Below, piece after piece: positions 1 to 64,000 of a stretch of DNA of 64,000 bases (the stretch's first letter is position 1; each line of letters starts with the position of its first letter). The DNA is from Nocardioides psychrotolerans. GTDB lineage: Bacteria; Actinomycetota; Actinomycetes; Propionibacteriales; Nocardioidaceae. The DNA lies in the NCBI RefSeq assembly GCF_900113685.1, contig NZ_FOQG01000013.1:62001-126000 (forward strand). Reading direction: 5' to 3'. Below the pieces are notes generated by a model that saw nothing but the letters and a program-made list of their open reading frames with translations, searched no databases and was not told where the DNA came from. The translations under genes and the position numbers were made by a program.

Positions 1-107
1 CGCGGCCCGCCTCCCACCACGTCGGCGATCGCGCCGTAGGTCGTGACCCGGCCGCGCGGGATCCGCTCGACGACCGACAGCACCTGCTCGACGTAGTCCT
101 CGGTCAT
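1..107 (-). CDS. Alkyltransferase-like (MGMT-family) DNA-binding protein, 3'-truncated by window edge
   Basis: Only the first 35 codons are visible, starting at ATG 107. They match the start of the MGMT C-terminal DNA-binding domain as found in alkyltransferase-like (ATL) proteins: the P-R-G-R-V-T-T-Y-G-A-I-A signature lies at residues 17-28 and Tyr24 is the conserved tyrosine that pushes into DNA beside the damaged base. ATL proteins bind O6-alkylguanine and hand it to nucleotide excision repair. The residue that separates ATL from true methyltransferase (Trp or Cys in the PCHRV-type motif) lies outside the window. The ATG overlaps the stop of the preceding membrane-protein gene (ATGA), so the two are probably translationally coupled. 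Confidence 0.85.
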   Translation of the reverse strand, partial: MTEDYVEQVLSVVERIPRGRVTTYGAIADVVGGGP

Positions 108-640
108 GCCCTGCTCCTCGGCCCCAGGGCCGTGGTCGCGACCACGGCGGCCACGGCCAGCGCGGCGACCGCCGTCACCCAGAGCCCGGCCGGCTCGGGC
201 TGGCCCTCCAGGGCCCTGGCCAGCAGCCACACCACCGGCGCGACGAGGAACAATGCGGCGCCGCGCACCAGCCAGGTCAGCGTCAGGCGGCGGTCCAGCG
301 GCAGGTCGGCGGGGCCGTAGGAGGCCAGCAGCGCCGCCACGTGAGCCGCGACCAACGCCCCAGCCGCGAGCACCACCCCCGGCGGTGTCGACGGGGACGA
401 GCCGAGCCCCCACGTGAGCAGCACCGTCGCGAAGGCGACCGTTCCGGCCGGAGACTCCGGGAACAGCGCGAAGCCGAGGCTCGCCGCCACGACGACTCCC
501 AGTCCCAGCCGACCGGGCGGGTCGCCGGTGAGACCGGCTGCCACCGTCGCCAGCACCGGTCCGGCCAGGACCACCAGCCGCAGGGCCCACTGTCCGCGGG
601 TCCACGGAGGCATCACCTGGCCGATCACCTGGCCGGTCAC
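104..640 (-). CDS. Multi-pass membrane protein of the MoxR-DUF58 operon
   Basis: A 178-residue protein with about five or six hydrophobic segments (roughly residues 18-38, 46-78, 88-110, 121-143 and 153-172) and almost no soluble domain. The reading frame stays open further upstream, but GTG at 640 is chosen because it overlaps the DUF58 stop codon as GTGA, the same coupling used by most genes in this operon. No enzyme motif is visible. By position it is a membrane component accompanying the MoxR/DUF58 pair; its function is unknown. Confidence 0.75.
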   Translation of the reverse strand: MTGQVIGQVMPPWTRGQWALRLVVLAGPVLATVAAGLTGDPPGRLGLGVVVAASLGFALFPESPAGTVAFATVLLTWGLGSSPSTPPGVVLAAGALVAAHVAALLASYGPADLPLDRRLTLTWLVRGAALFLVAPVVWLLARALEGQPEPAGLWVTAVAALAVAAVVATTALGPRSRA

Positions 641-1935
641 CGCATCCCCAGGTGGGGCTGACGCGCGCGACGGGCCAGGCGGTGCGTGACCTCGTCGATG
701 GTGCCAGGGCCGCGCCACGGCACCACCGGGCAGCCGAGCGTGGCCAGGCTCGCGAGCACCTGCTCACGCTCCAGGCGCCGCATCCGCCACGCCAGGTCGG
801 CCAGCAGCGGATCGGCCGCTGGGTCGAGGCCCGCCTCGGCGTCCTCCGGCATGGTGTCGACCACCAGCGTCGGCAGGCCACGGCGTACGGCGGTCGCGGT
901 CAGCGTCGCCACCACCTCGGTCAGCATCGGCGACAGCACCACCACCATCGTGCCCTCGGTGGCGCGCAGCTGCAGCCGCTCGAGCTCGCCGTCGTGGGCG
1001 GAGCCCGGCTGGATCGAGGCCAGCGTGCCGAGCACGCGGCGCAGGTGTCGCTGCCCGGAGCCGTAACCCACCTGGGACAGGGAGCGGCCCAGCACCCGCA
1101 GCGAGACCCGGTCGCCCTGACGCGTGGCGTGCTCGGCGACCGCCGCGGCGGCGCGGACCGTCAGGTCCAGGCTGCTCTCCGCACCGTCCACCCCGCCGGA
1201 GCGACCGTGGTCGGCGATCGCGTCGACCACCAGCAGCACGCCGGCGTCCTCCTCGGCGCGGGTCGTGGTGACGTGCAGCTGGTCGGTGCGGGCCGAGACG
1301 CGCCAGTTGATGCGGCGCAGCCGGTCGCCGGGCACGAAGGCCCGGATGCCGGCGAACTCCGTGCCGCTTCCCGGACGGGACGAGCGGTGGGCCCCGACGA
1401 GTCCCCGCGGCTGGGGCGACTCGGCGTGCGAGGCGTAGTGGAGGCCGATCGGCAGCACCCGCACCTGGTCGCCGATGATCGTGGTCGGGCCCCAGCGGAA
1501 ACCGGCCCAGGGCGAGGTCAGCGCGACCGCCTCCTCACCGACGACCCGGCGACCCCACCGCTGGGGGCTGAACTCGAGGTCCACGGGACCGGCGGCGAGC
1601 AGCCCGGTGACCCGACCGCCGGCGGGGCGGACCGCCAGGAACGGCTCGGGAGACGCGACCCGGGTGACCTGCTCGACGTCCTCGGCGTCGGCGAGCACCA
1701 GTCGCGACGTGGTGCCCTGTCCCTCGTGGAGCGCGTGGTGGTCGAAGTCCGTGCCCACCGACGGGGTCCGGCGAGGCCGACCCGCCAGGGCGAGCGCCGC
1801 GGCCACGAGCAGCGGGGCCACGAGCACCAGCAGCGTGGGCCTCCCGGCGAGCACGGCCGCGACCGTGCCCGTCGTGGCGATCACGGCGGCACGGCTGGTG
1901 GCAGCGGTCGGCCGCCACTGCTGGGGCCTGGTCAC
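637..1935 (-). CDS. DUF58 domain-containing protein
   Basis: A 432-residue protein with an N-terminal membrane hairpin (about residues 17-52) followed by a large extracytoplasmic or cytoplasmic region and the DUF58 core. The DUF58 signature P-G-D-R-L-R-R-I-N-W is at residues 202-211, followed by a vWA-like strand at 232-240. DUF58 proteins almost always accompany MoxR AAA+ ATPases and are thought to be their substrates or partners in assembling envelope or metal-dependent complexes. The GTG start at 1935 lies 12 bp after the moxR stop. Downstream it overlaps the next gene by 4 bp. Confidence 0.9.
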   Translation of the reverse strand: MTRPQQWRPTAATSRAAVIATTGTVAAVLAGRPTLLVLVAPLLVAAALALAGRPRRTPSVGTDFDHHALHEGQGTTSRLVLADAEDVEQVTRVASPEPFLAVRPAGGRVTGLLAAGPVDLEFSPQRWGRRVVGEEAVALTSPWAGFRWGPTTIIGDQVRVLPIGLHYASHAESPQPRGLVGAHRSSRPGSGTEFAGIRAFVPGDRLRRINWRVSARTDQLHVTTTRAEEDAGVLLVVDAIADHGRSGGVDGAESSLDLTVRAAAAVAEHATRQGDRVSLRVLGRSLSQVGYGSGQRHLRRVLGTLASIQPGSAHDGELERLQLRATEGTMVVVLSPMLTEVVATLTATAVRRGLPTLVVDTMPEDAEAGLDPAADPLLADLAWRMRRLEREQVLASLATLGCPVVPWRGPGTIDEVTHRLARRARQPHLGMR

Positions 1936-1947
1936 GTCGACACCGGC

Positions 1948-2946
1948 TCAGCGCTCGAGCGCGGACGGTGTCGCCACCCGGTCGAGGACGTCGCCAACGA
2001 CCGAGTTGCCGCTGCTCGCGCTCATCCAGAGCTCGGGCTTGATGGTGATCCGGTGGGCCAGCACCGGGCGGGCGATCGCCTTGACGTCCTCGGGGATGAC
2101 GTAGTCGCGGCCCCGAACGAGGGCGAACGCACGAGCCGCCAGCACCAAGCCCAGCGACCCGCGGGGCGAGGCTCCGGTGAGCACCTCGCGGTGCTCGCGG
2201 GTGGCCACCGCGACGTCGACGCAGTAACGCGCGACGCTCGGGTCGACGCGCACCGTCTCGACCGCCTCCTGCATGGACCGGAGACCAGCGGCGTCGGTGA
2301 CCTGGTCCAGCACGATCTCCTCCCGACCGCGGTCCATGCGCCGAGCCAGCACGTCGTACTCCTCCTGCAGGCTGGGGTAGCCGAAGCCGACCCGCATCAG
2401 GAAGCGGTCGAGCTGCGCCTCCGGGAGGGGGTAGGTGCCTTCGTACTCGATCGGGTTGGCCGTGGCGACGACGTGGAACGGATCGGGCAGCGCGAAGGTC
2501 TCGCCCTCGACGGTGACCTGACGCTCCTGCATCGCCTCCAGCAGGGCCGACTGGGTCTTGGGCGGCGTCCGGTTGATCTCGTCGGCCAGCAGCAGTCCCG
2601 CGAAGAGCGGACCCTGGCGGAACTCGAACTCACCGCGTCGCTGGTCGTAGAGGAACGAGCCGGTGAGGTCGGAAGGGAGCAGGTCCGGGGTGAACTGCGC
2701 CCGGGAGAAGTCGAGCCCGAGGGCCTGGGCGAACGACCGCGCCGCCAGCGTCTTGCCCAGCCCCGGGAAGTCCTCGATCAGCACGTGGCCCTTGGCGAGC
2801 AAGGCGGTGAGCACGAGCACCAGCGGCTCGCGCTTGCCGACGACGGCCTGCTGGACCTGGTCGAGCACGCGGCTCGCGGTGGCGGTCGCGTCCTCGGTGC
2901 TCATCGGTGTGCTCATCGGTGTGCTCGCGGGGGTCGGCTGGGTCAT
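1948..2946 (-). CDS. MoxR-family AAA+ ATPase
   Basis: A 332-residue chaperone-like ATPase. Walker A (E-D-F-P-G-L-G-K-T) is at residues 58-66, Walker B (L-L-L-A-D-E-I-N-R) at 118-126, sensor-1 (A-T-A-N-P) at 161-165 and the arginine-finger segment E-A-Q-L-D-R-F at 176-182. ATG 2946 overlaps the upstream stop (ATGA). ATG codons 11 and 15 are possible alternative starts, since the first 16 residues are encoded by a short 12-bp tandem repeat and are not part of the conserved fold. It forms an operon with DUF58 and DUF4129 proteins, the standard MoxR context. Confidence 0.93.
   Translation of the reverse strand: MTQPTPASTPMSTPMSTEDATATASRVLDQVQQAVVGKREPLVLVLTALLAKGHVLIEDFPGLGKTLAARSFAQALGLDFSRAQFTPDLLPSDLTGSFLYDQRRGEFEFRQGPLFAGLLLADEINRTPPKTQSALLEAMQERQVTVEGETFALPDPFHVVATANPIEYEGTYPLPEAQLDRFLMRVGFGYPSLQEEYDVLARRMDRGREEIVLDQVTDAAGLRSMQEAVETVRVDPSVARYCVDVAVATREHREVLTGASPRGSLGLVLAARAFALVRGRDYVIPEDVKAIARPVLAHRITIKPELWMSASSGNSVVGDVLDRVATPSALER
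2897..2926. repeat. 12-bp tandem repeat in moxR N-terminal coding region
   Basis: The unit gtgctcatcggt is present 2.5 times. It encodes the repeated Met-Ser-Thr-Pro residues at the extreme N-terminus of the MoxR protein and multiplies its candidate ATG starts. A change in copy number would stay in frame. Confidence 0.85.
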
Positions 2947-3416
2947 AGGGACTCGATCCTCTGCACGTGTCGTTCGATCTCGGACCTGGTCAGTCGGCGG
3001 GGTGGGTCGTCCACGAGGCCGAGCAGCTCGGGGCCCAGGAGCTCCTGGCCGCGCACGGAGCCGGGCGTCTCGCCGTGACGGACCCGCAGCGTGCGCTCGG
3101 CGAGCAGCACCAGGCGGTCGCGCAGCGCCCGGTCGGGCAGGGTGGCGGCGAGGTGGCTCTCCATCACGCTGAGGTAGCGCTGGGTCTGGAGGTCCAGCCC
3201 GCGTGGCGCGGCCGGGCGCACCGTGTCGGTGCCCCAGGTGGGCGCCGGCTTCCCGAGCGCGTCGAGGACGAACCCGGTCGCCGCGACCGCGAGGACCACC
3301 AGGAGACACACCCGCGCCACGTCGAAGCCGGTGTCGGCCAGCTCCCCGATCGTCAGCACCGCGGCGGCGACGACCACCGCGAGAGCGGCCCGGCGCCACC
3401 AGTGCACCGGCCTCAT
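2943..3416 (-). CDS. Two-TM membrane protein of the MoxR operon
   Basis: A 157-residue protein with two N-terminal membrane helices (about residues 9-25 and 33-50) and a charged cytoplasmic C-terminal region. It sits between the DUF4129 gene and moxR. The start used here is ATG 3416, because a 14-bp tandem duplication at 3404-3431 has put the ATG at 3430, which overlaps the upstream stop as ATGA, out of frame: it would make only a 5-residue peptide. I do not recognise a named domain. Confidence 0.75.
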   Translation of the reverse strand: MRPVHWWRRAALAVVVAAAVLTIGELADTGFDVARVCLLVVLAVAATGFVLDALGKPAPTWGTDTVRPAAPRGLDLQTQRYLSVMESHLAATLPDRALRDRLVLLAERTLRVRHGETPGSVRGQELLGPELLGLVDDPPRRLTRSEIERHVQRIESL

Positions 3417-3431
3417 CGCACCGGCCTCATC
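3404..3431. repeat. Exact 14-bp tandem duplication at a gene junction
   Basis: Two head-to-tail copies of gcaccggcctcatc (3404-3417 and 3418-3431). Each copy carries one ATG on the minus strand. The duplication separates the DUF4129 stop codon from the in-frame start of the next gene. Confidence 0.95.
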
Positions 3432-4215
3432 GCACCCGGTCCCGGTCGCCGGCCCGGTCGACCAACCGGGCTGCCCAACGTTGCGCGAGGTCGGCGTGGA
3501 GGTCGTCGAGCGCCGCACGCGCTTGGTCACGGGCCTGCTCGTCGAGCTCGTGGTCGGAGAAGCGCGCCTCCCGGTAGAGCGCGGCCAGCCGCGAGACCGA
3601 GTGCCGATCGGCCGCGACCAGGTCGAGCAGGCGCAGCGTGAACTCGGAGGACGTCTCGTGCGGCAGCCGGGCCACGCCGACCCCGGCTGCTTGGGACTCG
3701 AAGCGGTGCCAGCACGCGACGATCGCATGGCGAGGCGTGCCCTCGGCGAGCGTGCCGCGTTGGTCGCTGGCGTCCTCGAGGATCGCCTGGGCCACGGCCG
3801 GGGAGTGCTGCGGCAGGGTGTCGAAGTCGACCTCGGGCGGTGTCCCCTGGCGAGGGTTGCGCCGAACCCCGGCCACTCGTCGTACGACGGCGACGACACG
3901 ACGACCGACGTAGAGCACGACCAGCAGGGCCAGCGCCCCGGACAGCACCGTGGCCAGGGGCTGGACCCACCCCGAGGACTCACGCTCCTGCGAGCGCCGC
4001 GGCTGCGGGTCAGGCACGGCGCGCGGACCCGTGGCGGTGTTCGCGTCGGTGTTGCGGCTCAGGGAGACATCCGCGCTGCCCTGGTCGTCGGCCACGTCGT
4101 CCGGCCCGATCGAGGCCGCCCAGGTGCCGAGCACCAGCAGCAGCCCTGTCACCGCCAGCACCCCCAGGACGGCCAGGGCGGACGAACCGCTCCGAGGCTG
4201 TCGAGCGTCTGCCAT
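3427..4215 (-). CDS. DUF4129 domain-containing membrane protein
   Basis: A 262-residue protein with membrane helices at about residues 12-33 and 85-105 and a C-terminal DUF4129 region (about 165-235) rich in conserved Glu/Leu/Arg, as seen next to MoxR and transglutaminase-like genes. It is the first gene of the leftward MoxR-DUF58-ATL operon. ATG 4215 is preferred over the GTG at 4239 because a -10-like TACGTT lies 7 nt upstream, which would give a leaderless mRNA starting at this codon. No transglutaminase (DUF3488) gene is present in this copy of the operon. Confidence 0.85.
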   Translation of the reverse strand: MADARQPRSGSSALAVLGVLAVTGLLLVLGTWAASIGPDDVADDQGSADVSLSRNTDANTATGPRAVPDPQPRRSQERESSGWVQPLATVLSGALALLVVLYVGRRVVAVVRRVAGVRRNPRQGTPPEVDFDTLPQHSPAVAQAILEDASDQRGTLAEGTPRHAIVACWHRFESQAAGVGVARLPHETSSEFTLRLLDLVAADRHSVSRLAALYREARFSDHELDEQARDQARAALDDLHADLAQRWAARLVDRAGDRDRVR

Positions 4216-4222
4216 GTCGAGC

Positions 4223-4228
4223 AACGTA
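4223..4228 (-). promoter_or_regulatory. Leaderless-type -10 box of the MoxR-DUF58 operon
   Basis: TACGTT on the minus strand, 7 nt before ATG 4215. It fits the actinobacterial TANNNT element with transcription starting at the start codon. No clear -35 is visible. Confidence 0.5.
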
Positions 4229-4255
4229 CCTGGTGTCACCGGGGCCGGAACTGAC

Positions 4256-4290
4256 CGATGGCCCCGTCCTGCGTGAGGACGGGGCCATCG
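4256..4290. terminator. 15-bp stem terminator downstream of the serine protease gene
   Basis: A perfect 15-bp inverted repeat (4256-4270 with 4276-4290) with a 5-nt loop. It lies 30 bp after the protease stop and before the DUF4129 operon promoter. There is no U-tract, as is common in high-GC actinobacteria. Confidence 0.8.
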
Positions 4291-4319
4291 TCATGCTCCC
4301 GGGTGGTGCGTCTGGTGCG

Positions 4320-5213
4320 TCAGAGGATCGGGGCGAACGGCTCCGTGCCCAGGGCCAGCTTGAGGCCGGCGATGGTGCCGTGGGCCTGGGCGTAGGCGAG
4401 CTCGCTGCGCAGGTCGCCGACCCCGTTGGCGCCCACGAGCGGCGCAAGCTGCACGGTCGACAGGGTGCCGAGCGCCTTGCCCTCGGCGTCGATGAAGGCC
4501 GAGCCCGAGTCTCCCGGGATGCCGGGGGTCACCGTGTAGACGGGGTGGTTCCAGCCGTCGCTGTCAGTGCCGAGGCTGACGCCCTGCTTGGGCGAGAGCT
4601 GCTCGAGGCCACCCCGGAGGCTGGAGTTGCCGAACGAGTAGACGGTGTCACCGGCCGGCGCACCGGCGGCGTTGACGCCCACGGGGCCACCCCAGAAGGG
4701 GATGCTCGGGTTGACCTTGGCGACATCGGCCGCGTCGACCCTGACCAGCGCGAAGTCGTTGAAGGCACACGTGTTGGCGTCGGTCTCGTTGCGGCCCTGC
4801 ATGGTCAGCCACGAGGAGTAGACGAGCGTGCCCGCGCCGACCTGCTCGCCGGAGGACGCCAGGCTTCCGCCTCGGTTGAAGGTGACGCGGGTGCCGAGCG
4901 GGAGGGACCCGGAGTCGCAGCCGTCGGTCTCGGTCGCCGTGCCGGTGCCGGCGCAGTGGGCGGCCTGGCCGAGGTAGACGTTGCCCGCAACGTCGGTGAA
5001 GACGAAGTTGGCGGTGCACTGACCACCGGAGGTGTAGGTCTGCACACCGGGCGTGATCGCAGCGGTGGCGGCGGGGGCCCACGCGGCAACGCGGATCGGC
5101 TTCTTGGCGGCCTCGGCGCCAGGGGCGCCGGCCAGGGTGACGGCCAGGGCGGCGCTGGAGAACGCGGCGGCAAGACCTGCGAGGCGGCGCGTGGACTTCG
5201 TTGCAACGAGCAT
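4320..5213 (-). CDS. Secreted trypsin-like serine protease
   Basis: A 297-residue protein with a signal peptide (about 1-36, ending A-E-A) and a chymotrypsin-fold catalytic domain. The catalytic triad is visible: His86 in A-A-H-C, Asp153 in N-D-F-A-L-V-R-V-D and Ser236 in G-D-S-G-S. Cys66 and Cys87 are placed to form the usual disulfide near the active-site histidine. An AGGAGG ribosome site lies about 10 nt before ATG 5213. It is monocistronic, framed by hairpins on both sides. The substrate is unknown; it is most likely an extracellular housekeeping or degradative protease. Confidence 0.9.
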   Translation of the reverse strand: MLVATKSTRRLAGLAAAFSSAALAVTLAGAPGAEAAKKPIRVAAWAPAATAAITPGVQTYTSGGQCTANFVFTDVAGNVYLGQAAHCAGTGTATETDGCDSGSLPLGTRVTFNRGGSLASSGEQVGAGTLVYSSWLTMQGRNETDANTCAFNDFALVRVDAADVAKVNPSIPFWGGPVGVNAAGAPAGDTVYSFGNSSLRGGLEQLSPKQGVSLGTDSDGWNHPVYTVTPGIPGDSGSAFIDAEGKALGTLSTVQLAPLVGANGVGDLRSELAYAQAHGTIAGLKLALGTEPFAPIL

Positions 5214-5297
5214 CGAGTGATAACCCTCCTGAGTGGGTCGGCGACGATGCCGACGGGTGCGGTCGGGGTGTCCAACGACACACTCACCCGTTGAGTT

Positions 5298-5331
5298 ACG
5301 GGCGAGTAGTCACAAATGACTACTCGCCCGT
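5298..5331. terminator. 15-bp perfect hairpin downstream of moeZ
   Basis: Arms 5298-5312 and 5317-5331 pair perfectly around a CAAA loop. It lies 22 bp after the moeZ stop and before the protease promoter region. It has no T-tract. Confidence 0.85.
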
Positions 5332-5353
5332 CCCAGGACCCAGGGGTCAGGCC

Positions 5354-6580
5354 TCAGTAGGTCGGCTGGCTGGGGTCGATCTGGTTGACCCAGGCCACCA
5401 CGCCGCCACCGACGTGCACGGCGTCGGCGTAGCCGGCGCCCTTCACGATCGCGAGGGTCTCCGCGGAGCGCACGCCGGACTTGCAGTGCATGACGACCTG
5501 TGTGCCCGTGTCGACGGGGGGGAGCTGCGCCAGGGCTGTTCCGTTGAGGAAGTCGCCCTTGGGGATCAGCACCGAGCCCGGGATCTGGTTGATCTCGCGC
5601 TCGTTGGGCTCGCGCACGTCGACGAGCACGAAGTCGCGGGTGCCCTCGTCGCGCTCCTTGAGCATGTGCTCGAGCTGGGTGACCGAGATCGTCGAGCCGG
5701 CGGCGGCGTCGGCCGCCTCCTCCGAGATCGCACCGCAGAAGGCGTCGTAGTCGATCAGGCCGGTGACCGTCGCGTGCTCGCCGCACAGCGCGCAGTTGGG
5801 GTCCTTGCGGACCTTGAGCTTGCGCCACTCCAGCTCGAGGGCGTCGTAGATGACCAGCTTGCCGACGGCCGGATCACCGATGCCGGCGAGGAGCTTGATG
5901 GCCTCGTTGACCTGGATCGAGCCGATCTGGGCGCACAGGACCCCGAGCACGCCGCCCTCGGCGCAGCTCGGGACCATGCCCGGCGGCGGGGGCTCGGGGT
6001 AGAGGCAGCGGTAGCAGGGTGCGTCGACGCTCTCGCCGTGCTCGTCGGTCGCGTGCGGCCAGAAGACCGACGCTTGGCCGTCGAAGCGGTAGATCGAGCC
6101 CCAGACGTAGGGGATCTTCAAAAAGTACGCCGCGTCGTTGACCATGTAGCGCGTCGCGAAGTTGTCGGTGCCGTCGACGATCAGGTCGTAGCCCTCGAAG
6201 ACCTGGAGGACGTTGTCGTTGTCGAGACGCTCCTCGTGCAGCACCACGGTGACGTAGGGGTTGGCCTCGGCGATGGACTCCTTCGCGGAGACCGCCTTGG
6301 ACTTCCCGATGTCGGACTGCGTGTGGATGATCTGGCGCTGCAGGTTGGACTCGTCGACCTCGTCGAACTCCGCGATGCCGAGCGTGCCGACACCCGCAGC
6401 GGCGAGGTAGAGCAGGGCGGGGCTGCCGAGGCCGCCGGCGCCGATGACCAGCACCTTGGCGTTCTTGAGCCGCTTCTGCCCGATCATGCCCACGTCGGGG
6501 ATGATCAGGTGGCGGCTGTAGCGGCGTACCTCGTCGATGGTCAACTCGTCGGCGGGCTCGACCAGCGCGGGAAAACTCAC
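5354..6580 (-). CDS. moeZ: MoeZ: adenylyltransferase/sulfurtransferase (MoeB-rhodanese fusion)
   Basis: A 408-residue enzyme that activates the C-terminus of sulfur-carrier proteins (MoaD/ThiS/CysO type) by adenylation and transfers sulfur. The ThiF/MoeB domain shows the nucleotide-binding G-A-G-G-L-G-S-P at 47-54, D-G-T-D-N at 136-140 and the zinc-binding pairs Cys189/Cys192 and Cys263/Cys266. The C-terminal rhodanese domain has its active-site Cys366 in C-K-S-G-V-R-S. GTG 6580 is preferred over an upstream in-frame ATG because GAGGAG sits 8 nt before it and family length fits. It is divergent from tetR, as in the Rv3206c-Rv3208 region of M. tuberculosis. Confidence 0.95.
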   Translation of the reverse strand: MSFPALVEPADELTIDEVRRYSRHLIIPDVGMIGQKRLKNAKVLVIGAGGLGSPALLYLAAAGVGTLGIAEFDEVDESNLQRQIIHTQSDIGKSKAVSAKESIAEANPYVTVVLHEERLDNDNVLQVFEGYDLIVDGTDNFATRYMVNDAAYFLKIPYVWGSIYRFDGQASVFWPHATDEHGESVDAPCYRCLYPEPPPPGMVPSCAEGGVLGVLCAQIGSIQVNEAIKLLAGIGDPAVGKLVIYDALELEWRKLKVRKDPNCALCGEHATVTGLIDYDAFCGAISEEAADAAAGSTISVTQLEHMLKERDEGTRDFVLVDVREPNEREINQIPGSVLIPKGDFLNGTALAQLPPVDTGTQVVMHCKSGVRSAETLAIVKGAGYADAVHVGGGVVAWVNQIDPSQPTY

Positions 6581-6725
6581 GGCGTACTCCTCGAAACGGT
6601 GGGGGGCGGTGCTCGGGTTGCTCCGGATGCAACGCCGGGACAACGCGGTGACCGTCGCTCATGTTCCCCGTCGGGGTCCTGCCGACCACCCCGCGTCCCG
6701 TCATCCGGACCAGGTGACCAGCGAG

Positions 6726-6731
6726 TAGGCT
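6726..6731 (+). promoter_or_regulatory. Candidate -10 box for the tetR-DUF3107 operon
   Basis: TAGGCT on the plus strand, giving a leader of about 50 nt before GTG 6787. No convincing -35 is visible. Confidence 0.35.
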
Positions 6732-6786
6732 CGCAGCCGTCAACAGGCAGGTCCCCTCTGGACCAGTCCGGGCAGGAGCACACACG

Positions 6787-7437
6787 GTGAGCGCAGGTCA
6801 GTACGACGTCGGGGTGGCGCGCCCGCGAGGCGCACGCATGCCGCGCCGTGAGCGCCGTGCCCAGCTGCTGTCCTCCGCCCTCGAGATCTTCGTGGCCCAG
6901 GGCTACCACGCCGCCGCGATGGACGACATCGCCGAGCGGGCGGGGGTCTCCAAGCCGGTGCTCTACCAGCACTTCCCCGGCAAGCTCGAGCTCTACCTCG
7001 CGCTGCTGGACACCTCCTGCGACCAGATCATCGAGAACTGCCGCGTCGCCCTGGAGATGACGCAGGACAACAAGCTGCGCGTCGGCGCGACCATCGACGC
7101 CTTCTTCGAGTACGTCGCCAACGACTCCGGTGCGTTCCGGCTGGTCTTCGAGTCCGACCTCACCAACGAGCCGGCCGTGCGCGAGCACGTCGAGCGGGTC
7201 ACCACCGAGTGCGCAGCCCTGATCGCGCACGTCATCGCCGACGACACCGGCCTGCCGGAGACCGCCTCGCGCCTGCTCGCGGTCTCGCTCGTGGGCATGG
7301 CCCAGGTCAGCGCGCGGTTCTGGCTCAGCGAGGCCGGTGGCATCTCCCGCACGGAGGCAGCCGCCCTTGTGTCAGCCTTGGCCTGGCGCGGCATCCGCGG
7401 CTACCCCAAGACCGACGAACACCCCCAGCAAGACTGA
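6787..7437 (+). CDS. TetR/AcrR-family transcriptional regulator
   Basis: A 216-residue regulator. The N-terminal helix-turn-helix spans about residues 22-68, with the typical A-G-V-S-K-P-V-L-Y-Q-H-F recognition segment, followed by an all-helical ligand domain. GTG 6787 is preceded by AGGAG at 8 nt. It lies divergent from moeZ and directly upstream of a DUF3107 gene, the same order as Rv3208-Rv3208A. The ligand and regulon are unknown; genes controlled are likely to include its own operon. Confidence 0.92.
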   Translation: MSAGQYDVGVARPRGARMPRRERRAQLLSSALEIFVAQGYHAAAMDDIAERAGVSKPVLYQHFPGKLELYLALLDTSCDQIIENCRVALEMTQDNKLRVGATIDAFFEYVANDSGAFRLVFESDLTNEPAVREHVERVTTECAALIAHVIADDTGLPETASRLLAVSLVGMAQVSARFWLSEAGGISRTEAAALVSALAWRGIRGYPKTDEHPQQD

Positions 7438-7454
7438 ACTGAAGGAGACGACCT

Positions 7455-7676
7455 GTGGAGGTCAAGATCGGCGTCCAGTACGCCTCGCGAGAGCTGGTCG
7501 TGGAGACCGACGAGAACGCGGAAGCGGTCGAGAAGGTCGCCGCCGAGGCGCTCAAGGAGGACGGCGTGTTCACCCTGACCGACACCAAGGGCCGCAAGAC
7601 CATGGTCCCCGGCTCCAAGATCACCTACATCGAGATCGGTGGCGGCGTCGCCGGTCACGTGGGGTTCCGCAGCTGA
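7455..7676 (+). CDS. DUF3107 family protein (TB9.4-like)
   Basis: A 73-residue acidic protein beginning V-E-V-K-I-G-V-Q-Y-A, with the conserved family pattern through K-G-R-K-T-M-V-P. Members are small, mostly beta proteins found only in actinobacteria, always after a TetR gene (Rv3208A in M. tuberculosis). AAGGAG precedes GTG 7455 and the gene starts 17 bp after the tetR stop, so the two are co-transcribed. Biochemical function is unknown. Confidence 0.9.
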   Translation: MEVKIGVQYASRELVVETDENAEAVEKVAAEALKEDGVFTLTDTKGRKTMVPGSKITYIEIGGGVAGHVGFRS

Positions 7677-7729
7677 CCTGACCGGGCCACGCCTGTCGGG
7701 ACCACCCCGTCCGGACGTATCGCCCTGGG

Positions 7730-8032
7730 ATGGACCTGGACGAGGTCGGCCGCCACGCGGAGTCGCTGCCCGACGTCCAGCGCAAGGGCACCGAGGCGCG
7801 ACCAGGCTGGGTTATCCGTGACCGCCTGGTCGCCCGTCTCCACGACCCGCAGACGCTGGCGATCCGGGTGCTCCTCGACGAGCGCGAGGCCCTCCTCGAC
7901 TCGCACCCGGACATCTTCGGCGTCCTGCCCCGGATGGAGGCGCACCACAAGGTCGAGGCCTATCTCGACCAGGCAGATCCCGCGGCCGTGTGCGCTGCCA
8001 TCGACCTGGCGTGGGAGAGTCAGCGCCGCTGA
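7730..8032 (+). CDS. MmcQ/YjbR-family protein
   Basis: A 100-residue protein with the family pattern of an N-terminal helix (residues 1-14), a central beta region containing D-E-R-E-A-L-L-D (about 49-56) and a closing helix with Ala/Trp. The YjbR fold resembles DNA- or nucleotide-binding scaffolds but the family has no settled activity. ATG 7730 lies 53 bp after the DUF3107 stop. No clear ribosome site is seen, so the start is less certain. Confidence 0.7.
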   Translation: MDLDEVGRHAESLPDVQRKGTEARPGWVIRDRLVARLHDPQTLAIRVLLDEREALLDSHPDIFGVLPRMEAHHKVEAYLDQADPAAVCAAIDLAWESQRR

Positions 8033-8101
8033 CGGTGCTCGCGTATCGGGGGTGGGCGACGTGACAGGTTCAGCACCACGACTCCCTCTGGTCACCGTGC
8101 C

Positions 8102-8623
8102 GTGGTGCTGATCGGCACGATGGGTGTCGGCAAGTCGTCGGTCGCGGCAGCCCTGGCCGGGTTGCTCACCACCCGAGGCATCCCCCACGCGCGTCTCGAC
8201 CTGGACGACGTCCGTCGCGCGTGGCCCGCGCCTGCCGACGACCCCTTCCACTTCGCCCTGACCACACAGAATCTGTCGTGCCTGTCGACCAGCTTCGTGC
8301 GCTCGGGCGCCGAGCCGCTGGTGCTGGCCGGGGTGATCGAGACGCGCTCAGGGCTCGCGACGTTCTCCGCCGCGATCGACATGCCGCTCACGGTCTGTCG
8401 CCTGACCGCCTCACCGGACGTGCTCCGTCGACGACTCACCGCCCGGCACCTCGACGACGACGAGGCGCTCCGCTGGCACCTCGCCCGCGCGCCAGAGCTC
8501 GACCGCATCCTCGACGCTGCGCTGCTCGAGGCCTGCTCCGTGGACGTCTCGACGTCCACCGTCTCCGCCGCAGCCCGCGACGTCGCCCGCGTCGTCGGCT
8601 GGCTCCAGCACCCGGCCTGCTGA
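8102..8623 (+). CDS. P-loop kinase-like ATPase
   Basis: A 173-residue protein with a Walker A loop at residues 5-12 (G-T-M-G-V-G-K-S) and a D-L-D-D-V segment around residue 33, resembling small-molecule kinases of the shikimate/gluconate/APS kinase type. A LID-like R-R-R stretch follows at about 100-103. GTG 8102 is the first possible start after an in-frame stop at 8030, so the N-terminus is short and may be exact. The substrate cannot be inferred. It is followed by about 400 bp of non-coding sequence and a decayed HNH gene. Confidence 0.75.
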   Translation: MVLIGTMGVGKSSVAAALAGLLTTRGIPHARLDLDDVRRAWPAPADDPFHFALTTQNLSCLSTSFVRSGAEPLVLAGVIETRSGLATFSAAIDMPLTVCRLTASPDVLRRRLTARHLDDDEALRWHLARAPELDRILDAALLEACSVDVSTSTVSAAARDVARVVGWLQHPAC

Positions 8624-9020
8624 GGCGCCAGGCCGTCTGCAGGTCTGAGGCCGGGTGGCCGGTGGGCGGGCTGGCTGGAGGTTGGTGGCGCCCGGGACCA
8701 CGACACGGGCCGACGCGGACATGCTCAGGTCGAGGCGGCGGCGGGTCGGGAGCAGGTGCGCTCAGGGCTGATCCCGGTGGCGCAGTCGATGCCGTCGCGG
8801 ACGTGGTGGCCGTGACCTGACCGGCTGTTGGCGACGTCGGCGGCGGGGTGAGGCGGTCGCCGCAGGGCTGGCCGTGTCCTGCGGTCGGTGGTGTCGTGGA
8901 CCGGGGAGGTTCTCACGCAGTGGGTGCGTGAGAACCTCCCCGGTCGCCCCGTCATCAGGTCGGGGCTGTGGCCGGACGTGCCGATGACCCCCGCCGGCGG
9001 CGGGTTGTGGGGCGCTGGAC
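8624..9020. other. Non-coding stretch between P-loop gene and HNH pseudogene
   Basis: About 400 bp without a convincing gene on either strand. It holds a perfect 21-bp hairpin (8899-8945) and G-rich, degenerate sequence. A minus-strand frame runs through it, but it is the frameshifted tail of the HNH pseudogene and turns into Arg/Pro-rich nonsense. Confidence 0.7.
8899..8945. repeat. Perfect 21-bp inverted repeat (hairpin, 5-nt loop)
   Basis: Arms 8899-8919 and 8925-8945 are perfectly complementary around a GTGGG loop. It stands between the converging P-loop gene and HNH pseudogene. It could terminate either gene, but the stem is longer than the other terminators in this window and may be a remnant of a repeat family associated with the HNH gene. 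Confidence 0.9.
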
Positions 9021-9577
9021 TCAGGTCTCGCCGGGTGGGGCGGTCGGAGGCTTGTCGATCGGGGTGCTGCCGTGGTCATCGCGGCGGACGAACAACCCGT
9101 TCGGTGATCGCCACACAAGACGCCGTCATCGATCGCGTCGTCGTCCCATCCGGAGTGGGTCTTCGCGCGGTGGTGCCCACGACACAACGGGGCTGTGTTG
9201 CAGGAGCACGTGGTCCCGCTCTGGTCGCGCGGCGTGATGTGGTCGATGCCGCAGGACCTCGCGGTTCTCGTGCACCACGGGAACACGCAGTGGTGGTCGA
9301 GCAGCTCACGCTGGACCCTCAGCCGGTCGGGGATCTCGTAGCCGCCCACGTGCACGTGGTCGGCGAGGTCGATGACCGGGCGCACGACGACGTGCGCGTC
9401 GGGGCTGGCGCACCAGTCGCGGACGCGGTCGGCCCAGATCCGGGACCTGGTGTTCTCCACCCGCACCAGGCAGCCGTCGGTACTGCCGCCACCGACGAGG
9501 GCTGCCTCTGCGAGGTGAACGTGCAGCACGACCCGACTCCGCGGCGGCACTCCGGACAAGGCCTGCACGACCGTCAC
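9021..9577 (-). pseudogene. Decayed DUF222/HNH endonuclease (13E12-repeat family)
   Basis: The HNH nuclease core is clear: C-V-F-P-W-C followed by I-D-H-I-T-P and C-R-G-H-H-R-A-K-T-H-S-G-W. The expected C-terminal W-R-S-P-N-G-L-F-V-R-R-D is present but in another frame, so a single-base indel lies near 9118-9125. The stop of the restored frame is at 9021. The N-terminal DUF222 region (normally about 250 residues) is missing; the upstream end runs into the ferritin-like gene at 9606. It is a truncated and frameshifted relic of a family present in many copies in actinobacteria. Confidence 0.85.
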
Positions 9578-9605
9578 GGTGACCAGCGTGCCCTGAAGCG
9601 TCGGG

Positions 9606-10307
9606 CTAGGAGTCCAGCCCCAGCTCGGCCATGCGCTCGGCGTGACGTTCGGTGAGGCGGGTGAACATCCGCCCGATCGCGGCGAGGTCGAGCCCGGGGC
9701 GGTCGACGCCGCCGGCGAGCAGGGCGGTGAGGGCGTCGCGCTCGGCGGCGACCCGCTGGGCCTGGGTGAGGGCCTCCCCCATCAGCCGTCGACCCCAGAG
9801 CGCGAGCCGGCCGCCGAGACGGTGGTCGGCCGCGATCGCCTCGCGGACCTTCTCCACCACGAACGCCGCGTTGCCGGCCGTGTCGACCGAGGAGACGACG
9901 AGGTCTCGGGTGTCGGGGTCGAGGTAGGCGGCGATCTCGCGGTAGAAGTCGTTGGCCAACCCGTCTCCGACGTAGGCCTTCACCAGGCCCTCGGGCCAGT
10001 CGGCCGGGGCGGTGTGGGCGTGGAACAGGTCGACCGCGGAGCGGAACGGCGCCATCGCGGCGAACGGCTCCCCGCCGAGCTCGGTGATGCGGTCGCGCAA
10101 CGGCCCCACCTTGTCCAGCTCCGCAGTGGCCATCGCGGCGAGCGCGACCTTGTCCTCGAGAGTCGGCGCCAGCTTGGCGTCCTCCGCGAGCCGCTCGAAG
10201 GCGGTGATCTCGCCGTACGCGATGACGGCCAGCAGGTCGATCACGGCCTCGCGGTAGGCGGGGTCGGCGAAGGCGACCGGGACGTCGTCGGGTGGAGATG
10301 CGGGCAT
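9606..10307 (-). CDS. Ferritin-like fold protein (Rv3210c-like)
   Basis: A 233-residue all-helical protein. The first helices carry Y-G-E-I-T-A-F-E-R-L (Glu33 and Glu38) and A-T-A-E-L-D-K (Glu63), the spacing of a ferritin-like four-helix bundle with possible metal ligands. M. tuberculosis has its homologue beside the rhlE helicase gene, as here. ATG 10307 has a TAGGGT box 6 nt upstream, which suggests a leaderless transcript. Enzymatic activity is unknown. Confidence 0.85.
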   Translation of the reverse strand: MPASPPDDVPVAFADPAYREAVIDLLAVIAYGEITAFERLAEDAKLAPTLEDKVALAAMATAELDKVGPLRDRITELGGEPFAAMAPFRSAVDLFHAHTAPADWPEGLVKAYVGDGLANDFYREIAAYLDPDTRDLVVSSVDTAGNAAFVVEKVREAIAADHRLGGRLALWGRRLMGEALTQAQRVAAERDALTALLAGGVDRPGLDLAAIGRMFTRLTERHAERMAELGLDS

Positions 10308-10313
10308 GCTCGC

Positions 10314-10319
10314 ACCCTA
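10314..10319 (-). promoter_or_regulatory. Leaderless -10 box of the ferritin-like gene
   Basis: TAGGGT on the minus strand, 6 nt upstream of ATG 10307. Confidence 0.6.
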
Positions 10320-10444
10320 CCGATAGACTGACCGTCACTGTTGCCGCCGTCGGCGGCCCGTATGTGCGCGGCCGAGTGTGAATCTGCCGCATCCGACTTC
10401 TGTTTCGGCTGACCGGCTGAACCACTGCGAAAGCGATTGCACCC

Positions 10445-11992
10445 TTGACCACGACCTTCCGTGAGCTGGGCGTCCTGCCCCTCATCTGCGACGCCCTCGA
10501 GCGCGCCGGCATCATCACCCCCTTCGCCATCCAGGAGATGACCCTCTCGGTCGCCCTGATGGGCACCGACCTGATCGGCCAGGCCCGCACGGGCACCGGC
10601 AAGACGTTGGCGTTCGGCATCCCCGTCCTCCAGCGAAGCGTCGTCTCCACCGACCCCGCCTACGCCGACCTGCCGCAGGGCAAGCCGCAGGCCCTGATCG
10701 TCGCCCCGACCCGCGAGCTCGCGCTCCAGGTCTCCAACGACCTCCACCTCGCCAGCAAGGACCTCGGGCTGCGCGTCCTGACCGTCTACGGCGGCGTCGG
10801 CTACGACACCCAGCTCGACACGCTCGCGTCCGGTGTCGACGTCGTCGTCGGCACCCCGGGTCGCCTCATCGACCTGGCCAACCGCAAGGCGCTGGACCTC
10901 TCCCACGTGCACGCGCTGGTGCTCGACGAGGCCGACGAAATGCTCGACCTGGGCTTCCTGCCCGACGTCGAGCGACTCCTGAAGATGACCCCCGAGACTC
11001 GTCAGACGATGCTGTTCTCGGCCACGATGCCGGCCGCGATCGTCGCCCTGGCCCGCACCCACATGCGCCACCCGATGAACATCCGCGCCGAGTCCTCCTA
11101 CGACACCACGATGGTGCCCGCGACCGCGCAGTTCATCTACCAGGCCCACGACCTCGACAAGCCCGAGATCATCGGCCGCGTCCTGCAGGCCGAGGACGCC
11201 GGCAAGATCATCGTCTTCACCCGCACCAAGCGTCAGGCGCAGCGCGTCGCCGACGACCTCGCGGAGCGCGGCTTCAGCGCCAGCCCCCTGCACGGCGACA
11301 TGGCCCAGATCGCCCGCGAGAAGGCGCTCGCGAAGTTCCGCGAGGACAAGATCCGCGTGCTCGTCGCGACCGACGTCGCCGCCCGCGGCATCGACGTCGC
11401 CGGCGTCTCCCACGTCATCAACTACACCTGCCCCGAGGACGACAAGACCTACGTCCACCGCATCGGCCGCACCGGTCGCGCGGGCGCCTCGGGCATCGCG
11501 ATCACCTTCGTCGATTGGGCCGACATCACCCGGTGGAAGGTCATCAACAAGACCCTCGACCTGCCCTTCGAAGAGCCGCAGGAGACCTACTCGACCTCCG
11601 AGCACCTCTACCACGACCAGGGCATCCCCCCGGGCACGAAGGGTCGCATCGTCGACGCCGCCCCGGTGGAGCGCAAGCCCCGCGAGGACCGGGGTGACCG
11701 GGGTGGAGACCGCGGTGGCGACCGTCGTCGCAGCGAGTCCGGCGGTGACCGTCCCAACCGCAACCGTGGCCGCAGCCGCACCCGCAGCGGCGGGTCCGGC
11801 AGCACCGACGGTGACAGCGCTCAGCCTGCCGCGTCCTCCGCCGCCGGCGACTCCGCCAGCACCCCCGCCAGCACCCCCGCCAGCACCCCTGCCAGCACCG
11901 AGGGTGGCGGCCGCACTCGCAGCCGCCGTCGGCGCGGCGGCTCGGGCAACACCTCCGGCGGCGAGGCCGGGACCACCCCGCAGCCTGCCTGA
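10445..11992 (+). CDS. DEAD-box RNA helicase (RhlE/CsdA type)
   Basis: A 515-residue ATP-dependent RNA helicase. Visible motifs are the Q motif near residue 30, Walker A (A-R-T-G-T-G-K-T) at 47-54, P-T-R-E-L at 88-92, T-P-G-R at 137-140, D-E-A-D at 161-164, S-A-T at 192-194 and H-R-I-G-R-T-G-R in the second RecA domain. A disordered tail from about 405 is rich in Arg-Gly and Ser-Thr-Pro-Ala and ends in a basic patch, likely an RNA-binding extension. TTG 10445 is the first start after an in-frame stop. It corresponds to Rv3211. Role: RNA unwinding in ribosome assembly or decay. Confidence 0.95.
   Translation: MTTTFRELGVLPLICDALERAGIITPFAIQEMTLSVALMGTDLIGQARTGTGKTLAFGIPVLQRSVVSTDPAYADLPQGKPQALIVAPTRELALQVSNDLHLASKDLGLRVLTVYGGVGYDTQLDTLASGVDVVVGTPGRLIDLANRKALDLSHVHALVLDEADEMLDLGFLPDVERLLKMTPETRQTMLFSATMPAAIVALARTHMRHPMNIRAESSYDTTMVPATAQFIYQAHDLDKPEIIGRVLQAEDAGKIIVFTRTKRQAQRVADDLAERGFSASPLHGDMAQIAREKALAKFREDKIRVLVATDVAARGIDVAGVSHVINYTCPEDDKTYVHRIGRTGRAGASGIAITFVDWADITRWKVINKTLDLPFEEPQETYSTSEHLYHDQGIPPGTKGRIVDAAPVERKPREDRGDRGGDRGGDRRRSESGGDRPNRNRGRSRTRSGGSGSTDGDSAQPAASSAAGDSASTPASTPASTPASTEGGGRTRSRRRRGGSGNTSGGEAGTTPQPA
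11855..11899. repeat. 12-bp tandem repeat in helicase tail
   Basis: About 3.75 copies of gccagcaccccc encode repeated Ser-Thr-Pro-Ala in the disordered C-terminal tail. Copy-number change is in frame. Confidence 0.9.
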
Positions 11993-12002
11993 CCACCCTG
12001 GC

Positions 12003-12008
12003 TAGGCT
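12003..12008 (+). promoter_or_regulatory. Candidate -10 box for the 78-aa protein gene
   Basis: TAGGCT lies 29 bp upstream of ATG 12038, with an AGGAG ribosome site between. Confidence 0.4.
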
Positions 12009-12037
12009 CGAAGCTCCCCTACGTCAGGAGCACGAGC

Positions 12038-12274
12038 ATGGCCATCTATGACGCCAACCTGCAGGCCGCTGTCGACGCGACGTCGGTCGCGAAGTCGGTC
12101 GGCGAGACCGACCTGGGCGCCTACCTGCGCGGCCAGCTCGCGGAGCGCGACATCGAGACGAGCGACCAGGCGTGGCTCGACCTGATGGTCCAGCGCATCG
12201 GCGAGGACCCCAACTACATGATCGAGAGCGAGCCCTCGGACTACGAGCGCCCCGAGGGGACGCTCCCCCGGTGA
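12038..12274 (+). CDS. Small acidic protein, function unknown
   Basis: A 78-residue soluble acidic protein with two predicted helices (about residues 5-20 and 25-36) and a charged tail ending D-Y-E-R-P-E-G. It has its own AGGAG ribosome site 8 nt before ATG 12038. It is convergent with the L,D-transpeptidase gene, with only 6 bp between stops. I do not recognise the family. Confidence 0.7.
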   Translation: MAIYDANLQAAVDATSVAKSVGETDLGAYLRGQLAERDIETSDQAWLDLMVQRIGEDPNYMIESEPSDYERPEGTLPR

Positions 12275-12280
12275 CCCGGC

Positions 12281-12973
12281 TCAGACGGTGACGACGACGG
12301 TCGTGCCGAGGGGCGCGAAGTCCCAGAGCGCGATCGCGTCGGAGCGGCGCTGACGGATGCAGCCGTGCGACAGCGGGGTGCCCAGCTCGTCGAAGCCCTG
12401 GATCCGCTCGCCGTCGAGCACCGGGATGTCGTGGAAGCCGATGGCGGCACCGGTGTCGCCCTGGGTGAAGCGCACGAAGTACTTCATCGTGCCCGAGTCG
12501 TCGATCCCGGTCGCGTCCTCGGCGCGGGAGTAGACCTCGAAGGTGCCGGGCTCGAGATTGTCGTAGATGCTGCCGGAGACCAGGTAGGTCATCGCGACCT
12601 CGCCACGCTCCTCCACCAACCAGACCCGCTGCCGCCCCTCGCTGAACACCACCCGCCTGCCCTCACCCGAGTCGGCGGGCAGCGTCTTCTCCGCCCGTCG
12701 CGCCACCTGGGCGAGCTCGCGAGCGGCCGCCGGGTCGACCTCGACCGACGGGGTCACCGGGTCGATCGCGGTCGTCGACGGCTCGTCGTACGACGGCCGG
12801 GGTGAGGTGTCCGCGACGTCGCGGTCCGCGCTGATCGACGCCCGCGCCGGTTCGGCCGACTGCGGCAGCGCGCCGGTGCCGCCGAGGACGGCGATCAGCG
12901 TCACGGCCAGCGAGGAGCCCAGGACGGCGATCCGGCCGTAGCGTGGCCGGACCTCGGCGCGGTGCTTGCCCAC
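12281..12973 (-). CDS. L,D-transpeptidase (YkuD domain), membrane-anchored
   Basis: A 230-residue protein with one N-terminal membrane anchor (about 15-37), a Pro/Ser-rich linker to residue 80 and a YkuD catalytic domain from about 106. The active-site motif S-H-G-C-I-R is at 202-207 (Cys205) with His181 in G-F-H-D upstream. Such enzymes make 3-3 peptidoglycan cross-links or attach proteins to the wall. GTG 12973 begins 5 bp after the parA-like stop, so the two are co-transcribed. The longer open frame upstream overlaps that gene and is not used. Confidence 0.9.
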   Translation of the reverse strand: MGKHRAEVRPRYGRIAVLGSSLAVTLIAVLGGTGALPQSAEPARASISADRDVADTSPRPSYDEPSTTAIDPVTPSVEVDPAAARELAQVARRAEKTLPADSGEGRRVVFSEGRQRVWLVEERGEVAMTYLVSGSIYDNLEPGTFEVYSRAEDATGIDDSGTMKYFVRFTQGDTGAAIGFHDIPVLDGERIQGFDELGTPLSHGCIRQRRSDAIALWDFAPLGTTVVVTV

Positions 12974-12978
12974 GCGTG

Positions 12979-13764
12979 TCAGCCTCGGCCGGCCCGGGTC
13001 ACGAGGTTGGCGGCGACCGCGCGGTAGGCCTGGGCACCCTTGCTCGTGCGGCTCGTCGCGAGGATCGACCGACCGGCGGCCGGCGCCTCGGCGAACTTGA
13101 TGGTCTTGGGGATCGGGGGCTCGATGACCTCGAGCTCGTAGGTCTCCGAGATCGTCTCGAGGACGGTGCGCGAGTGGGTCGTGCGGCCGTCGTAGAGCGT
13201 CGGGAGCACCCCCCAGACCTCGAGGCCACGGTTGGTGAAGCGGCGTACGTCGTGGACGGTGTCGAGGAGCTGCCCGACGCCGCGGTGGGACAGGGTCTCG
13301 CACTGCAGCGGGATCAGCACGCCGTCGGCCGCCGTGAGCGCGGCGACCGTCAGCACGCCGAGCGAGGGCGGGCAGTCGAGCAGGATCCAGTCGTAGTGGG
13401 TGCCCTTGGCCTCGAGGTCCTCGACCACGGCACGGAGCACCTGCTCGCGACCCGTGCGGGTCAGCAGGTCGGCCTCGGCACGGGCCAGCTCGATCGTGGC
13501 CGGCAGCAGGTCGACGCCGTCGTCGGTCGCGATGATGACCTCGGTGGCGTCGAGACCCTTGGTGAGCACGTGGTGGACCGACAGCTCGAGGTCCTCGGGG
13601 TCGATGCCGAGGGAGAACGTCAGGCAGGCCTGGGGGTCGAGGTCGACCAGCAGGACGGAGTGGCCCAGCTCGGCCAGGGCGGCACCGATCGAGGCCACCG
13701 AGGTCGTCTTGGCGACGCCACCCTTCTGGTTGGCGATCGCGAGGGTCGTGCGCTTCGTGCTCAT
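12979..13764 (-). CDS. ParA/Soj-family ATPase (orphan)
   Basis: A 261-residue ATPase with the deviant Walker A K-G-G-V-A-K-T-T at 14-21, the switch region L-V-D-L-D-P-Q-A-C near 39-47 and the Walker B-like D-W-I-L-L-D-C-P-P-S around 124-133. No parB gene is adjacent, so it is an orphan ParA-like protein, as Rv3213c is in the equivalent block. Coupling to an L,D-transpeptidase gene suggests a role in positioning wall synthesis or another polar complex rather than chromosome partition; that is inference. Confidence 0.9.
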   Translation of the reverse strand: MSTKRTTLAIANQKGGVAKTTSVASIGAALAELGHSVLLVDLDPQACLTFSLGIDPEDLELSVHHVLTKGLDATEVIIATDDGVDLLPATIELARAEADLLTRTGREQVLRAVVEDLEAKGTHYDWILLDCPPSLGVLTVAALTAADGVLIPLQCETLSHRGVGQLLDTVHDVRRFTNRGLEVWGVLPTLYDGRTTHSRTVLETISETYELEVIEPPIPKTIKFAEAPAAGRSILATSRTSKGAQAYRAVAANLVTRAGRG

Positions 13765-13825
13765 CGGGGTCCATCATGCCGGACTCCCCCGCGAGGGTGG
13801 GGATCCCACCTGTTTCACTTGGCTC

Positions 13826-14593
13826 ATGTCGAGCACCCGCACCGCCCTCGTGACCGGCGCCACCGCCGGCATCGGCCACTCATTCGCCCACCACCTCGCC
13901 CGTCGCGGCCACGACCTGATCCTCGTGGCGCGCGACCAGGGGCGGCTCGCCGCCGTCGCAGCCGAGCTCACCGCAGCACACGGCGTGCAGGTCGAGGTGC
14001 TGCCCGCCGACCTCGCCGACCGCACCCAGCTGGCGCAGGTCGAGGCCCGGCTGGCCGACGTCACGCGCCCGGTGGAGCTGCTGGTCAACAACGCCGGCTT
14101 CGGGCTGAAGGAGCGTTTCCTCGACAACTCCGCGGACACCGAGACCGATATGCTCGACGTCCTCGTCACAGCGGTGCTGCGGCTCACCCACGCCGCCCTC
14201 GGTCCGATGGCCGAGCGTGGCCACGGCGGTGTCATCAACGTCTCGTCCGTGGCGGCGTTCCTCCCCCGCGGCACCTACTCGGCGGCCAAGGCGTGGGTCA
14301 ACAGCTTCAGCGAGTGGGCCGCCAACGAGTACCGCCCCCAGGGCGTGACCGTGATGTCGCTGTGCCCCGGCTTCACCAAGACCGAGTTCCACGAGCGCAT
14401 GGACGTCAGCCGCAGCTCCGCCCCGGACTTCCTGTGGCTCGACGTGGACTTCCTGGTGTCCAAGGCGCTCAGCGACTACGACAAGGGCCGGGTGTTCTCG
14501 ATCCCCGGCGCGCAGTACAAGGCCATCGCGGCGCTGACCCGGCTGGTCCCGAGCCGGGCGCTGCAGGGGCTGCAGTCGCTCGGTCGCAAGTAG
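13826..14593 (+). CDS. Short-chain dehydrogenase/reductase
   Basis: A 255-residue classical SDR. The NAD(P)-binding T-G-A-T-A-G-I-G is at 10-17, N-N-A-G at 88-91, catalytic Ser near 140, and Y-S-A-A-K at 151-155 (Tyr151, Lys155). Arg36 after the second beta strand suggests NADPH preference. The substrate is unknown. ATG 13826 is chosen at the start of the Rossmann fold; the open frame upstream is antisense to the parA-like gene. Its stop is 1 bp from the convergent PHP gene. Confidence 0.92.
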   Translation: MSSTRTALVTGATAGIGHSFAHHLARRGHDLILVARDQGRLAAVAAELTAAHGVQVEVLPADLADRTQLAQVEARLADVTRPVELLVNNAGFGLKERFLDNSADTETDMLDVLVTAVLRLTHAALGPMAERGHGGVINVSSVAAFLPRGTYSAAKAWVNSFSEWAANEYRPQGVTVMSLCPGFTKTEFHERMDVSRSSAPDFLWLDVDFLVSKALSDYDKGRVFSIPGAQYKAIAALTRLVPSRALQGLQSLGRK

Positions 14594-14594
14594 G

Positions 14595-15473
14595 TCACGG
14601 GCGGAGGACCTCTGGGGTCGGGCGCCCCGAGCGCGCTGCGGCGGTGGCGGCCAGGTCGAGCAGCCGTGCGTAGTGCTCCGGCTCGGTGGTGTTGCAGCCC
14701 AGGTCGTGGTCGACCTTGCCGAGCCCGTGGTAGTCGCTGGACCCGGTCATGACCAGTCCGAGGTTGCGCCCGATGGCCCGCAGCCGCTCGCGGTCCTCGG
14801 CGTCGTGGTCCTGGTGGTCGACCTCGATGCCGGCCAGGCCGACCTCGACGAGGTCGGCCAGCGTCTCCTCCCCCGGCTCCCCGGAGGCGTGACGACCCCA
14901 CGGGTGAGCGATGACGCTGATGCCACCAGCGTCGGTGACCATGCGGATGACGTCGACGAGCGACGCGGCGTAGCGGTCGACGTAGGCCGGTCGCCCCGGG
15001 TTGAGCAGCGTGCGGAACGCCTCGCCGCGGTCGGCGACGGCGCCGAGCTCGATGAGCGCGTCCGCGACGTGTGGCCGCCCGGTCGCGGCGGTGCCGTCGG
15101 CCACCCTCCTCACGTCGGCGATGTCGATGTCGATGCCGTGGTCCCGCAGCTTGTCGAGCATCGCCGGCACCCGCGAGGTGCGCCCGTCGAGGATCTTGTC
15201 GAGGGCGGTGACCAGTCCCGGGTGGGTGGGGTCGGGCAGGTAGGCGAGCAGGTGCACGCCGACGCCCGCGTGCTTGGTGCTGATCTCCATGCCGCGGACC
15301 AGCTCGATACCGATCTCGGCTGCCGCGCGGGCCGCCTCGTCCCAGCCGGTGGCGGTGTCGTGGTCGGTGATCGCCACGACGTCCAGGCCGGCGACCCCCG
15401 CGGCGCGGACGAGGTCGCCCGGTGTCTCGGTGCCGTCACTCGCCCGGGAGTGGGTGTGGAGGTCGATGCGCAC
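14595..15473 (-). CDS. PHP-domain phosphoesterase
   Basis: A 292-residue PHP-fold metal phosphoesterase. Metal ligands are visible in H-T-H-S-R-A-S-D-G at 6-14, I-T-D-H-D at 35-39, Glu63 region and late H-P-W and D-Y-H motifs. The family includes RNase AM/TrpH-type enzymes that remove 5' nucleotides or hydrolyse nucleoside 3',5'-bisphosphates. GTG 15473 has TAGCCT 6 nt upstream, a leaderless arrangement. Streptomyces also carries PHP and DUF6758 genes side by side. Confidence 0.9.
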   Translation of the reverse strand: MRIDLHTHSRASDGTETPGDLVRAAGVAGLDVVAITDHDTATGWDEAARAAAEIGIELVRGMEISTKHAGVGVHLLAYLPDPTHPGLVTALDKILDGRTSRVPAMLDKLRDHGIDIDIADVRRVADGTAATGRPHVADALIELGAVADRGEAFRTLLNPGRPAYVDRYAASLVDVIRMVTDAGGISVIAHPWGRHASGEPGEETLADLVEVGLAGIEVDHQDHDAEDRERLRAIGRNLGLVMTGSSDYHGLGKVDHDLGCNTTEPEHYARLLDLAATAAARSGRPTPEVLRP

Positions 15474-15479
15474 CGCTCC

Positions 15480-15485
15480 AGGCTA
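15480..15485 (-). promoter_or_regulatory. Leaderless -10 box of the PHP gene
   Basis: TAGCCT on the minus strand, 6 nt upstream of GTG 15473. Confidence 0.6.
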
Positions 15486-15495
15486 GGCGCCGGGA

Positions 15496-16131
15496 TCACC
15501 AGAGCGGCGCAGGACCACCGAACGGCAGCTCGACGAGCTGGGGGCCGACCTCGGAGAGGTCGCGCAGGATCCAGTCATCACTCAGCAACAGCAGGGCCGA
15601 GGCCGGACGGAAGACCAGCCACAGCCACCGACCGGAGGCCTCGCCCGCCACCACCGACCGGTCCCACTCCACCGTCGCGTTGCTCGTCGAGATCGCCCAC
15701 AGCGGGACTGCCTGATGGTCGATGTGCACCTTGACCATCGGCGATCCGGAGCTGATGTCGCTGCCGGGATCGTCGTGGCGGGTGCCGGCGATCCGCGCGC
15801 CGAGGCCGACGCCGGCCTCCTCGCTGATGATGATCAAGTCGACCGGCCCGTCGAGCTCGCTGGTGCCGGAGCAGGCGATCATCGTCGCGCGCGCCCGCTC
15901 GGGGTCGGCCCCCACGACCGCGAAGTCGGTGACGCTCCAGGCCGGCGGCACCGGCCAGGGGATGAGGGTGGGGAAGCCCACCGAGGCGTGCAGGTGGTCG
16001 ACGAACGCGTCGTACGACGCCTCGGGCGGGCGCCACAGCGGCGCCACGTCACCGTGCTCGGGGCAGCTCCACCGGTTCTCGACCTGGGCGATCGGGGTGG
16101 GGCAGCGCGGGCAGCCGACGGTCAGGTCCAT
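15496..16131 (-). CDS. DUF6758 family protein
   Basis: A 211-residue protein starting with a small zinc-ribbon-like module (Cys7, Cys10, Cys23, His26) and continuing with the family core that contains W-P-V-P-P-A-W, A-C-S-G and G-V-G-L-G-A-R. Homologues are common in Streptomyces next to PHP-domain genes. Function is unknown. ATG 16131 is used because the cysteine module starts right after it; a longer open frame upstream overlaps the phosphatase gene and is antisense-like in composition. Confidence 0.85.
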   Translation of the reverse strand: MDLTVGCPRCPTPIAQVENRWSCPEHGDVAPLWRPPEASYDAFVDHLHASVGFPTLIPWPVPPAWSVTDFAVVGADPERARATMIACSGTSELDGPVDLIIISEEAGVGLGARIAGTRHDDPGSDISSGSPMVKVHIDHQAVPLWAISTSNATVEWDRSVVAGEASGRWLWLVFRPASALLLLSDDWILRDLSEVGPQLVELPFGGPAPLW

Positions 16132-16162
16132 GCGCCCACGGTCATCGGTGCGGGCAGCCCCG

Positions 16163-16738
16163 TCAAGAGTTCCAGCGCAGGACCACCGGGCTCTCGCGCT
16201 CGTAGCCCAGGACCGAGACGGTCGCGGTGTCCAGGCGGAAGAGCCGACCGTCCTCCACGGGCAGCCCCAGCCAGCGGGCCGTGAGCACCCGCAACGAGTG
16301 GCCGTGCGCGAAGACCAGCGTCGCGCCGCTCGCGCGACGGGCACGATCGACGACGCGGTCCAGCCGTGCGCCGACCTGGTCGGGGCGCTCACCGCCGGGG
16401 CATCCACCGGTCCAGACCGTCCAGCCCGGCACGGTCTCGCGGATCTGGGGCGTGGTGATGCCCTCGTAGTCGCCGTAGGCCCACTCGACCAGGTCGTCGT
16501 CGACCTCGGCGTGCGCGAATCCCGCGAGCTCCGCCGTACGACGAGCGCGGCGGCGTGGGCTGGTCAGCACCTGCGCGAAGGTGGTCCCCGTCAGTCGCGG
16601 GGCGAGCCCGCGGGCGAGCTCCTCGCCGTGCGGCAGCAGGGGCAGGTCGGTGACGGAGGTGTGGCGGCCGTTCTCGCTCCACTCGGTCGGGCCGTGCCGG
16701 ACCAGCCAGAGCTCTGCGTGCTCACTCACGGCCACCAT
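16163..16738 (-). CDS. Histidine phosphatase family protein (Gpm2-like)
   Basis: A 191-residue member of the phosphoglycerate mutase-like superfamily. The catalytic R-H-G motif is at 14-16 (His15), with a second arginine segment near 61-67, an acidic residue at Glu85 and the second histidine at His145 in A-H-G-H-S. M. tuberculosis has the homologue (Rv3214), an acid phosphatase, two genes from the parA-like gene. ATG 16738 starts 6 bp after the channel-gene stop; GTG 16729 is an alternative with AGGATGG upstream. Confidence 0.9.
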   Translation of the reverse strand: MVAVSEHAELWLVRHGPTEWSENGRHTSVTDLPLLPHGEELARGLAPRLTGTTFAQVLTSPRRRARRTAELAGFAHAEVDDDLVEWAYGDYEGITTPQIRETVPGWTVWTGGCPGGERPDQVGARLDRVVDRARRASGATLVFAHGHSLRVLTARWLGLPVEDGRLFRLDTATVSVLGYERESPVVLRWNS

Positions 16739-16744
16739 CCTGGG

Positions 16745-18700
16745 TCACGCCTCGGCGAGCACGACCACCCGGTCACCCGGCACCACGTCGAAGGTGCGTG
16801 ACTTGGCCGGGTTGACGACCACACCGAAGCCCGCGACGTCGTTGCCGGCGAGGGCCCCGGACTTGTAGCCGATCGCCGTCTCCCCCCGGGCCACGGCTCC
16901 TGCGATGACGGTGGCATAGGTGACCTCGCGGCCGGGCTGGACGTACCACTCGGCCGGGCGGAGGTAGATCTCGCTGCCCTCGTCGCCGAGCAGCTGTCCG
17001 AAGACGGCTTCCAGGCGACGGTCCTCGGAGAGCTGGGTGACCAGGAGGCTCACGATCTCGCCGCTGACGACCACGTCGTCGACGTGGGCGACCTGGGCGA
17101 GCACCCGGTTGCGGTCGTCGAGCATCTCGCTGACCACCGGGGTGAAGGAGTCCGTGCGGCTGAGGATGTCGCGCACGTGCAGCAGCGTGACCAGGGTGCG
17201 GGCGTCGGCGGCCTGCACCGCGAGGTGGTCGGAGTAGCAGAGCACGATGACCTGGTCGAGGCCCGGCACGAGGTGGCTCTCGAGGGTGGCGCGATCCGTC
17301 GTCGACGCGGCGACCACGGTGACGGCGAGGTTCTCCAGCACCGGGACGACCGGCTGGCCGAATGACGTCACGACGGTGAGCGTCGAGCCCGGCGGGGCAT
17401 AGTGGTCGAGCTCCCGCAGGATGATCAGCGCCCGCTCGTTCCACCCGATCAGCAGCGCCTGGGTGGGGTGCTCCTCGGTCTCGGCCTGCGTCCCGAGGGC
17501 GCCGAGGTCGGGCTGCGTGAGGGCGCGACTCTCATGCTCCAGCCCCTCGTCGTCCTCGGCCACGACCACCAGGGTGCTGTTGCCCACGAGGGTGTCCCCG
17601 GGTGGATTGAGCGTGGGCACCCCGTCCCTGACCAACCCGATGACCGAGGCCTTCTCGAAGGCCAGCAGCGCCTCGGCGTACGTCAGGCCAGCGAGGCCGT
17701 GCTGCTCCAGGAAGTAGATCTCGTCGCCGTCGTAGTCGAACAGCTCGGTGTAGACCGCGGCGGCGCCCGACTGCCGTGAGGTCTGGACGACCAGCTTGGC
17801 GACCGTCTCGCGGATGTCGAGCAGGACCGTCCGGTCCGCACCGACCAGGCGCGCGGCCTCGAGGTTGGTGGGGTTGCGGATCTCGGCGACGATGTTGGGC
17901 CCGCCCTCACCGCCGTGGGTCAGGGCAAGCAGGGTCTTGATGACCTCGCTGTCGGGATCCTCCGACTCGGGTGCCAGCAGGATCACCGAGCGGGCGCTGG
18001 TGTGGCTGCTGAGCAGCAGGTCGTCGATGTCCATCGGCGAGCCGGAGCGACAGATGACCCGGGTGCCCCTCAGGTCGGGCACCTTCGCCTTGACCTCGTC
18101 CTCCATGTCGACCTTGTCGCGGTCGGCCAGGATCACGATGACCGGCTTGGTGCGGCTCTCGTTGGCGATGGTGAGCTCGCTGATGATCGTGTAGATCGAG
18201 TCCGACCAGCCCAGGATCACCGTGTGGTCCCGCTCCAGGACGATCGACCTCCCCCGGCGCAGGTCGGCCAGCTTCGTGTCGATGCCCGCAGCGATCACAC
18301 CGATGAGGGCACTCACGATGAAGAGGCCGGCGATCGTCAGCGCCAGCATCGTCAGCACGAAGCGCCACGAGCTGGCATCGTCGCCGCCGATCGTGCCGGG
18401 GTCGAGGGCGTGCAGCAGGCTGTAGAACATCTCGTGGAGGAAGCCGTCGGGAACACCGTCTGTCTCCGGGCGCAGGCCCAGCAGCGAGACGAACACCGAG
18501 AAGACGACGATCAGGACCAGGGTGGCCACGCTCAGCCAGGCGATCAGCGCCGGGGTGCCGCGCGACATGGAGTTGTCGAAGCGGTAGCGCAGCTTGTCGC
18601 CCAGGTCCGACTTCGGCGCGTTGGCCGAGCGGTTGGCCGACCCACCGCGAGCCATCGCCTTGGCGGTGCGCATGCGCATCTGCTGGCCGGTGCGAGCCAT
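16745..18700 (-). CDS. CASTOR/POLLUX-type ion channel with RCK domains
   Basis: A 651-residue protein. Two membrane helices (about 51-76 and 113-139) flank a pore-loop-like region, followed by a long cytoplasmic part with two Rossmann-like RCK modules, the first starting near V-I-L-G-W-S-D-S (161-168) and the second near A-L-L-I-G-W-N-E. This is the layout of the plant CASTOR/POLLUX channels and their bacterial relatives. ATG 18700 has GAGGAG 8 nt upstream; the much longer open frame beyond it is not used. Ion selectivity cannot be read from the sequence. It probably shares a transcript with the phosphatase gene 6 bp downstream. Confidence 0.9.
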   Translation of the reverse strand: MARTGQQMRMRTAKAMARGGSANRSANAPKSDLGDKLRYRFDNSMSRGTPALIAWLSVATLVLIVVFSVFVSLLGLRPETDGVPDGFLHEMFYSLLHALDPGTIGGDDASSWRFVLTMLALTIAGLFIVSALIGVIAAGIDTKLADLRRGRSIVLERDHTVILGWSDSIYTIISELTIANESRTKPVIVILADRDKVDMEDEVKAKVPDLRGTRVICRSGSPMDIDDLLLSSHTSARSVILLAPESEDPDSEVIKTLLALTHGGEGGPNIVAEIRNPTNLEAARLVGADRTVLLDIRETVAKLVVQTSRQSGAAAVYTELFDYDGDEIYFLEQHGLAGLTYAEALLAFEKASVIGLVRDGVPTLNPPGDTLVGNSTLVVVAEDDEGLEHESRALTQPDLGALGTQAETEEHPTQALLIGWNERALIILRELDHYAPPGSTLTVVTSFGQPVVPVLENLAVTVVAASTTDRATLESHLVPGLDQVIVLCYSDHLAVQAADARTLVTLLHVRDILSRTDSFTPVVSEMLDDRNRVLAQVAHVDDVVVSGEIVSLLVTQLSEDRRLEAVFGQLLGDEGSEIYLRPAEWYVQPGREVTYATVIAGAVARGETAIGYKSGALAGNDVAGFGVVVNPAKSRTFDVVPGDRVVVLAEA

Positions 18701-18787
18701 GTGTGTCTCCTCGTTCGTCCCGCGAATCCTCGCGCAGTTGGGGGCGTAGGACACCGGTTTCAGCGGGACTCGTGTCACGATCGCCCG

Positions 18788-19951
18788 GTGGAACTGCGTG
18801 CGTCGCGGCTCGCCGTCGCGGCCGCCTTCCTCAGCCAGGGGCTGGTGTTCATCAGCCTGACCACACGGCTGCCGGACTACCAGGACCGCTGGGAGATCTC
18901 CGAGCTCACCCTGTCGCTGCTCCTGTTGATGATGGTGCTGCTCGCGGGCGTCGGCTCGGTGGTGGCCGAGGCGCTCGCCAAGCAACGCGAGAGCGCCTGG
19001 CTGCTGCGGCTCGGGCTGGCGCTCACCGTGATCGCGGTCCCCGTGCTCACGACCGCCCCGACGATGGAGGTCTTCGTCGGTGGGCTGGCCGTCTACGGGG
19101 TCGCGCTCGGTGTCGTCGACGCCACCACCAACATGCAGGCCGTCGCGGTCGAGCACGCCTACGGCCGCCCGATCCTGCCGTCCTTCCACGGCGCCTGGAC
19201 GCTCGGCGGCATCGTCGGCGCGGCTCTGACGCTCGCCACCTCCACGCTGCCGCTCGAAGTCGCGGCAGGGGTCGCCGCCGTGCCGCTCGCGGTGCTGGTG
19301 CTGCCGTTCCTCCCGCGGGCCGTCAGCGTCCTGCCGGCTGTGCCCTCCGACGTACCGTGGCGACCGCTGCTGCTGGTGGGCCTCGCGATGGTCGTGTTCT
19401 ACATGGTCGACACCGCCGCCCAGACCTGGGGCGCGGTCTACCTCGACACCACCGTCTCCACCCCCGACGGCCTCGTCGCGCTCGCGACCCTGCCCTACCT
19501 CGTCGCGAGCCTCGCGCTGAGGCTCGGGGGCGACGTCCTGGTCCGCGGCCACGGCGCCGTGCGGGTCATCCGGGTCGGCGCGCTGGTGTCCTGCGGCGCG
19601 CTGGTCATCATCGTGCTGGCGCCGTCGTGGCCGGTCGCCGTGCTCGGCTTCACCCTGCTCGGCGCCGGGGTCGCGGTCATCGCACCGCTGTCGTTCTCGG
19701 CCGCCGCCCGCATCGCCGGCGAGGGCGTCGACGAGGCGTCACGGCAGGCCCGGGTGGACGCCGTGATCGGCCGCTTCAACCAATTCAACTACGCCGGCGC
19801 CCTGCTCGGCGCGGTCCTCACCGGGGCCGTCGGCCGCGACGACCTGCGGCTCGGCTTCGCGATCCCGATGGTGCTCGTCCTCGCCCTGCTGCCCCTCGCC
19901 CGGGCGTTCGCGCCGGCGGCCGGGGAGCCGGTCGAGCCGCAGCCTGCATGA
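18788..19951 (+). CDS. Major facilitator superfamily transporter
   Basis: A 387-residue protein with about 11-12 membrane helices and short loops, typical of compact MFS permeases. The first helix begins near residue 8, and an S-F-H-G-A-W-T-L-G-G motif near 137-146 resembles that of fucose/glucose-type MFS proteins. Substrate is not predictable. GTG 18788 begins the first helix; the frame upstream is antisense to the channel gene. Its TGA stop is immediately followed by the left inverted repeat of the DUF559 cassette. Confidence 0.88.
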   Translation: MELRASRLAVAAAFLSQGLVFISLTTRLPDYQDRWEISELTLSLLLLMMVLLAGVGSVVAEALAKQRESAWLLRLGLALTVIAVPVLTTAPTMEVFVGGLAVYGVALGVVDATTNMQAVAVEHAYGRPILPSFHGAWTLGGIVGAALTLATSTLPLEVAAGVAAVPLAVLVLPFLPRAVSVLPAVPSDVPWRPLLLVGLAMVVFYMVDTAAQTWGAVYLDTTVSTPDGLVALATLPYLVASLALRLGGDVLVRGHGAVRVIRVGALVSCGALVIIVLAPSWPVAVLGFTLLGAGVAVIAPLSFSAAARIAGEGVDEASRQARVDAVIGRFNQFNYAGALLGAVLTGAVGRDDLRLGFAIPMVLVLALLPLARAFAPAAGEPVEPQPA

Positions 19952-20007
19952 GTCCCCGGTCAACCGGGGACGTTGGCGCTTGTCCGCCAAAGCAACCGGG
20001 CAGTTCG
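19944..20007. repeat. Left inverted repeat of DUF559 cassette (double hairpin)
   Basis: Contains an 8-bp stem hairpin (19952-19959 with 19964-19971, loop TCAA) and a 6-bp stem hairpin (19973-19978 with 19985-19990), then ccgggcagttcg. It starts at the last codons of the MFS gene and may serve as that gene's terminator. Confidence 0.9.
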
Positions 20008-20122
20008 TGTGCTCGGCGACTTGCTCGAGCGTGACCTGTCGTTCGCTCGCGCCGAACTGCCGACATTCGCGCGCTTGTGGATGAGCTCAGCGAGCGCCGA
20101 CCTGATCGGTCCAAGGTGAGCC

Positions 20123-21028
20123 ATGGAGACGACGTCAGAAGTCATGGACCCCGGGGCCGCCCTCGAGTCGCTGGGTGGCATCGCCGGCATCGGCGAGTGG
20201 CGCCGCCTGACCGGTCGAGCGGCTGCACGTGATGCGCTGGAGGACGGGCGAGTCCTGCGGATCAGGGGCCGGCAGGTGGGTCTGCCGGGGCAGGCAGCAA
20301 CCCGCGTCCTGGCGGCTGAGCTGGGCGGGACGACCTCGCACCTGAGTGCGGCTCAGCACCACGGTTGGAAGGTCAAGACGGCCCCTCCACTGCCCACGCT
20401 CACCGCCCCGCGCAGCTCGCGCGCTCCGGCGGCGACCACGAAGGTCGAGCTGCACTGGGCGGACCTGGTCCCGTCGTCGGTCGCGGACGGCGTGACCACC
20501 CCCGTGCAGACCGTCGTCGACTGCAGCCGTGCCTACGAGTTCGACGTCGCCCTGTGCGTCGCCGACTCGGCCCTGCGCTCCGGCCTGTTCACGAAGGACG
20601 AGCTGCTCGAGGCGGCGGCCCGGTCACCGCGCACCGGACGGTCGCGCGCACTACGGGTCGCCCGGGCCGCGTCAGCGCTGGCCGACAACCCCTTCGAGTC
20701 CGTCCTGCGCGCGATCGCGCTGAGCGTGCCCGGGCTCGACGTACGCCCTCAGGGGTGGATCGGCAACGCCGGTCGGTCAGACCTGGTCGATGACCGGTTG
20801 CTGATCGCGATCGAGGCCGACTCGTGGGAGCACCATGGCCACGTTGATGCGTTCAAGCGCGACGTACGCCGCTACTCCGAGTTCGCTCGCCGGGGCTGGG
20901 TCGTCCTCCGATTCCTCTGGGAGGACGTCATGTATCACCCCGAGCAGGTCCGTCGCGTGCTGCTCGAGACGACGCAGGTTCGAACGCGTCAGCTGGTCGC
21001 GGCAACGTCGGCAGTTCGCGTCTCATGA
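20123..21028 (+). CDS. DUF559 (Vsr-like endonuclease-fold) protein with AbiEi-like N-terminal domain
   Basis: A 301-residue protein. Residues 9-60 resemble the winged-helix AbiEi antitoxin domain. The C-terminal DUF559 region (about 190-280) shows a PD-(D/E)xK-like set: Glu192 in N-P-F-E-S, Asp220 in R-S-D-L-V-D, Glu231 and Asp233 in I-E-A-D, and Lys245. Such proteins are annotated as endonuclease-domain or type IV toxin-antitoxin AbiEi-like proteins and occur in many copies in Nocardioides-type genomes. ATG 20123 follows AAGG; ATG at codon 8 is an alternative. It sits alone between inverted repeats. Confidence 0.85.
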   Translation: METTSEVMDPGAALESLGGIAGIGEWRRLTGRAAARDALEDGRVLRIRGRQVGLPGQAATRVLAAELGGTTSHLSAAQHHGWKVKTAPPLPTLTAPRSSRAPAATTKVELHWADLVPSSVADGVTTPVQTVVDCSRAYEFDVALCVADSALRSGLFTKDELLEAAARSPRTGRSRALRVARAASALADNPFESVLRAIALSVPGLDVRPQGWIGNAGRSDLVDDRLLIAIEADSWEHHGHVDAFKRDVRRYSEFARRGWVVLRFLWEDVMYHPEQVRRVLLETTQVRTRQLVAATSAVRVS

Positions 21029-21063
21029 GCGCTCCACCCCGCTGGGCGCGGCCATCCGCCGGC

Positions 21064-21127
21064 CGAACTGCCCGGCGGGATTGGCGGACAAGCGCCAAGG
21101 TCCCCGGACATCCGGGGACCCATGCAG
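21064..21127. repeat. Right inverted repeat of DUF559 cassette (double hairpin)
   Basis: Mirror of 19944-20007. The two stems are identical in sequence to the left arm, while the loops differ (ACAT on the plus strand here). It begins next to the stop of the MaoC gene and may terminate it. Confidence 0.9.
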
Positions 21128-21667
21128 TCAGTCGGCCGCAGGCCCCGGCCAGTTCTTGTCGGGCTGGGGCAGAGGGCGGCCGGGCTGCTCGCCACCGCGT
21201 GCGGTGAGGTAGCTGTCCTTGGGCACCATCACCTTGCGGCGGAAGATGCACACGACCTTGCCGTCCTGGTTGTAGCCGATGGTCTCGACGTGGACGACGC
21301 CCCGGTCGTCCTTGGACTTCGACTCCCACTTGTCCAGCACGGTGGTCTCGCCGTAGAGCGTGTCGCCGTGGAAGGTCGGCGCGACGTGGCGCAGCGACTC
21401 GACCTCGAGGTTGGCGATTGCCTTGCCGGAGATGTCGGGGACCGACATGCCGAGCAGGATCGAGTAGACGTAGTTGCCGACCACGACGTTCTTGCCGAAC
21501 TGGGTGGTCTCCTCGGCGTAGTTGCTGTCGAGGTGCAGCGGGTGGTGGTTCATGGTGAGCAGGCAGAACATGTGGTCGTCGAACTCGGTGACCGTCTTGC
21601 CGGGCCAGTGCTGGTAGGTCGCACCGACCTCGAACTCCTCATAGCTACGACCGAACTGCAACGTCAT
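21128..21667 (-). CDS. MaoC-family dehydratase (hot-dog fold)
   Basis: A 179-residue hot-dog-fold acyl-CoA hydratase-like protein. The active-site stretch F-D-D-H-M-F with H-H-P-L-H-L-D at about residues 41-48 and V-V-V-G-N-Y after it matches MaoC enzymes, which hydrate enoyl-CoA substrates. ATG 21667 has AGGAG about 5 nt upstream. An acyl-CoA dehydrogenase gene lies 3 kb away on the same strand, so a shared acyl-CoA pathway is possible but not shown. Confidence 0.9.
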   Translation of the reverse strand: MTLQFGRSYEEFEVGATYQHWPGKTVTEFDDHMFCLLTMNHHPLHLDSNYAEETTQFGKNVVVGNYVYSILLGMSVPDISGKAIANLEVESLRHVAPTFHGDTLYGETTVLDKWESKSKDDRGVVHVETIGYNQDGKVVCIFRRKVMVPKDSYLTARGGEQPGRPLPQPDKNWPGPAAD

Positions 21668-21772
21668 CACTCCTGATGCTCGACGAAAACGACGTCCCAG
21701 TCTCGCAGCAGTACGACGGTCCCCGGCCACCCGCCCGACCTGCGGGCAGGCACCGGGGCAGCGAGGCCCGGG

Positions 21773-21958
21773 TCAGGACCCGCCACCGCCCGCCTTCCGG
21801 CGATGCATCTTGGGAGCACCTCCGACGACCTCGCTGCCGTGCGCCTTCTCGGCGAGGGGGCCGTCTTGGTGCACGCCCTTCTCGCGGTCGTTCTTGCGGT
21901 CCAGCGCGGCCCGCATCTTGGCCTTGAGGTCGTCGTTCGCGGATGGGGAGTCGGTCAT
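21773..21958 (-). CDS. DUF5302 family small protein
   Basis: A 61-residue highly charged, probably disordered protein of the actinobacterial DUF5302 family: an acidic start, D-D-L-K-A-K-M-R-A-A-L-D-R-K in the middle and a basic R-R-K-A-G-G-G tail. AGGAGG lies 6 nt before ATG 21958. Function unknown. Confidence 0.85.
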   Translation of the reverse strand: MTDSPSANDDLKAKMRAALDRKNDREKGVHQDGPLAEKAHGSEVVGGAPKMHRRKAGGGGS

Positions 21959-22079
21959 GGTTCCTCCTGGTGTCGCGGACAGGCGTGCGTTCCTCCACCC
22001 TCGCACCTCCCACCAGCACCCGTCGACAGACTTTCCCCGGCGAGTGCAACCGGCACCACCCGCGGCGCGTCCGACCCCC

Positions 22080-22586
22080 ATGTTGCGCACCCTCGTGGCG
22101 GCCGTCGCCGCCGGCTTGGTCCTCGTCGGTTGTGGCTCGGCGGGCTCCAAGGTCGCCAGCGACCCCATCACGACCGAGCCCATCACGACCGAGCCCACCA
22201 CCGCGCCCACCACCGCGCCCACCACCGCGCCCACCGTCGGCACCTACCCCGACTTCGCGCCGGAGGACTACGCCTACACGCTCACGGTGTCCTGCTTCTG
22301 CGCGGACATCGGCGCCCCCGTGCGGGTCACCGTGGTGGACGACGAGGTCGCCGACGCGGTCTACACGAAGGACGGACGCGGCGTCGACAAGGGCACGGAG
22401 GCTCCCGACTACCGCCGTCTCACCATCGACGACGTCATCGCGGCAGCCAACGACACCGGGGCCACACGCGTCGACGTCGAGTGGCCGCCGGGTCAGGACT
22501 TCCCCACGTCGGTCTACGTCGACCAGGACGAGCTGATCATCGACGAGGAGATCGGCTACGGCGTCTCCGACGTCGTCGTCGGCTGA
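22080..22586 (+). CDS. DUF6174 lipoprotein
   Basis: A 168-residue lipoprotein with the lipobox L-V-G-C (Cys18), a Thr/Pro/Ala-rich repeat linker (about 29-52) and a DUF6174 domain, recognised by S-C-F-C-A-D near 74-79, V-T-V-V-D-D-E-V-A-D, P-T-S-V-Y-V-D and the final D-E-E-I-G-Y-G-V-S-D. The protein is surface-anchored; its function is unknown. No ribosome site is evident before ATG 22080. Its last 31 bases overlap the 3' end of the convergent sulfotransferase gene. Confidence 0.82.
   Translation: MLRTLVAAVAAGLVLVGCGSAGSKVASDPITTEPITTEPTTAPTTAPTTAPTVGTYPDFAPEDYAYTLTVSCFCADIGAPVRVTVVDDEVADAVYTKDGRGVDKGTEAPDYRRLTIDDVIAAANDTGATRVDVEWPPGQDFPTSVYVDQDELIIDEEIGYGVSDVVVG
22164..22229. repeat. Tandem repeats in lipoprotein linker
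   Basis: Two copies of a 15-bp unit (cccatcacgaccgag) followed by three copies of a 12-bp unit (cccaccaccgcg). They encode the Thr-Thr-Glu-Pro and Thr-Ala-Pro-Thr linker between lipobox and domain. Confidence 0.9.
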
Positions 22587-23599
22587 GGCGGCTGAGGCGG
22601 CCGGGACGGCTGACCCGCCCGCTCCCGTACGACGGCGCTCAGGGCCGCCACGGCTGCGGCGGCGAGGTCGGTGGCGGGGACCGCGTCGGGGTCGGTGCCG
22701 GGCGTGGCGAGGGGCGTCAGGTCGCCCAGGTCCCCCACCACCCGTGCACCCGAGGCCTCCAGCCGCTCCCGGATCGCGGAGGCACGCTCGCGCAGCCACC
22801 GCGGCGGGTCGAAGCCGATCGACTCCCCCACGCAGCCGGCGAGCGCGCGCTTGCCCAGCTCGAACTTCACCAGCCGGTGGTAGTCGCCGGACGCGATCCC
22901 GTCCTGCTCCAGGAGCAGGTTGAGCTCGCGCAGGACCATGGCCGACGCGGCATCCAGGGACGTGTTGGCGGGCGCGACGGTTGCCGCGTCGAGCGCGTCC
23001 AGGCCGGCCGCGTCGCAGAACCGCTCCCACAGTGACCCGGGGTCGGCGCCGGGCGGCGGCACCGTCACGAGCGCGACGTTCGCCGGGCCGACGGCTGCCA
23101 CCCAGTTGTCGACGATGCGGCCCATCCCCTGCTGCCGCCAGAACGCCTGGGCGGGCCTGCGCCTGCCGTCGAGCAGCCGCACATAGTCGATCCAGAGGCG
23201 CGTGCCGCCGTTCTGCAGGCTCTCCTGCCACATCGCGGGCACCGTGCGGCCGAGGTCGCGCAGCGTCACCACGACCTCCACGGGCACGGCTCCGAACGAG
23301 CCGACCACCCGGGCGATCAACTCCGGCCGCGCCGGGCCGAGGAACTCCATGCTCACCACGACGGCACCGTCGTGCGCCTCGACGTCCGCAACCAGCCGCG
23401 CCCACCGACCCGCGGACTTGCCCGCGAGCTGACGCCGCCCCAGCACGTCGCTGACCGCGAGCACCTGGTCGCGCCAGCGCTCCCCCGGCAGCAGCACCCC
23501 GCGCTCGAGCAGGAGGTCGCGGTTGGCCTCGAGCCGCTGCTGGACGTAGGAGGTGCCCGACTTCATCAGCCCCACGTGCAGGACCACCCGGCTCGCCAT
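22556..23599 (-). CDS. Sulfotransferase-like protein
   Basis: A 347-residue protein with the PAPS-binding P-loop of sulfotransferases at residues 8-20 (H-V-G-L-M-K-S-G-T-S-Y-V-Q). The rest is divergent, with a central T-L-R-D-L-G-R-T-V-P-A-M-W that matches the 3'-phosphate-binding region. The same two signatures occur in the second sulfotransferase at 26229-27524. ATG 23599 has TAGCCT 6 nt upstream, so a leaderless transcript is likely. Probable role: sulfation of a glycan or glycolipid. Confidence 0.75.
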   Translation of the reverse strand: MASRVVLHVGLMKSGTSYVQQRLEANRDLLLERGVLLPGERWRDQVLAVSDVLGRRQLAGKSAGRWARLVADVEAHDGAVVVSMEFLGPARPELIARVVGSFGAVPVEVVVTLRDLGRTVPAMWQESLQNGGTRLWIDYVRLLDGRRRPAQAFWRQQGMGRIVDNWVAAVGPANVALVTVPPPGADPGSLWERFCDAAGLDALDAATVAPANTSLDAASAMVLRELNLLLEQDGIASGDYHRLVKFELGKRALAGCVGESIGFDPPRWLRERASAIRERLEASGARVVGDLGDLTPLATPGTDPDAVPATDLAAAAVAALSAVVRERAGQPSRPPQPPQPTTTSETP

Positions 23600-23605
23600 G
23601 GACGC

Positions 23606-23611
23606 AGGCTA
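23606..23611 (-). promoter_or_regulatory. Leaderless -10 box of the first sulfotransferase gene
   Basis: TAGCCT on the minus strand, 6 nt upstream of ATG 23599. Confidence 0.6.
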
Positions 23612-23625
23612 GCGGTGTCGGCTCC

Positions 23626-24669
23626 CTACTCGCAGTGGGTCGGCACGCCGTGACCACGCGACGTGCCCAGGATGCGGCGCTCGCCGCCCGGCCAGGACTC
23701 CACGACCGCCAGGAACTCGTGCCCGCTCGACGGCGTACGACGCGTCGGCTCGAGGAAGACGTGGGCGAAGGGCGCGGCCTCGGTCGCCTGCGCGCCCAGC
23801 TCGTCGATCCGCACCGTGATCGCGGCCTGTTCCTCGCGGGCGACGTACTGCCAAATCACGCTGTGCCACAGCACCGTCCTCGCACCCTCGACCAGTGCGA
23901 TGTCCTCGACGAACGCCGACGCCGCCTGCCGTCGTACGACGAGCGACGTGCGCTCGGCGAGGGCCAGGGCGCCGCGGAGCCGCTCGTGGCGGTGGACCTG
24001 GTCTGGCCACACGTAGGCCGTCAGGGCCAGTCGTCCCTCGGTGGAGCGGACGTCGATCGGCATCACGTCGCTGCCGATCCGCTCGACCACCTCCGGCACC
24101 GCCCCCCGGGGCACGACGCCGGACCAGGCCGGGTCGAGCACGACCGGGCTGTCCTCGGGCCCGATCGACGAGCCGTCGGCATCGACGTAGCGGAACTGGT
24201 CGGCCAGCAGGTTGAGGCCGCCGGACGACCCGATCTCGAAGAGGCGCACCGGCAGCGCCCGCTCGCGACCGAGCGCCAGCAGCCCGGCCATGAGGACCGT
24301 CGCCCGTCCGACCTCGTTGGTCTGCGGGGGCCGGTCGAGCCACTCGGCGACCGCGGCCGGCTCCTCCTCGAGCAACGAGCGGAAGGCAGCCCACCCGTCC
24401 TCGGGCGACCAGGTGCCCCCGACGCTGGGGTAGAACACGCCCAGCCCGCCCGCGCGACGCTGGAGCACCAGCCGGTGCACGCTGCCGAGCAGCCGCAGGC
24501 CGACCCCGTCGGGCCCGGCGGCGTCCAGCCACGGCGCCAGCACCGCGGCCGTCGCGCCACCCTCCTGCAGGTCGTCGGCGACGCGCGGCAGCAGGTCGGC
24601 GTACATCGGTGAGCCGAGGCTCGCGCACGCCACCGCCTGCTGCCGCAGAGCCGTCGCCAGGTCACCCAT
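23626..24669 (-). CDS. DUF2332 family protein
   Basis: A 347-residue protein with the DUF2332 pattern: T-N-E-V-G-R near 115-120, L-F-E-I-G-S-S-G-G-L-N-L at about 143-154 (a methyltransferase-like glycine loop) and W-H-S-V-I-W-Q-Y near 267. The family is structurally related to SAM-dependent methyltransferases but has no established reaction. ATG 24669 is used; the gene follows the acyl-CoA dehydrogenase by 24 bp on the same strand and may be co-transcribed with it. Confidence 0.88.
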   Translation of the reverse strand: MGDLATALRQQAVACASLGSPMYADLLPRVADDLQEGGATAAVLAPWLDAAGPDGVGLRLLGSVHRLVLQRRAGGLGVFYPSVGGTWSPEDGWAAFRSLLEEEPAAVAEWLDRPPQTNEVGRATVLMAGLLALGRERALPVRLFEIGSSGGLNLLADQFRYVDADGSSIGPEDSPVVLDPAWSGVVPRGAVPEVVERIGSDVMPIDVRSTEGRLALTAYVWPDQVHRHERLRGALALAERTSLVVRRQAASAFVEDIALVEGARTVLWHSVIWQYVAREEQAAITVRIDELGAQATEAAPFAHVFLEPTRRTPSSGHEFLAVVESWPGGERRILGTSRGHGVPTHCE

Positions 24670-24693
24670 GTCGCCCCTAGTCGGAGGAGGGGC

Positions 24694-25893
24694 TCAGGAC
24701 TTGAGCTTGTAGTCCTTGAGCAGCGACCGGCCGATGATCATCTTCTGGATGTCGGCGGTGCCCTCGCCGATCAGCATGAACGCGGCCTCGCGGTAGAGGC
24801 GCTCGATCTCGTACTCCTTGGAGTAGCCGTAGCCGCCGTGGATGCGGAAGGAGTCCTGGACGACCTCGTTGCAGTACTCCGCTGCGAGGTACTTGGCCAT
24901 CCCGGCCTCGACGTCGTTGCGCTCCCCGCCGTCCTTGATGCGCGCTGCCTTGACCATCATCGCGTGCGAGGCCTCGACCTTGGTCGCCATCTCCGCGAGG
25001 CGGAAGAGGATCGCCTGGTGCTCGGCGATCTGCTTGCCGAAGGTCTCACGCGTCTGGGCGTAGGCGATCGCGAGCTCGAAGGCGCGGTTGGCGATGCCGC
25101 AGGCGCGGGCCGCGACGTTGACGCGACCCACCTCGACGCCGTCCATCATCTGGTAGAAGCCCTTGCCGGCCTCACCGCCCAGGATCTGCTCGGCCGAGAT
25201 CTGGTGGCCCTCGAAGATCGCCTCGGTCGTGTCGACGCCCTTGTAGCCCATCTTGTCGATCTTGCCCGGGATCGTGAGGCCGGGCGCGGTCTCGCCGAAG
25301 CCGGCCTCCTTCTCCACCAGGAAGGTCGTCATGTTCTTGTAGACCGAATCGTTGCCCTCGTCGGTCTTGACCAGCACCGCGATCAGCGTCGAGGAGCCAC
25401 CGTTGGTCAGCCACATCTTCTGGCCGTCGATGGTGTAGTCGCCGTCGTCGCCCTTGGTCGCCTTGGTCTTGATCGCCGCGACGTCCGAGCCGAGACCCGG
25501 CTCCGACATCGAGAACGAGCCACGGACCTCGCCGGTCGCCATCCGGGGCAGGTACTTCTGCTTCTGCTCCTCGGTGCCGTGGCGCATCAGGAGATAGGCC
25601 ACGATGAAGTGGGTGTTGATGACGCCCGAGACGCTCATCCAGCCTCGCGCGATCTCCTCGACGCACAGCGCGTAGGTCAGCAGCGACTCGCCGAGGCCGT
25701 CGTACTCCTCGGGGATCATCACGCCGAAGATGCCGAGCTCCTTGAGACCGTCGACGATCTCCTGGGGGTACTCGTCCGCGTGCTCCAGCTCCGTGGCCAC
25801 CGGCAGGATCTTCTCGTCGACGAACTGGCGGACCGCCTTGAGGATCTCGGTCTGGTCTTCGGTGAGTCCGTCGGTCTCGCAGAGGCGACCCAT
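24694..25893 (-). CDS. Acyl-CoA dehydrogenase
   Basis: A 399-residue FAD enzyme that introduces the alpha-beta double bond in acyl-CoA. Visible are the FAD/substrate signature S-M-S-E-P-G-L-G-S-D near 134-143, the L-T-N-G-G stretch, and the C-terminal I-G-E-G-T-A-D-I-Q with the catalytic-base position Glu377. Its closest type is the short-/branched-chain class. AAGGAG precedes ATG 25893, and a TAGCGT sequence at 25953-25958 (minus strand) may be its -10. The chain-length preference cannot be read from sequence. Confidence 0.95.
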   Translation of the reverse strand: MGRLCETDGLTEDQTEILKAVRQFVDEKILPVATELEHADEYPQEIVDGLKELGIFGVMIPEEYDGLGESLLTYALCVEEIARGWMSVSGVINTHFIVAYLLMRHGTEEQKQKYLPRMATGEVRGSFSMSEPGLGSDVAAIKTKATKGDDGDYTIDGQKMWLTNGGSSTLIAVLVKTDEGNDSVYKNMTTFLVEKEAGFGETAPGLTIPGKIDKMGYKGVDTTEAIFEGHQISAEQILGGEAGKGFYQMMDGVEVGRVNVAARACGIANRAFELAIAYAQTRETFGKQIAEHQAILFRLAEMATKVEASHAMMVKAARIKDGGERNDVEAGMAKYLAAEYCNEVVQDSFRIHGGYGYSKEYEIERLYREAAFMLIGEGTADIQKMIIGRSLLKDYKLKS

Positions 25894-25999
25894 GGTCTGG
25901 CTCCTTCGTAGTGCCGGGCTGGATGCAGTGACGTGGTGCGGGGGCTGCGCGAACGCTACCGGGCCCCCGTCGTTCGTCCTATGGCCAGTTTCACACCCC

Positions 26000-26221
26000 T
26001 CAGAAGCGCTTCCTCACCTGACGCACCCGGTGCTCCAACGCCACGACGAGCGACTGCTCCAGCGCCGCGACCTGGGCCTCGAGCGGCTCGGCGAGCGCGC
26101 TGTTCTCCGCGACCGCGACCTCGAGGCTCTCCACCCGACGTCGCAACCGCAGCACCTCCTCGAGGCCCGTGCCCGCGGCAATTCGGCGCGCGACGCCCTG
26201 GAGCCGCCCCGAGGACCTCAT
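26000..26221 (-). CDS. Small coiled-coil protein (DUF6752-like)
   Basis: A 73-residue protein that is almost wholly a heptad-repeat coiled coil (about residues 15-65), ending in a basic R-Q-V-R-K-R-F tail. It resembles DUF6752 proteins, which in Nocardioides-type genomes lie beside glycosyltransferase or sulfotransferase genes; I am not certain of the family. ATG 26221 begins 7 bp after the sulfotransferase stop with GAGG upstream. The sulfotransferase next to it ends in a similar coiled coil, so the two may interact. Confidence 0.65.
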   Translation of the reverse strand: MRSSGRLQGVARRIAAGTGLEEVLRLRRRVESLEVAVAENSALAEPLEAQVAALEQSLVVALEHRVRQVRKRF

Positions 26222-26228
26222 CGGAGCC

Positions 26229-27524
26229 TCACAGGGACTCACTGCGGTAGGTGTTGAGCGCCCTGGCAGCGACGCGCCCGTCGGTCGAGCGCGGCGGCAT
26301 CAGCAGCTCGGTGACCACATCGGTGAGCTCCGCGACCCGCAGGTGCAGGGCCCGGCTGCGCGCGACCTCGGCCTCGAGCTCGGCCACCCGCCCCCGGAGG
26401 TCCTCGGCCCGTGCGTCGACCCGCGGCGCCGTGACCCGTCGTACGACGCCCTTGCCTAGCACGGACAGGCGGGAGCCTTCCTCGGCCTGGGGCGACGCGG
26501 CCGCACCGCCCTCGAGGGTGCGTTCGCGCACGAGCTCGAGCAGCCGCACGATGGTCGCGACCGCGACCGCGAGCAGCTCGGTGTCACTGGCCTGGCCCGG
26601 GGTGCGTGCGTCGCGACGGCTCGCGACGATGTCGTCGAGGTCCCCGTGCACGGTGTAGCCGGCCTCGCGCAGCGCAGCCACCGCCTCGGTCGAGCGGGAC
26701 GACGCATCGGCAAACTGCCGGTCGGTGAGCCCGATCGGCTCCCGGTCGAGGTCGACCAGGACGCCGTGGGCCAGGGTGTCGCGCAACCAGCGGGACTGCT
26801 CGCGGTTGCCGGTGATCGGCTCGCGCACCAACTCGTTGACGCGCCGCAGCAGCTCGGCAGCGACCAGCCCCAGCGAGGCGTTGACCCGCTCCACGTCCAG
26901 CTGCAGCCCGGGAACGTCGATCCGGCAGGCAGCCGCGAAGCGTCGCCACAGCTCGTGGTCGTCCGCCGCGCCGCGCGGGACCGTCACGACGTGCACGCGC
27001 TCGGGCGGCAGGTCGGCGCCCCAGCGGGCGGCGACGCCGGCCGGGTCCATCGTGCGCCAACTCCACTCGGCGCGGGCGCCGGCCGACTCCGGACGCGGCT
27101 TCCACCGCTCGAACGGCGTGGTGAGGGCGAACTTGAGGCGCTCCTGCCAGGCGGACGGGACCGCGGCGCCGAGGTCGCGAGCGGTGATGACGACGTGGAC
27201 CTCGATCCCGGCGAGGTCGGCCAGGGCGGTCGTGACCTGCTCGGCGGACGCACCGGCGAAGAGCTCGTAGCTGAGGACGGCGCTGTCGCCGCGCCAGGCG
27301 ATGACCTGCTCGACGAGCCGCCGCCACGAGGTGCGGGCGCGCTCGGGGAGGTGGTCGAGACGGGGGTCCTCGCGGACCACCATGGCGGCATGGATGCGGT
27401 CGAGGTGGCGCTCGCCGACGACGAGGACCCCTGCCGACGCCAGGCGCGCCCGGTTGGCCTCGAGCACCTGCTGGAGGTAGGTGGTGCCCGATTTCGGCGC
27501 ACCGACGTGCAGGTAGAGACGCAT
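26229..27524 (-). CDS. Sulfotransferase-like protein with C-terminal coiled coil
   Basis: A 431-residue protein. The P-loop H-V-G-A-P-K-S-G-T-T-Y-L-Q lies at residues 6-18, and I-T-A-R-D-L-G-A-A-V-P-S-A-W is the 3'-phosphate-binding region. Residues about 372-410 form a coiled coil with D-L-R-G-R-V-A-E-L-E. ATG 27524 is used; GTG 27530 overlaps the upstream stop as GTGA and is an equally good start. It sits between the LicD-methyltransferase gene and a small coiled-coil gene. Probable role: sulfation of a surface polymer. Confidence 0.78.
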   Translation of the reverse strand: MRLYLHVGAPKSGTTYLQQVLEANRARLASAGVLVVGERHLDRIHAAMVVREDPRLDHLPERARTSWRRLVEQVIAWRGDSAVLSYELFAGASAEQVTTALADLAGIEVHVVITARDLGAAVPSAWQERLKFALTTPFERWKPRPESAGARAEWSWRTMDPAGVAARWGADLPPERVHVVTVPRGAADDHELWRRFAAACRIDVPGLQLDVERVNASLGLVAAELLRRVNELVREPITGNREQSRWLRDTLAHGVLVDLDREPIGLTDRQFADASSRSTEAVAALREAGYTVHGDLDDIVASRRDARTPGQASDTELLAVAVATIVRLLELVRERTLEGGAAASPQAEEGSRLSVLGKGVVRRVTAPRVDARAEDLRGRVAELEAEVARSRALHLRVAELTDVVTELLMPPRSTDGRVAARALNTYRSESL

Positions 27525-27526
27525 GG

Positions 27527-29095
27527 TCACTGCTGGGAGTCCTCTCCGGAGGTTCCGGCGATCGCCGGCCACTCGACGACCATTCTCCACCGGGCCGGGG
27601 CGCCACCGGCAACGGCCGCCGCAGCGTCGAGGAAACCGTCGCGGTGCACCACGACTCCCCCGGCGCGGACGGCCTCGCCCTCGACGAGGCGCGGGTCGAG
27701 CGGCAGCCGCTTGCCGCCGCCGTGGGTGGCGCGCCACTCAGCAGCGTCGCGCCGCGAGAGGGCCTGCCCCTCGAGGAAGGCAGCGCCTCCGCCGCGCATG
27801 GTCATGGACGCGAAGCGCCAGAAGTTCTCCAGCCCGTCGGGCTCGAGCGTCTCGAGCAGCTCGCGGGCATAGAGCGTGTGCGGGCGGCGGTCGCGGGCGA
27901 TCAGTGCGGCCCGGGTGAGGACGTCGCGCAGGTCGTAGAGGTTGAGGTGGGAGAACGACGCCGGCAGCCTCGCCCGTCGCGCGAGCCGCTGGGGACGGCG
28001 CAGCGACTGGCGCGAGTAGTCGAGGCCGACGACGGCCCAGCCGCGCTCGGCGAGGGCGAGCGCGTCGTCGCCGGCGCCGGAGCCGAGCTCGACCACCCGG
28101 GCGTCCTCGGGCAGCCGGTCGGCCACCCACCCGGCGAAGTCGGACGCACCGTGGGTGGGGTCCTTGGCGAGGTCGCCGACGTGCTGCTCCCAGTCACGAC
28201 GCTGACGCATCAGCGAGGAGAACCAGCCGTCGAAGCGCTGCACGGTCTCGGGACCGGGCTCGTGCTTGAACGACGGGTCCGGCACCCGCCAGCCGGGGCC
28301 GTAGGACACGGCCAGCATTGCGTCCGGGTCGGCCGGGGCAGGGAGCATCCGGCCCTCGAACTCGAGCTCGGTCAACGGGAGGATCGCTGCGCGCGGCACC
28401 TGCTGGCGCACCGTGGCGGTCTCGTGGAGCAGGTCGCCCACGTAGAAGCAGGTGTAGACGTCGATGCTGGCCATGCCACCGTCGGGGGAGGTCCACACGA
28501 CGGTGATGAAGGATCCCGACTTGTTGAGCACGGTCATCCCGTGGCGGCGCAGCGCGCGCCCGACCTCGTAGAGCTCGATGGCCATCTCCGCCGGCGTCTG
28601 CTTCTCGCTGAGGTAGGCCAGGTCGATGTCGGAGTCGTGTCCGATCACCTTGCCCTCGCGGGCCGCGCCCAGGAGCGTGCCGAAGGCGATCCACCCGAGC
28701 ACGCCGCACTCCGACTCCATCACCTCGAGGATCCGGTCGGTCGTGTCGACCATCTGCTCGACGACGCTGGAGTCACGACCGGAGAACGGCCGCTGGAGCA
28801 GACCCCACTTGTCGATCATCACCGGGATGCCGGCCTTGTCGACGAAGCGGACACGGCCGGTGCCGGTGCCGAAGGTGACCGGGCCGGAGAACAGCTCCTC
28901 GTCGCCCTCCACGACCCGCACGGCGGACTCGCCGTTGAGCCAGCGCTTCATCCGCTTGGGCCAGGCCACGACCTGCTCGTCGCGACCCGGGCGGGGGGTC
29001 GCGGTGTAGGACCACGCGACGTGGCCGTCGAAGGACACGTCGCCGGAGCCTGCGTGGTCTCCCGGGAAGTGCAGTCCCGCGTCGTCGACGCGCAT
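27527..29095 (-). CDS. LicD-type phosphotransferase fused to a SAM methyltransferase
   Basis: A 522-residue two-domain protein. The middle part (about 110-240) is LicD/fukutin-like: I-A-F-G-T-L-L-G-A-A-R-E-G at 136-148 followed by the metal-binding H-D-S-D-I-D at 153-158. The C-terminal part has a class I methyltransferase motif I, V-V-E-L-G-S-G-A-G-D-D, at 334-344 and an acidic D-Y-S at 359-361. LicD enzymes add phosphocholine or similar groups to surface glycopolymers. The first 100 residues are not recognised. GTG 29110 is an alternative start. The gene is 2 bp upstream of the sulfotransferase gene. Confidence 0.8.
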   Translation of the reverse strand: MRVDDAGLHFPGDHAGSGDVSFDGHVAWSYTATPRPGRDEQVVAWPKRMKRWLNGESAVRVVEGDEELFSGPVTFGTGTGRVRFVDKAGIPVMIDKWGLLQRPFSGRDSSVVEQMVDTTDRILEVMESECGVLGWIAFGTLLGAAREGKVIGHDSDIDLAYLSEKQTPAEMAIELYEVGRALRRHGMTVLNKSGSFITVVWTSPDGGMASIDVYTCFYVGDLLHETATVRQQVPRAAILPLTELEFEGRMLPAPADPDAMLAVSYGPGWRVPDPSFKHEPGPETVQRFDGWFSSLMRQRRDWEQHVGDLAKDPTHGASDFAGWVADRLPEDARVVELGSGAGDDALALAERGWAVVGLDYSRQSLRRPQRLARRARLPASFSHLNLYDLRDVLTRAALIARDRRPHTLYARELLETLEPDGLENFWRFASMTMRGGGAAFLEGQALSRRDAAEWRATHGGGKRLPLDPRLVEGEAVRAGGVVVHRDGFLDAAAAVAGGAPARWRMVVEWPAIAGTSGEDSQQ

Positions 29096-29121
29096 GTCCG
29101 GGCCAGCCACGACAGGCGAGG

Positions 29122-30186
29122 CTACGGCACCGACACCGTGGTGCTCAGCACGGCATGGTCGGTGATGCGGCGCACTGCCGGGCCCTCGTCGAGCAGGAAG
29201 CCCGAGAAGTCGATGTCGGAGGTGCCGAAGATCCAGTCGACACGGTTGGGGCGGGGCACCAGGCACCTGCCACCGGAGTTGGAGCCACCGTTGGCCGCGA
29301 TCATCCCGGCCCGGGCGGTGAAGTAGCAGAAGGCCTCGTCGTGCTCGTTGAAGTCACCGACCAGGAAGACCGGGATGCCGTCCTTCTTGAGCTCGTTGAC
29401 GGCCTCCGCCTCGATCGCCATCGCCTTGTCGCGCTCGGGCTCGCGACCCTGGGCGTCTCGCGGCGAGTTGTGGATGTTGAGCACGTAGATCTCGCGGCCG
29501 GTCTCGATGTGCTGGAGTCGCACGACCGGCTGCGGCCGTGTCTTGCCCACGAACGGGACCGTGATGGAGCCGGTGAACGTCGGGGTCCACACCGCCGAGC
29601 TCCACATCAGCGACTGTGGGACCCCCGCGCCACCGAGCGCCTCACCGGGCCAGAAGTCCCACGTGCCGCCGAGGGAGCGGTCGAGCGCCTCCACCTGGTC
29701 GCGCTGGATCTCCTGGAGCCCGACCACGCTCGAGCCGTAGGCGTTGACCAGGCTCGCGGCCCACTCGGTGCGGATCCGGCCAGGGGCGAACTCCGAGGCT
29801 GCGCCACCGGGGGCGGTGTGCTGGCTGCCGAGGATGTTGAAGGTGGTCAGCACGAAGTCGAAGGGCTGGTCACCGGCGAGGGCCTCCGCGGCGTTGGCCA
29901 GCGACTTGGCACCCGAGGGCAGGGCCTGGGCGACCTCGCCACGCTCCCGCAGGGCGCTGGTGGCGATCTCCTCGGGCGACATGGTGGCAAGGTCGGCCGC
30001 GCTCGTGCTGAGGGGCACAGGCGCGGACGGGAGGGCTGCGGCCTGGGGCGCCGGCTCCTCGGCCGGACCGGAGCGACCGAGCAGGTTGGCCACCACGACC
30101 ACCAGCACGATCGCGACCACACCACCGACGGTGGCGAGGACCCCGAGCCGCTCGGAGGTCGAGCGGGACTCGTCGTCGTCGTTCAT
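29122..30186 (-). CDS. Membrane-anchored endonuclease/exonuclease/phosphatase-fold hydrolase
   Basis: A 354-residue protein with an N-terminal membrane anchor (about 15-37), an Ala/Pro/Ser-rich spacer to about 105 and a DNase I/inositol-phosphatase-type domain. All core residues are visible: Asn117 in T-F-N-I-L-G, Glu159 in L-Q-E-I, His239, Asp278 and Asn280 in V-G-D-F-N, and D-H at 343-344. It therefore looks catalytically intact and acts outside the membrane on a phosphodiester or phosphomonoester. Its ATG overlaps the RCC1-protein stop by 4 bp. Confidence 0.88.
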   Translation of the reverse strand: MNDDDESRSTSERLGVLATVGGVVAIVLVVVVANLLGRSGPAEEPAPQAAALPSAPVPLSTSAADLATMSPEEIATSALRERGEVAQALPSGAKSLANAAEALAGDQPFDFVLTTFNILGSQHTAPGGAASEFAPGRIRTEWAASLVNAYGSSVVGLQEIQRDQVEALDRSLGGTWDFWPGEALGGAGVPQSLMWSSAVWTPTFTGSITVPFVGKTRPQPVVRLQHIETGREIYVLNIHNSPRDAQGREPERDKAMAIEAEAVNELKKDGIPVFLVGDFNEHDEAFCYFTARAGMIAANGGSNSGGRCLVPRPNRVDWIFGTSDIDFSGFLLDEGPAVRRITDHAVLSTTVSVP

Positions 30187-32405
30187 CGCACCTCCTTCGG
30201 CACCGGTCGGTCGGTTCGCGAACCGTCACCGACCTGGCCCAGCTCGTTGTTGCCCCAGCACGCGGTGACGCCGCCGTCATGGCTCCCACAGGTGTGGAAC
30301 CATCCCGCGTCGACCGACAACCAGGACTCGTCGCTGCGGACCAGGACCGGCACCGTTCTCGACTGCCGACCACCGTCCCCGAGCTGGGAGTAGGAGTTGC
30401 TCCCCCAGCACCAGGCCGAACCCGTGTTGTCGACGCCGCACGAGGTGGCGTCTCCCACGGAGAGACTAGTCCAGATGCGGTCGCCCTTCACCGGAACAGC
30501 GACCCGTCGGAGCGTCTTGGTGCCGTCTCCGAGCTGTCCCCTGTCGTTGAGGCCCCAGCACCATGCGGCGCCCTCGAGCGTCACTCCGCAGGTGTGCGCC
30601 CAGCCGGAGCTCAGCTGGGCCCAGGCCTGGTCCCCGGCGACCCGGGAGGGCCGAGGCTGGGGCGACTGGTTCTCGCCGGTCCCCTGACCGAAGACGTTCT
30701 GCCCCCAGCACCAGGCCGTGGCGTCAGCACGGACACCGCAGGTGGAGAACCCACCGGTGGTCACGCTCGCCCAGTCGCTGTCGGTCCCGACCCGGGTCGG
30801 GGTGGCGCGCTGGTCGAACGTGCCGTCGCCGAGCTGGCCGCGCAGGTTGCTCCCCCAGCACCACAGGGTCCCGTTGCTCCGGGTGGCGCAGGTGTGGAAC
30901 CAGCTGGTGCTGACCGAGGTCCAGACGCTGCCGGTCCCGACCTGGACCGGGGTGGAGCGCGGTGCACCGCGACCGACGCCGAGCTGGCCGGCGTTGTTGA
31001 GCCCCCAGCACCACAGGGTGCGGTCGGACTTGATGCCGCAGGTGGTGGAGCCGCCGGTGCTCACCGTCGCCCACCCGCCGCTGCCGGCCACCTCGACCGG
31101 GACCTCGGTGCCCGCCGTGGTCGCGTTGCCGAGCTGGCCGAAGTTGTTGCGCCCCCAGCACCAGGCGGTGGCGTCGGTGCGGGTCTCGCAGGACGTCTGG
31201 CCACCAGCACTCACCGCGACCGCCTCCGAGGCGACGGTGAGGACGACAGCGCCCGGGACGTCGGTGGTGGGAGGGTCGGTGCCGCGCACCACGTAGGTGA
31301 TGTTCCAGCTGCCCTGCTCGGTCGGGGTGCCGGTGAGCACCCCGTCTGGTGACAGCGTGAAGCCGGGCGGCAGCTGGAGGGGCTCGGCCCACGCGACGCC
31401 GGCCGCAGCCTCCGGGAGCACGTCGACGGCCAGCTGGAGGGTGAGCGGCTCGCCCACCTCGCCCGAGACCACCTGGACACCGGGGTCGGGCACTGGCCGG
31501 AGCCGGGCGGAGCGCCAGAGCCCGAGGGCGCCGGCGCGCACCAGGCGGGCGCCGGCACCGAGGTGATAGCTGCGCGCGAGGCGCAGGGCGTCCTTCACCG
31601 AGTTGTCGACCGGGTCGCAGACCAGGTCCCCGGCGGAGCAGACACTCACGACCGTGAGGGTCGGCGCGACCGGTGGCACGTCGGCGACGGCCTCGAGGAA
31701 GCGGGGGAAGACACCACTGCGCCCGGCGCCTGCGGCGGGTGCACCGACCGGTGACACCACGCTGCGGGCCCGACGGTCGGGATCGGAGACGAGGAGCGCG
31801 CCGCCCACGCGAGCCAGCCCGTCGGAGCGCCCGCGCAGCACGCCGAGCACGCGATGCACCACCGAGGCGCCCTGGGCGTAGCCCGACAGCAGCACCTGCT
31901 GGGCGGGGCAGTCCAGCGCCGCCTGGTCCAGCGCCGCGACCGCGCGGGTCACCGCCGCTCCGACCGGCCCGCGCCACGCCCGGACCCGGGCAGCGGTGAT
32001 CGTGCGCCGTGCCTTGTCAACGCGCGTGCGGGTGCCCAGCAACGCGGCGGGGGGTTCGCTGTGGAGCCCGAGGCCGAGGGCGCGCACCGTGCGGCCCGAG
32101 ACCGACGCATGGCGCAGCACCGCCCGTCGTACGACGTCGACGGTGCGGCCGGGCCGCTCGCTGCCCAGCGCCTGCTCCCCGCCGCCGTCGACGGTGAGCA
32201 GGAAGGTGTCGTCGCACCGGTCGACGCTCGCAGCGGTCGAGGCCCCGAGGGCGCCGCGGTCAGGGGGCCGGACCGGCCCGGGGGCCGATCCCTGCTGCAG
32301 GACGACGGCCACCGCCCCGACGGACAGCAAGGCTGCCAGCACCAGCGCGACGAACCGGACCGCGCGCACGCGCCAGCCCCCAGGGGCCCCGTCCGGTCGT
32401 CGCAC
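30183..32405 (-). CDS. Secreted cutinase-like / Ig-like / RCC1-repeat protein with inactive nucleophile
   Basis: A 740-residue protein. After a membrane or signal segment (about 15-37), residues 60-290 resemble cutinase/PE-PPE alpha/beta hydrolases, with C-P-A-Q-Q-V-L-L-S-G-Y-A-Q-G at 166-179. The expected G-Y-S-Q-G nucleophile is Ala177, while candidate acid Asp260 and base His281 remain. Residues about 312-395 look like a putative Ig (He_PIG) domain, and 398-740 form seven RCC1 repeats, each with a C-W-G and usually N-x-x-G-Q-L-G. GTG 32405 is the start. It heads the EEP/LicD/sulfotransferase operon. Confidence 0.82.
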   Translation of the reverse strand: MRRPDGAPGGWRVRAVRFVALVLAALLSVGAVAVVLQQGSAPGPVRPPDRGALGASTAASVDRCDDTFLLTVDGGGEQALGSERPGRTVDVVRRAVLRHASVSGRTVRALGLGLHSEPPAALLGTRTRVDKARRTITAARVRAWRGPVGAAVTRAVAALDQAALDCPAQQVLLSGYAQGASVVHRVLGVLRGRSDGLARVGGALLVSDPDRRARSVVSPVGAPAAGAGRSGVFPRFLEAVADVPPVAPTLTVVSVCSAGDLVCDPVDNSVKDALRLARSYHLGAGARLVRAGALGLWRSARLRPVPDPGVQVVSGEVGEPLTLQLAVDVLPEAAAGVAWAEPLQLPPGFTLSPDGVLTGTPTEQGSWNITYVVRGTDPPTTDVPGAVVLTVASEAVAVSAGGQTSCETRTDATAWCWGRNNFGQLGNATTAGTEVPVEVAGSGGWATVSTGGSTTCGIKSDRTLWCWGLNNAGQLGVGRGAPRSTPVQVGTGSVWTSVSTSWFHTCATRSNGTLWCWGSNLRGQLGDGTFDQRATPTRVGTDSDWASVTTGGFSTCGVRADATAWCWGQNVFGQGTGENQSPQPRPSRVAGDQAWAQLSSGWAHTCGVTLEGAAWCWGLNDRGQLGDGTKTLRRVAVPVKGDRIWTSLSVGDATSCGVDNTGSAWCWGSNSYSQLGDGGRQSRTVPVLVRSDESWLSVDAGWFHTCGSHDGGVTACWGNNELGQVGDGSRTDRPVPKEVR

Positions 32406-32455
32406 GCGCTCACGCTAAGGGCAGGCTCGCCCAATCTGGGGGATGCGCGCTGGCG

Positions 32456-33895
32456 TCAGTTGACCTCGATGCCCGACTCGGGCCGGATGCCGCTCGCGAT
32501 GGCCGTGCGACGCGCCGTGGTGGCGGCGATCGCCTTGGCGCCGGTGAAGCGCGGCGGGTTGGCGTAGAGGAAGTCGACCCAGTTGGCGTACTGGGCGCGG
32601 ATGCGTGGACCGACGATGCGCATGACGATCTCGTCGCTGACGAGGGCGACCTGGGTCCAGTTGGCCGAGCCGTTCCACGTGACGTTGGCGTCGGTCTTGC
32701 CCTTGTAGACACCGCTGACCGACATGTTCTTCATGTGAAGGTATTTGTCGTAGACGCCGTCGAGGTCGAAGTCCTGGGCGATCTGCCGGATCGGGATGCG
32801 ACCGCGGTTGGTGTTGCGCAGGATCTGGAGGACGTTGTTGCCGAAGACGGCGTAGACGATCTTGATGTCGCAGCCGTTCTCGTACATGTCGCGCAGCCGG
32901 TTGGCGATCTCCTTGCCGCGGTCACCGTGCATCGAGGTCTGGGCGATGCGGATCTTGGTGCGCCCCTTCGTGCCGGTGCCGCCCGTGGCGCCCTTGCAGC
33001 GGATGTCGTTGAGGTCACGCATGAGCGGGTCGTTCTGGGTGCCCTTGCCCTTGAAGGGGTAGAAGTAGGACGTGAACGAGCCGTGCTGGTAGGTCACGTA
33101 GGACTGCTTGACCGCATTGTCGAGGTACATCTGGTCGAAGACGCCCAGGAACTCCTGGTAGATGTTGCCCTGCCCGCGCACGGTGAACATGTCGTTCCAC
33201 TGCGAGTGGGCCGCGAGGTCGGTGGCGTTGTTGGAGCCGTAGATCACCACGTTGCGGGCCTTGCCGGCCTGGGAGAACATGAAGAACTTCGTGTGGGCGA
33301 TGCCGGAGTAGTAGCGGCACGAGCTCACGCACTTGCGGGTGCCGCTCTTCTGGGTGGCCGCACGGCTCTTCTGTCCGGCCTTGAGACGGTTGGCCAGGCG
33401 GTCGAAGCCCGGGTTGGGCTTGGCCGGACCCGCGTTGCCGCGGTCGATGATCACGCGCACCGAGACACCGCGCTCGTGGGCACGGGCCAGGGCGTTCTGG
33501 ATGTCGGTGCTCTTGACGTTCCAGCTGGCGACGCGGATCTGCTCGCGGCCGGGCACCGAGTCGATGGTGCGGATCAGGTGACGACGGATGCGACCGCGCG
33601 ACTCCTTGCCGGCGAGGGGGTTGTTGAACTTCACCCCGGCCGGCGGCGTGTACTTGTCCGGTGCCGGCTGGGGGCCCTTGCGGCGCGGCTTGGCCGCGAC
33701 CGAGGAGGCCTGCGCGAGCGTGACACCCTGCCCCGCGACCTGGCTCGCGGCCCGAACCGAGGCCTGAACCGAGATCGGTGCGGCGGCCTGGGACGAAGCC
33801 GCGGTCGAGGGCAGCGCACCGAGCAGGCTGACGACGATGGTCAGGCTCGTGGCGAGGACGGTGGCGGCGGGAAGACGGCGCACGCTTAAGTTCAC
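32456..33895 (-). CDS. Secreted phospholipase D-like protein
   Basis: A 479-residue protein with a signal peptide (about 1-33) and two PLD half-domains. The HxK motifs are H-T-K at 201-203 and H-M-K at 387-389, each followed by the conserved Asn/Ser (S-N-N at 221-223, S-A-N at 410-412). The aspartate of the classic HKD motif is replaced, as in other secreted actinobacterial members. It acts extracellularly on phosphodiesters. GTG 33895 has AGGGAG only 2 nt upstream; GTG 33883 is the other candidate start. It lies 50 bp upstream of the RCC1 gene on the same strand. Confidence 0.85.
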   Translation of the reverse strand: MNLSVRRLPAATVLATSLTIVVSLLGALPSTAASSQAAAPISVQASVRAASQVAGQGVTLAQASSVAAKPRRKGPQPAPDKYTPPAGVKFNNPLAGKESRGRIRRHLIRTIDSVPGREQIRVASWNVKSTDIQNALARAHERGVSVRVIIDRGNAGPAKPNPGFDRLANRLKAGQKSRAATQKSGTRKCVSSCRYYSGIAHTKFFMFSQAGKARNVVIYGSNNATDLAAHSQWNDMFTVRGQGNIYQEFLGVFDQMYLDNAVKQSYVTYQHGSFTSYFYPFKGKGTQNDPLMRDLNDIRCKGATGGTGTKGRTKIRIAQTSMHGDRGKEIANRLRDMYENGCDIKIVYAVFGNNVLQILRNTNRGRIPIRQIAQDFDLDGVYDKYLHMKNMSVSGVYKGKTDANVTWNGSANWTQVALVSDEIVMRIVGPRIRAQYANWVDFLYANPPRFTGAKAIAATTARRTAIASGIRPESGIEVN

Positions 33896-34071
33896 ACTCC
33901 CTGGTAGGGCGGCCGCGGCGATCAGTCTCGCGCGGACAGGGTCGGTCGGGAAGATCGGGGGAAGTCGGACCAGAAACGGCGCGGGGGAACACGTCGCAGC
34001 CCCACGCCTACGATTTTGACTCTAACAGCCGGGGCGGACGATTCAGGCGATCCTCGGACCGAACGGATGTG

Positions 34072-34485
34072 TCATCCGCCGCACTTGTTGATGGCTGTCT
34101 GGAACGCCGGGTCCTTGGCCAGGGCGCCCTCGGTCTCGTTGACCGGTCCGTTGGGGACCGCGTAGAACGAGTTGGCGTAGTAGAAGAGCCTCGTGCCGAA
34201 CTCGCAGTAGGTGGACTCGGCCTGGACCAGCCGCTCCCCGTCGAGACAGCCCCTGTAACGCTCGGGGAAGGTCTGCTGGTCGACCCAGATCTCGCTGCAC
34301 TGCGGCTTGGCCGGCGGGGCCTGCGTGGGCGGTGCCGACGTCTCCCCGGCCGGCGGCGCGCTGCTGCCCACGCTCGGAGACTCGCGGGGCGTCGGGTCGT
34401 CGGCGCTCGTGGTCTCGTCCTCGCCACAGCCGGCCAAGAGGACCAGCGGGAGGAGCAGGACAGCCGCGCTTCGTCGAAGCCTCAT
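34072..34485 (-). CDS. Small lipoprotein, function unknown
   Basis: A 137-residue lipoprotein with lipobox L-A-G-C (Cys20), a Pro/Ser/Thr-rich linker (about 21-60) and a short domain with four cysteines (C-S-E-I, R-G-C-L, Y-C-E-F, N-K-C-G-G) probably forming two disulfides. ATG 34485 has TACACT 6 nt upstream, so the transcript is likely leaderless. It is divergent from the MgtE-N/CBS gene, whose start is 69 bp away. No family is recognised. Confidence 0.78.
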   Translation of the reverse strand: MRLRRSAAVLLLPLVLLAGCGEDETTSADDPTPRESPSVGSSAPPAGETSAPPTQAPPAKPQCSEIWVDQQTFPERYRGCLDGERLVQAESTYCEFGTRLFYYANSFYAVPNGPVNETEGALAKDPAFQTAINKCGG

Positions 34486-34491
34486 GCAAGG

Positions 34492-34497
34492 AGTGTA
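34492..34497 (-). promoter_or_regulatory. Leaderless -10 box of the small lipoprotein gene
   Basis: TACACT on the minus strand, 6 nt upstream of ATG 34485. Confidence 0.6.
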
Positions 34498-34540
34498 GGA
34501 CGAATCGGCGCGGAGGGAGCCGGGCTCACGACGGGGGCAC

Positions 34541-34546
34541 TAGCGT
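34541..34546 (+). promoter_or_regulatory. Leaderless -10 box of the MgtE-N/CBS gene
   Basis: TAGCGT, 7 nt upstream of GTG 34554. Confidence 0.6.
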
Positions 34547-34553
34547 TGAGGCC

Positions 34554-35825
34554 GTGAGCACCACCCCGCCGCGCGTCTATGCCGCCCGTCTCGTCGGGCT
34601 GCCGATCTTCGACCCCCGGGGCGACCAGGTCGGCAAGGTCCGCGACCTCGTCGTCACCATCCGCTCCGAGGCCAGCCAGCCGCGAGTGCTCGGCATGGTC
34701 GCCGAGGTCTTCGGCCGCCGCCGCATCTTCGTGCCGATGACCCGCGTCACCAACATCGACAGCGGGCAGGTCTACACGACCGGCCTGCTCAACATGCGCC
34801 GCTTCGAGCAGCGCTCGATCGAGACGCTCGTGATCGGCCAGATGCTCGACCGCACGGTCGTGATGAGCGGGTCGGGCCTGACCGGCACCGTCTACGACGT
34901 CGCGATGGAGCAGGCCCGCAACCGCGACTGGGTGCTGTGCCGCGTGGCCGTGCAGGAGCCGTCCAAGGGGTTCCGCCGACGCGGGCAGACCCACGTCGTG
35001 GAGTGGCGCGACGTGCAGGGCCTCGTGGGGCGTGAGGAGGCCCAGGGCGCCACCCACCTGATCGCCGCGCTGAACGAGATGCGTCCGGCGGACGCCGCGA
35101 GCATGCTGCACGCCCTGCCCAACGAGCGCCGGAAGGCCGTCGTCGCCGCGCTGGACGACGAACGGCTGGCCGACGTGCTGGAGGAGCTGCCCGAGGAGGA
35201 CCAGGTGCAGATCCTCGAGGCGCTCGACTCCGAGCGGGCCGCCGACGTCCTCGAGGAGATGTCTCCCGACGACGCGGCGGACCTGATCGCGGACCTGCCA
35301 CCGGAGACCGCCGAGATCCTCCTCGACCTCATGGAGCCCGAGGAGGCCGAGGACGTCCGCCGGCTGATGTCCTACGTCGAGGACACCGCCGGCGCGATGA
35401 TGACGCCCGAGCCGGTCATCCTCGGTCCCGACGCGACCATCGCCGACGCACTGGCCCACGTGCGCAACCCCGAGCTCACGCCCGCGCTGGCGGCCCTCGT
35501 CTACGTGTGCCGCCCGCCGCTCGAGACACCGACCGGGAGGTTCCTCGGGGTGGCCCACATCCAGCGACTGCTGCGCGAGCCTCCCTCGACCCTGGTGGCC
35601 GGAGCGCTCGACGACTCGATGGAGAACCTGCGTCCCGAGGCGTCCATCGACCAGGTCGCTGCCCACCTGGCCACCTACAACCTGGTCGCGGCTCCCGTGG
35701 TCGACGAGAACGGCCACCTGCTGGGCGCCGTCACGGTCGACGACCTCCTCGACCACATGCTGCCCACCAACTGGCGTGACCGGATGCCGCGTGGCGGAGG
35801 GCCCCTGGGGGTGAAGGATGGCTGA
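34554..35825 (+). CDS. MgtE N-terminal/CBS domain protein without the transporter domain
   Basis: A 423-residue soluble protein: a PRC-barrel-like region (about 8-80), an MgtE N-terminal superhelical domain with acidic repeats such as A-D-V-L-E-E-L-P and A-D-L-I-A-D-L-P (about 165-265), and paired CBS domains (about 280-405). In MgtE this module senses Mg2+ and gates the channel, but no membrane helices follow here; M. tuberculosis Rv1232c has the same layout. GTG 34554 looks leaderless. Its end overlaps the DUF1003 gene by 8 bp, so a complex of the two proteins is plausible. Confidence 0.9.
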   Translation: MSTTPPRVYAARLVGLPIFDPRGDQVGKVRDLVVTIRSEASQPRVLGMVAEVFGRRRIFVPMTRVTNIDSGQVYTTGLLNMRRFEQRSIETLVIGQMLDRTVVMSGSGLTGTVYDVAMEQARNRDWVLCRVAVQEPSKGFRRRGQTHVVEWRDVQGLVGREEAQGATHLIAALNEMRPADAASMLHALPNERRKAVVAALDDERLADVLEELPEEDQVQILEALDSERAADVLEEMSPDDAADLIADLPPETAEILLDLMEPEEAEDVRRLMSYVEDTAGAMMTPEPVILGPDATIADALAHVRNPELTPALAALVYVCRPPLETPTGRFLGVAHIQRLLREPPSTLVAGALDDSMENLRPEASIDQVAAHLATYNLVAAPVVDENGHLLGAVTVDDLLDHMLPTNWRDRMPRGGGPLGVKDG

Positions 35826-36387
35826 GCCACGCACCCCGCGCCTCGACACGCCGCGCAGCACAAAACGCCAGCTGGTCAAGCGCCCGGCCATCAACGCCGA
35901 CGCGTTCGGCGTGTTCGCGGAGCAGTTCGCCCGGTTCATGGGCACCGCCACGTTCCTGATCTACATGACGGGTTTCGTGATCATCTGGGTCTCGTGGAAC
36001 CTGCTGGCACCCGAGGACGCCCGGTGGGACAACTACCCCTTCATCTTCCTGACCCTGATCCTCAGCCTCCAGGCGTCGTACGCCGCCCCCCTGATCCTGC
36101 TCGCGCAGAACCGCCAGGAGCAGCGCGACAAGGTGATCAACGAGCAGGACCGTCAGGCCAACGCCCGCGCCCACGCCGACATGGAGTTCCTGTCCCGCGA
36201 GGTCGCCTCGCTGCGCATGTCCGTGGGCGAGGTCGCGACCCGCGACTTCCTCCGCTCGGAGCTGCGATCCCTCCTGTCCGACCTCGACGAGCGCGCCCAG
36301 GAGGAGCGCGACCGGGACGAGTCGGACGACGAGGGTGGGCCGTCTCACGGAGGCGCCCTTGACCGACCGGCGCCACCCCCCACCTAG
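35818..36387 (+). CDS. DUF1003 membrane protein
   Basis: A 189-residue protein with two membrane helices (about 42-64 and 72-98) and a cytoplasmic coiled coil (about 96-170) ending in an acidic tail. The DUF1003 signature includes W-N-L-L-A-P, D-N-Y-P-F-I-F-L-T-L and Q-A-S-Y-A-A-P-L-I-L-L-A-Q-N-R-Q. It is translated from an ATG inside the end of the MgtE-N/CBS gene, and this gene pair recurs in many actinobacteria. Function is unproven; magnesium-linked membrane role is inference. Confidence 0.9.
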   Translation: MAEPRTPRLDTPRSTKRQLVKRPAINADAFGVFAEQFARFMGTATFLIYMTGFVIIWVSWNLLAPEDARWDNYPFIFLTLILSLQASYAAPLILLAQNRQEQRDKVINEQDRQANARAHADMEFLSREVASLRMSVGEVATRDFLRSELRSLLSDLDERAQEERDRDESDDEGGPSHGGALDRPAPPPT

Positions 36388-36390
36388 ACT
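36359..36390 (+). promoter_or_regulatory. Candidate promoter of mrp
   Basis: TTGACC at 36359-36364 and TAGACT at 36385-36390, with a long 20-nt spacer. TAGACT lies 9 nt before ATG 36400 and contains the DUF1003 stop codon. Confidence 0.4.
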
Positions 36391-36399
36391 GGCAACATC

Positions 36400-37575
36400 A
36401 TGAGCACTCCCTCCCTCGGACCCTCGCTCGAGGCGGTCAACGCCGCCCTCGCGACCGTGAACGACCCTGAGATCAAGCGCCCCATCACCGAGATCGGCAT
36501 GGTCGACTCCGTGGAGATCGACGCCGACGGCCTCGTGCACGTCAAGGTGCTGCTGACCGTCGCCGGCTGTCCCCTCAAGGACACGATCACCCGCGACGTC
36601 ACCGGCGCCGTCTCGCGCGTCCAGGGTGTCACCGGGGTCGACCTCGAGCTCGGGGTCATGAGCGCGGAGCAGCGCGCCGGGCTCCAGGACGTCCTGCGCG
36701 GCGGCCAGGCCGCTCGGGAGATCCCCTTCGCCCAACCCGGCTCCCTGACCAAGGTCATCGCGATCGCCAGCGGCAAGGGCGGGGTCGGCAAGTCCTCGGT
36801 CACCGTCAACCTCGCGCTGGCGATGGCCAAGCAGGGGCTCAAGGTCGGTGTCGTGGACGCCGACATCTACGGCCACTCGGTGCCGGCCATGCTCGGCATC
36901 GCCGACTCCCGGCCCACCCAGGTCGAGGACCTGATCATGCCGGTGCCCACGCCCAGCGGTGTCTCGGTCATCTCCATCGGCATGCTCAAGCCGCGCCGCG
37001 ACCAGGTCGTCGCCTGGCGCGGCCCGATGCTCGACCGGGCCCTGGTCCAGATGCTCGCCGACGTCTTCTGGGGAGACCTCGATGTCCTGCTGCTCGATCT
37101 CCCCCCCGGCACCGGCGACGTCGCGATCTCGCTCGGCCAGCACCTGCCGAGCGCCGAGGTCGTGGTGGTCACGACTCCGCAGGAGGCGGCAGCCGAGGTC
37201 GCCGAGCGCGCCGGGACGATGGCCTCGATGATGCACCAGCGCGTCATCGGTGTCGTCGAGAACATGAGCTTCCTGCCCTGCCCGCACTGCACTCCCGAGG
37301 GTAAGGAGCACCGCCTCGAGGTCTTCGGCTCCGGTGGCGGCGACCGCGTCGCGGCCACCCTCTCCGAGCGCTTCGGCTACGACGTCGCGGTCCTGGGGCG
37401 GATCCCGCTCGACATCTCGCTGCGCGAGGGAGGCGACGCCGGCAAGCCGATCGTCGACTCCGACCCCACCGCGCCGGCCGCGATCGAGCTCACCGCCATC
37501 GCGGCGATGATCACCGGACGTGGCCGCGGACTGGCCGGCATGCAGCTCGGGCTCACCCCGACGAGTAAGTTCTAG
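36400..37575 (+). CDS. mrp: Mrp/NBP35-family Fe-S cluster carrier ATPase
   Basis: A 391-residue protein with an N-terminal MIP18/DUF59 domain (about 7-85) and a P-loop ATPase domain with G-K-G-G-V-G-K-S-S at 125-133. The cluster-binding C-P-H-C motif is at 294-297. It carries and delivers iron-sulfur clusters. Position between DUF1003 and tatB matches the Rv1224-Rv1232c neighbourhood (Rv1229c is mrp). Confidence 0.95.
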   Translation: MSTPSLGPSLEAVNAALATVNDPEIKRPITEIGMVDSVEIDADGLVHVKVLLTVAGCPLKDTITRDVTGAVSRVQGVTGVDLELGVMSAEQRAGLQDVLRGGQAAREIPFAQPGSLTKVIAIASGKGGVGKSSVTVNLALAMAKQGLKVGVVDADIYGHSVPAMLGIADSRPTQVEDLIMPVPTPSGVSVISIGMLKPRRDQVVAWRGPMLDRALVQMLADVFWGDLDVLLLDLPPGTGDVAISLGQHLPSAEVVVVTTPQEAAAEVAERAGTMASMMHQRVIGVVENMSFLPCPHCTPEGKEHRLEVFGSGGGDRVAATLSERFGYDVAVLGRIPLDISLREGGDAGKPIVDSDPTAPAAIELTAIAAMITGRGRGLAGMQLGLTPTSKF

Positions 37576-37578
37576 AAC

Positions 37579-37914
37579 ATGTTCGGAGTCGGTCTGGCAG
37601 AGATGGCGGTGATCGCCCTTGTAGCGATCCTCGTGTTCGGTCCCGACCGCCTGCCGGTGCTGGCCAAGCAGGCTGGTGGCTTCGCCCGCAAGGCACGCGA
37701 GTTCGCCAACTCGGCACGGGACGAATTGCGCGACGAGCTCGGGCCCGACTTCTCCGACCTCGAGCTGCGCGACCTCGACCCCCGCACGATCGTGCGCAAG
37801 CACATCATCGAGGCCATGGAGGACGCCGACGCGGACCAGAAGGCCTCCCGCACCCTGGGGCACCGCCCGTTGGACGAGGGCGAGATCCCGCCCTACGACG
37901 CCGACGCGACCTGA
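37579..37914 (+). CDS. tatB: TatB, twin-arginine translocase subunit
   Basis: A 111-residue protein with a single N-terminal helix (about 3-20), the F-G-P-D-R-L-P hinge at 20-26 and an amphipathic helix (about 28-52), the hallmarks of TatB. It works with TatC in recognising folded substrates with twin-arginine signals. ATG 37579 is 3 bp after the mrp stop. tatA and tatC are not in this window. Confidence 0.93.
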   Translation: MFGVGLAEMAVIALVAILVFGPDRLPVLAKQAGGFARKAREFANSARDELRDELGPDFSDLELRDLDPRTIVRKHIIEAMEDADADQKASRTLGHRPLDEGEIPPYDADAT

Positions 37915-37928
37915 GCCCTGGTCGAGCC

Positions 37929-38462
37929 CTAGTCGCGGCTCTGCACCGCTGCCAGCGCGTCGAACGCGACCAGCACCCGTCGGTCCCCCGCCGTGACGAG
38001 CTCAGCGAAGTCCTGACCCACCCGGGCCAGGATCCCGTCCTGGCGCGTCCCGTCCGCCAGGTGGACCACGCACCGCTCACCGGCCTCGGCCAGCCGTCGC
38101 AGCGCCGACCCCAGCCCCAGCCTCGCCACTGGCGACCACGCCACCTCGGGGACCGATCGGGTTGACGCCCCGGTGACCGTCGTGACCGCGGCGAGCCGCA
38201 CGATCCAGTCCTGACCGCTGCCGCTGACCAGGCACCACTGCGCGGCCACCCGGTGGAGGTCGCCGCTGACCGGGCCCGCACCGCGCACCCCGAGCTGGAC
38301 CGGCTGCCCGACCGTGGCCATGAGCCGCCCGGCGAGCGTGACCTGCTGGTACTCCGCGCGGCCGCGGTCGGCCAGCTCCGGCGCGCGCTCGACGTCGTAG
38401 AGGGCGTCGGCCTGCTGCTCGAGGTCGTCGAGCAGCGCGAAGAGGTCGTCCTCCCAGGTCAC
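37929..38462 (-). CDS. Conserved-looking hypothetical protein
   Basis: A 177-residue soluble protein beginning with a helical acidic region (residues 1-30, L-L-D-D-L-E-Q-Q-A-D-A-L-Y) and followed by a beta-rich part. I do not recognise a domain. GTG 38462 is the start. It is convergent with tatB (14 bp between stops) and divergent from the LysM gene. Base composition matches its neighbours. Confidence 0.7.
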   Translation of the reverse strand: MTWEDDLFALLDDLEQQADALYDVERAPELADRGRAEYQQVTLAGRLMATVGQPVQLGVRGAGPVSGDLHRVAAQWCLVSGSGQDWIVRLAAVTTVTGASTRSVPEVAWSPVARLGLGSALRRLAEAGERCVVHLADGTRQDGILARVGQDFAELVTAGDRRVLVAFDALAAVQSRD

Positions 38463-38533
38463 CAGGCGAGCCTCTCAAGGAATCGGGCTGTGGAGAAGAC
38501 CTTGACGAGACCGACAAAAGAGCGTTGGCTGAC

Positions 38534-38553
38534 GCAAACGTAAGCAAACGCAA
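38534..38553. promoter_or_regulatory. Direct repeats upstream of the LysM gene
   Basis: gcaaacg occurs at 38534-38540 and 38544-38550 in an A-rich patch, exactly 10 bp apart (one helical turn). This is a candidate site for a regulator that binds direct repeats. TTGACG at 38502-38507 may be a -35 element. Confidence 0.35.
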
Positions 38554-38563
38554 GGATATGACC

Positions 38564-39265
38564 ATGAACGGCCTCGGGACTGCTCGTTGGGCGCGATGCC
38601 TCATCGTGTGGGCCGCCACCACGGCCGCGGTCGTCGTCGTGGTGCTCTGGTCGGTCCCGGACCTGCCTCCCGTCTCCGGGGGGCGCCTGCCCTTCGATCG
38701 GATGCTCGTCCAGGGCTGTGCCCTCGCGCTGGTGCTGTGCGCCGGATGGTGGTGGGCCGTGACCACGGTGGTGGTCCTCGAGGCCCTGGTCGGGACGAGC
38801 CGCTGCACGAGCGGTCGCGCGGTCCGGGGCGTTCCCGCTCCCGCGCGTCGGTGGCTGCTCGCGGCCTGCGGCGTCGTCGTGCTCTCGGGGGGCCTCACCC
38901 CGGCCCACGCGACCCCGGGCTCGGTCCACCGCGACGACCAGCCACGTGGTGGTGCGGTCACCCTGGACGGGCTGCCGCTGCCCGAGCGGCCCATCGGCGG
39001 CCTCGGCGGCACTGCCGGCCGACACCAGGACGGCGCTGCTCGACAGGTCACTCCAGCGCGGGTCGTCGTGCAGCCCGGCGACTCCTTGTGGGAGATCGCT
39101 GCCACCGCGCTCGGGCCCGGCGCCGACCCGGCCGCTGTCTCGGCGCACTGGCAGCGCATCCACCAGCTCAACCGCCACGTCGTCGGGGCCGACCCCGACG
39201 TGATCCACCCCGGCCAGCACCTGGCCATGCCCAGCCGTCCCACCCCACCTCGAGGAGAGTCCTGA
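38564..39265 (+). CDS. LysM-domain membrane protein
   Basis: A 233-residue protein with three hydrophobic segments (about 11-31, 49-72 and 96-112) and a C-terminal LysM domain (about 163-222) with V-Q-P-G-D-S-L-W-E-I-A and the closing V-I-H-P-G-Q-H-L. It probably places a peptidoglycan-binding module outside the membrane. ATG 38564 is chosen for the AAGGA site 7 nt upstream; ATG 38558 and TTG 38525 are in-frame alternatives. Its TGA overlaps the next ATG (TGATG). Confidence 0.85.
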   Translation: MNGLGTARWARCLIVWAATTAAVVVVVLWSVPDLPPVSGGRLPFDRMLVQGCALALVLCAGWWWAVTTVVVLEALVGTSRCTSGRAVRGVPAPARRWLLAACGVVVLSGGLTPAHATPGSVHRDDQPRGGAVTLDGLPLPERPIGGLGGTAGRHQDGAARQVTPARVVVQPGDSLWEIAATALGPGADPAAVSAHWQRIHQLNRHVVGADPDVIHPGQHLAMPSRPTPPRGES

Positions 39266-39786
39266 TGCCCCCCGTCACCACCCACGAGACCGTCGTCCCG
39301 CTCCGCGTGAAGGTGCCGGTCACCAGCACCCAGGGCACCCTCGCCCTCGACCTGGTGCCCCGCCATGACCCCCCGGGCCACGCACTCCTGGGTCGAGGCG
39401 TCTCCGACGTCGCGTCGGTCGTCCCGATCGACGCCCGGAGGCGACGCTCTGCACAGGACTGGGCCCACCGGTTCGCCCAGGCCGCTGTCGAGATCGTCGG
39501 AGGCGACCGTCCGGCGTCGCAGCTGCTGCGCTGGACGACCGGCAAGGTCCATGCCGACCTGGACCGCCGCGCCGTGCTCGTCGCCCGCGCCGGCGGCCAC
39601 ACGCCCGGCCAGGGCCGGGTGCAGCCCGTGCGCCCCCGGGTCCTGAGCGTGCACACCTGCTTCGTCAGCGATGACGTGGTGGAGGCGGCCGTCCACGTCC
39701 GCTACGGCGAGCGGTCGCGCGCCGTAGCGGCGCGCTTCGAGGCCCGCGGTGAGCGCTGGCTCTGCACCGCCCTCGACTTTGCCTGA
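39265..39786 (+). CDS. Rv3235 family protein
   Basis: A 173-residue protein. Residues about 60-170 match the Rv3235 family, with E-I-V-G-G-D-R-P-A-S-Q-L-L-R-W and the closing W-L-C-T-A-L-D. The family lies near secA in actinobacteria, as here. It is translationally coupled to the LysM gene by a TGATG overlap. Function unknown; a SecA- or envelope-linked role is only suggested by position. Confidence 0.85.
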   Translation: MPPVTTHETVVPLRVKVPVTSTQGTLALDLVPRHDPPGHALLGRGVSDVASVVPIDARRRRSAQDWAHRFAQAAVEIVGGDRPASQLLRWTTGKVHADLDRRAVLVARAGGHTPGQGRVQPVRPRVLSVHTCFVSDDVVEAAVHVRYGERSRAVAARFEARGERWLCTALDFA

Positions 39787-39848
39787 GCCGCGGCGCAGCA
39801 CGGTCTCGACCGGCGCTCGCTGCTCGACCACCGGGCGGACGACCGACG

Positions 39849-39885
39849 ACGACGCCCCGCCGCGGAGTCCGTGGCGGGGCGTCGT
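39849..39885. terminator. Bidirectional terminator between the Rv3235-family gene and secA
   Basis: A 13-bp perfect stem (39849-39861 with 39873-39885) and an 11-nt loop between two convergent genes. Confidence 0.85.
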
Positions 39886-39899
39886 GCGGAGCGGGTGGG

Positions 39900-42722
39900 T
39901 CAGCCGCCGGAGCGGGCGGTGAGGCCGGTGGGGCCACCAGCTGCGCCGTGGCACTGCTTGAACTTCTTGCCCGAGCCACAGGGACACTTGGCGTTGCGGG
40001 CGACGCCGGCGTACGCGTCGTCCTCGGCAGCAACTGCCTTGACCTCGACGTCACCGTCCTCGCTGGGTGCGGAGTAGGACAACCCCTTGGGCGGCTGCGG
40101 CCGCTCGAGGCCCTTGGCCTTGATCGCGGGTGCGGAGGCACGCTGCTTGACGGTGCCCTCGGGCTGGAGGAGGGGCTCGTAGACCTCGTCGCCCTCGTCG
40201 CCGTGGTCGTGGCCCTCGTGGTCGTCCTCGACCTGGACCTCAAGGTTGAAGAGGAAGCCGACGGCCTCCTCCTTGATGCCGTCCATCATCGCGGCGAACA
40301 TGTCGAAGCCCTCGCGCTGGTATTCGACGAGCGGGTCGCGCTGGGAGTAGGCCCGCAGGTAGATGCCCTCGCGGAGGTAGTCCATCTCGTAGAGGTGCTC
40401 TCGCCACTTGCGGTCGAGCACGGACAGCAGGACCCGACGCTCGAGCTCCCGGGTGACTTCCTCGCCCATCTCGGCCTCGCGGGCGGCGTAGGCCCCGTGC
40501 GCGTCGGCCTTGAGCGCCTCGATGAGCTGGTCACGCTCCATGTTGTGGCGCCCGCCGGCCTCGGCCTCGAGCTCCTCGATGCTCAGCCCGATCGGCCAGA
40601 ACTGGCCGAGGTCGGTCCAGAGCTGCTCGAGGTCCCACTCCTCGCCGAACTCGGCGAGCGAGCCGGTGATGTAGCCGAAGACGACGTCGTCGATGAAGGT
40701 GCTGATCTGCTCGCGCAGGTCGGCGCCCTCGAGCACCTCGCGACGCTCGCCGTAGATGACCTGACGCTGGCGGTCCATGACGTCGTCGTACTTGAGGACG
40801 TTCTTGCGGGACTCGAAGTTCTGCGACTCGACCTGGCCCTGGGCGTTGGCGATCGCGCCGGTGACCCGCTTGTTCTCGATCGGGACGTCGTCGGGGATCT
40901 TGAGCATCTGCAGGACGCGGTCGACCCACTCGGACTTGAAGAGCCGCATCAGCTCGTCCTCGAGGGAGAGGTAGAAGCGGGACTCGCCGGGGTCGCCCTG
41001 ACGGCCGGAACGACCACGCAGCTGGTTGTCGATGCGCCGCGACTCGTGACGCTCGGTGCCGACGACGTAGAGGCCGCCGAGGTCCCTCACGTCGTCGTGC
41101 TCCTTGCCGACCTGGGCCTTGATCCGCTCCAGCGTCTCGGGCCAGGCTGCGTCGTAGTCGTCGGCGGTCTCGCCGGTGGGCTGGAGACCCTTGCCGCGCA
41201 GCTCCTGGTCGGCGAGGAACTCCACCGAGCCACCGAGCATGATGTCGGTGCCTCGACCGGCCATGTTGGTCGCGACCGTGACCGAGCCCTTGTGACCGGC
41301 CATGGCGACGATCTTGGCCTCGTCGGCGTGGACCTTGGCGTTAAGGACGCTGTGCGGGATGCCGCGCTTGGTGAGCAGCGCCGAGAGGTATTCGGACTTC
41401 TCGACCGAGACCGTGCCCACGAGGATCGGCTGGCCCTGCTCGTTGCGCTCGGCGATGTCGTCGGCCACGGCGTCGTACTTGGCCTCCTCGGTGCGGTAGA
41501 CGAGGTCGGCCTGGTCGGTGCGGAGCATCGGCTTGTTGGTGGGGATCGGGACCACGCCGAGCCCGTAGGTCTTGTCGAACTCCGAGGCCTCGGTCATGGC
41601 CGTGCCGGTCATGCCGGAGAGCGTGTCGTAGAGGCGGAAGTAGTTCTGCAGGGTGACGGTGGCGAGGGTCTGGTACTCCTCGCGGACGGTCACCCCCTCC
41701 TTGGCCTCGATCGCCTGGTGCAGGCCGTCGTTGTAGCGGCGCCCCGAGAGCATGCGGCCGGTGTGCTCGTCGACGATGAGCACCTCGCCTTGCATGACGA
41801 CGTACTCCTTGTCGTTGCGGAACAGCTCCTTGGCCTTGATGGAGTTGTTGAGGAACGAGATGAGCGGGGTGTTGGCCGACTCGTAGAGGTTCTCGATGCC
41901 GAGGTGGTCCTCCACCTTGGTGATGCCGGGCTCGAGGACCGAGATCGTGCGCTTCTTCTCGTCGACCTCGTAGTCGACGTCCTTGACCATGGTCTTGGCG
42001 AGCTTGGAGAACTCGCCGTACCACTTGACCTCGTCCTGGGTCGGGCCGCTGATGATCAGCGGCGTCCGGGCCTCGTCGATGAGGATCGAGTCCACCTCGT
42101 CGACGACGGCGAAGCTGTGGCCGCGCTGGACGCACTCCTCGATGGAGCCGGCCATGTTGTCGCGCAGGTAGTCGAAGCCGAGCTCGTTGTTGGTGCCGTA
42201 GGTGATGTCGCAGCCGTAGGCCTCGCGGCGCTGGGCCGGACGCATCTCGGGCAGGATCACGCCGGTGCTCAGGCCGAGGAAGTGGTGGATGCGGCCCATC
42301 ATCTCGGACTGGAACTTCGCCAGGTAGTCGTTGACCGTGACGACGTGGACGCCCTTGCCGGAGATGGCGTTGAGGTAGGACGGCAGGGTCGCGACCAGGG
42401 TCTTGCCCTCACCGGTCTTCATCTCGGCGATGTTGCCGAGGTGCAGCGCTGCGCCGCCCATGATCTGGACGTCGTAGTGGCGCTGGCCGAGCACGCGGTG
42501 GGAGGCCTCACGCACGGTCGCGAACGCCTCGGGCATGAGGTCGCTGAGCGACTCGCCCTTCTCGTAGCGCGCCTTGAACTCGGCGGTCATCCCCCGGAGC
42601 TCGTCGTCGCTCATGGTGACGAAGTCGTCCTCGATGGCGTTGACCGCCTTGGAGATGGACTCGAGCTGCCTGAGGATCTTGCCTTCGCCGATGCGGAGAA
42701 GCTTGTCGATGATGACGGGCAC
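39900..42722 (-). CDS. secA: SecA, preprotein translocase ATPase
   Basis: A 940-residue SecA. Walker A M-K-T-G-E-G-K-T is at 101-108, the DEAD-like [13 protein letters not shown] near 209-221, and the C-terminal zinc-binding [13 protein letters not shown] near 920-932. It drives Sec-dependent export. GTG 42722 has AAGGAG upstream. A second secA is not in the window. The strong antisense open frame over it is a composition artefact. Confidence 0.98.
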
Positions 42723-42795
42723 GACGGGATGACTCCTTGTGTTGGCCTAGCTGATGACGCCGCGGTGACGCCGTGGAGCGGCGCTCCCACTCTAC

Positions 42796-43995
42796 CTACG
42801 AACACTGAGCCAGCCGCACGGCCAGGTCCCCACGAGGCTCGACCACCACGTCGCCGAGGCCCAACCAGCCCGCCAGCTCGACCAGGGCGGCATGGAGCTC
42901 CTCGGCCGTATCGGGCGGAGCCGTCGGCTCGGCGAAGGCCCCCTTCACCAGCAACCGGCCTGTCCGGCGGTCTGCCTTGAGGTCCACACGCGCCACCACC
43001 TGGTCCCCCAGCAGGAAGGGCAGCACGTAGTAGCCGTGGACCCGCTTCTCGACCGGGGTGTAGATCTCGATGCGGTAGCGGAAGTCGAAGACCCGCTCGG
43101 CGCGCTCGCGCTCCCACACGACCGGGTCGAACGGGCTGAGCAGCGCGCGGGCGCCGATCCTGCGGGGCAGTCGGGCGTCGCGGTGGAGGAACGCAGGGCG
43201 CTTCCAGCCCTCGATCGCCACCGGCAGCAGCTCGCCGGACTCCACGAGGGTCGCGACCGCAGGACGGACCTGGTCGATGTGCATCCGGTAGTAGTCCTGG
43301 AGGCATCGCGTCGTCGCGACGCCGTGCGACCTCGCGGCGCGTCGTACGAGCTCGAGGTGCGCCTCGGCAGGCGTGGGTGTCGGCCGGGCCAGGACCTCGG
43401 CGGGGATGACCCGCTCGGGAAGGTCGTAGAGCACCTCGAACTGGCCGTTGCGGCCGGCGATCGCGAGGTCGCCGACGGTGTAGAGGTAGTCGAGGACCTG
43501 ACGACTCCTCGACCAGTTCCAGCCCCAGTGCTCCTTGCTCCGCGGCAGCCCGTCGTCGAGGTCCCGGGCCGTGGCGGCACCACCCTGGCGGATCTCGGCG
43601 ACCAGCGATGCCTCGAGCTCGGGCTCCTCCTCCAGGACCCTCCACTTGCCCCGCCGGGCTCGGTAGGTGTCCATGCGGAACTGCATGACGGGCCACAGGT
43701 CCACGGGCATGAAGGCCTGCACGTGCGCCCAGTACTCGACGACGCGGCGCGGCCGGCTCTCCGCGGCGCGGCGCAGCAGGTCGACGTCGTAGGGGCCCAT
43801 GCGGGAGTAGAGCGGCATGTAGTGCGCGCGCTGGAGCACGTTGACCGAGTCGACCTGGAGCACCCCGGTGCGCTCGAGCGTGCGGCCGAAGGTCCGCATG
43901 GTCGGCCCCGTGTGGCGCGGGTCGAGGAAGCCCTGCGCGGCCAGCGCGATGCGCCGCGCCTGCGAGCGGGAGAGCGTCTGGGCCCGAGCGGTCAC
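42796..43995 (-). CDS. YcaQ/AlkX-type DNA glycosylase (winged-helix DUF1006/HTH_42)
   Basis: A 399-residue protein of the family that unhooks DNA interstrand cross-links and removes bulky N-alkyl purines. The catalytic loop reads V-L-Q-V-D-S-V-N at 45-52, i.e. the Q-x-D form (Gln47, Asp49) seen in the E. coli YcaQ/AlkX branch, as opposed to the Q-x-Q form of the AlkZ antibiotic-resistance enzymes. The C-terminal D-L-K-A-D-R is also typical. GTG 43995 is the start. It lies between secA and a response regulator gene, 22 bp after the latter. Confidence 0.88.
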   Translation of the reverse strand: MTARAQTLSRSQARRIALAAQGFLDPRHTGPTMRTFGRTLERTGVLQVDSVNVLQRAHYMPLYSRMGPYDVDLLRRAAESRPRRVVEYWAHVQAFMPVDLWPVMQFRMDTYRARRGKWRVLEEEPELEASLVAEIRQGGAATARDLDDGLPRSKEHWGWNWSRSRQVLDYLYTVGDLAIAGRNGQFEVLYDLPERVIPAEVLARPTPTPAEAHLELVRRAARSHGVATTRCLQDYYRMHIDQVRPAVATLVESGELLPVAIEGWKRPAFLHRDARLPRRIGARALLSPFDPVVWERERAERVFDFRYRIEIYTPVEKRVHGYYVLPFLLGDQVVARVDLKADRRTGRLLVKGAFAEPTAPPDTAEELHAALVELAGWLGLGDVVVEPRGDLAVRLAQCS

Positions 43996-44017
43996 GGTCC
44001 TGGTCCGACCACGGGGA

Positions 44018-44686
44018 CTACGGGAGCTCGAGGAGCTTCTCGCGCACGGCGTACATGACGGCCTCCATGCGCGAGTGCAGCTGCAGCTTCTCCAGGATGT
44101 TGCGCACGTGGTTCTTGACGGTGTTCTCGCTGATGTAGAGGTTCTTGGCGATGTCGCGGTTGTTGAGGCCCTTGGCGACGTTGCTGAGGACCTCGAGCTC
44201 GCGGTCGGTCAGCCGCAGGCCGGGGACGTTCTCGCGCTCGGGGCGCGACATCTGCTTGAACTCGTCGATCAGCTTGACCGCCATCGACGGGCTGATCAGC
44301 GACTGCCCGTCGGCAACCACGCGCACGGCCTGGGCCACCTCGTCGATCGAGGAGTCCTTGAGGAGGTAACCCGACGCACCGCTCTTGACGGCCTCGTAGA
44401 GGTCGGCCTCCTCGTCGGAGACGGTGAGCATGATGATCTTGGCCGACGGAACGGCCTCCTTGATGGCCACGCAGGCCTCGATGCCCGAGCGCTTGGGCAT
44501 CCGGATGTCGAGGAGCACCACGTCGGGTGCAGTGGTCTCCGCGAGGGTCGTGCCCTCGAAGCCGTCGCCGGCCTCGCCGACGACCTCGATGCCAGGGTCG
44601 ACACCCAGGAGCATGGTCAGCCCACGCCGGAAGAGCTCCTGGTCGTCGACCACGAGCACCCGGATGGGTTCACCCTTCTCAGCCAC
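44018..44686 (-). CDS. NarL/LuxR-type response regulator (orphan)
   Basis: A 222-residue regulator. The receiver domain has Asp14-Asp15, phospho-acceptor Asp60 in L-L-D-I-R-M-P and a conserved Lys near 109. The LuxR-type helix-turn-helix (about 155-215) contains L-T-D-R-E-L-E-V-L and N-T-V-K-N-H-V. No histidine kinase gene is adjacent. GTG 44686 is chosen at the receiver start; a longer frame from 44755 would run through the hpf terminator hairpin. It follows hpf on the same strand. Confidence 0.93.
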   Translation of the reverse strand: MAEKGEPIRVLVVDDQELFRRGLTMLLGVDPGIEVVGEAGDGFEGTTLAETTAPDVVLLDIRMPKRSGIEACVAIKEAVPSAKIIMLTVSDEEADLYEAVKSGASGYLLKDSSIDEVAQAVRVVADGQSLISPSMAVKLIDEFKQMSRPERENVPGLRLTDRELEVLSNVAKGLNNRDIAKNLYISENTVKNHVRNILEKLQLHSRMEAVMYAVREKLLELP

Positions 44687-44727
44687 GGACGAATCATGGC
44701 ACGTCCGGGGGGTGCCCCGTGACCGAA

Positions 44728-44757
44728 CCATGGGTTGAACTGACCACCAACCCATGG
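44728..44757. terminator. 10-bp hairpin between hpf and the response regulator gene
   Basis: ccatgggttg (44728-44737) and caacccatgg (44748-44757) pair around a 10-nt loop. It is 15 bp after the hpf stop and 41 bp before the regulator start, so it is either a terminator/attenuator for hpf or a palindromic operator. Confidence 0.6.
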
Positions 44758-44771
44758 CCCGATCGGGTCGG

Positions 44772-45395
44772 TCAGCTCCCGAGGTCGAGGGAGATGACGC
44801 CGTAGTCGTAACCGCGGCGGCGGTAGACGACCGCGGGCCGCTCGCTCTCCTTGTCGACGTAGAGATAGAAGTCGTGGCCGACCAGCTCCATCTCGTAGAG
44901 GGCCTGGTCGAGCGTCATCGGGGCGGCAGGGTGGGTCTTCTCGCGCACCACCAACGGTCCGTCACCGGTGACCGTGATCGGTCCGACCTGGTGCTCGGTG
45001 ATCCCGTCGTCCTCGCCGGCCTGCGGGCTGGCGTCGATGACCTCCATCCCGGCCAGGGCCTGGCCGACGGAGGCCGGCGCGTGGCGCCCACGGTGCACGC
45101 GCCGACGATCGGCCGCCTTGCGCATCTGGGAGGCCATCTTGTCGAGCGCCAGGTCGAGGGCGCCCATCTTGTCGTCGGCGGCGGCCTCGGCCCGGATGAC
45201 CGGGCCCTTGGAGAACGCCGTCAGCTCCACCCGGACGGCCCGGTCGTGCTGGCGCGGGTTGGGCTCGGAGTCCACCTCGACGTGGACGCGGATGATGCGG
45301 TGGTCGTGCTTCTCGAGCTTGCTCAGCTTCTCTTCTGCGTGCCCTCGGAACGAGTCCGACAGCTCGCAATGACGCCCTGTGACCACAACTTCCAT
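44772..45395 (-). CDS. hpf: Long-form hibernation promoting factor
   Basis: A 207-residue ribosome hibernation factor. The N-terminal S30AE domain (about 1-105) begins M-E-V-V-V-T-G-R-H, and the C-terminal dimerisation domain (about 150-205) contains M-E-L-V-G-H-D-F-Y-L-Y-V-D and V-Y-R-R-R-G-Y-D-Y-G-V-I. It forms 100S ribosome dimers in stationary phase. AGGAGG lies 6 nt before ATG 45395, one of the strongest ribosome sites in the window. A 385-bp untranslated region precedes it. Confidence 0.96.
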   Translation of the reverse strand: MEVVVTGRHCELSDSFRGHAEEKLSKLEKHDHRIIRVHVEVDSEPNPRQHDRAVRVELTAFSKGPVIRAEAAADDKMGALDLALDKMASQMRKAADRRRVHRGRHAPASVGQALAGMEVIDASPQAGEDDGITEHQVGPITVTGDGPLVVREKTHPAAPMTLDQALYEMELVGHDFYLYVDKESERPAVVYRRRGYDYGVISLDLGS

Positions 45396-45780
45396 GTTGA
45401 ACCTCCTGTTGAGCAGTTGGCTATCCAGTTGCCTGGCATGAAGTCCGCCCGGCCGACCTGGTCTTCGACCCCACAACCGCCTGCTGAAGCTCTCGCAGCT
45501 CATCTGCCATCTCTGGCGCCACTACTGACCTTCTCCCGCCGACACCCGTATCTGACGGGTGGGGCGAGGCAGGACTTACCTCTAAGCCGCACCGTGATCG
45601 GCGTCCCCCGCATGCGGAGGAGCACGCGGGCCGCAGCCCGTCGGGCCGGGGCCTGTCGGGCCGGAGCCCTTCGTGCATCGCCTTACGTGGACCGTTTCGC
45701 CTGCGACTGGCATCGGCTAGCCGCTCCGGCACAGCCGGAACGGGGCAACCACGGACCCGGACGGACTCCATACAGAGACG
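45396..45780. other. 385-bp intergenic region upstream of hpf
   Basis: No convincing gene. It holds the hpf ribosome site, a 7-bp hairpin (45543-45549 with 45555-45561) and a 15-bp-period direct repeat of gtcgggccgg around 45640-45665. The length suggests a regulated promoter or long leader for hpf. The only frame through it on the minus strand is Arg/Pro-rich and not convincing. Confidence 0.7.
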
Positions 45781-46542
45781 TTAGTGGGTGCTCGTGGATG
45801 GCGGTAGCCGTACACCTGAACTTTCACTGTGCGTCTGGTCCCCGCCGCTGGCGAGACGCTTGCGGGTGGCGGTCGCGACGGCGATCGCCCGCACCTCGAG
45901 GCCGACCGCCTCCAGCGCCCGCTGCGCCTCTCGGGCCGTCGCTCCGGTGGTGAGGACGTCGTCGCACACGACCACCCGCGCCCGGGATCGTCGTACGGCG
46001 AGGGCCCGGAGGGCCGCGGTGGGACAGGTCATGGACCCGTGGAGGTTGGCCGACCGTCCCACCGCGTCGAGGCCCGCCTGGTCGAGCACCCCGGGGCGCA
46101 GCCGGAGCAGCCTCCCGGCGACCACGTCGGCGCCCCCGGCCGCGAGGGTGCTCGCGGCCAGCCGCGTGATCGTGTACGTCGGGTCGTGGCCGCGCTGCCG
46201 CACCGACGAGGCCCGCGACGGCACGGGCACCAGCACCACAGCGCCCTCGACCTCGGCGACCGCGGCGGCGACCGAGGCAGCCAGGAGCGAGGCCAGCGGT
46301 CGGGCCAGCGCCAGCATCCGCCGCTCCTTCAACCCGAGCACCATCGCCCGCGCGACGCCGTCGTAATCGGTCGGGGCGAAGGGCGTGACCAGCCCGGGCG
46401 GGCTCGGGGTGGGCCAACGGGGCCGAGCCGTGGTGGGCAGGTCGAGGCGGCACGAGGGGCACAGCAGCCGCCCCGGCCGGTCGCAGCCCACGCAGCTCCC
46501 ACCAAGCACCAGGTCGTCGAGCGCGTCGCGGAAGGCCCCCAT
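45781..46542 (-). CDS. ComF-family phosphoribosyltransferase-like protein
   Basis: A 253-residue protein with an N-terminal zinc ribbon (Cys17, Cys20, Cys28, Cys31) and a type I phosphoribosyltransferase fold whose PRPP loop is V-V-V-C-D-D-V-L-T-T-G-A-T near 201-213. ComF proteins belong to DNA-uptake or DNA-repair contexts in other bacteria; M. tuberculosis Rv3242c is the positional equivalent. It ends with TAA, unusual here. It is followed by the long hpf upstream region. Confidence 0.93.
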   Translation of the reverse strand: MGAFRDALDDLVLGGSCVGCDRPGRLLCPSCRLDLPTTARPRWPTPSPPGLVTPFAPTDYDGVARAMVLGLKERRMLALARPLASLLAASVAAAVAEVEGAVVLVPVPSRASSVRQRGHDPTYTITRLAASTLAAGGADVVAGRLLRLRPGVLDQAGLDAVGRSANLHGSMTCPTAALRALAVRRSRARVVVCDDVLTTGATAREAQRALEAVGLEVRAIAVATATRKRLASGGDQTHSESSGVRLPPSTSTH

Positions 46543-46603
46543 GGTTGGCCATCGGACCAGTCCGACCTGCGCGGGGCAACCGGTGGACCGACGGGCTGTG
46601 GGG

Positions 46604-48376
46604 TCAGCCGACGTAGTCGAGCGAGTCGACCCGGTCGCCGAGCCCGAGGACGCGGCCCGTCGACAGGTCCACGAGGCTGTCGCGCGTCACGGCGTACTGA
46701 CGCCCGCCCTCCAGCGGCGTGCCTGCGAGCGCCACCACCCGGGCGTTGACCGTCGTGGACAGCGCCTCGGTTCCGGCCGGTGCGCCGTCGACGGCGACCG
46801 TCCGGACCTCGAAGAGCTCACCGGGCACGACCTGGCTCAGCAGCGCCACCTCGGTGGCGGAGGTCCAGCCGATGTCGGTGACGCGCAGCGGCTCGGCCTC
46901 GGCGAAGGTGAGGGTGCGCGTCTCGACCACGCGGCGCACCCGCCCCTGGAAGTCGACCTGGATCCGGCCGACCTGGAGCCGGTCCACGCCGCGGGTGCGC
47001 ACGACGGCCACGAAGCGGGTCGCGTCGCGCGAGACGATGAACGAGCGGACGTCCTCGCCGGTGACGCCGGGCACGACCAGCGGCCGCAGGGCGCCGCCCT
47101 CCCGGAAGATGACGCGCGCACCCTCGGTGGCGCGGTCGACCAGCCACAAGCGGTCGGTGAAGTCCCACGACGGCGGCAGCAGGTCGGTGGCTCCGGAGAC
47201 GACCTGCTCGACGGTGTCCTCCCCGACCTCGCCGGCGACCTCGCGCACGGGGGCGAGCAGGATCGAGGTGCCGTCGGCCGAGACCCCCGCCGCCGAGGTG
47301 GCCGGGAGGTTCACCGAGACCGAGCGCAGACCGAAGTCCTCCAGCCCGAGGGGACCGTCGGCCGGGGAGAGCGCGTCGGGCTCCCCGGAGACCAGCAGCC
47401 CGTCCCGGAGCCCGTAGAGCAGGCGGCTGGACTGGTAGCCCGTGGGGTCGTAGTCGGGCGCGTCGTCCACGCCGTACTCGCTCACGCCGCCGGGCAGGCG
47501 CACCTGCTCGCCGCCGATCGCCAGGCGGACTGCCCGGATCGACGGCTCCTGCCGCAGGGTCCAGGTCAGCTGCGCCAGGATCTTCTCCACGACCTCGGGG
47601 TTCTGCGCCCCGGCCTCGCCGACGAGCGAGATCTCCGCGACGCCCTCGTCGGAGACCGGGACCGAGAGCCCCACGCTGAGGCCGGACGGCAGGAAGCTGC
47701 GGGCGATGCCCGTGAGGTCCTCCCCCGGCCCGGCGAGCAGCCCGTCGATCAGCGTCGTCGCGAGCTGTTCACCGCGCGGCACGAACACCGGCTCCGGCAC
47801 GAGGATCTGCGCCGTGCGGTCGAAGAAGTAGAGCGACACCTGACGGAACCGCTGAGCGAACCACGACGCCGGGACGATGAGGGCGTCAGGGGCCTCGCGG
47901 ATGCGGTACTCGCCGTCCTCGATCACCATCTGGAACGTGAGCTCGCGCTCGCCCTCAGGCAGCGGGCCCTCCCAGCCACCCCGGGCGTCGAGCGTCTCGG
48001 GATCCCTGAGCGTCACCGACACCCCCGTCCCGCTGGCGCTGGGCGTGGTCACGTCGGCGTAGGTGATCGTCGCCTCGTCGGGGTTCCAGGAGGTCTGCGC
48101 CTCCTGGGCGAGGAACTGGCGCGCGACGTTGGTCTGCACGGGGTAGGCGGTCATCGCCGCCAGGAAGCCGTCGACGATCCCGAGCGCGGAGTCGCCCTGC
48201 TGCGGGGGTACGGCGTCGATGGCGGCCGCCTCCGGCTCGTCGAGGACCTGCGACGGGGCCGTCTCGACGACCGGCCCCGACTCGGGCAGGCTGACGCAGC
48301 CGGCCGCGAGCAGGCAGCCCAGCAGGGCCAGGACGACGCCCGTCGTGGGACGGCGTGCGGCGCGGATGGTCGTCAT
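46604..48376 (-). CDS. lpqB: LpqB, lipoprotein of the MtrAB system
   Basis: A 590-residue lipoprotein with lipobox L-A-A-G-C (Cys27), a GerMN-type domain (about 200-320) and a C-terminal beta-propeller-like region. In actinobacteria LpqB interacts with the MtrB sensor and affects MtrA phosphorylation and cell-wall processes. Its ATG overlaps the mtrB stop (ATGA). The gene order mtrA-mtrB-lpqB-comF-hpf-secA is conserved with M. tuberculosis Rv3246c-Rv3240c. Confidence 0.95.
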   Translation of the reverse strand: MTTIRAARRPTTGVVLALLGCLLAAGCVSLPESGPVVETAPSQVLDEPEAAAIDAVPPQQGDSALGIVDGFLAAMTAYPVQTNVARQFLAQEAQTSWNPDEATITYADVTTPSASGTGVSVTLRDPETLDARGGWEGPLPEGERELTFQMVIEDGEYRIREAPDALIVPASWFAQRFRQVSLYFFDRTAQILVPEPVFVPRGEQLATTLIDGLLAGPGEDLTGIARSFLPSGLSVGLSVPVSDEGVAEISLVGEAGAQNPEVVEKILAQLTWTLRQEPSIRAVRLAIGGEQVRLPGGVSEYGVDDAPDYDPTGYQSSRLLYGLRDGLLVSGEPDALSPADGPLGLEDFGLRSVSVNLPATSAAGVSADGTSILLAPVREVAGEVGEDTVEQVVSGATDLLPPSWDFTDRLWLVDRATEGARVIFREGGALRPLVVPGVTGEDVRSFIVSRDATRFVAVVRTRGVDRLQVGRIQVDFQGRVRRVVETRTLTFAEAEPLRVTDIGWTSATEVALLSQVVPGELFEVRTVAVDGAPAGTEALSTTVNARVVALAGTPLEGGRQYAVTRDSLVDLSTGRVLGLGDRVDSLDYVG

Positions 48377-49995
48377 CGGGTCTTCTCGGGGACGGGGTCG
48401 TCGGCGTCGACCGGCACGAGTGGCAGCGGGCTGTGACGCAGCGGGTCACCGGCGCGGCGCGGCAGGGTCAGGCGGAACTGGGCGCCCTGGCCCGGGCGCC
48501 CCCAGGCCTGGAGCCAGCCGCCGTGCAGGTGGGTGTCCTCGAGGGCGATCGAGAGCCCGAGACCGGTGCCCCCACTGGTGCGGGCCCGGGCCGGGTCGGC
48601 GCGCCAGAAACGGTTGAACACCATCGCGGACTCCCCCGGCGCCAGGCCGACGCCGTAGTCGCGCACGGCGATCGCCGCGGCGTGGTCGTCGCTGCCGAGG
48701 AGCACCTTGATCTCCTCGCCGAGGCCGGTGTCGGCGTGGTCGATCGCGTTGGTGATGAGGTTGCGGATGATCCGCTCGACCCGTCGTACGTCGGCCTCGG
48801 CCAGGCAGGGATGGCCGGGCGACTCCACGACGACCCGGACGCCGCGCTGGTCGGCCAGCGCCCGGGTGGCGTCGACGACCCGGTGGGCCACGTCGACGAG
48901 GTTGACGTCGTCGGCCTCCAGCACCGCCGCTCCGGCGTCGAAGCGGCTGATCTCGAGCAGGTCGGCGAGGAGCACCTCGAAGCGGTCCAGCTCGACCTGG
49001 AGCAGCTCGGCCGCGCGCGCCGTCACCGGGTCGAACGACGCCCTCGCGTCATGCAGGACGTCGCCGGCCATCCGGACCGTGGTCAGCGGGGTGCGCAGCT
49101 CGTGGGACACGTCGGAGACGAAGCGACGCTGGACGCGGCTGAGCTCCTCGAGCTGCCGGATCTGACGCTGGAGGTTGCTCGCCATCTGGTTGAACGAGGT
49201 CGCCAGCCGGGCCAGGTCGTCCTCACCGGTCACCCGCAGCCGCTCCTGGAGCCGCCCGGACGCGAGCCGCTCCGCGACCTGGCGGGCCATGCGGATGGGG
49301 GTGACGACCTGGCGCGCGACCAGCCAGGTGATGCCGGCGACCAGGATCAGCAGCGCTGCCGCCGCGGTGAACAGGGCCCGGGTGACGAGCCCGAGCGTCT
49401 CCTGCTCCTCGTCGAGCGGGAAGAGGAAGTAGAAGGTGTAGGTGTTGCCGTCGGACGGCAGGATGATCTGGCTGCCCACCACGATGCCGGGCTCCGCGAC
49501 GACGTCCCCGGCGTCGGTCCGGGTCCGGATGGTCGTGTAGGTCCAGGCCGTGGGGGCCACCTGGTCGAAGTGCTGCTGCAAGGTCTCGGGCACGCTGACC
49601 AGGTCGAGGTCCGTGGTGTACTCCGGCCCGCCGTCCGAGAGCCGGGCCCCCTCCCGCGCCGGGACCCCGAGCACGACGCTGAAGCCACGGGTGTCACCGC
49701 GCGCGATGATCTGGTCGGCCAGCTCCCGCTGCTGCCGACTCGCGTTGACCTCGGTGCCGGAGGCAGCCTCGAGGCGGTTGCGCGCCTCCTCGGTGCTGGC
49801 CTCGGCCTCGGCGAGCACCGCGTCCACCCGGTGCTCGAGCAGTCCGTCCTTGGTGGAGCTCAGGAGGAACCAGCCGACACCGCTGATCACGGCAGCCGAC
49901 AGCAGGAGCGTGCTGGCCACCACGCGGGCCTGGATGGATCGCCGCCAGAAGGTCAGGGCTCGTCGCAGGCCGGGGGGGACGCCTAGGCGGGCCAT
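48373..49995 (-). CDS. mtrB: MtrB, sensor histidine kinase
   Basis: A 540-residue kinase. Membrane helices at about 24-46 and 206-228 enclose an extracytoplasmic sensor domain. A HAMP linker follows (about 229-283), then the HisKA box with phospho-acceptor His298 in S-H-E-L-R-T-P and an ATPase domain with N-L-I-T-N-A, D-Y-G-V-G and G-G-T-G-L-G-L. It controls MtrA and thereby division and wall-hydrolase genes. ATG 49995 lies 17 bp after the mtrA stop; a longer upstream frame is not needed. Confidence 0.96.
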   Translation of the reverse strand: MARLGVPPGLRRALTFWRRSIQARVVASTLLLSAAVISGVGWFLLSSTKDGLLEHRVDAVLAEAEASTEEARNRLEAASGTEVNASRQQRELADQIIARGDTRGFSVVLGVPAREGARLSDGGPEYTTDLDLVSVPETLQQHFDQVAPTAWTYTTIRTRTDAGDVVAEPGIVVGSQIILPSDGNTYTFYFLFPLDEEQETLGLVTRALFTAAAALLILVAGITWLVARQVVTPIRMARQVAERLASGRLQERLRVTGEDDLARLATSFNQMASNLQRQIRQLEELSRVQRRFVSDVSHELRTPLTTVRMAGDVLHDARASFDPVTARAAELLQVELDRFEVLLADLLEISRFDAGAAVLEADDVNLVDVAHRVVDATRALADQRGVRVVVESPGHPCLAEADVRRVERIIRNLITNAIDHADTGLGEEIKVLLGSDDHAAAIAVRDYGVGLAPGESAMVFNRFWRADPARARTSGGTGLGLSIALEDTHLHGGWLQAWGRPGQGAQFRLTLPRRAGDPLRHSPLPLVPVDADDPVPEKTR

Positions 49996-50012
49996 GGTCT
50001 CGCCGACGACAC

Positions 50013-50735
50013 CTAGCTGTTCCCGGCCTTGTAGCCGACGCCACGGACGGTGACGACGATCTCGGGGTGCTCGGGATCGTGCTCGACCTTGGAGCGCAGT
50101 CGCTGCACGTGGACGTTGACCAGACGGGTGTCGGCGGCGTGCCGGTAGCCCCAGACCTGCTCCAGCAGCACCTCGCGGGTGAAGACCTGCCAGGGCTTGC
50201 GCGCCAGGCACAGCAGCAGGTCGAACTCCAGCGGGGTCAAACTGATCGGCAGGCCGTGCCGGCTCACCGCGTGCCCGGCCACGTCGATCGCCAGGTCGCC
50301 GATCGTGAGCGTCTCCAGGGTCGTGGTGTCGAAGCTGCGGACGCGCGCCCGGATGCGGGCCACGAGCTCCTTGGGCTTGAACGGCTTGACGACGTAGTCG
50401 TCGGCGCCGGACTCGAGGCCGACCACGACGTCGACCGTGTCGCCCTTGGCCGTCAGCATCACGATCGGCACCCCGGACTCGGCCCGGATCTCCTTGCAGA
50501 CGTCGATGCCATCCTTGCCGGGGAGCATCAGGTCGAGCAGGACCACGTCGGGCTTGTAGTCACGGAACTCGTCGAGGGCCAGGTCCCCGCGGGTGCACAT
50601 CCGGCTCTCGAAGCCCTCCTGGCGCAGCACGATCGTGAGCATCTCCGCGAGGGACGCGTCGTCGTCGACGACGAGCACTCGCCCCTTGGGCGTGAGCCCG
50701 CTCGCGGTGCCGCCCAGCTGTGTCATGACCTCCAT
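50013..50735 (-). CDS. mtrA: MtrA, OmpR-type response regulator
   Basis: A 240-residue regulator with receiver residues Asp24-Asp25, phospho-acceptor Asp68 and Lys118 region, and an OmpR/PhoB winged helix (about 148-238) ending V-R-G-V-G-Y-K. MtrA is an essential master regulator of cell-wall and division genes in many actinobacteria. ATG 50735 is used; ATG 50726 is possible, with GGAGG just 2 nt upstream. The thymidylate kinase gene (tmk) that lies between mtrA and ahcY in M. tuberculosis is absent. Confidence 0.97.
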   Translation of the reverse strand: MEVMTQLGGTASGLTPKGRVLVVDDDASLAEMLTIVLRQEGFESRMCTRGDLALDEFRDYKPDVVLLDLMLPGKDGIDVCKEIRAESGVPIVMLTAKGDTVDVVVGLESGADDYVVKPFKPKELVARIRARVRSFDTTTLETLTIGDLAIDVAGHAVSRHGLPISLTPLEFDLLLCLARKPWQVFTREVLLEQVWGYRHAADTRLVNVHVQRLRSKVEHDPEHPEIVVTVRGVGYKAGNS

Positions 50736-50758
50736 AGTGCCACCAGCGAAGAACGACG

Positions 50759-50791
50759 ACGCCCCCAGACCCGAGACGGGCCTGGGGGCGT
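50759..50791. terminator. Terminator of ahcY
   Basis: A stem of 10 bp (50759-50768 with 50782-50791), one mismatch, then cccg/cggg around AGA. It lies 17 bp after the ahcY stop and before mtrA. Confidence 0.8.
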
Positions 50792-50807
50792 TCCACGCCG
50801 GTGCGGA

Positions 50808-52238
<1,431 letters not shown>

Positions 52239-52275
52239 GAAAGCTCCTGATCCTGGCTGTGGGGGCGTGGAATCA

Positions 52276-52281
52276 AGGCTA
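52276..52281 (-). promoter_or_regulatory. Candidate -10 box of ahcY
   Basis: TAGCCT on the minus strand, giving a leader of about 30 nt that contains the GGAG ribosome site. Confidence 0.4.
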
Positions 52282-52373
52282 GAACGGGTTCCCAGGAACC
52301 GAAGAATCCTCGCGACCCCCCCGTCGGGACTCTTGAACCGGAGGTGTAAGGGGGCGGATCCGACCTGGTCAGG

Positions 52374-53336
52374 TCAGGAGGCGACAGGCTCCGAGGAGTC
52401 CTCGGCCTTCGTATGCCCGAAAGGCAGCACGTGCATGACCGCGACCACCACAGCGCCCACCACCAGGCCCGCGACCGCGGACAGCGCCGTGTTGACCAGC
52501 CACCCGAGGGCCGCGCCCAGCGCGCCGGTGGCGTCGTGGACCGCGACCTCGAGGTGGTGCACGGCGTCGTACGGCGCGTGCCAGCCGAGGTCCTCCAGGC
52601 CGACGAGCAGGATGTGGCCACCGACCCACAGCATCGCCACGGTGCCGACAGCAGAGATCGTGGCGAGCAGCCCGGGCATCGCCCGGACCAGTGCGTGCCC
52701 GACCTTCTGCGCGACGCTGGAGGCACGCTGGGTGAGCGCGATGCCCACGTCGTCCATCTTCACGATCGCGGCGACCACGCCGTAGACCAGGAACGTGATG
52801 GCGATCGCCACCACGACCAGGATCGCGGCCCGGGTGAGGAACGGCTCGTCGGCGACCTCGTTGAGCGAGATCACCATGATCTCGGCCGACAGGATGAGGT
52901 CGGTGCGGATCGCCCCCGACACCATCGTCTTCTCCGCCTCGGCGTCCAGCTCGGTCGCGAGCGTCTCCTCCTCGTGGTGGCCGGAGAACCGCTCCCAGAT
53001 CTTCTCGGCCCCCTCGTAGCAGAGGAACGTGCCTCCGAGCATCAGGATCGGGGTCAGCAACCACGGCAGGAACTGGCTCAGCAGCAACGCTGCCGGCAGG
53101 ATGAGCAGCAGCTTGTTGCGCAGCGAGCCGACCGCGATCTTCTTGATCATCGGCAGCTCTCGCTGAGCTGCGACGCCCTGGACGTACTGCGGTGTCACCG
53201 CGGTGTCGTCGACGACCACGCCGGCCGCCTTCATGCTCGCCCGCCCGGCGGCAGCACCCACGTCGTCGACCGACGCCGCGGCCGCCTTCGCCAGCACGGC
53301 CACGTCGTCGAGCAGCGCGAACAACCCGCCGCTCAC
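52374..53336 (-). CDS. DUF808 (YedI-like) membrane protein
   Basis: A 320-residue protein starting S-G-G-L-F-A-L-L-D-D-V-A, the DUF808 signature, with D-D-T-A-V-T-P-Q-Y-V near 43-52 and about six membrane segments from residue 75 on. Function unknown. GTG 53336 overlaps the stop of a 16-codon open frame directly upstream (GTGA). Confidence 0.92.
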   Translation of the reverse strand: MSGGLFALLDDVAVLAKAAAASVDDVGAAAGRASMKAAGVVVDDTAVTPQYVQGVAAQRELPMIKKIAVGSLRNKLLLILPAALLLSQFLPWLLTPILMLGGTFLCYEGAEKIWERFSGHHEEETLATELDAEAEKTMVSGAIRTDLILSAEIMVISLNEVADEPFLTRAAILVVVAIAITFLVYGVVAAIVKMDDVGIALTQRASSVAQKVGHALVRAMPGLLATISAVGTVAMLWVGGHILLVGLEDLGWHAPYDAVHHLEVAVHDATGALGAALGWLVNTALSAVAGLVVGAVVVAVMHVLPFGHTKAEDSSEPVAS

Positions 53337-53383
53337 AGGTCGGCTCCCGGGGTGGCCGCTCCGAGGACGGCTGCGATCGTCAT
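53333..53383 (-). CDS. Possible 16-residue leader peptide upstream of DUF808
   Basis: ATG 53383 opens a 16-codon frame (M-T-I-A-A-V-L-G-A-A-T-P-G-A-D-L) whose TGA overlaps the DUF808 GTG as GTGA. Translational coupling is possible. The ribosome site is weak, and such a short frame can occur by chance. Confidence 0.3.
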   Translation of the reverse strand: MTIAAVLGAATPGADL

Positions 53384-53485
53384 GCCGTCATGCTACTGGC
53401 GGTCACGTGGCTCCCCGACCGCCGAGTCGGCGCGATGTCGCAGTCGAGGGCGTCGTACGGCGTGCACCATTGCGCCGCCTCGGCG

Positions 53486-54622
53486 TCAGGTCTTCTCCCG
53501 CTCCTCGGCCAGGTGCTCGGCGAGGGCGTCGAGGGCGGGCTCGGAGCGCTCGCCCACGAGTCGGTCGACGAGCTGGTCGAGGACCGGGGTCTCGTGGTCC
53601 TCGTGGACGACGACGGTCACCCCGAGGTCGACGGCGTGCCGGGCGTGGCGCTCGGCGTAGCCGAAGGGGTCGACCAGCTCGTTGAGGCGCGAGGAGACCG
53701 GGCGCCAGGCCAGGAGGAGCGGCAGGGCGAGGCCGACGACAACGGTGATCGTCAGGCCCAGGGCGACGTGGTCGGCGCCCCACTCGTCGAAGCCGGCGTA
53801 GTCGGCGCCCTTCACGGCGAAGCCGTGGAAGAGGTAGACCACCAGGCTCGCCGTGCCCATGCGGGTGAACCAGCCCCCGATGCGCGGCACCAGCGCGAGG
53901 AAGGCGAGGGCACCGATCGTCCCGACGGCGAGCAGCACGGCGCGGATCAGGAACGCCTGGAGGTCGGAGACGTCGAGCTCGTCGTAGCGGGCGCGGTAGT
54001 AGAGCCACTCGGTGGTGGCGTAGCGCTCGACCAGCCAGGTCAGCGAGATGAGCGCGAGGAAGAAGCCCGCACCGGCGACCTGGACCGGTCGTGAGCGCAG
54101 CTTCTCGAGCCGCTCGGGGGTCGCCTTGAGACCGAGCACGAAGAACGGCAGCAGCCCGAGGATCCGTGCGAGGTCGAGCTCGTCGCCTGCGAAGAGACCG
54201 GCGAGCAGGCTGATCACCAGCGCCACGACGAAGCCTCCGGGCATCGTCTTGAAGACGGGGGTGAGCAGGCGCCAGAAGAACAACGCCGAGAGGTACCACA
54301 ACGGCCAGTGCGGATCGAGGAACAGGTCCTCGAGCTCCTCGCCGCCGACGTAGACCCGGAACAGCGCGATAGTGCACTCGAAGATCACGTAGGGCACGGC
54401 GACGGTGCGCACCAGCTGCCACATCCGGTCAGGGGCGTAGGTGAAGCCCCGCGAGAGGTAGCCGGTGACGAAGACGAACGCCGGGACGTGCCAGGCGTAG
54501 AGGAAGTCATAGAGGTAGCCGACGGTGCCCGTCAGCGGCAGCAGCGTCCACGCATGACCGACGACGACGAGGGTCACCAGCGACATCTTGGCGTTGTCGA
54601 ACCAGGGGTCACGAACCGCCAC
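53486..54622 (-). CDS. Acyltransferase family 3 membrane protein
   Basis: A 378-residue integral membrane protein with about ten helices. The N-terminal W-F-D-N-A-K with V-V-G-H-A-W (His23) matches O-acetyltransferase-type acyltransferase_3 proteins, which transfer acyl groups to surface sugars. A soluble acidic tail of about 60 residues follows the last helix. GTG 54622 starts 3 bp after the SIS-gene stop, so it is probably the last gene of the manB operon. That context suggests acylation of a mannose-containing glycan. Confidence 0.88.
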   Translation of the reverse strand: MAVRDPWFDNAKMSLVTLVVVGHAWTLLPLTGTVGYLYDFLYAWHVPAFVFVTGYLSRGFTYAPDRMWQLVRTVAVPYVIFECTIALFRVYVGGEELEDLFLDPHWPLWYLSALFFWRLLTPVFKTMPGGFVVALVISLLAGLFAGDELDLARILGLLPFFVLGLKATPERLEKLRSRPVQVAGAGFFLALISLTWLVERYATTEWLYYRARYDELDVSDLQAFLIRAVLLAVGTIGALAFLALVPRIGGWFTRMGTASLVVYLFHGFAVKGADYAGFDEWGADHVALGLTITVVVGLALPLLLAWRPVSSRLNELVDPFGYAERHARHAVDLGVTVVVHEDHETPVLDQLVDRLVGERSEPALDALAEHLAEEREKT

Positions 54623-54625
54623 GTG

Positions 54626-55654
54626 CTAGTCCTCGACCAGACCCAGACGGAGGTATTCGGCGGCGTAGGTGCCGCTGAGCATCAACGAGGCGTAGCGGGC
54701 GACCTCGCTGGGCACGTCGGTCGTCAGGTGCTCGACGCGTACGCCGCGCTCCGTGGCCGCCGCGAGGAGCCGGCCGCGGTGCTCGCGCACCACGGCGTCC
54801 TCGGCGCCGTCGTCGAGGACGAGCAGCATCGGGCGCAGCTCTCCCCCGTCATCGGAGAACGGGTCCTCGAAGACGTTGCGGGGTTTGGCGGCCTCGATCA
54901 CCGGGAGCAGGTGCTCGGCGTCACCCGCGATCGAGGTGCGGCCGCTGGAGCGGCGGATCGACTCTGCGACGCGGCGGGCGGCGCGGGCGGCTAGCACCGA
55001 GCCGCCCCAGACGATCGGGTTGGCGTCGGCGAGCGCGATGGCGAGCATCTTGGCCGGGTTGACGGCGAGGTTGCGGTGCGGGCTGCAGGAGGTCGCCACG
55101 TCGTCGAGTGCCTGTGCCACGGTCTCCGGCTCGGCGCTCGGGCCGAGGGTGACCTGGTCGAGGTAGCTGAGCATGACGACCGCGGTCGCGAGCTGGTCGC
55201 GCGTGGTCGTCGGCAGGATCGTGCTCCACCGACCGGCCGCGTGCTCGGCGACCATGGAGGTCGGGGGGCACGCTACGACGACCTGGCAGCCACGGCGTAC
55301 GGCCTCGGCGACTGCCGAAGCGGTGCCACTGTCGCCACCGTCGGGCGCCAGCACGATCACCAGGTCGAGACTGCCCGCCCAGCCGGGCAGCGCCTGACCG
55401 GGCCAGGCCACGAACGGCACCGGGCACCACGGCTCGAGGACCGCGCGCAGCAGTCGCGAGTCGGGGCCGGCGGCGATGATCGCGCGCGGACGCGCCTGGT
55501 CGTGGCTGCGGGCCACGACGTCCGCGATGGCCTCGGCAGCATCGCCGGCCTCCCGTCGGACACGGGCTCCCGACTCCGCCAGCGTGCGCAGGCGAAGGTC
55601 AGCCGCACCCAGCGCGACCTCGTCATCGAGCCGGGACTCGTCGAACCAGGACAT
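54626..55654 (-). CDS. SIS-domain protein (Rv3256c-like)
   Basis: A 342-residue protein related to bifunctional phosphoglucose/phosphomannose isomerases: the first half has a degenerate sugar-isomerase fold (A-I-I-A-A-G-P-D-S-R near 58-67, L-A-P-D-G-G-D-S-G-T-A near 102-112) and the second half the C-terminal isomerase region with N-P-A-K-M and G-S-V-L-A-A-R-A-A-R. M. tuberculosis has the homologue next to manB. Substrate is likely a hexose phosphate but the catalytic set is not clearly complete. It follows the Trm112-like gene by 8 bp. Confidence 0.88.
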   Translation of the reverse strand: MSWFDESRLDDEVALGAADLRLRTLAESGARVRREAGDAAEAIADVVARSHDQARPRAIIAAGPDSRLLRAVLEPWCPVPFVAWPGQALPGWAGSLDLVIVLAPDGGDSGTASAVAEAVRRGCQVVVACPPTSMVAEHAAGRWSTILPTTTRDQLATAVVMLSYLDQVTLGPSAEPETVAQALDDVATSCSPHRNLAVNPAKMLAIALADANPIVWGGSVLAARAARRVAESIRRSSGRTSIAGDAEHLLPVIEAAKPRNVFEDPFSDDGGELRPMLLVLDDGAEDAVVREHRGRLLAAATERGVRVEHLTTDVPSEVARYASLMLSGTYAAEYLRLGLVED

Positions 55655-55662
55655 CGTGGGGC

Positions 55663-55848
55663 CTAAGCCGGCTTGCGGGCTTCGTCGACGAGCATCACCG
55701 GGATGTTGTCGCGGATCGGGTAGGCCAGCCCGCAGCCCTGGCAGACGAGCTCGGGGGTGGCGGTGTCGTCGCCCACGAGCTCGAGGTCGGTGTGGCACGC
55801 CGGGCACACGATGATGTCCAACAGGGTGGGGTCGAGCTCGACGCTCAT
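55663..55848 (-). CDS. Trm112-family zinc-ribbon protein
   Basis: A 61-residue protein with two CxxC knuckles (C-P-A-C near 15-18, C-Q-G-C near 36-39) and Y-P-I-R-D-N-I-P, as in Trm112/YcaR proteins. Eukaryotic Trm112 activates methyltransferases; bacterial members are less understood. ATG overlaps the manB stop (ATGA). Confidence 0.9.
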
Positions 55849-57245
55849 CGGTCGCTCCTGATCTGTGCGAGGACCTCGTCGCGGACGCGGTCCATGGTCT
55901 CGGTGTCCTTGCCCTCGGCGTTGAGCCGGAGCAGGGGCTCGGTGTTGGACGGCCGGACGTTGAAGGTCCAGTCGGGGTGACTGACGGTGAGCCCGTCGAG
56001 CCAGTCGGTGCTGACGGCGTCTTGGCCGGCGTAGGCCGTCTCCAGGGCCGCCATCACGGCCGCGGCGTCGGCGACCTCGGAGTTGATCTCGCCGCTGGCG
56101 GGGTAGCGCTCGTAGGGCGCGAGCAGCTCCGAGAGCGTCCCGTCGGTCTCGGCGAGCGCCGCCATCGCGTGCAGTGCGGCAAGCATGCCGGAGTCGGCGC
56201 GCCAGAAGTCGCGGAAGTAGAAGTGGCCGCTGTGCTCGCCGCCGAAGATGGCATCCGTCTCGGCCATGGTGGCCTTGATGAAGGAGTGGCCCACGCGGGT
56301 GCGGACGGGCTTGCCGCCGAGCTCAATGACGATCTCGGGCACGGCGCGGCTGGTGATCAGGTTGTGGATGATCGTGGCACCGGGCTCCTTGGCGAGCTCG
56401 CGGGCGGCGATGAGGGCCGTCAGGGTCGACGGCGAGACAGCCTGGCCGCGCTCGTCGATCAGGAAGCACCGGTCTGCGTCGCCGTCGAAGGCCAGGCCGA
56501 TGTCGGCGCCGGTCTCGAGGACCTCGGCCTGCAGGTCGCGCAGGTTGGCGGCCTCGATGGGGTTTGCCTCGTGGTTCGGGAAGGTGCCATCGAGCTCGAA
56601 GTAGAGGGGCACCAGGTCGACCTGGGGCGAGCCCAGCCGCCGGAAGACGGCGGGCGCTGTGTGGCCGGCCATGCCGTTGCCCGCGTCGGCGACGACCTTG
56701 AGGCGACGTCCGGTGACGGGCGCGAGGGTGAGCAGGTGGGCGGCGTAGGCCTCGAGCACGTCGGTCTCGCTGATCGACCCGACGGTGAACGACGGGGCGA
56801 AGTCACCGGAGACGACGAGGTCGCGGATGTCGGCGAGCCCGGTCTCCAGGCCGATCGGCGTGGCGCGGGCGCGGCACAGCTTGATGCCGTTGTACTGCGC
56901 GGGGTTGTGGCTGGCGGTGAACATCGCGCCCGGCAGGCCGAGGTGCCCGGAGGCGAAGTAGAGCTGGTCGGTGGAGGCGAGGCCGATCATCACGACGTCG
57001 GCGCCGGCCTGGGTCGCGCCGTCGGCGAAGGCCGCCGCCATGCCGGGCGAGCTGGCCCGCATGTCATGGCCCACCACGACCTTCGTCGCCCCGACGACCT
57101 GGACGTAGGCGCGGCCCGTGGCGCGCGCGAGGTCCTCGTCGATCTGGTCGGGGACGGTGCCGCGCACGTCGTAGGCCTTGAAGATCGCCCCGATGTTGGC
57201 GGGGTCCAAGGTGCCCGACGTGACGTCGGCGGGGCTGTCTGCCAT
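55845..57245 (-). CDS. manB: Phosphomannomutase/phosphoglucomutase
   Basis: A 466-residue alpha-D-phosphohexomutase. The active-site serine is Ser112 in T-A-S-H-N-P, the Mg2+ loop is F-D-G-D-A-D-R near 254-260, and the sugar-binding G-G-E-H-S-G near 325-330. It interconverts mannose-6-phosphate and mannose-1-phosphate for GDP-mannose, and so feeds lipomannan-type and glycoprotein glycans. It heads an operon with Trm112-like, SIS and acyltransferase genes. It corresponds to Rv3257c. Confidence 0.96.
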
Positions 57246-57269
57246 GCGGCAGACAGTAGTGGAGGACCC

Positions 57270-57629
57270 TCAGTCGCTGGTCAGCACCCGCAGGTGTCCG
57301 CGCCGTGTCGACTCGTGGCCGGTCTCGTCCTCGGGCGCCACGCGCGCCACCGGTGCGGGGCGGGCGGCCTCGCGGACGGCGTCGGCGAGCGCGAGGAGGT
57401 CGTCGCCTGACGGTCCGGTCTCGCGGGGGTCGCCCTGGAGTCGGATGACCTCCCACCCGCGAGGGGCCGAGAGCCGCTCGCTGTGGATCGCGCAGAGGTC
57501 ATAGGCATGGGGCTCGGCGTAGGTCGCGAGCGGCCCGAGCACCGCGGTGGAATCGGCGTAGACGTAGGTCAACGTGTTGACCGCTGGACGCCCACACGGG
57601 GATCGCGAACAACGACGGGCAAGACTCAC
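57270..57629 (-). CDS. DUF3499 zinc-ribbon protein
   Basis: A 119-residue protein with the DUF3499 start R-R-C-S-R-S-P-C-G-R-P-A and a second metal-binding pair in D-L-C-A-I-H, then W-E-V-I-R-L. It is an actinobacterial protein always next to manB and the zincin gene (Rv3258c). GTG 57629 is the first in-frame start fitting the family. It is divergent from the zincin-like gene by 50 bp. Function unknown. Confidence 0.9.
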   Translation of the reverse strand: MSLARRCSRSPCGRPAVNTLTYVYADSTAVLGPLATYAEPHAYDLCAIHSERLSAPRGWEVIRLQGDPRETGPSGDDLLALADAVREAARPAPVARVAPEDETGHESTRRGHLRVLTSD

Positions 57630-57666
57630 GAGCGTGACCGTACCGGTCCACACCCCCGCTCCCGTT

Positions 57667-57672
57667 TAGGCT
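57667..57672 (+). promoter_or_regulatory. Leaderless -10 box of the zincin-like gene
   Basis: TAGGCT, 7 nt upstream of GTG 57680. Confidence 0.6.
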
Positions 57673-57679
57673 CGCGGCT

Positions 57680-58102
57680 GTGAGAGACACCGGCCGGACC
57701 CGAGACCGACGGGGCCGCGGCATGCGCGGGCCCGCCGTCATGCCCCGCACGCCCGGACGACCGGAGCTCACGAGGCCCCGGGAGCGCTTCGACGCCCTCG
57801 TGCTCGAGGTCGTGACCGACATCGACGAGCGGTGGTCGTCCCGGCTGGGTCTGGTGGAGTACGCCGTCGAGGACACGCCGCTCGTCCCTGATGACTGGGC
57901 CGGCACGGTGCCGCTGTCGTCGCTGGTGCGCGGCACGGGCAGCCGGCCCACCCGGCTGGTGTTCTTCCGCCGCCCGATCGAGCACCGCTGCGAGACCCGC
58001 TCGGACCTGGAGGCGCTGGTGCTGACGCTGGTGGTGGAGCAGATCGCCGAGCTGTTGGGCATCGACGCTGAGGACGTCGACCCGCGCTACACCTCCGACT
58101 GA
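57680..58102 (+). CDS. Metallopeptidase-family (minimal zincin) protein with lost zinc motif
   Basis: A 140-residue protein of the Rv3259 type. The family's minimal zincin motif H-E-x-x-H falls where this protein has V-V-E-Q-I-A-E-L-L-G (residues 118-127): only Glu120 remains and both histidines are replaced by Val and Ala. It is therefore unlikely to be a zinc protease. GTG 57680 has TAGGCT 7 nt upstream, a leaderless pattern. Neighbours DUF3499 and DUF5719 match the M. tuberculosis order. Confidence 0.82.
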   Translation: MRDTGRTRDRRGRGMRGPAVMPRTPGRPELTRPRERFDALVLEVVTDIDERWSSRLGLVEYAVEDTPLVPDDWAGTVPLSSLVRGTGSRPTRLVFFRRPIEHRCETRSDLEALVLTLVVEQIAELLGIDAEDVDPRYTSD

Positions 58103-58124
58103 CCCGTTCCGGACCCGCAGCCCG

Positions 58125-59492
58125 TCAGGGCAGACCCGGCCGCACGGACGCGACCAGGCCGCTGGTGACCTGCGGCCGCAACCGGATCACGGTGGCTCCG
58201 CGTCCGGGACCGTCGGCCTCGCTGACCAGGAGCGAGGCGACGACCGAGACCTGGCGAGGGGCGAGGGTGACCAGCGCGGTCCGGCGCGGGAGGTCGAGGG
58301 CGTAGCCGCGACCAGGGAGCACCTCGGTGCGCTCCTCGGACAGCACCGTCCCGTCGGCGGCGACGGCGGTGACCGAGACCGACCCCGACTGCGAGGCACC
58401 GGCGAGCAGGAGCCGCTTGTCACCGGCGGGAGCGAGGACGGTCGTGGCGCTGTCGACCGGGAGGCCGCTCACGGCGTGGGAGAGGTCGCGGTCGGCGTAG
58501 GACCGCACGGTGGCGGTGATCGGCTGGGGGGCCTCGACGAGGAGCCCGAGGGTGCCGTCCGAAGCGCTGGTGTCGAGCAGGTCGGAGAGCGAGACCCGGG
58601 TGACGCTCTGCGGTGCGAGCACGACCTCGTCGAGGCCCGACGGGGTGAAGACCGACTCGGGCGAGACCAGCTGCACCCGGGCGCGGGTCTCGCTGTTCCC
58701 GGGATTGAGCAGCGTGAGCGTGCGCAGGCCCGAACCGGGGGCGATGCCGAGCAGCAGGTTGCTCCTGGCCGGCTCCGGCTGGGCGCCGAGCCAGTCGGTC
58801 GAGGCGCCGCCGGTGCCGAGCTCGGCGTAGCGGTCGCGGATGCTCGCGGAGACCCGACCACGCGACGTCGTCACGTGGAGGGCGAGCTCGTCGCGACGCG
58901 GGACGACCTCCCCCAGGTCGAGACGTACGACGCCACGTCCGGGCACCGCCACGCCCCGCAGGTCGGGAGCATCGACGATCCCACCGACGCCGTAGAGCGT
59001 GGCGTCGATCACCGCAGGCCCCGCGTCGGGGTTGACCAGCTCGAGGACCGAGGTGTGCCGGGCACCGGAGCCGACGCCGGTGAACCACTGGTCGGAGGCG
59101 GGCGCCCGGCACTCGGCGGCGGCCACGGGGCTGGCGAAGCGGCCGACGAGCAGCCCGGGCGCGACCTCGCCGTCGGCCCGGACGACGAGCGGGCCGTCGC
59201 CGCCGTCCAGGGTGGTGACGCGTCCGGGCTCGATGTCGTCGCTGCCCTCGCGGTCACCGAGGCGGAAGGCGATCGGTCCACCGACGTCTGCGGCCGACGT
59301 CACGTAGGCCTCGGGGTCGCCGCTCGGACAGATCGCGACCGCGCGGGTCAGCGGGGTCTGCTCGGGAGGGCGCGGTCCGGCGGTGGGGACGTCGGGGCGC
59401 ACCAACAGCAGGGCCGCGACCGTGAGCAGGGGCAGCAGGACCGCCAGCACGGTGGTCACGTCGAGACGGCGGCGCAGGGACGTGCGGGTCAT
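58125..59492 (-). CDS. DUF5719 family exported protein
   Basis: A 455-residue protein with one N-terminal membrane anchor (about 12-32) and a long extracytoplasmic beta-rich region with repeated L-x-L-x-N-P-G/D motifs (e.g. V-L-E-L-V-N-P-D, L-T-L-L-N-P-G-N), the DUF5719 pattern. Its start overlaps the glycosyltransferase stop (ATGA), a pairing kept across actinobacteria. It probably works with that glycosyltransferase at the membrane; the reaction is unknown. Confidence 0.9.
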   Translation of the reverse strand: MTRTSLRRRLDVTTVLAVLLPLLTVAALLLVRPDVPTAGPRPPEQTPLTRAVAICPSGDPEAYVTSAADVGGPIAFRLGDREGSDDIEPGRVTTLDGGDGPLVVRADGEVAPGLLVGRFASPVAAAECRAPASDQWFTGVGSGARHTSVLELVNPDAGPAVIDATLYGVGGIVDAPDLRGVAVPGRGVVRLDLGEVVPRRDELALHVTTSRGRVSASIRDRYAELGTGGASTDWLGAQPEPARSNLLLGIAPGSGLRTLTLLNPGNSETRARVQLVSPESVFTPSGLDEVVLAPQSVTRVSLSDLLDTSASDGTLGLLVEAPQPITATVRSYADRDLSHAVSGLPVDSATTVLAPAGDKRLLLAGASQSGSVSVTAVAADGTVLSEERTEVLPGRGYALDLPRRTALVTLAPRQVSVVASLLVSEADGPGRGATVIRLRPQVTSGLVASVRPGLP

Positions 59493-62398
59493 CGGCGCCT
59501 CCTCTCGGCGGTGGGGGCACAGAGGACCGCGACCACCACGATCGCGAGCCCCTGCAGCACCACGAGCCCGAGGTGCAGCCAGGAGGTCGGACCCTCCAGC
59601 GCCTGCTCGTCGAGCTCGCGCCCGACCTGCCAGGCCCGGGTCTCGCGGTCCTCGGCACTGGCCTGGACGAGACCGCCGGTCGAGTCCAGCAGCGCGGCGA
59701 CGTCACCGTCGGCGGGCGCGGGCATCACGACGTACTCGATGCCCTGCGTCGCCAGCCGGTCCACGACGTCGGGCCCCGGGCGCGACAGGAGGGTCTGCGC
59801 CAGGTCGGTGAATGCGGCGTCCTCGGGGGTGCGGGTGAGGATCTCGTCCTCCCCCAGGGTCACGCCGTCGCCGCGACGGATCGTGTAGCTGAGGCCGGTC
59901 TCGACCGAGCCGCGGACCACGAGGATGCCGTGCTCGTCGCCGGTCATCGACCTCTGCACCATGTAGGCCGGGATGTCGGTGTCCTCGGTGTCGTCGAGGC
60001 CGTCGTGACCCCCGACACCGAACCACACCAGCCCACCGAGGGGTACGACGGCCGCCACGACCGCCACCACGCTCACGAGCGTGCGCCGCGTCCCGACGGA
60101 CCGGAGCGTGGCAGCCGCCAGGCCCTGCCCGCCGAGCGTCGCGGCGGTGACGAGCGCGCCCTGGAGGACGACCACGAGGAAGCCGATCCCGAGCGGGGTC
60201 GTCGTGGTGTCGAGGGTGACGACGAGGATGCCGAGCGCGGCGGCCAGCACACCGGCGACCAGCGCGACGATCCAGCACACGAGGACCGGGATGCGCGTGG
60301 CGCGCGGCAGCAGGGCACCGAGGGCGGCGGCGAGCACCAGCACCCCCAGCCACCACGGGGCGCCCAGGTCGCCGATGCGGCCCGAGAGCAGGTCGCGGGT
60401 GTCGACGGCGGGCAGCGGCAGCCGACCGACGTCGAGCACGAGCCCGGCGGCCGCGCCGTGCACGAGCGAGGGCAGCCACCACGGCACCAGCAGCACCGGC
60501 ACGGCGAGGATCGCGGTGGCGGGCGGGCCCCAGGTGGAGCGGTCACGCATCGCGCTGGGCACGATCGCGAAGGCGGCGGCGACCACGACGAGACCGAGGA
60601 CCAGCCCGAAGAGCCAGGCCACAGGGGCGAACGCCGTGACCAGCGCCAGCAGCAGCGCCGTGCGCCAAGCGGCTCGCCAGCGACGGTCGGCCGCGGGGTC
60701 GGCGAAGCCGAGGGCGGCGTGGGCCAGCCAGGGCAGCAGGACCGCGGTGACGACGGGGCCGAGTCGTCCCTCGCCCCACGCGCCGCTGACGACGGGGACG
60801 AGGGCATAGGTCGTGGCGCCCCAGAGCAGCACCCAGCGGGGGGCGCCCTGGGGGCTGACGAGCCGACCGGTCACGCGCAGGAAGCGCCAGGTGCCCCAGA
60901 CGCCGGCGGGCACGGCGAGGACGAGCAGGGCCGAGATGGTGAGGGTGGTGCCGAGCAGCGAGCCGACCAGCGCCAGCGCCAGCAGGTAGGCCGGGGCCGG
61001 GACGGCGCTGCCCTGGCCGAGCGCGTGCCACGAGTCGAGGTGGAGGTGCCACCAGTCACCGACCGACTCGGGCACCGGCGAGAGCCCGCCACCGACGACG
61101 GAGCCGAAGGCTTCCCGCGCGCCGACCAGCGAGGCGACCACGAACAGCGCGAGCAGGACGGCGATCGGGCTGGTCAGGAAACGGGCCACGACACCGGTGT
61201 CCTCGAAGGCGTCCTCGTCGTCGAGGGACGGACGTCGCGTGACCATCGACGACGGGTCACGCTCGAGCGTGGCCGCCCGGCGCCGTTCGGCCACGTCGGC
61301 CGCCTGGTGCGTCGCGGCCGCGGCGAGGTCGCTCACGAAGTCGAGGCCGTGGCGGTAGGGCAGCCACGGGGGCGCCAGGAGGTCGGAGACGTCGGCCGCC
61401 CCCTTCCCGTGCCGGCGTTGCCGCTCCCGGCGGGCCGCGAGGATCTGGCGCGGGCTGGAGTAGAGCGAGACCAGGGCGGCGAGCTCGTCGAGCGCCTCGC
61501 CGACGGAGCGGACCAGCAGGAAGCCGATCATCCGCAGGAGCGTCCCGAGGCCGAGACGGAGCACCTGGAGGGGCAGCGCCCGGGTGCGGCTGTTGACCAG
61601 CAGCGTGTAGAGCGCGGCGCGGCGCTCCTGGTAGTGCGTGTGCCGGCCCGTCAGGGGCGTACGACGGATCCCGCGGTGGGCGGCCTCCGCGTGGAAGACG
61701 ACGGCCTGGGGCACGACGATCGTGGTGTGACCGGCTGCCGCTGCCCGCCAGCCGAAGTCGAGGTCGTTGCCGAAGATCGGCAGCTGGTCGTCGAGCCCAC
61801 CGAGCTCCTCGAGGACGGTGCGGCGCACCAGCATGCCGGCGGTGTTGACCGCGAGCACCCGTCGTACGTCGCCGTGCTGTCCCTGGTCATATTCGCCGCG
61901 CTCGAGCCCGGTCTCGCGGCGGCCGGTGCCGGAGATCGTGACACCGACCTCGAGCAGGCGCTTGAGGTCGGGCCACTCGCGCAAGGTGGGGCCGAGGACA
62001 TCGGCCTCAGGGTGCTGCTCGGCGGCGGCGAGCAGGGCAGCCAGGGCGCCCGGCGCGGGGTTGGCGTCGTCGTGGAGGACCCACACCCACTGCGGGGGCT
62101 CACCGACCGCGTCCAGCTGCTGGAGGCCGAGCTCGAGGGCAGCGGGGAAGTGCGTGGCCCCGGTGACACGCAGGGCCGGTCCGTGCTGTGCGGCGAAGGC
62201 CGCGTCGAGCAGGTCGGCGCTCTCGTCCTTGCTGCCGGTGTCGACGGCGACGACCCGGTCGACGGGCCGGGTCTGCGCCTGCAGGCCTTCCAGCACCGCG
62301 GGCAGCCAGCGGGCGCCGTCGTGGCTCACGAGCAGCGCGGCGACGCTGGTCCGACCGACAGCGGTCTCCCGAAATGAGGTCTCCGCGGGCGCTGACAC
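59489..62398 (-). CDS. Large GT2-family membrane glycosyltransferase
   Basis: A 969-residue protein. Residues about 18-260 are a GT-A glycosyltransferase 2 domain: L-L-V-S-H-D-G, D-T-G-S-K-D-E-S near 52-59, the metal-binding V-L-H-D-D-A-N near 107-113 and F-G-N-D-L-D-F-G-W near 206-214. The remainder carries many membrane helices (from about 275, then 405-730, 770 and a last one near 950), like mycobacterial galactofuranosyl- or arabinan-type membrane transferases in layout only. Donor and acceptor cannot be assigned. GTG 62398 is the start; it is coupled to DUF5719. Confidence 0.9.
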   Translation of the reverse strand: MSAPAETSFRETAVGRTSVAALLVSHDGARWLPAVLEGLQAQTRPVDRVVAVDTGSKDESADLLDAAFAAQHGPALRVTGATHFPAALELGLQQLDAVGEPPQWVWVLHDDANPAPGALAALLAAAEQHPEADVLGPTLREWPDLKRLLEVGVTISGTGRRETGLERGEYDQGQHGDVRRVLAVNTAGMLVRRTVLEELGGLDDQLPIFGNDLDFGWRAAAAGHTTIVVPQAVVFHAEAAHRGIRRTPLTGRHTHYQERRAALYTLLVNSRTRALPLQVLRLGLGTLLRMIGFLLVRSVGEALDELAALVSLYSSPRQILAARRERQRRHGKGAADVSDLLAPPWLPYRHGLDFVSDLAAAATHQAADVAERRRAATLERDPSSMVTRRPSLDDEDAFEDTGVVARFLTSPIAVLLALFVVASLVGAREAFGSVVGGGLSPVPESVGDWWHLHLDSWHALGQGSAVPAPAYLLALALVGSLLGTTLTISALLVLAVPAGVWGTWRFLRVTGRLVSPQGAPRWVLLWGATTYALVPVVSGAWGEGRLGPVVTAVLLPWLAHAALGFADPAADRRWRAAWRTALLLALVTAFAPVAWLFGLVLGLVVVAAAFAIVPSAMRDRSTWGPPATAILAVPVLLVPWWLPSLVHGAAAGLVLDVGRLPLPAVDTRDLLSGRIGDLGAPWWLGVLVLAAALGALLPRATRIPVLVCWIVALVAGVLAAALGILVVTLDTTTTPLGIGFLVVVLQGALVTAATLGGQGLAAATLRSVGTRRTLVSVVAVVAAVVPLGGLVWFGVGGHDGLDDTEDTDIPAYMVQRSMTGDEHGILVVRGSVETGLSYTIRRGDGVTLGEDEILTRTPEDAAFTDLAQTLLSRPGPDVVDRLATQGIEYVVMPAPADGDVAALLDSTGGLVQASAEDRETRAWQVGRELDEQALEGPTSWLHLGLVVLQGLAIVVVAVLCAPTAERRRR

Positions 62399-62439
62399 GA
62401 TCGGCCACCCTAGTCCGGTCGCCGGTGGCCCCGAAATGC

Positions 62440-62472
62440 AGGAACCCCGGCCACGAGGGCCGGGGTATTCCT
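62440..62472. terminator. Terminator of whiB2
   Basis: ccccggcc (62445-62452) pairs with ggccgggg (62458-62465) around ACGAG. Outer aggaa and ttcct pair across a 2-nt bulge. It lies just after the whiB2 stop (62481). Confidence 0.75.
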
Positions 62473-62480
62473 GTCGAGCG

Positions 62481-62735
62481 TCAGACTGCGCGCTTCTTCA
62501 GCTTGCGGCGCTCCCTCTCGGAGAGACCACCCCAGATGCCGAAGCGCTCGTCGTTGAACAACGCGGCCTCGAGACAGTCGTCCCGGACCTCGCACGTGAG
62601 ACAGACCTTCTTGGCCTCTCTCGTCGATCCACCCTTCTCCGGGAAGAACGCCTCGGGATCGGTCTGCGCGCACAACGCGCGATCCTGCCAACCCGCATCC
62701 TCGGCGTCCGGTTCGAGAAGAAACAGTTCTCTCAC
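62481..62735 (-). CDS. whiB2: WhiB2-type transcriptional regulator (WhiB/WhmD)
   Basis: An 84-residue Fe-S protein with the four cluster cysteines Cys22, Cys45, Cys48 and Cys54, the G-I-W-G-G turn at 66-70 and a basic C-terminal R-E-R-R-K-L-K-K for DNA contact. The S-T-R-E-A-K-K-V-C and F-F-P-E-K-G-G segments identify the WhiB2/WhmD branch, required for septation. GTG 62735 is chosen over 62765 because AAAGGG lies about 8 nt upstream and length fits the family. It is divergent from fbiA, as Rv3260c/Rv3261. Confidence 0.96.
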   Translation of the reverse strand: MRELFLLEPDAEDAGWQDRALCAQTDPEAFFPEKGGSTREAKKVCLTCEVRDDCLEAALFNDERFGIWGGLSERERRKLKKRAV

Positions 62736-62782
62736 GGTCTTCACCCTTTCGACCCAGCAACACACCGAACAACAATGTGAGA

Positions 62783-62812
62783 ATTACATGCCTGTCGTAC
62801 CCCTGAAGTCAA
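62783..62812 (-). promoter_or_regulatory. Promoter of whiB2
   Basis: On the minus strand, TTGACT (62807-62812) and TGTAAT (62783-62788) with an 18-nt spacer, close to the housekeeping consensus. The predicted start point is near 62776, giving a leader of about 40 nt. Confidence 0.65.
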
Positions 62813-62878
62813 GCGCTGATCTGCTAAGGCATGAGCCGCCTGGCCTCCGGCGTGGCGACGTGCGGCAAGGTAGCGGCC

Positions 62879-63928
62879 ATGCCGGATCGTCGACCAGCCC
62901 CCTCCACCCGTCCCATCCTGCGCCGGATCACCGTCCTCTCGGGCGGCATGGGCGGCGCCAAATTCTTGCAGGGGCTCACCCACGGGATCCGCTCCGGGAC
63001 CCTGCCCGGTGTCGCCCCTGACGCAGTGGTGACGGTCGTCGCCAACACTGCCGACGACATCTGGGTGCACGGCCTCAAGGTGTGCCCGGACCTCGACACC
63101 GTGATGTACACCCTCGGCGACGGCATCGACCTCGAGCGCGGTTGGGGGCGTCGCGAGGAGACGTGGAGCGTCAAGACCGAGCTCGCCGAGTACGGCGTCG
63201 AGCCGACCTGGTTCGGCCTCGGGGACCGCGACGTGGCGACCCACCTGGTGCGCACGCACATGCTCGAAGCCGGCTACCCCCTCTCGCAGGTGACCGAGGC
63301 GCTGTGCCGACGCTGGCTCACCCCGGCCCTCGGCGACAGCGTCCGTCTCCTGCCGATGACCGACGACCGCGTGGAGACCCACGTGGCGATCGCCGACCCC
63401 GAGAGCCCGAGCGGTCGACGCGTCGTGCACTTTCAGGAGTACTGGATCAAGCTGCGCGCCTCGGTGCCCGCCGAGGTGGTGCTCTTCGTGGGGCTGGAGG
63501 ACTCCTCCCCCGGCCCTGGCGTCATCGACGCCATCACCGACGCCGACCTGGTGATCCTCCCGCCGTCCAACCCGGTCGTCTCGGTCGGCACGATCCTGGG
63601 CGTCCCGCGGGTGCGTGAGGCCGTCGTGGCCACGAAGGCACCGGTCGTGGGGCTGTCCCCGATCGTGGGCGGCACGCACGTGCGCGGGATGGCCGAGCAG
63701 ATGCTCGACGCGATCGGCGTCGAGGTCAGCGCCGCCGGGGTCGGGCTCCACTACGGCGCCCGCTCCGAGGGTGGTCTCCTCGACGGGTGGCTGGTCGACG
63801 AGCGCGACGCCGGCTCCGTGAACCGCCTGACGGACGCCGGCGTCGCGTGCCGCGCCGTACCGCTGATGATGCGCGACCTCGACGCGACCGCTGCGATGGC
63901 TGCCGCCGCGATCGAGCTGGTGGGCTGA
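62879..63928 (+). CDS. fbiA: FbiA/CofD, F420 2-phospho-L-lactate (or enolpyruvyl) transferase
   Basis: A 349-residue enzyme that joins the phospho-lactyl/enolpyruvyl donor to the deazaflavin Fo in coenzyme F420 synthesis. The N-terminal V-L-S-G-G-M-G-G-A-K-F near 19-29 and V-A-N-T-A-D-D near 55-61 are diagnostic. AAGG lies upstream of ATG 62879; an ATG at 62831 would add 16 residues without family support. It is followed 7 bp later by fbiB and divergent from whiB2. Confidence 0.96.
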   Translation: MPDRRPAPSTRPILRRITVLSGGMGGAKFLQGLTHGIRSGTLPGVAPDAVVTVVANTADDIWVHGLKVCPDLDTVMYTLGDGIDLERGWGRREETWSVKTELAEYGVEPTWFGLGDRDVATHLVRTHMLEAGYPLSQVTEALCRRWLTPALGDSVRLLPMTDDRVETHVAIADPESPSGRRVVHFQEYWIKLRASVPAEVVLFVGLEDSSPGPGVIDAITDADLVILPPSNPVVSVGTILGVPRVREAVVATKAPVVGLSPIVGGTHVRGMAEQMLDAIGVEVSAAGVGLHYGARSEGGLLDGWLVDERDAGSVNRLTDAGVACRAVPLMMRDLDATAAMAAAAIELVG

Positions 63929-63935
63929 GCGCACG

Positions 63936-64000
63936 ATGAGCACCATTTCCGTCACCGCGCCCGACGGACTGCCCGAGGTGCGCGCCGGCGACGACCTGGC
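63936..64000 (+). CDS. fbiB: FbiB, F420:L-glutamate ligase, 5' end only
   Basis: The first 21 codons from ATG 63936 are visible. They contain G-L-P-E-V-R-A-G-D-D-L-A, the start of the CofE-type ligase domain that adds glutamates to F420-0. The gene follows fbiA by 7 bp and is cut by the window edge. Confidence 0.85.
   Translation, partial: MSTISVTAPDGLPEVRAGDDL

Follow-up and report, generated by a model that had tools for sequence, protein, structure and literature searches.

Our analysis shows that, in the 64-kb stretch of Nocardioides psychrotolerans DNA studied here (the window), a gene for a Vsr-type nuclease with an AbiEi-like head lies between two oppositely oriented copies of a palindromic element that is dispersed through the same genome, and that related nuclease genes are recurrently paired with palindromes of the same design. 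The catalytic part of the protein belongs to DUF559, a common nuclease domain of unknown function. We consider it probable that this locus represents a family of mobile, REP-like palindromes in its nuclease-bearing form, resembling a REPtron in which a Vsr-type nuclease replaces the HUH transposase. The unit would then comprise one palindromic element, the AbiEi-headed nuclease gene and a second palindromic element, and the solo elements would be its non-autonomous ends, spreading without the gene.

The cassette and its two palindromic elements

The cassette occupies the space between the stop codons of two convergent genes, and the coordinates bear out the original prediction that it fills this gap exactly. 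On the left, an MFS-type transporter gene (18792-19951, + strand, start approximate; delimited by its reading frame and by tblastn to relatives) has its stop codon at 19949-19951, overlapping the left element, while on the right a MaoC-like dehydratase gene that is highly conserved in the genus (21128-21667, - strand; reading frame and relatives) ends at 21128. The nuclease gene (20123-21028, + strand) is the only gene between the two elements in the window, and its end falls inside the right element. The 64-nucleotide arms on which the prediction was based (19944-20007 and 21064-21127) agree at 54 of 64 positions when one is inverted, the best other 64-mer of the window reaching 35/64; each arm folds into two hairpins, and the stems of both hairpins have the same sequence in the left and right arm. 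The inner inverted pair that had also been proposed (about 20054-20064 and 21007-21017) exists as well, though not as a feature of its own: it forms the far end of a 63-bp core. Combined with GGCAGTTCG, which closes each arm on its inner side, it yields 63-bp imperfect palindromes at 19999-20061 and 21010-21072. The true units are two complete elements of about 123 bp, the arms being their first halves.

The left element (19945-20067, + strand; G000:C24:81945-82067) consists of TGCATG, hairpin 1, hairpin 2, the 63-bp palindromic core and GACATT, as defined by a 13-copy alignment, and matches our covariance model of the element (R1, see below) with 117.9 bits; the right element (21004-21126, - strand; G000:C24:83004-83126) is an inverted copy and scores 117.1 bits. 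The left core (+ strand) reads GGCAGTTCG ... GAGCGTGA at the centre ... CGAACTGCC, as identified by a pattern match and by a profile of 59 cores from the genus. The central box of the right core (- strand) has diverged, and this core contains the stop codon of the nuclease gene.

Domains of the nuclease and the motif upstream of its gene

The gene encodes a protein of 301 amino acids, with a likely start codon at 20144 (MDP...), that matches the Pfam families MTES_1575 (2e-8) and DUF559 (8.7e-5) and is predicted by AlphaFold with a mean pLDDT of 91.4. It can be divided into a winged-helix head (about residues 4-57), an AbiEi-like middle domain (58-184) and a Vsr/I-Bth0305I-like DUF559/MTES_1575 nuclease domain (187-289). 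In structure comparisons, the nuclease domain resembled 3hrl (Z 13.3), the catalytic domain of I-Bth0305I, a homing endonuclease (Z 13.2 over 96 residues), and, with a lower score, Vsr (Z 11.0). For residues 58-184 the counterpart was AbiEi (6y8q, Z 11.3), and residues 4-57 gave weak winged-helix matches. Five residues of the nuclease domain (E192, D220, E231, H238 and D247) are invariant in 59/59 homologues, and fold comparison together with these homologues places E, D, H and D residues in a Vsr-like catalytic fold. By analogy with EDxHD enzymes, E192, D220, H238 and D247 are putative active-site residues.

Between the left element and the gene lies TGTGGATGA (20076-20084, + strand), which we take to resemble the actinobacterial DnaA box (TTGTCCACA, reversed). 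The sequence TGTGGA is found upstream of 71 of 79 related genes, compared with 21 of 563 random windows, and in almost all lineages (L125-L204) the stretch that separates the nuclease gene from the palindrome upstream of it contains a motif of the form CCTGTGGA(T/C/G)(A/G)(A/G). This DnaA-box-like motif may couple expression or movement to replication.

The element is dispersed in the source genome and its core recurs in the genus

The arms were also sought beyond this locus, where they are indeed present. A search of the source genome with the second hairpin gave nine sites, two of them at the cassette locus, and the aligned copies form an element of fixed length: TGCATG, hairpin 1, hairpin 2, GGCAGTTCG, 45 bases, CGAACTGCC and GAC(A/G)TT. 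The R1 model, built from 13 element copies, was searched over the source genome and recovered 16 full copies of 93-127 bits; the next match falls to 52 bits, and matches of about 52 bits or less were left out of the family count. According to a GC3-based gene call, all 16 full copies are intergenic, although some run a few bases into the end of a gene, and 0/14 solo copies lie between divergent genes. The orientation of the central box relative to the double hairpin varies among the solos of this genome (L013-L021, L022-L037), which gives the impression that certain copies have undergone an inversion of the 63-bp core.

The core is a 63-bp imperfect palindrome of the form GGCAGTTCG-N45-CGAACTGCC, and the box exactly at its centre is conserved. 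Of 147 genomes sampled from the genus, 31 contain this core, and a reversed-pattern control found almost none. Its length is identical in 59 of 69 profiled cores, and the column profile of these 59 has CTGAGCGTGG or a near variant at the exact centre. The arms between the boxes are variable, and in the same profile their left-right pairing did not exceed chance; a conserved RNA fold is therefore unsupported and recognition as DNA is the preferred explanation. Judged by its sequence, the core resembles an array of DNA boxes for protein binding and not an RNA fold. No Rfam family was found above threshold, and the order and spacing of the boxes, by inspection, do not fit an integron attC-like or CRISPR-like reading. 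The outer stems depend on the species: there are two hairpins here, and other species have GCACCATGCA/TGCATGGTGC or CAACGTA/TACGTTG. What is conserved most widely across species is the 63-bp core and its central box, a structure that the original prediction did not include; the double hairpin is a species-specific addition. Since the arms between the boxes diverge among copies, most copies of the element must be old. Two genomes (G034 and G013) gave many weak model matches of other lengths (56 and 38, respectively), which suggests that other palindrome families are abundant there.

Nuclease lineages tend to be paired with their own palindromes

The pairing of nuclease gene and palindrome recurs well beyond the window. 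Two cores about 1 kb apart flank homologues of the nuclease gene at a different locus in G012 and G017, and the closest Nocardioides homologues are mostly flanked by the same core, at several loci; among the 30 best nuclease loci of the genus, 19 have a core beside both gene ends and 6 more at one end. Counted by genome, 19 have both the core and a close nuclease and 111 have neither (Fisher p about 1e-11), while 12 have the core without a close nuclease, which fits a later loss of the nuclease. G067 and G117 carry eight and seven cores, respectively, and no close intact nuclease; G067 retains a 154-aa nuclease fragment (C23:14255-14716, 56% identity), as expected for elements orphaned by loss of the gene. 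The other two DUF559 genes of the source genome lack a GGCAGTTCG-type element, and a link of the element to every DUF559 gene of this genome was accordingly rejected.

More distant homologues, in Nocardioides, Terrabacter, Phycicoccus and Ornithinimicrobium, are accompanied by palindromes of the same design with different, lineage-specific ends. In a de novo test, paired palindromes with the same ends were found at 38 of 80 named loci (from these four genera and others, in at least 54 neighbourhoods), compared with 4/316 random anchors and 1/117 neighbouring genes; at about half of the 80 loci, paired palindromes were absent by the criteria used. The similarity of the palindrome ends tracks that of the proteins (Mantel rho 0.27, 0/999 permutations), and for the three palindrome types examined the solos lie in genomes that hold the corresponding nuclease lineage. 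The CGGACCGA type has three solos in N. glacieisoli and the CAGGCAGA type has one in Phycicoccus sp. HDW14, each the genome of the matching nuclease, and no CAGGCAGA type was found in 11 other genomes; one CGGACCGA-type match goes against the pattern, as the nuclease of the Ornithinimicrobium genome in which it lies belongs to a different end type. Each nuclease lineage thus tends to have its own type of flanking palindrome.

The association tests contradict the proposal that the arms serve only as bidirectional terminators for the two neighbouring genes and came to enclose the nuclease by coincidence. The hairpins fold well, the elements lie downstream of genes and relatives show other hairpins at the MFS-MaoC junction, all of which would be expected of terminators, but coincidence would have to account for the recurrent pairing (38/80 loci against 1/117 control genes), for the exact 63-bp geometry with its central box and for an identity between the arms that reaches far past the stems, and we regard it as extremely improbable.

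Movement of REP repeats is attributed to RAYT enzymes (PMC8266576, PMC3733652); a RAYT was rejected as the mover of the present elements, no Y1_Tnp/RAYT gene (PF01797) being found in 13 element-bearing genomes. The palindromes could instead be moved in trans by an unrelated recombinase, with the nuclease merely carried along, for example as an islet for defence or with a toxin-antitoxin function. An AbiEi-like domain is a typical feature of antitoxins that act in abortive infection, and the catalytic step of the nuclease is putative, both compatible with a passenger, but the type of palindrome tracks the nuclease lineage, close nuclease and core co-occur, the 13 genomes are free of RAYT genes and the cassette contains no partner toxin or defence gene. 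A mere passenger is therefore very unlikely, and the defence islet suggested earlier finds a counterpart only in an AbiEi profile, the sole match to an anti-phage system, which is weak (7.2e-6). The association of nuclease and palindrome is a direct observation, from which we infer that the nuclease itself is the mover.

Presence and absence at orthologous sites

An empty-site screen (tblastx with identity cut-offs) identified 11 genomes in which the MFS-MaoC junction has no cassette, whereas N. lijunqiniae has the cassette at this same junction, with its arms; the relative that has the gene here has thus kept the arms. Both N. lijunqiniae arms carry another hairpin, TTTCGCCGGTCGACCGGCGAAA, the outer hairpins having been replaced alike (3833-3852 and 4957-4976 of locus L125, compared with 19952-19971 and 21100-21119 of the window), and the two arms of the cassette therefore appear to evolve in concert. 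At one empty MFS-MaoC site (L219, genome G100), two copies of TTCACCGGGTGCCCGGTGAA flank another inverted repeat. Two further comparisons delimit the insert at other loci. Between L131 and L135 it stops on the right exactly where the right element ends, and on the left it reaches some 30 bases outside the left element. Between L172 and L146, an empty site with no element, its left limit, at the left element, is immediately past the stop codon, and its right limit is at the right element. Inheritance of the cassettes is mostly vertical, and transposition must therefore be rare.

The clearest case of a solo is an 81-bp element, ACCAGGAAGGCAGTTCG...CGAACTGCCTTCCTGGTGT, that is exactly present in one and absent from the other of two genomes that are 93-95% identical (G110 and G030). 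Across 13 species, this junction holds the element in six, is empty in six and has an unrelated palindrome in G012; the empty site of G017 looks like an ordinary deletion. At a site next to a tRNA-Arg gene, two elements are present in G110 and in G017, compared with one in G030. At the G012 junction that is orthologous to L251 (L290), an unrelated palindrome, GGATAGTCCGCTGCGATCG...CGATCGCAGCGGACTACC, is present where relatives hold the GGCAGTTCG element, which suggests that several palindrome families use common insertion spots. From sequence comparison, gain and loss cannot be told apart for certain in these presence/absence differences. The segments gained or lost end at or near the palindrome ends. 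No target-site duplication was seen at the exact 81-bp site of G110 and G030, one of few close pairs compared, and no strand polarity, cleavage site or target sequence was found for the elements. The idea that the cassette targets intergenic terminators is upheld to the extent that insertions sit just downstream of stop codons, but not in the sense of a defined target sequence.

The structural match to I-Bth0305I (Z 13.2), one of the two best of the catalytic domain, raises the question of a homing-type gene drive, in which the nuclease would cut solo palindromes and repair of the break would copy the cassette in, with the palindromes as homology. Two copies of the putative target do enclose the cassette, but none of the empty sites read (L135, L146 and several MFS-MaoC genomes) contains a solo element of the cassette's type, solos stay intact alongside the nuclease, and homing of the gene would leave the gain and loss of the solo elements themselves unexplained. 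We judge such a drive distinctly unlikely.

A domesticated DNA-binding nuclease could alternatively serve the host in replication, repair or nucleoid organisation by acting at the palindromes, the solos then being maintained functional sites and not selfish copies. A core of fixed length with a conserved central box and varying arms is what a protein-binding site would look like, a DnaA-box-like motif precedes 71/79 genes, and related DUF559 proteins can be Vsr-like repair nucleases (PMC12907096). On the other hand, the core is found in only 31/147 genomes, elements are gained or lost between sister genomes, the end sequences vary freely among lineages and a host role has no need of two elements around the gene. 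This explanation is unlikely, although less so than the other alternatives.

The view that we favour, a REP-like element carrying its own nuclease, was among the suggestions of the original prediction and is well supported by the dispersed solos, the recurrent pairing with one nuclease clade and the empty sites. Against it weigh the loci that lack paired palindromes, the cores without a close nuclease, the stray CGGACCGA-type match, the rarity of transposition and the age of most copies. In its simplest form, the winged-helix/AbiEi head would recognise the palindrome of its lineage by binding the ends or the central box, and the Vsr-type domain would start the movement with a nick or cut in the element, which may then be extruded as a hairpin. 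The element would then be copied or moved to intergenic spots just past stop codons, sometimes carrying the gene along.

Comparison with known systems

In REPtrons (REP-RAYT/TnpA-REP, relatives of IS200/IS605), copies of short palindromic, mostly intergenic repeats flank a dedicated enzyme gene, and the type of repeat co-evolves with the enzyme (PMC8266576, PMC3733652). Dispersed palindromes that flank an enzyme gene, with solos elsewhere, are likewise present here, and by analogy the anatomy of the system would work like that of a REPtron. However, an AbiEi-headed Vsr-type nuclease takes the place of the HUH/Y1 tyrosine transposase, the element comprises at least a 63-bp core, in which the central box is conserved, and its consensus contains no conserved tag corresponding to the GTAG (or CGTC) tetranucleotide at the end of REP repeats. 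TIRtrons, in which long terminal inverted repeats flank a RAYT-like gene and can form repeat families (PMC3733652), differ from our cassette in their enzyme and in that each flank is here a complete palindrome in itself. MITEs of insertion sequences are also small, palindromic-ended and gained or lost at orthologous sites, but the cassette has no DDE transposase partner and no visible target duplication, and it is the internal arms that diverge here while the ends and centre are conserved.

The protein has its own set of relatives. It shares the fold of its catalytic domain with Vsr-like (EDxHD) homing endonucleases such as I-Bth0305I, but its gene lies outside any intron or intein and does not interrupt its own recognition site, the empty sites read being without the element and the flanking elements intact. 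The AbiEi antitoxins of the type IV toxin-antitoxin system AbiE have a similar winged-helix head and middle domain; here, this part is fused to a nuclease, and no AbiEii nucleotidyltransferase toxin partner is present in the cassette.

We found no published link of DUF559/Vsr-type genes to dispersed palindromes, mobile genetic elements or transposons in the literature searched, which left out most subscription journals; MTES_1575 has been named as a Vsr-type domain in a large fusion protein, in a different context (PMC3710099). A bolder generalisation, which we put forward tentatively as somewhat less likely to be right than wrong, is that actinobacterial DUF559/Vsr-type nucleases are a large unrecognised class of mobile DNA, in which each lineage would recognise its own palindrome of about 60-120 bp, move it as a solo into intergenic sites without target duplication and travel between two copies, with no relation of the mechanism to recombination of the HUH, DDE, serine or tyrosine kind. 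Nucleases that are compact and have long sites specific to their lineage may also be of interest to builders of DNA tools. If the nuclease does move or maintain the palindromes, it would represent a new enzyme class for DNA mobility and a second, independent invention of the strategy of combining REP repeats with an enzyme, which would account for the recurrence of these genes among actinobacteria.
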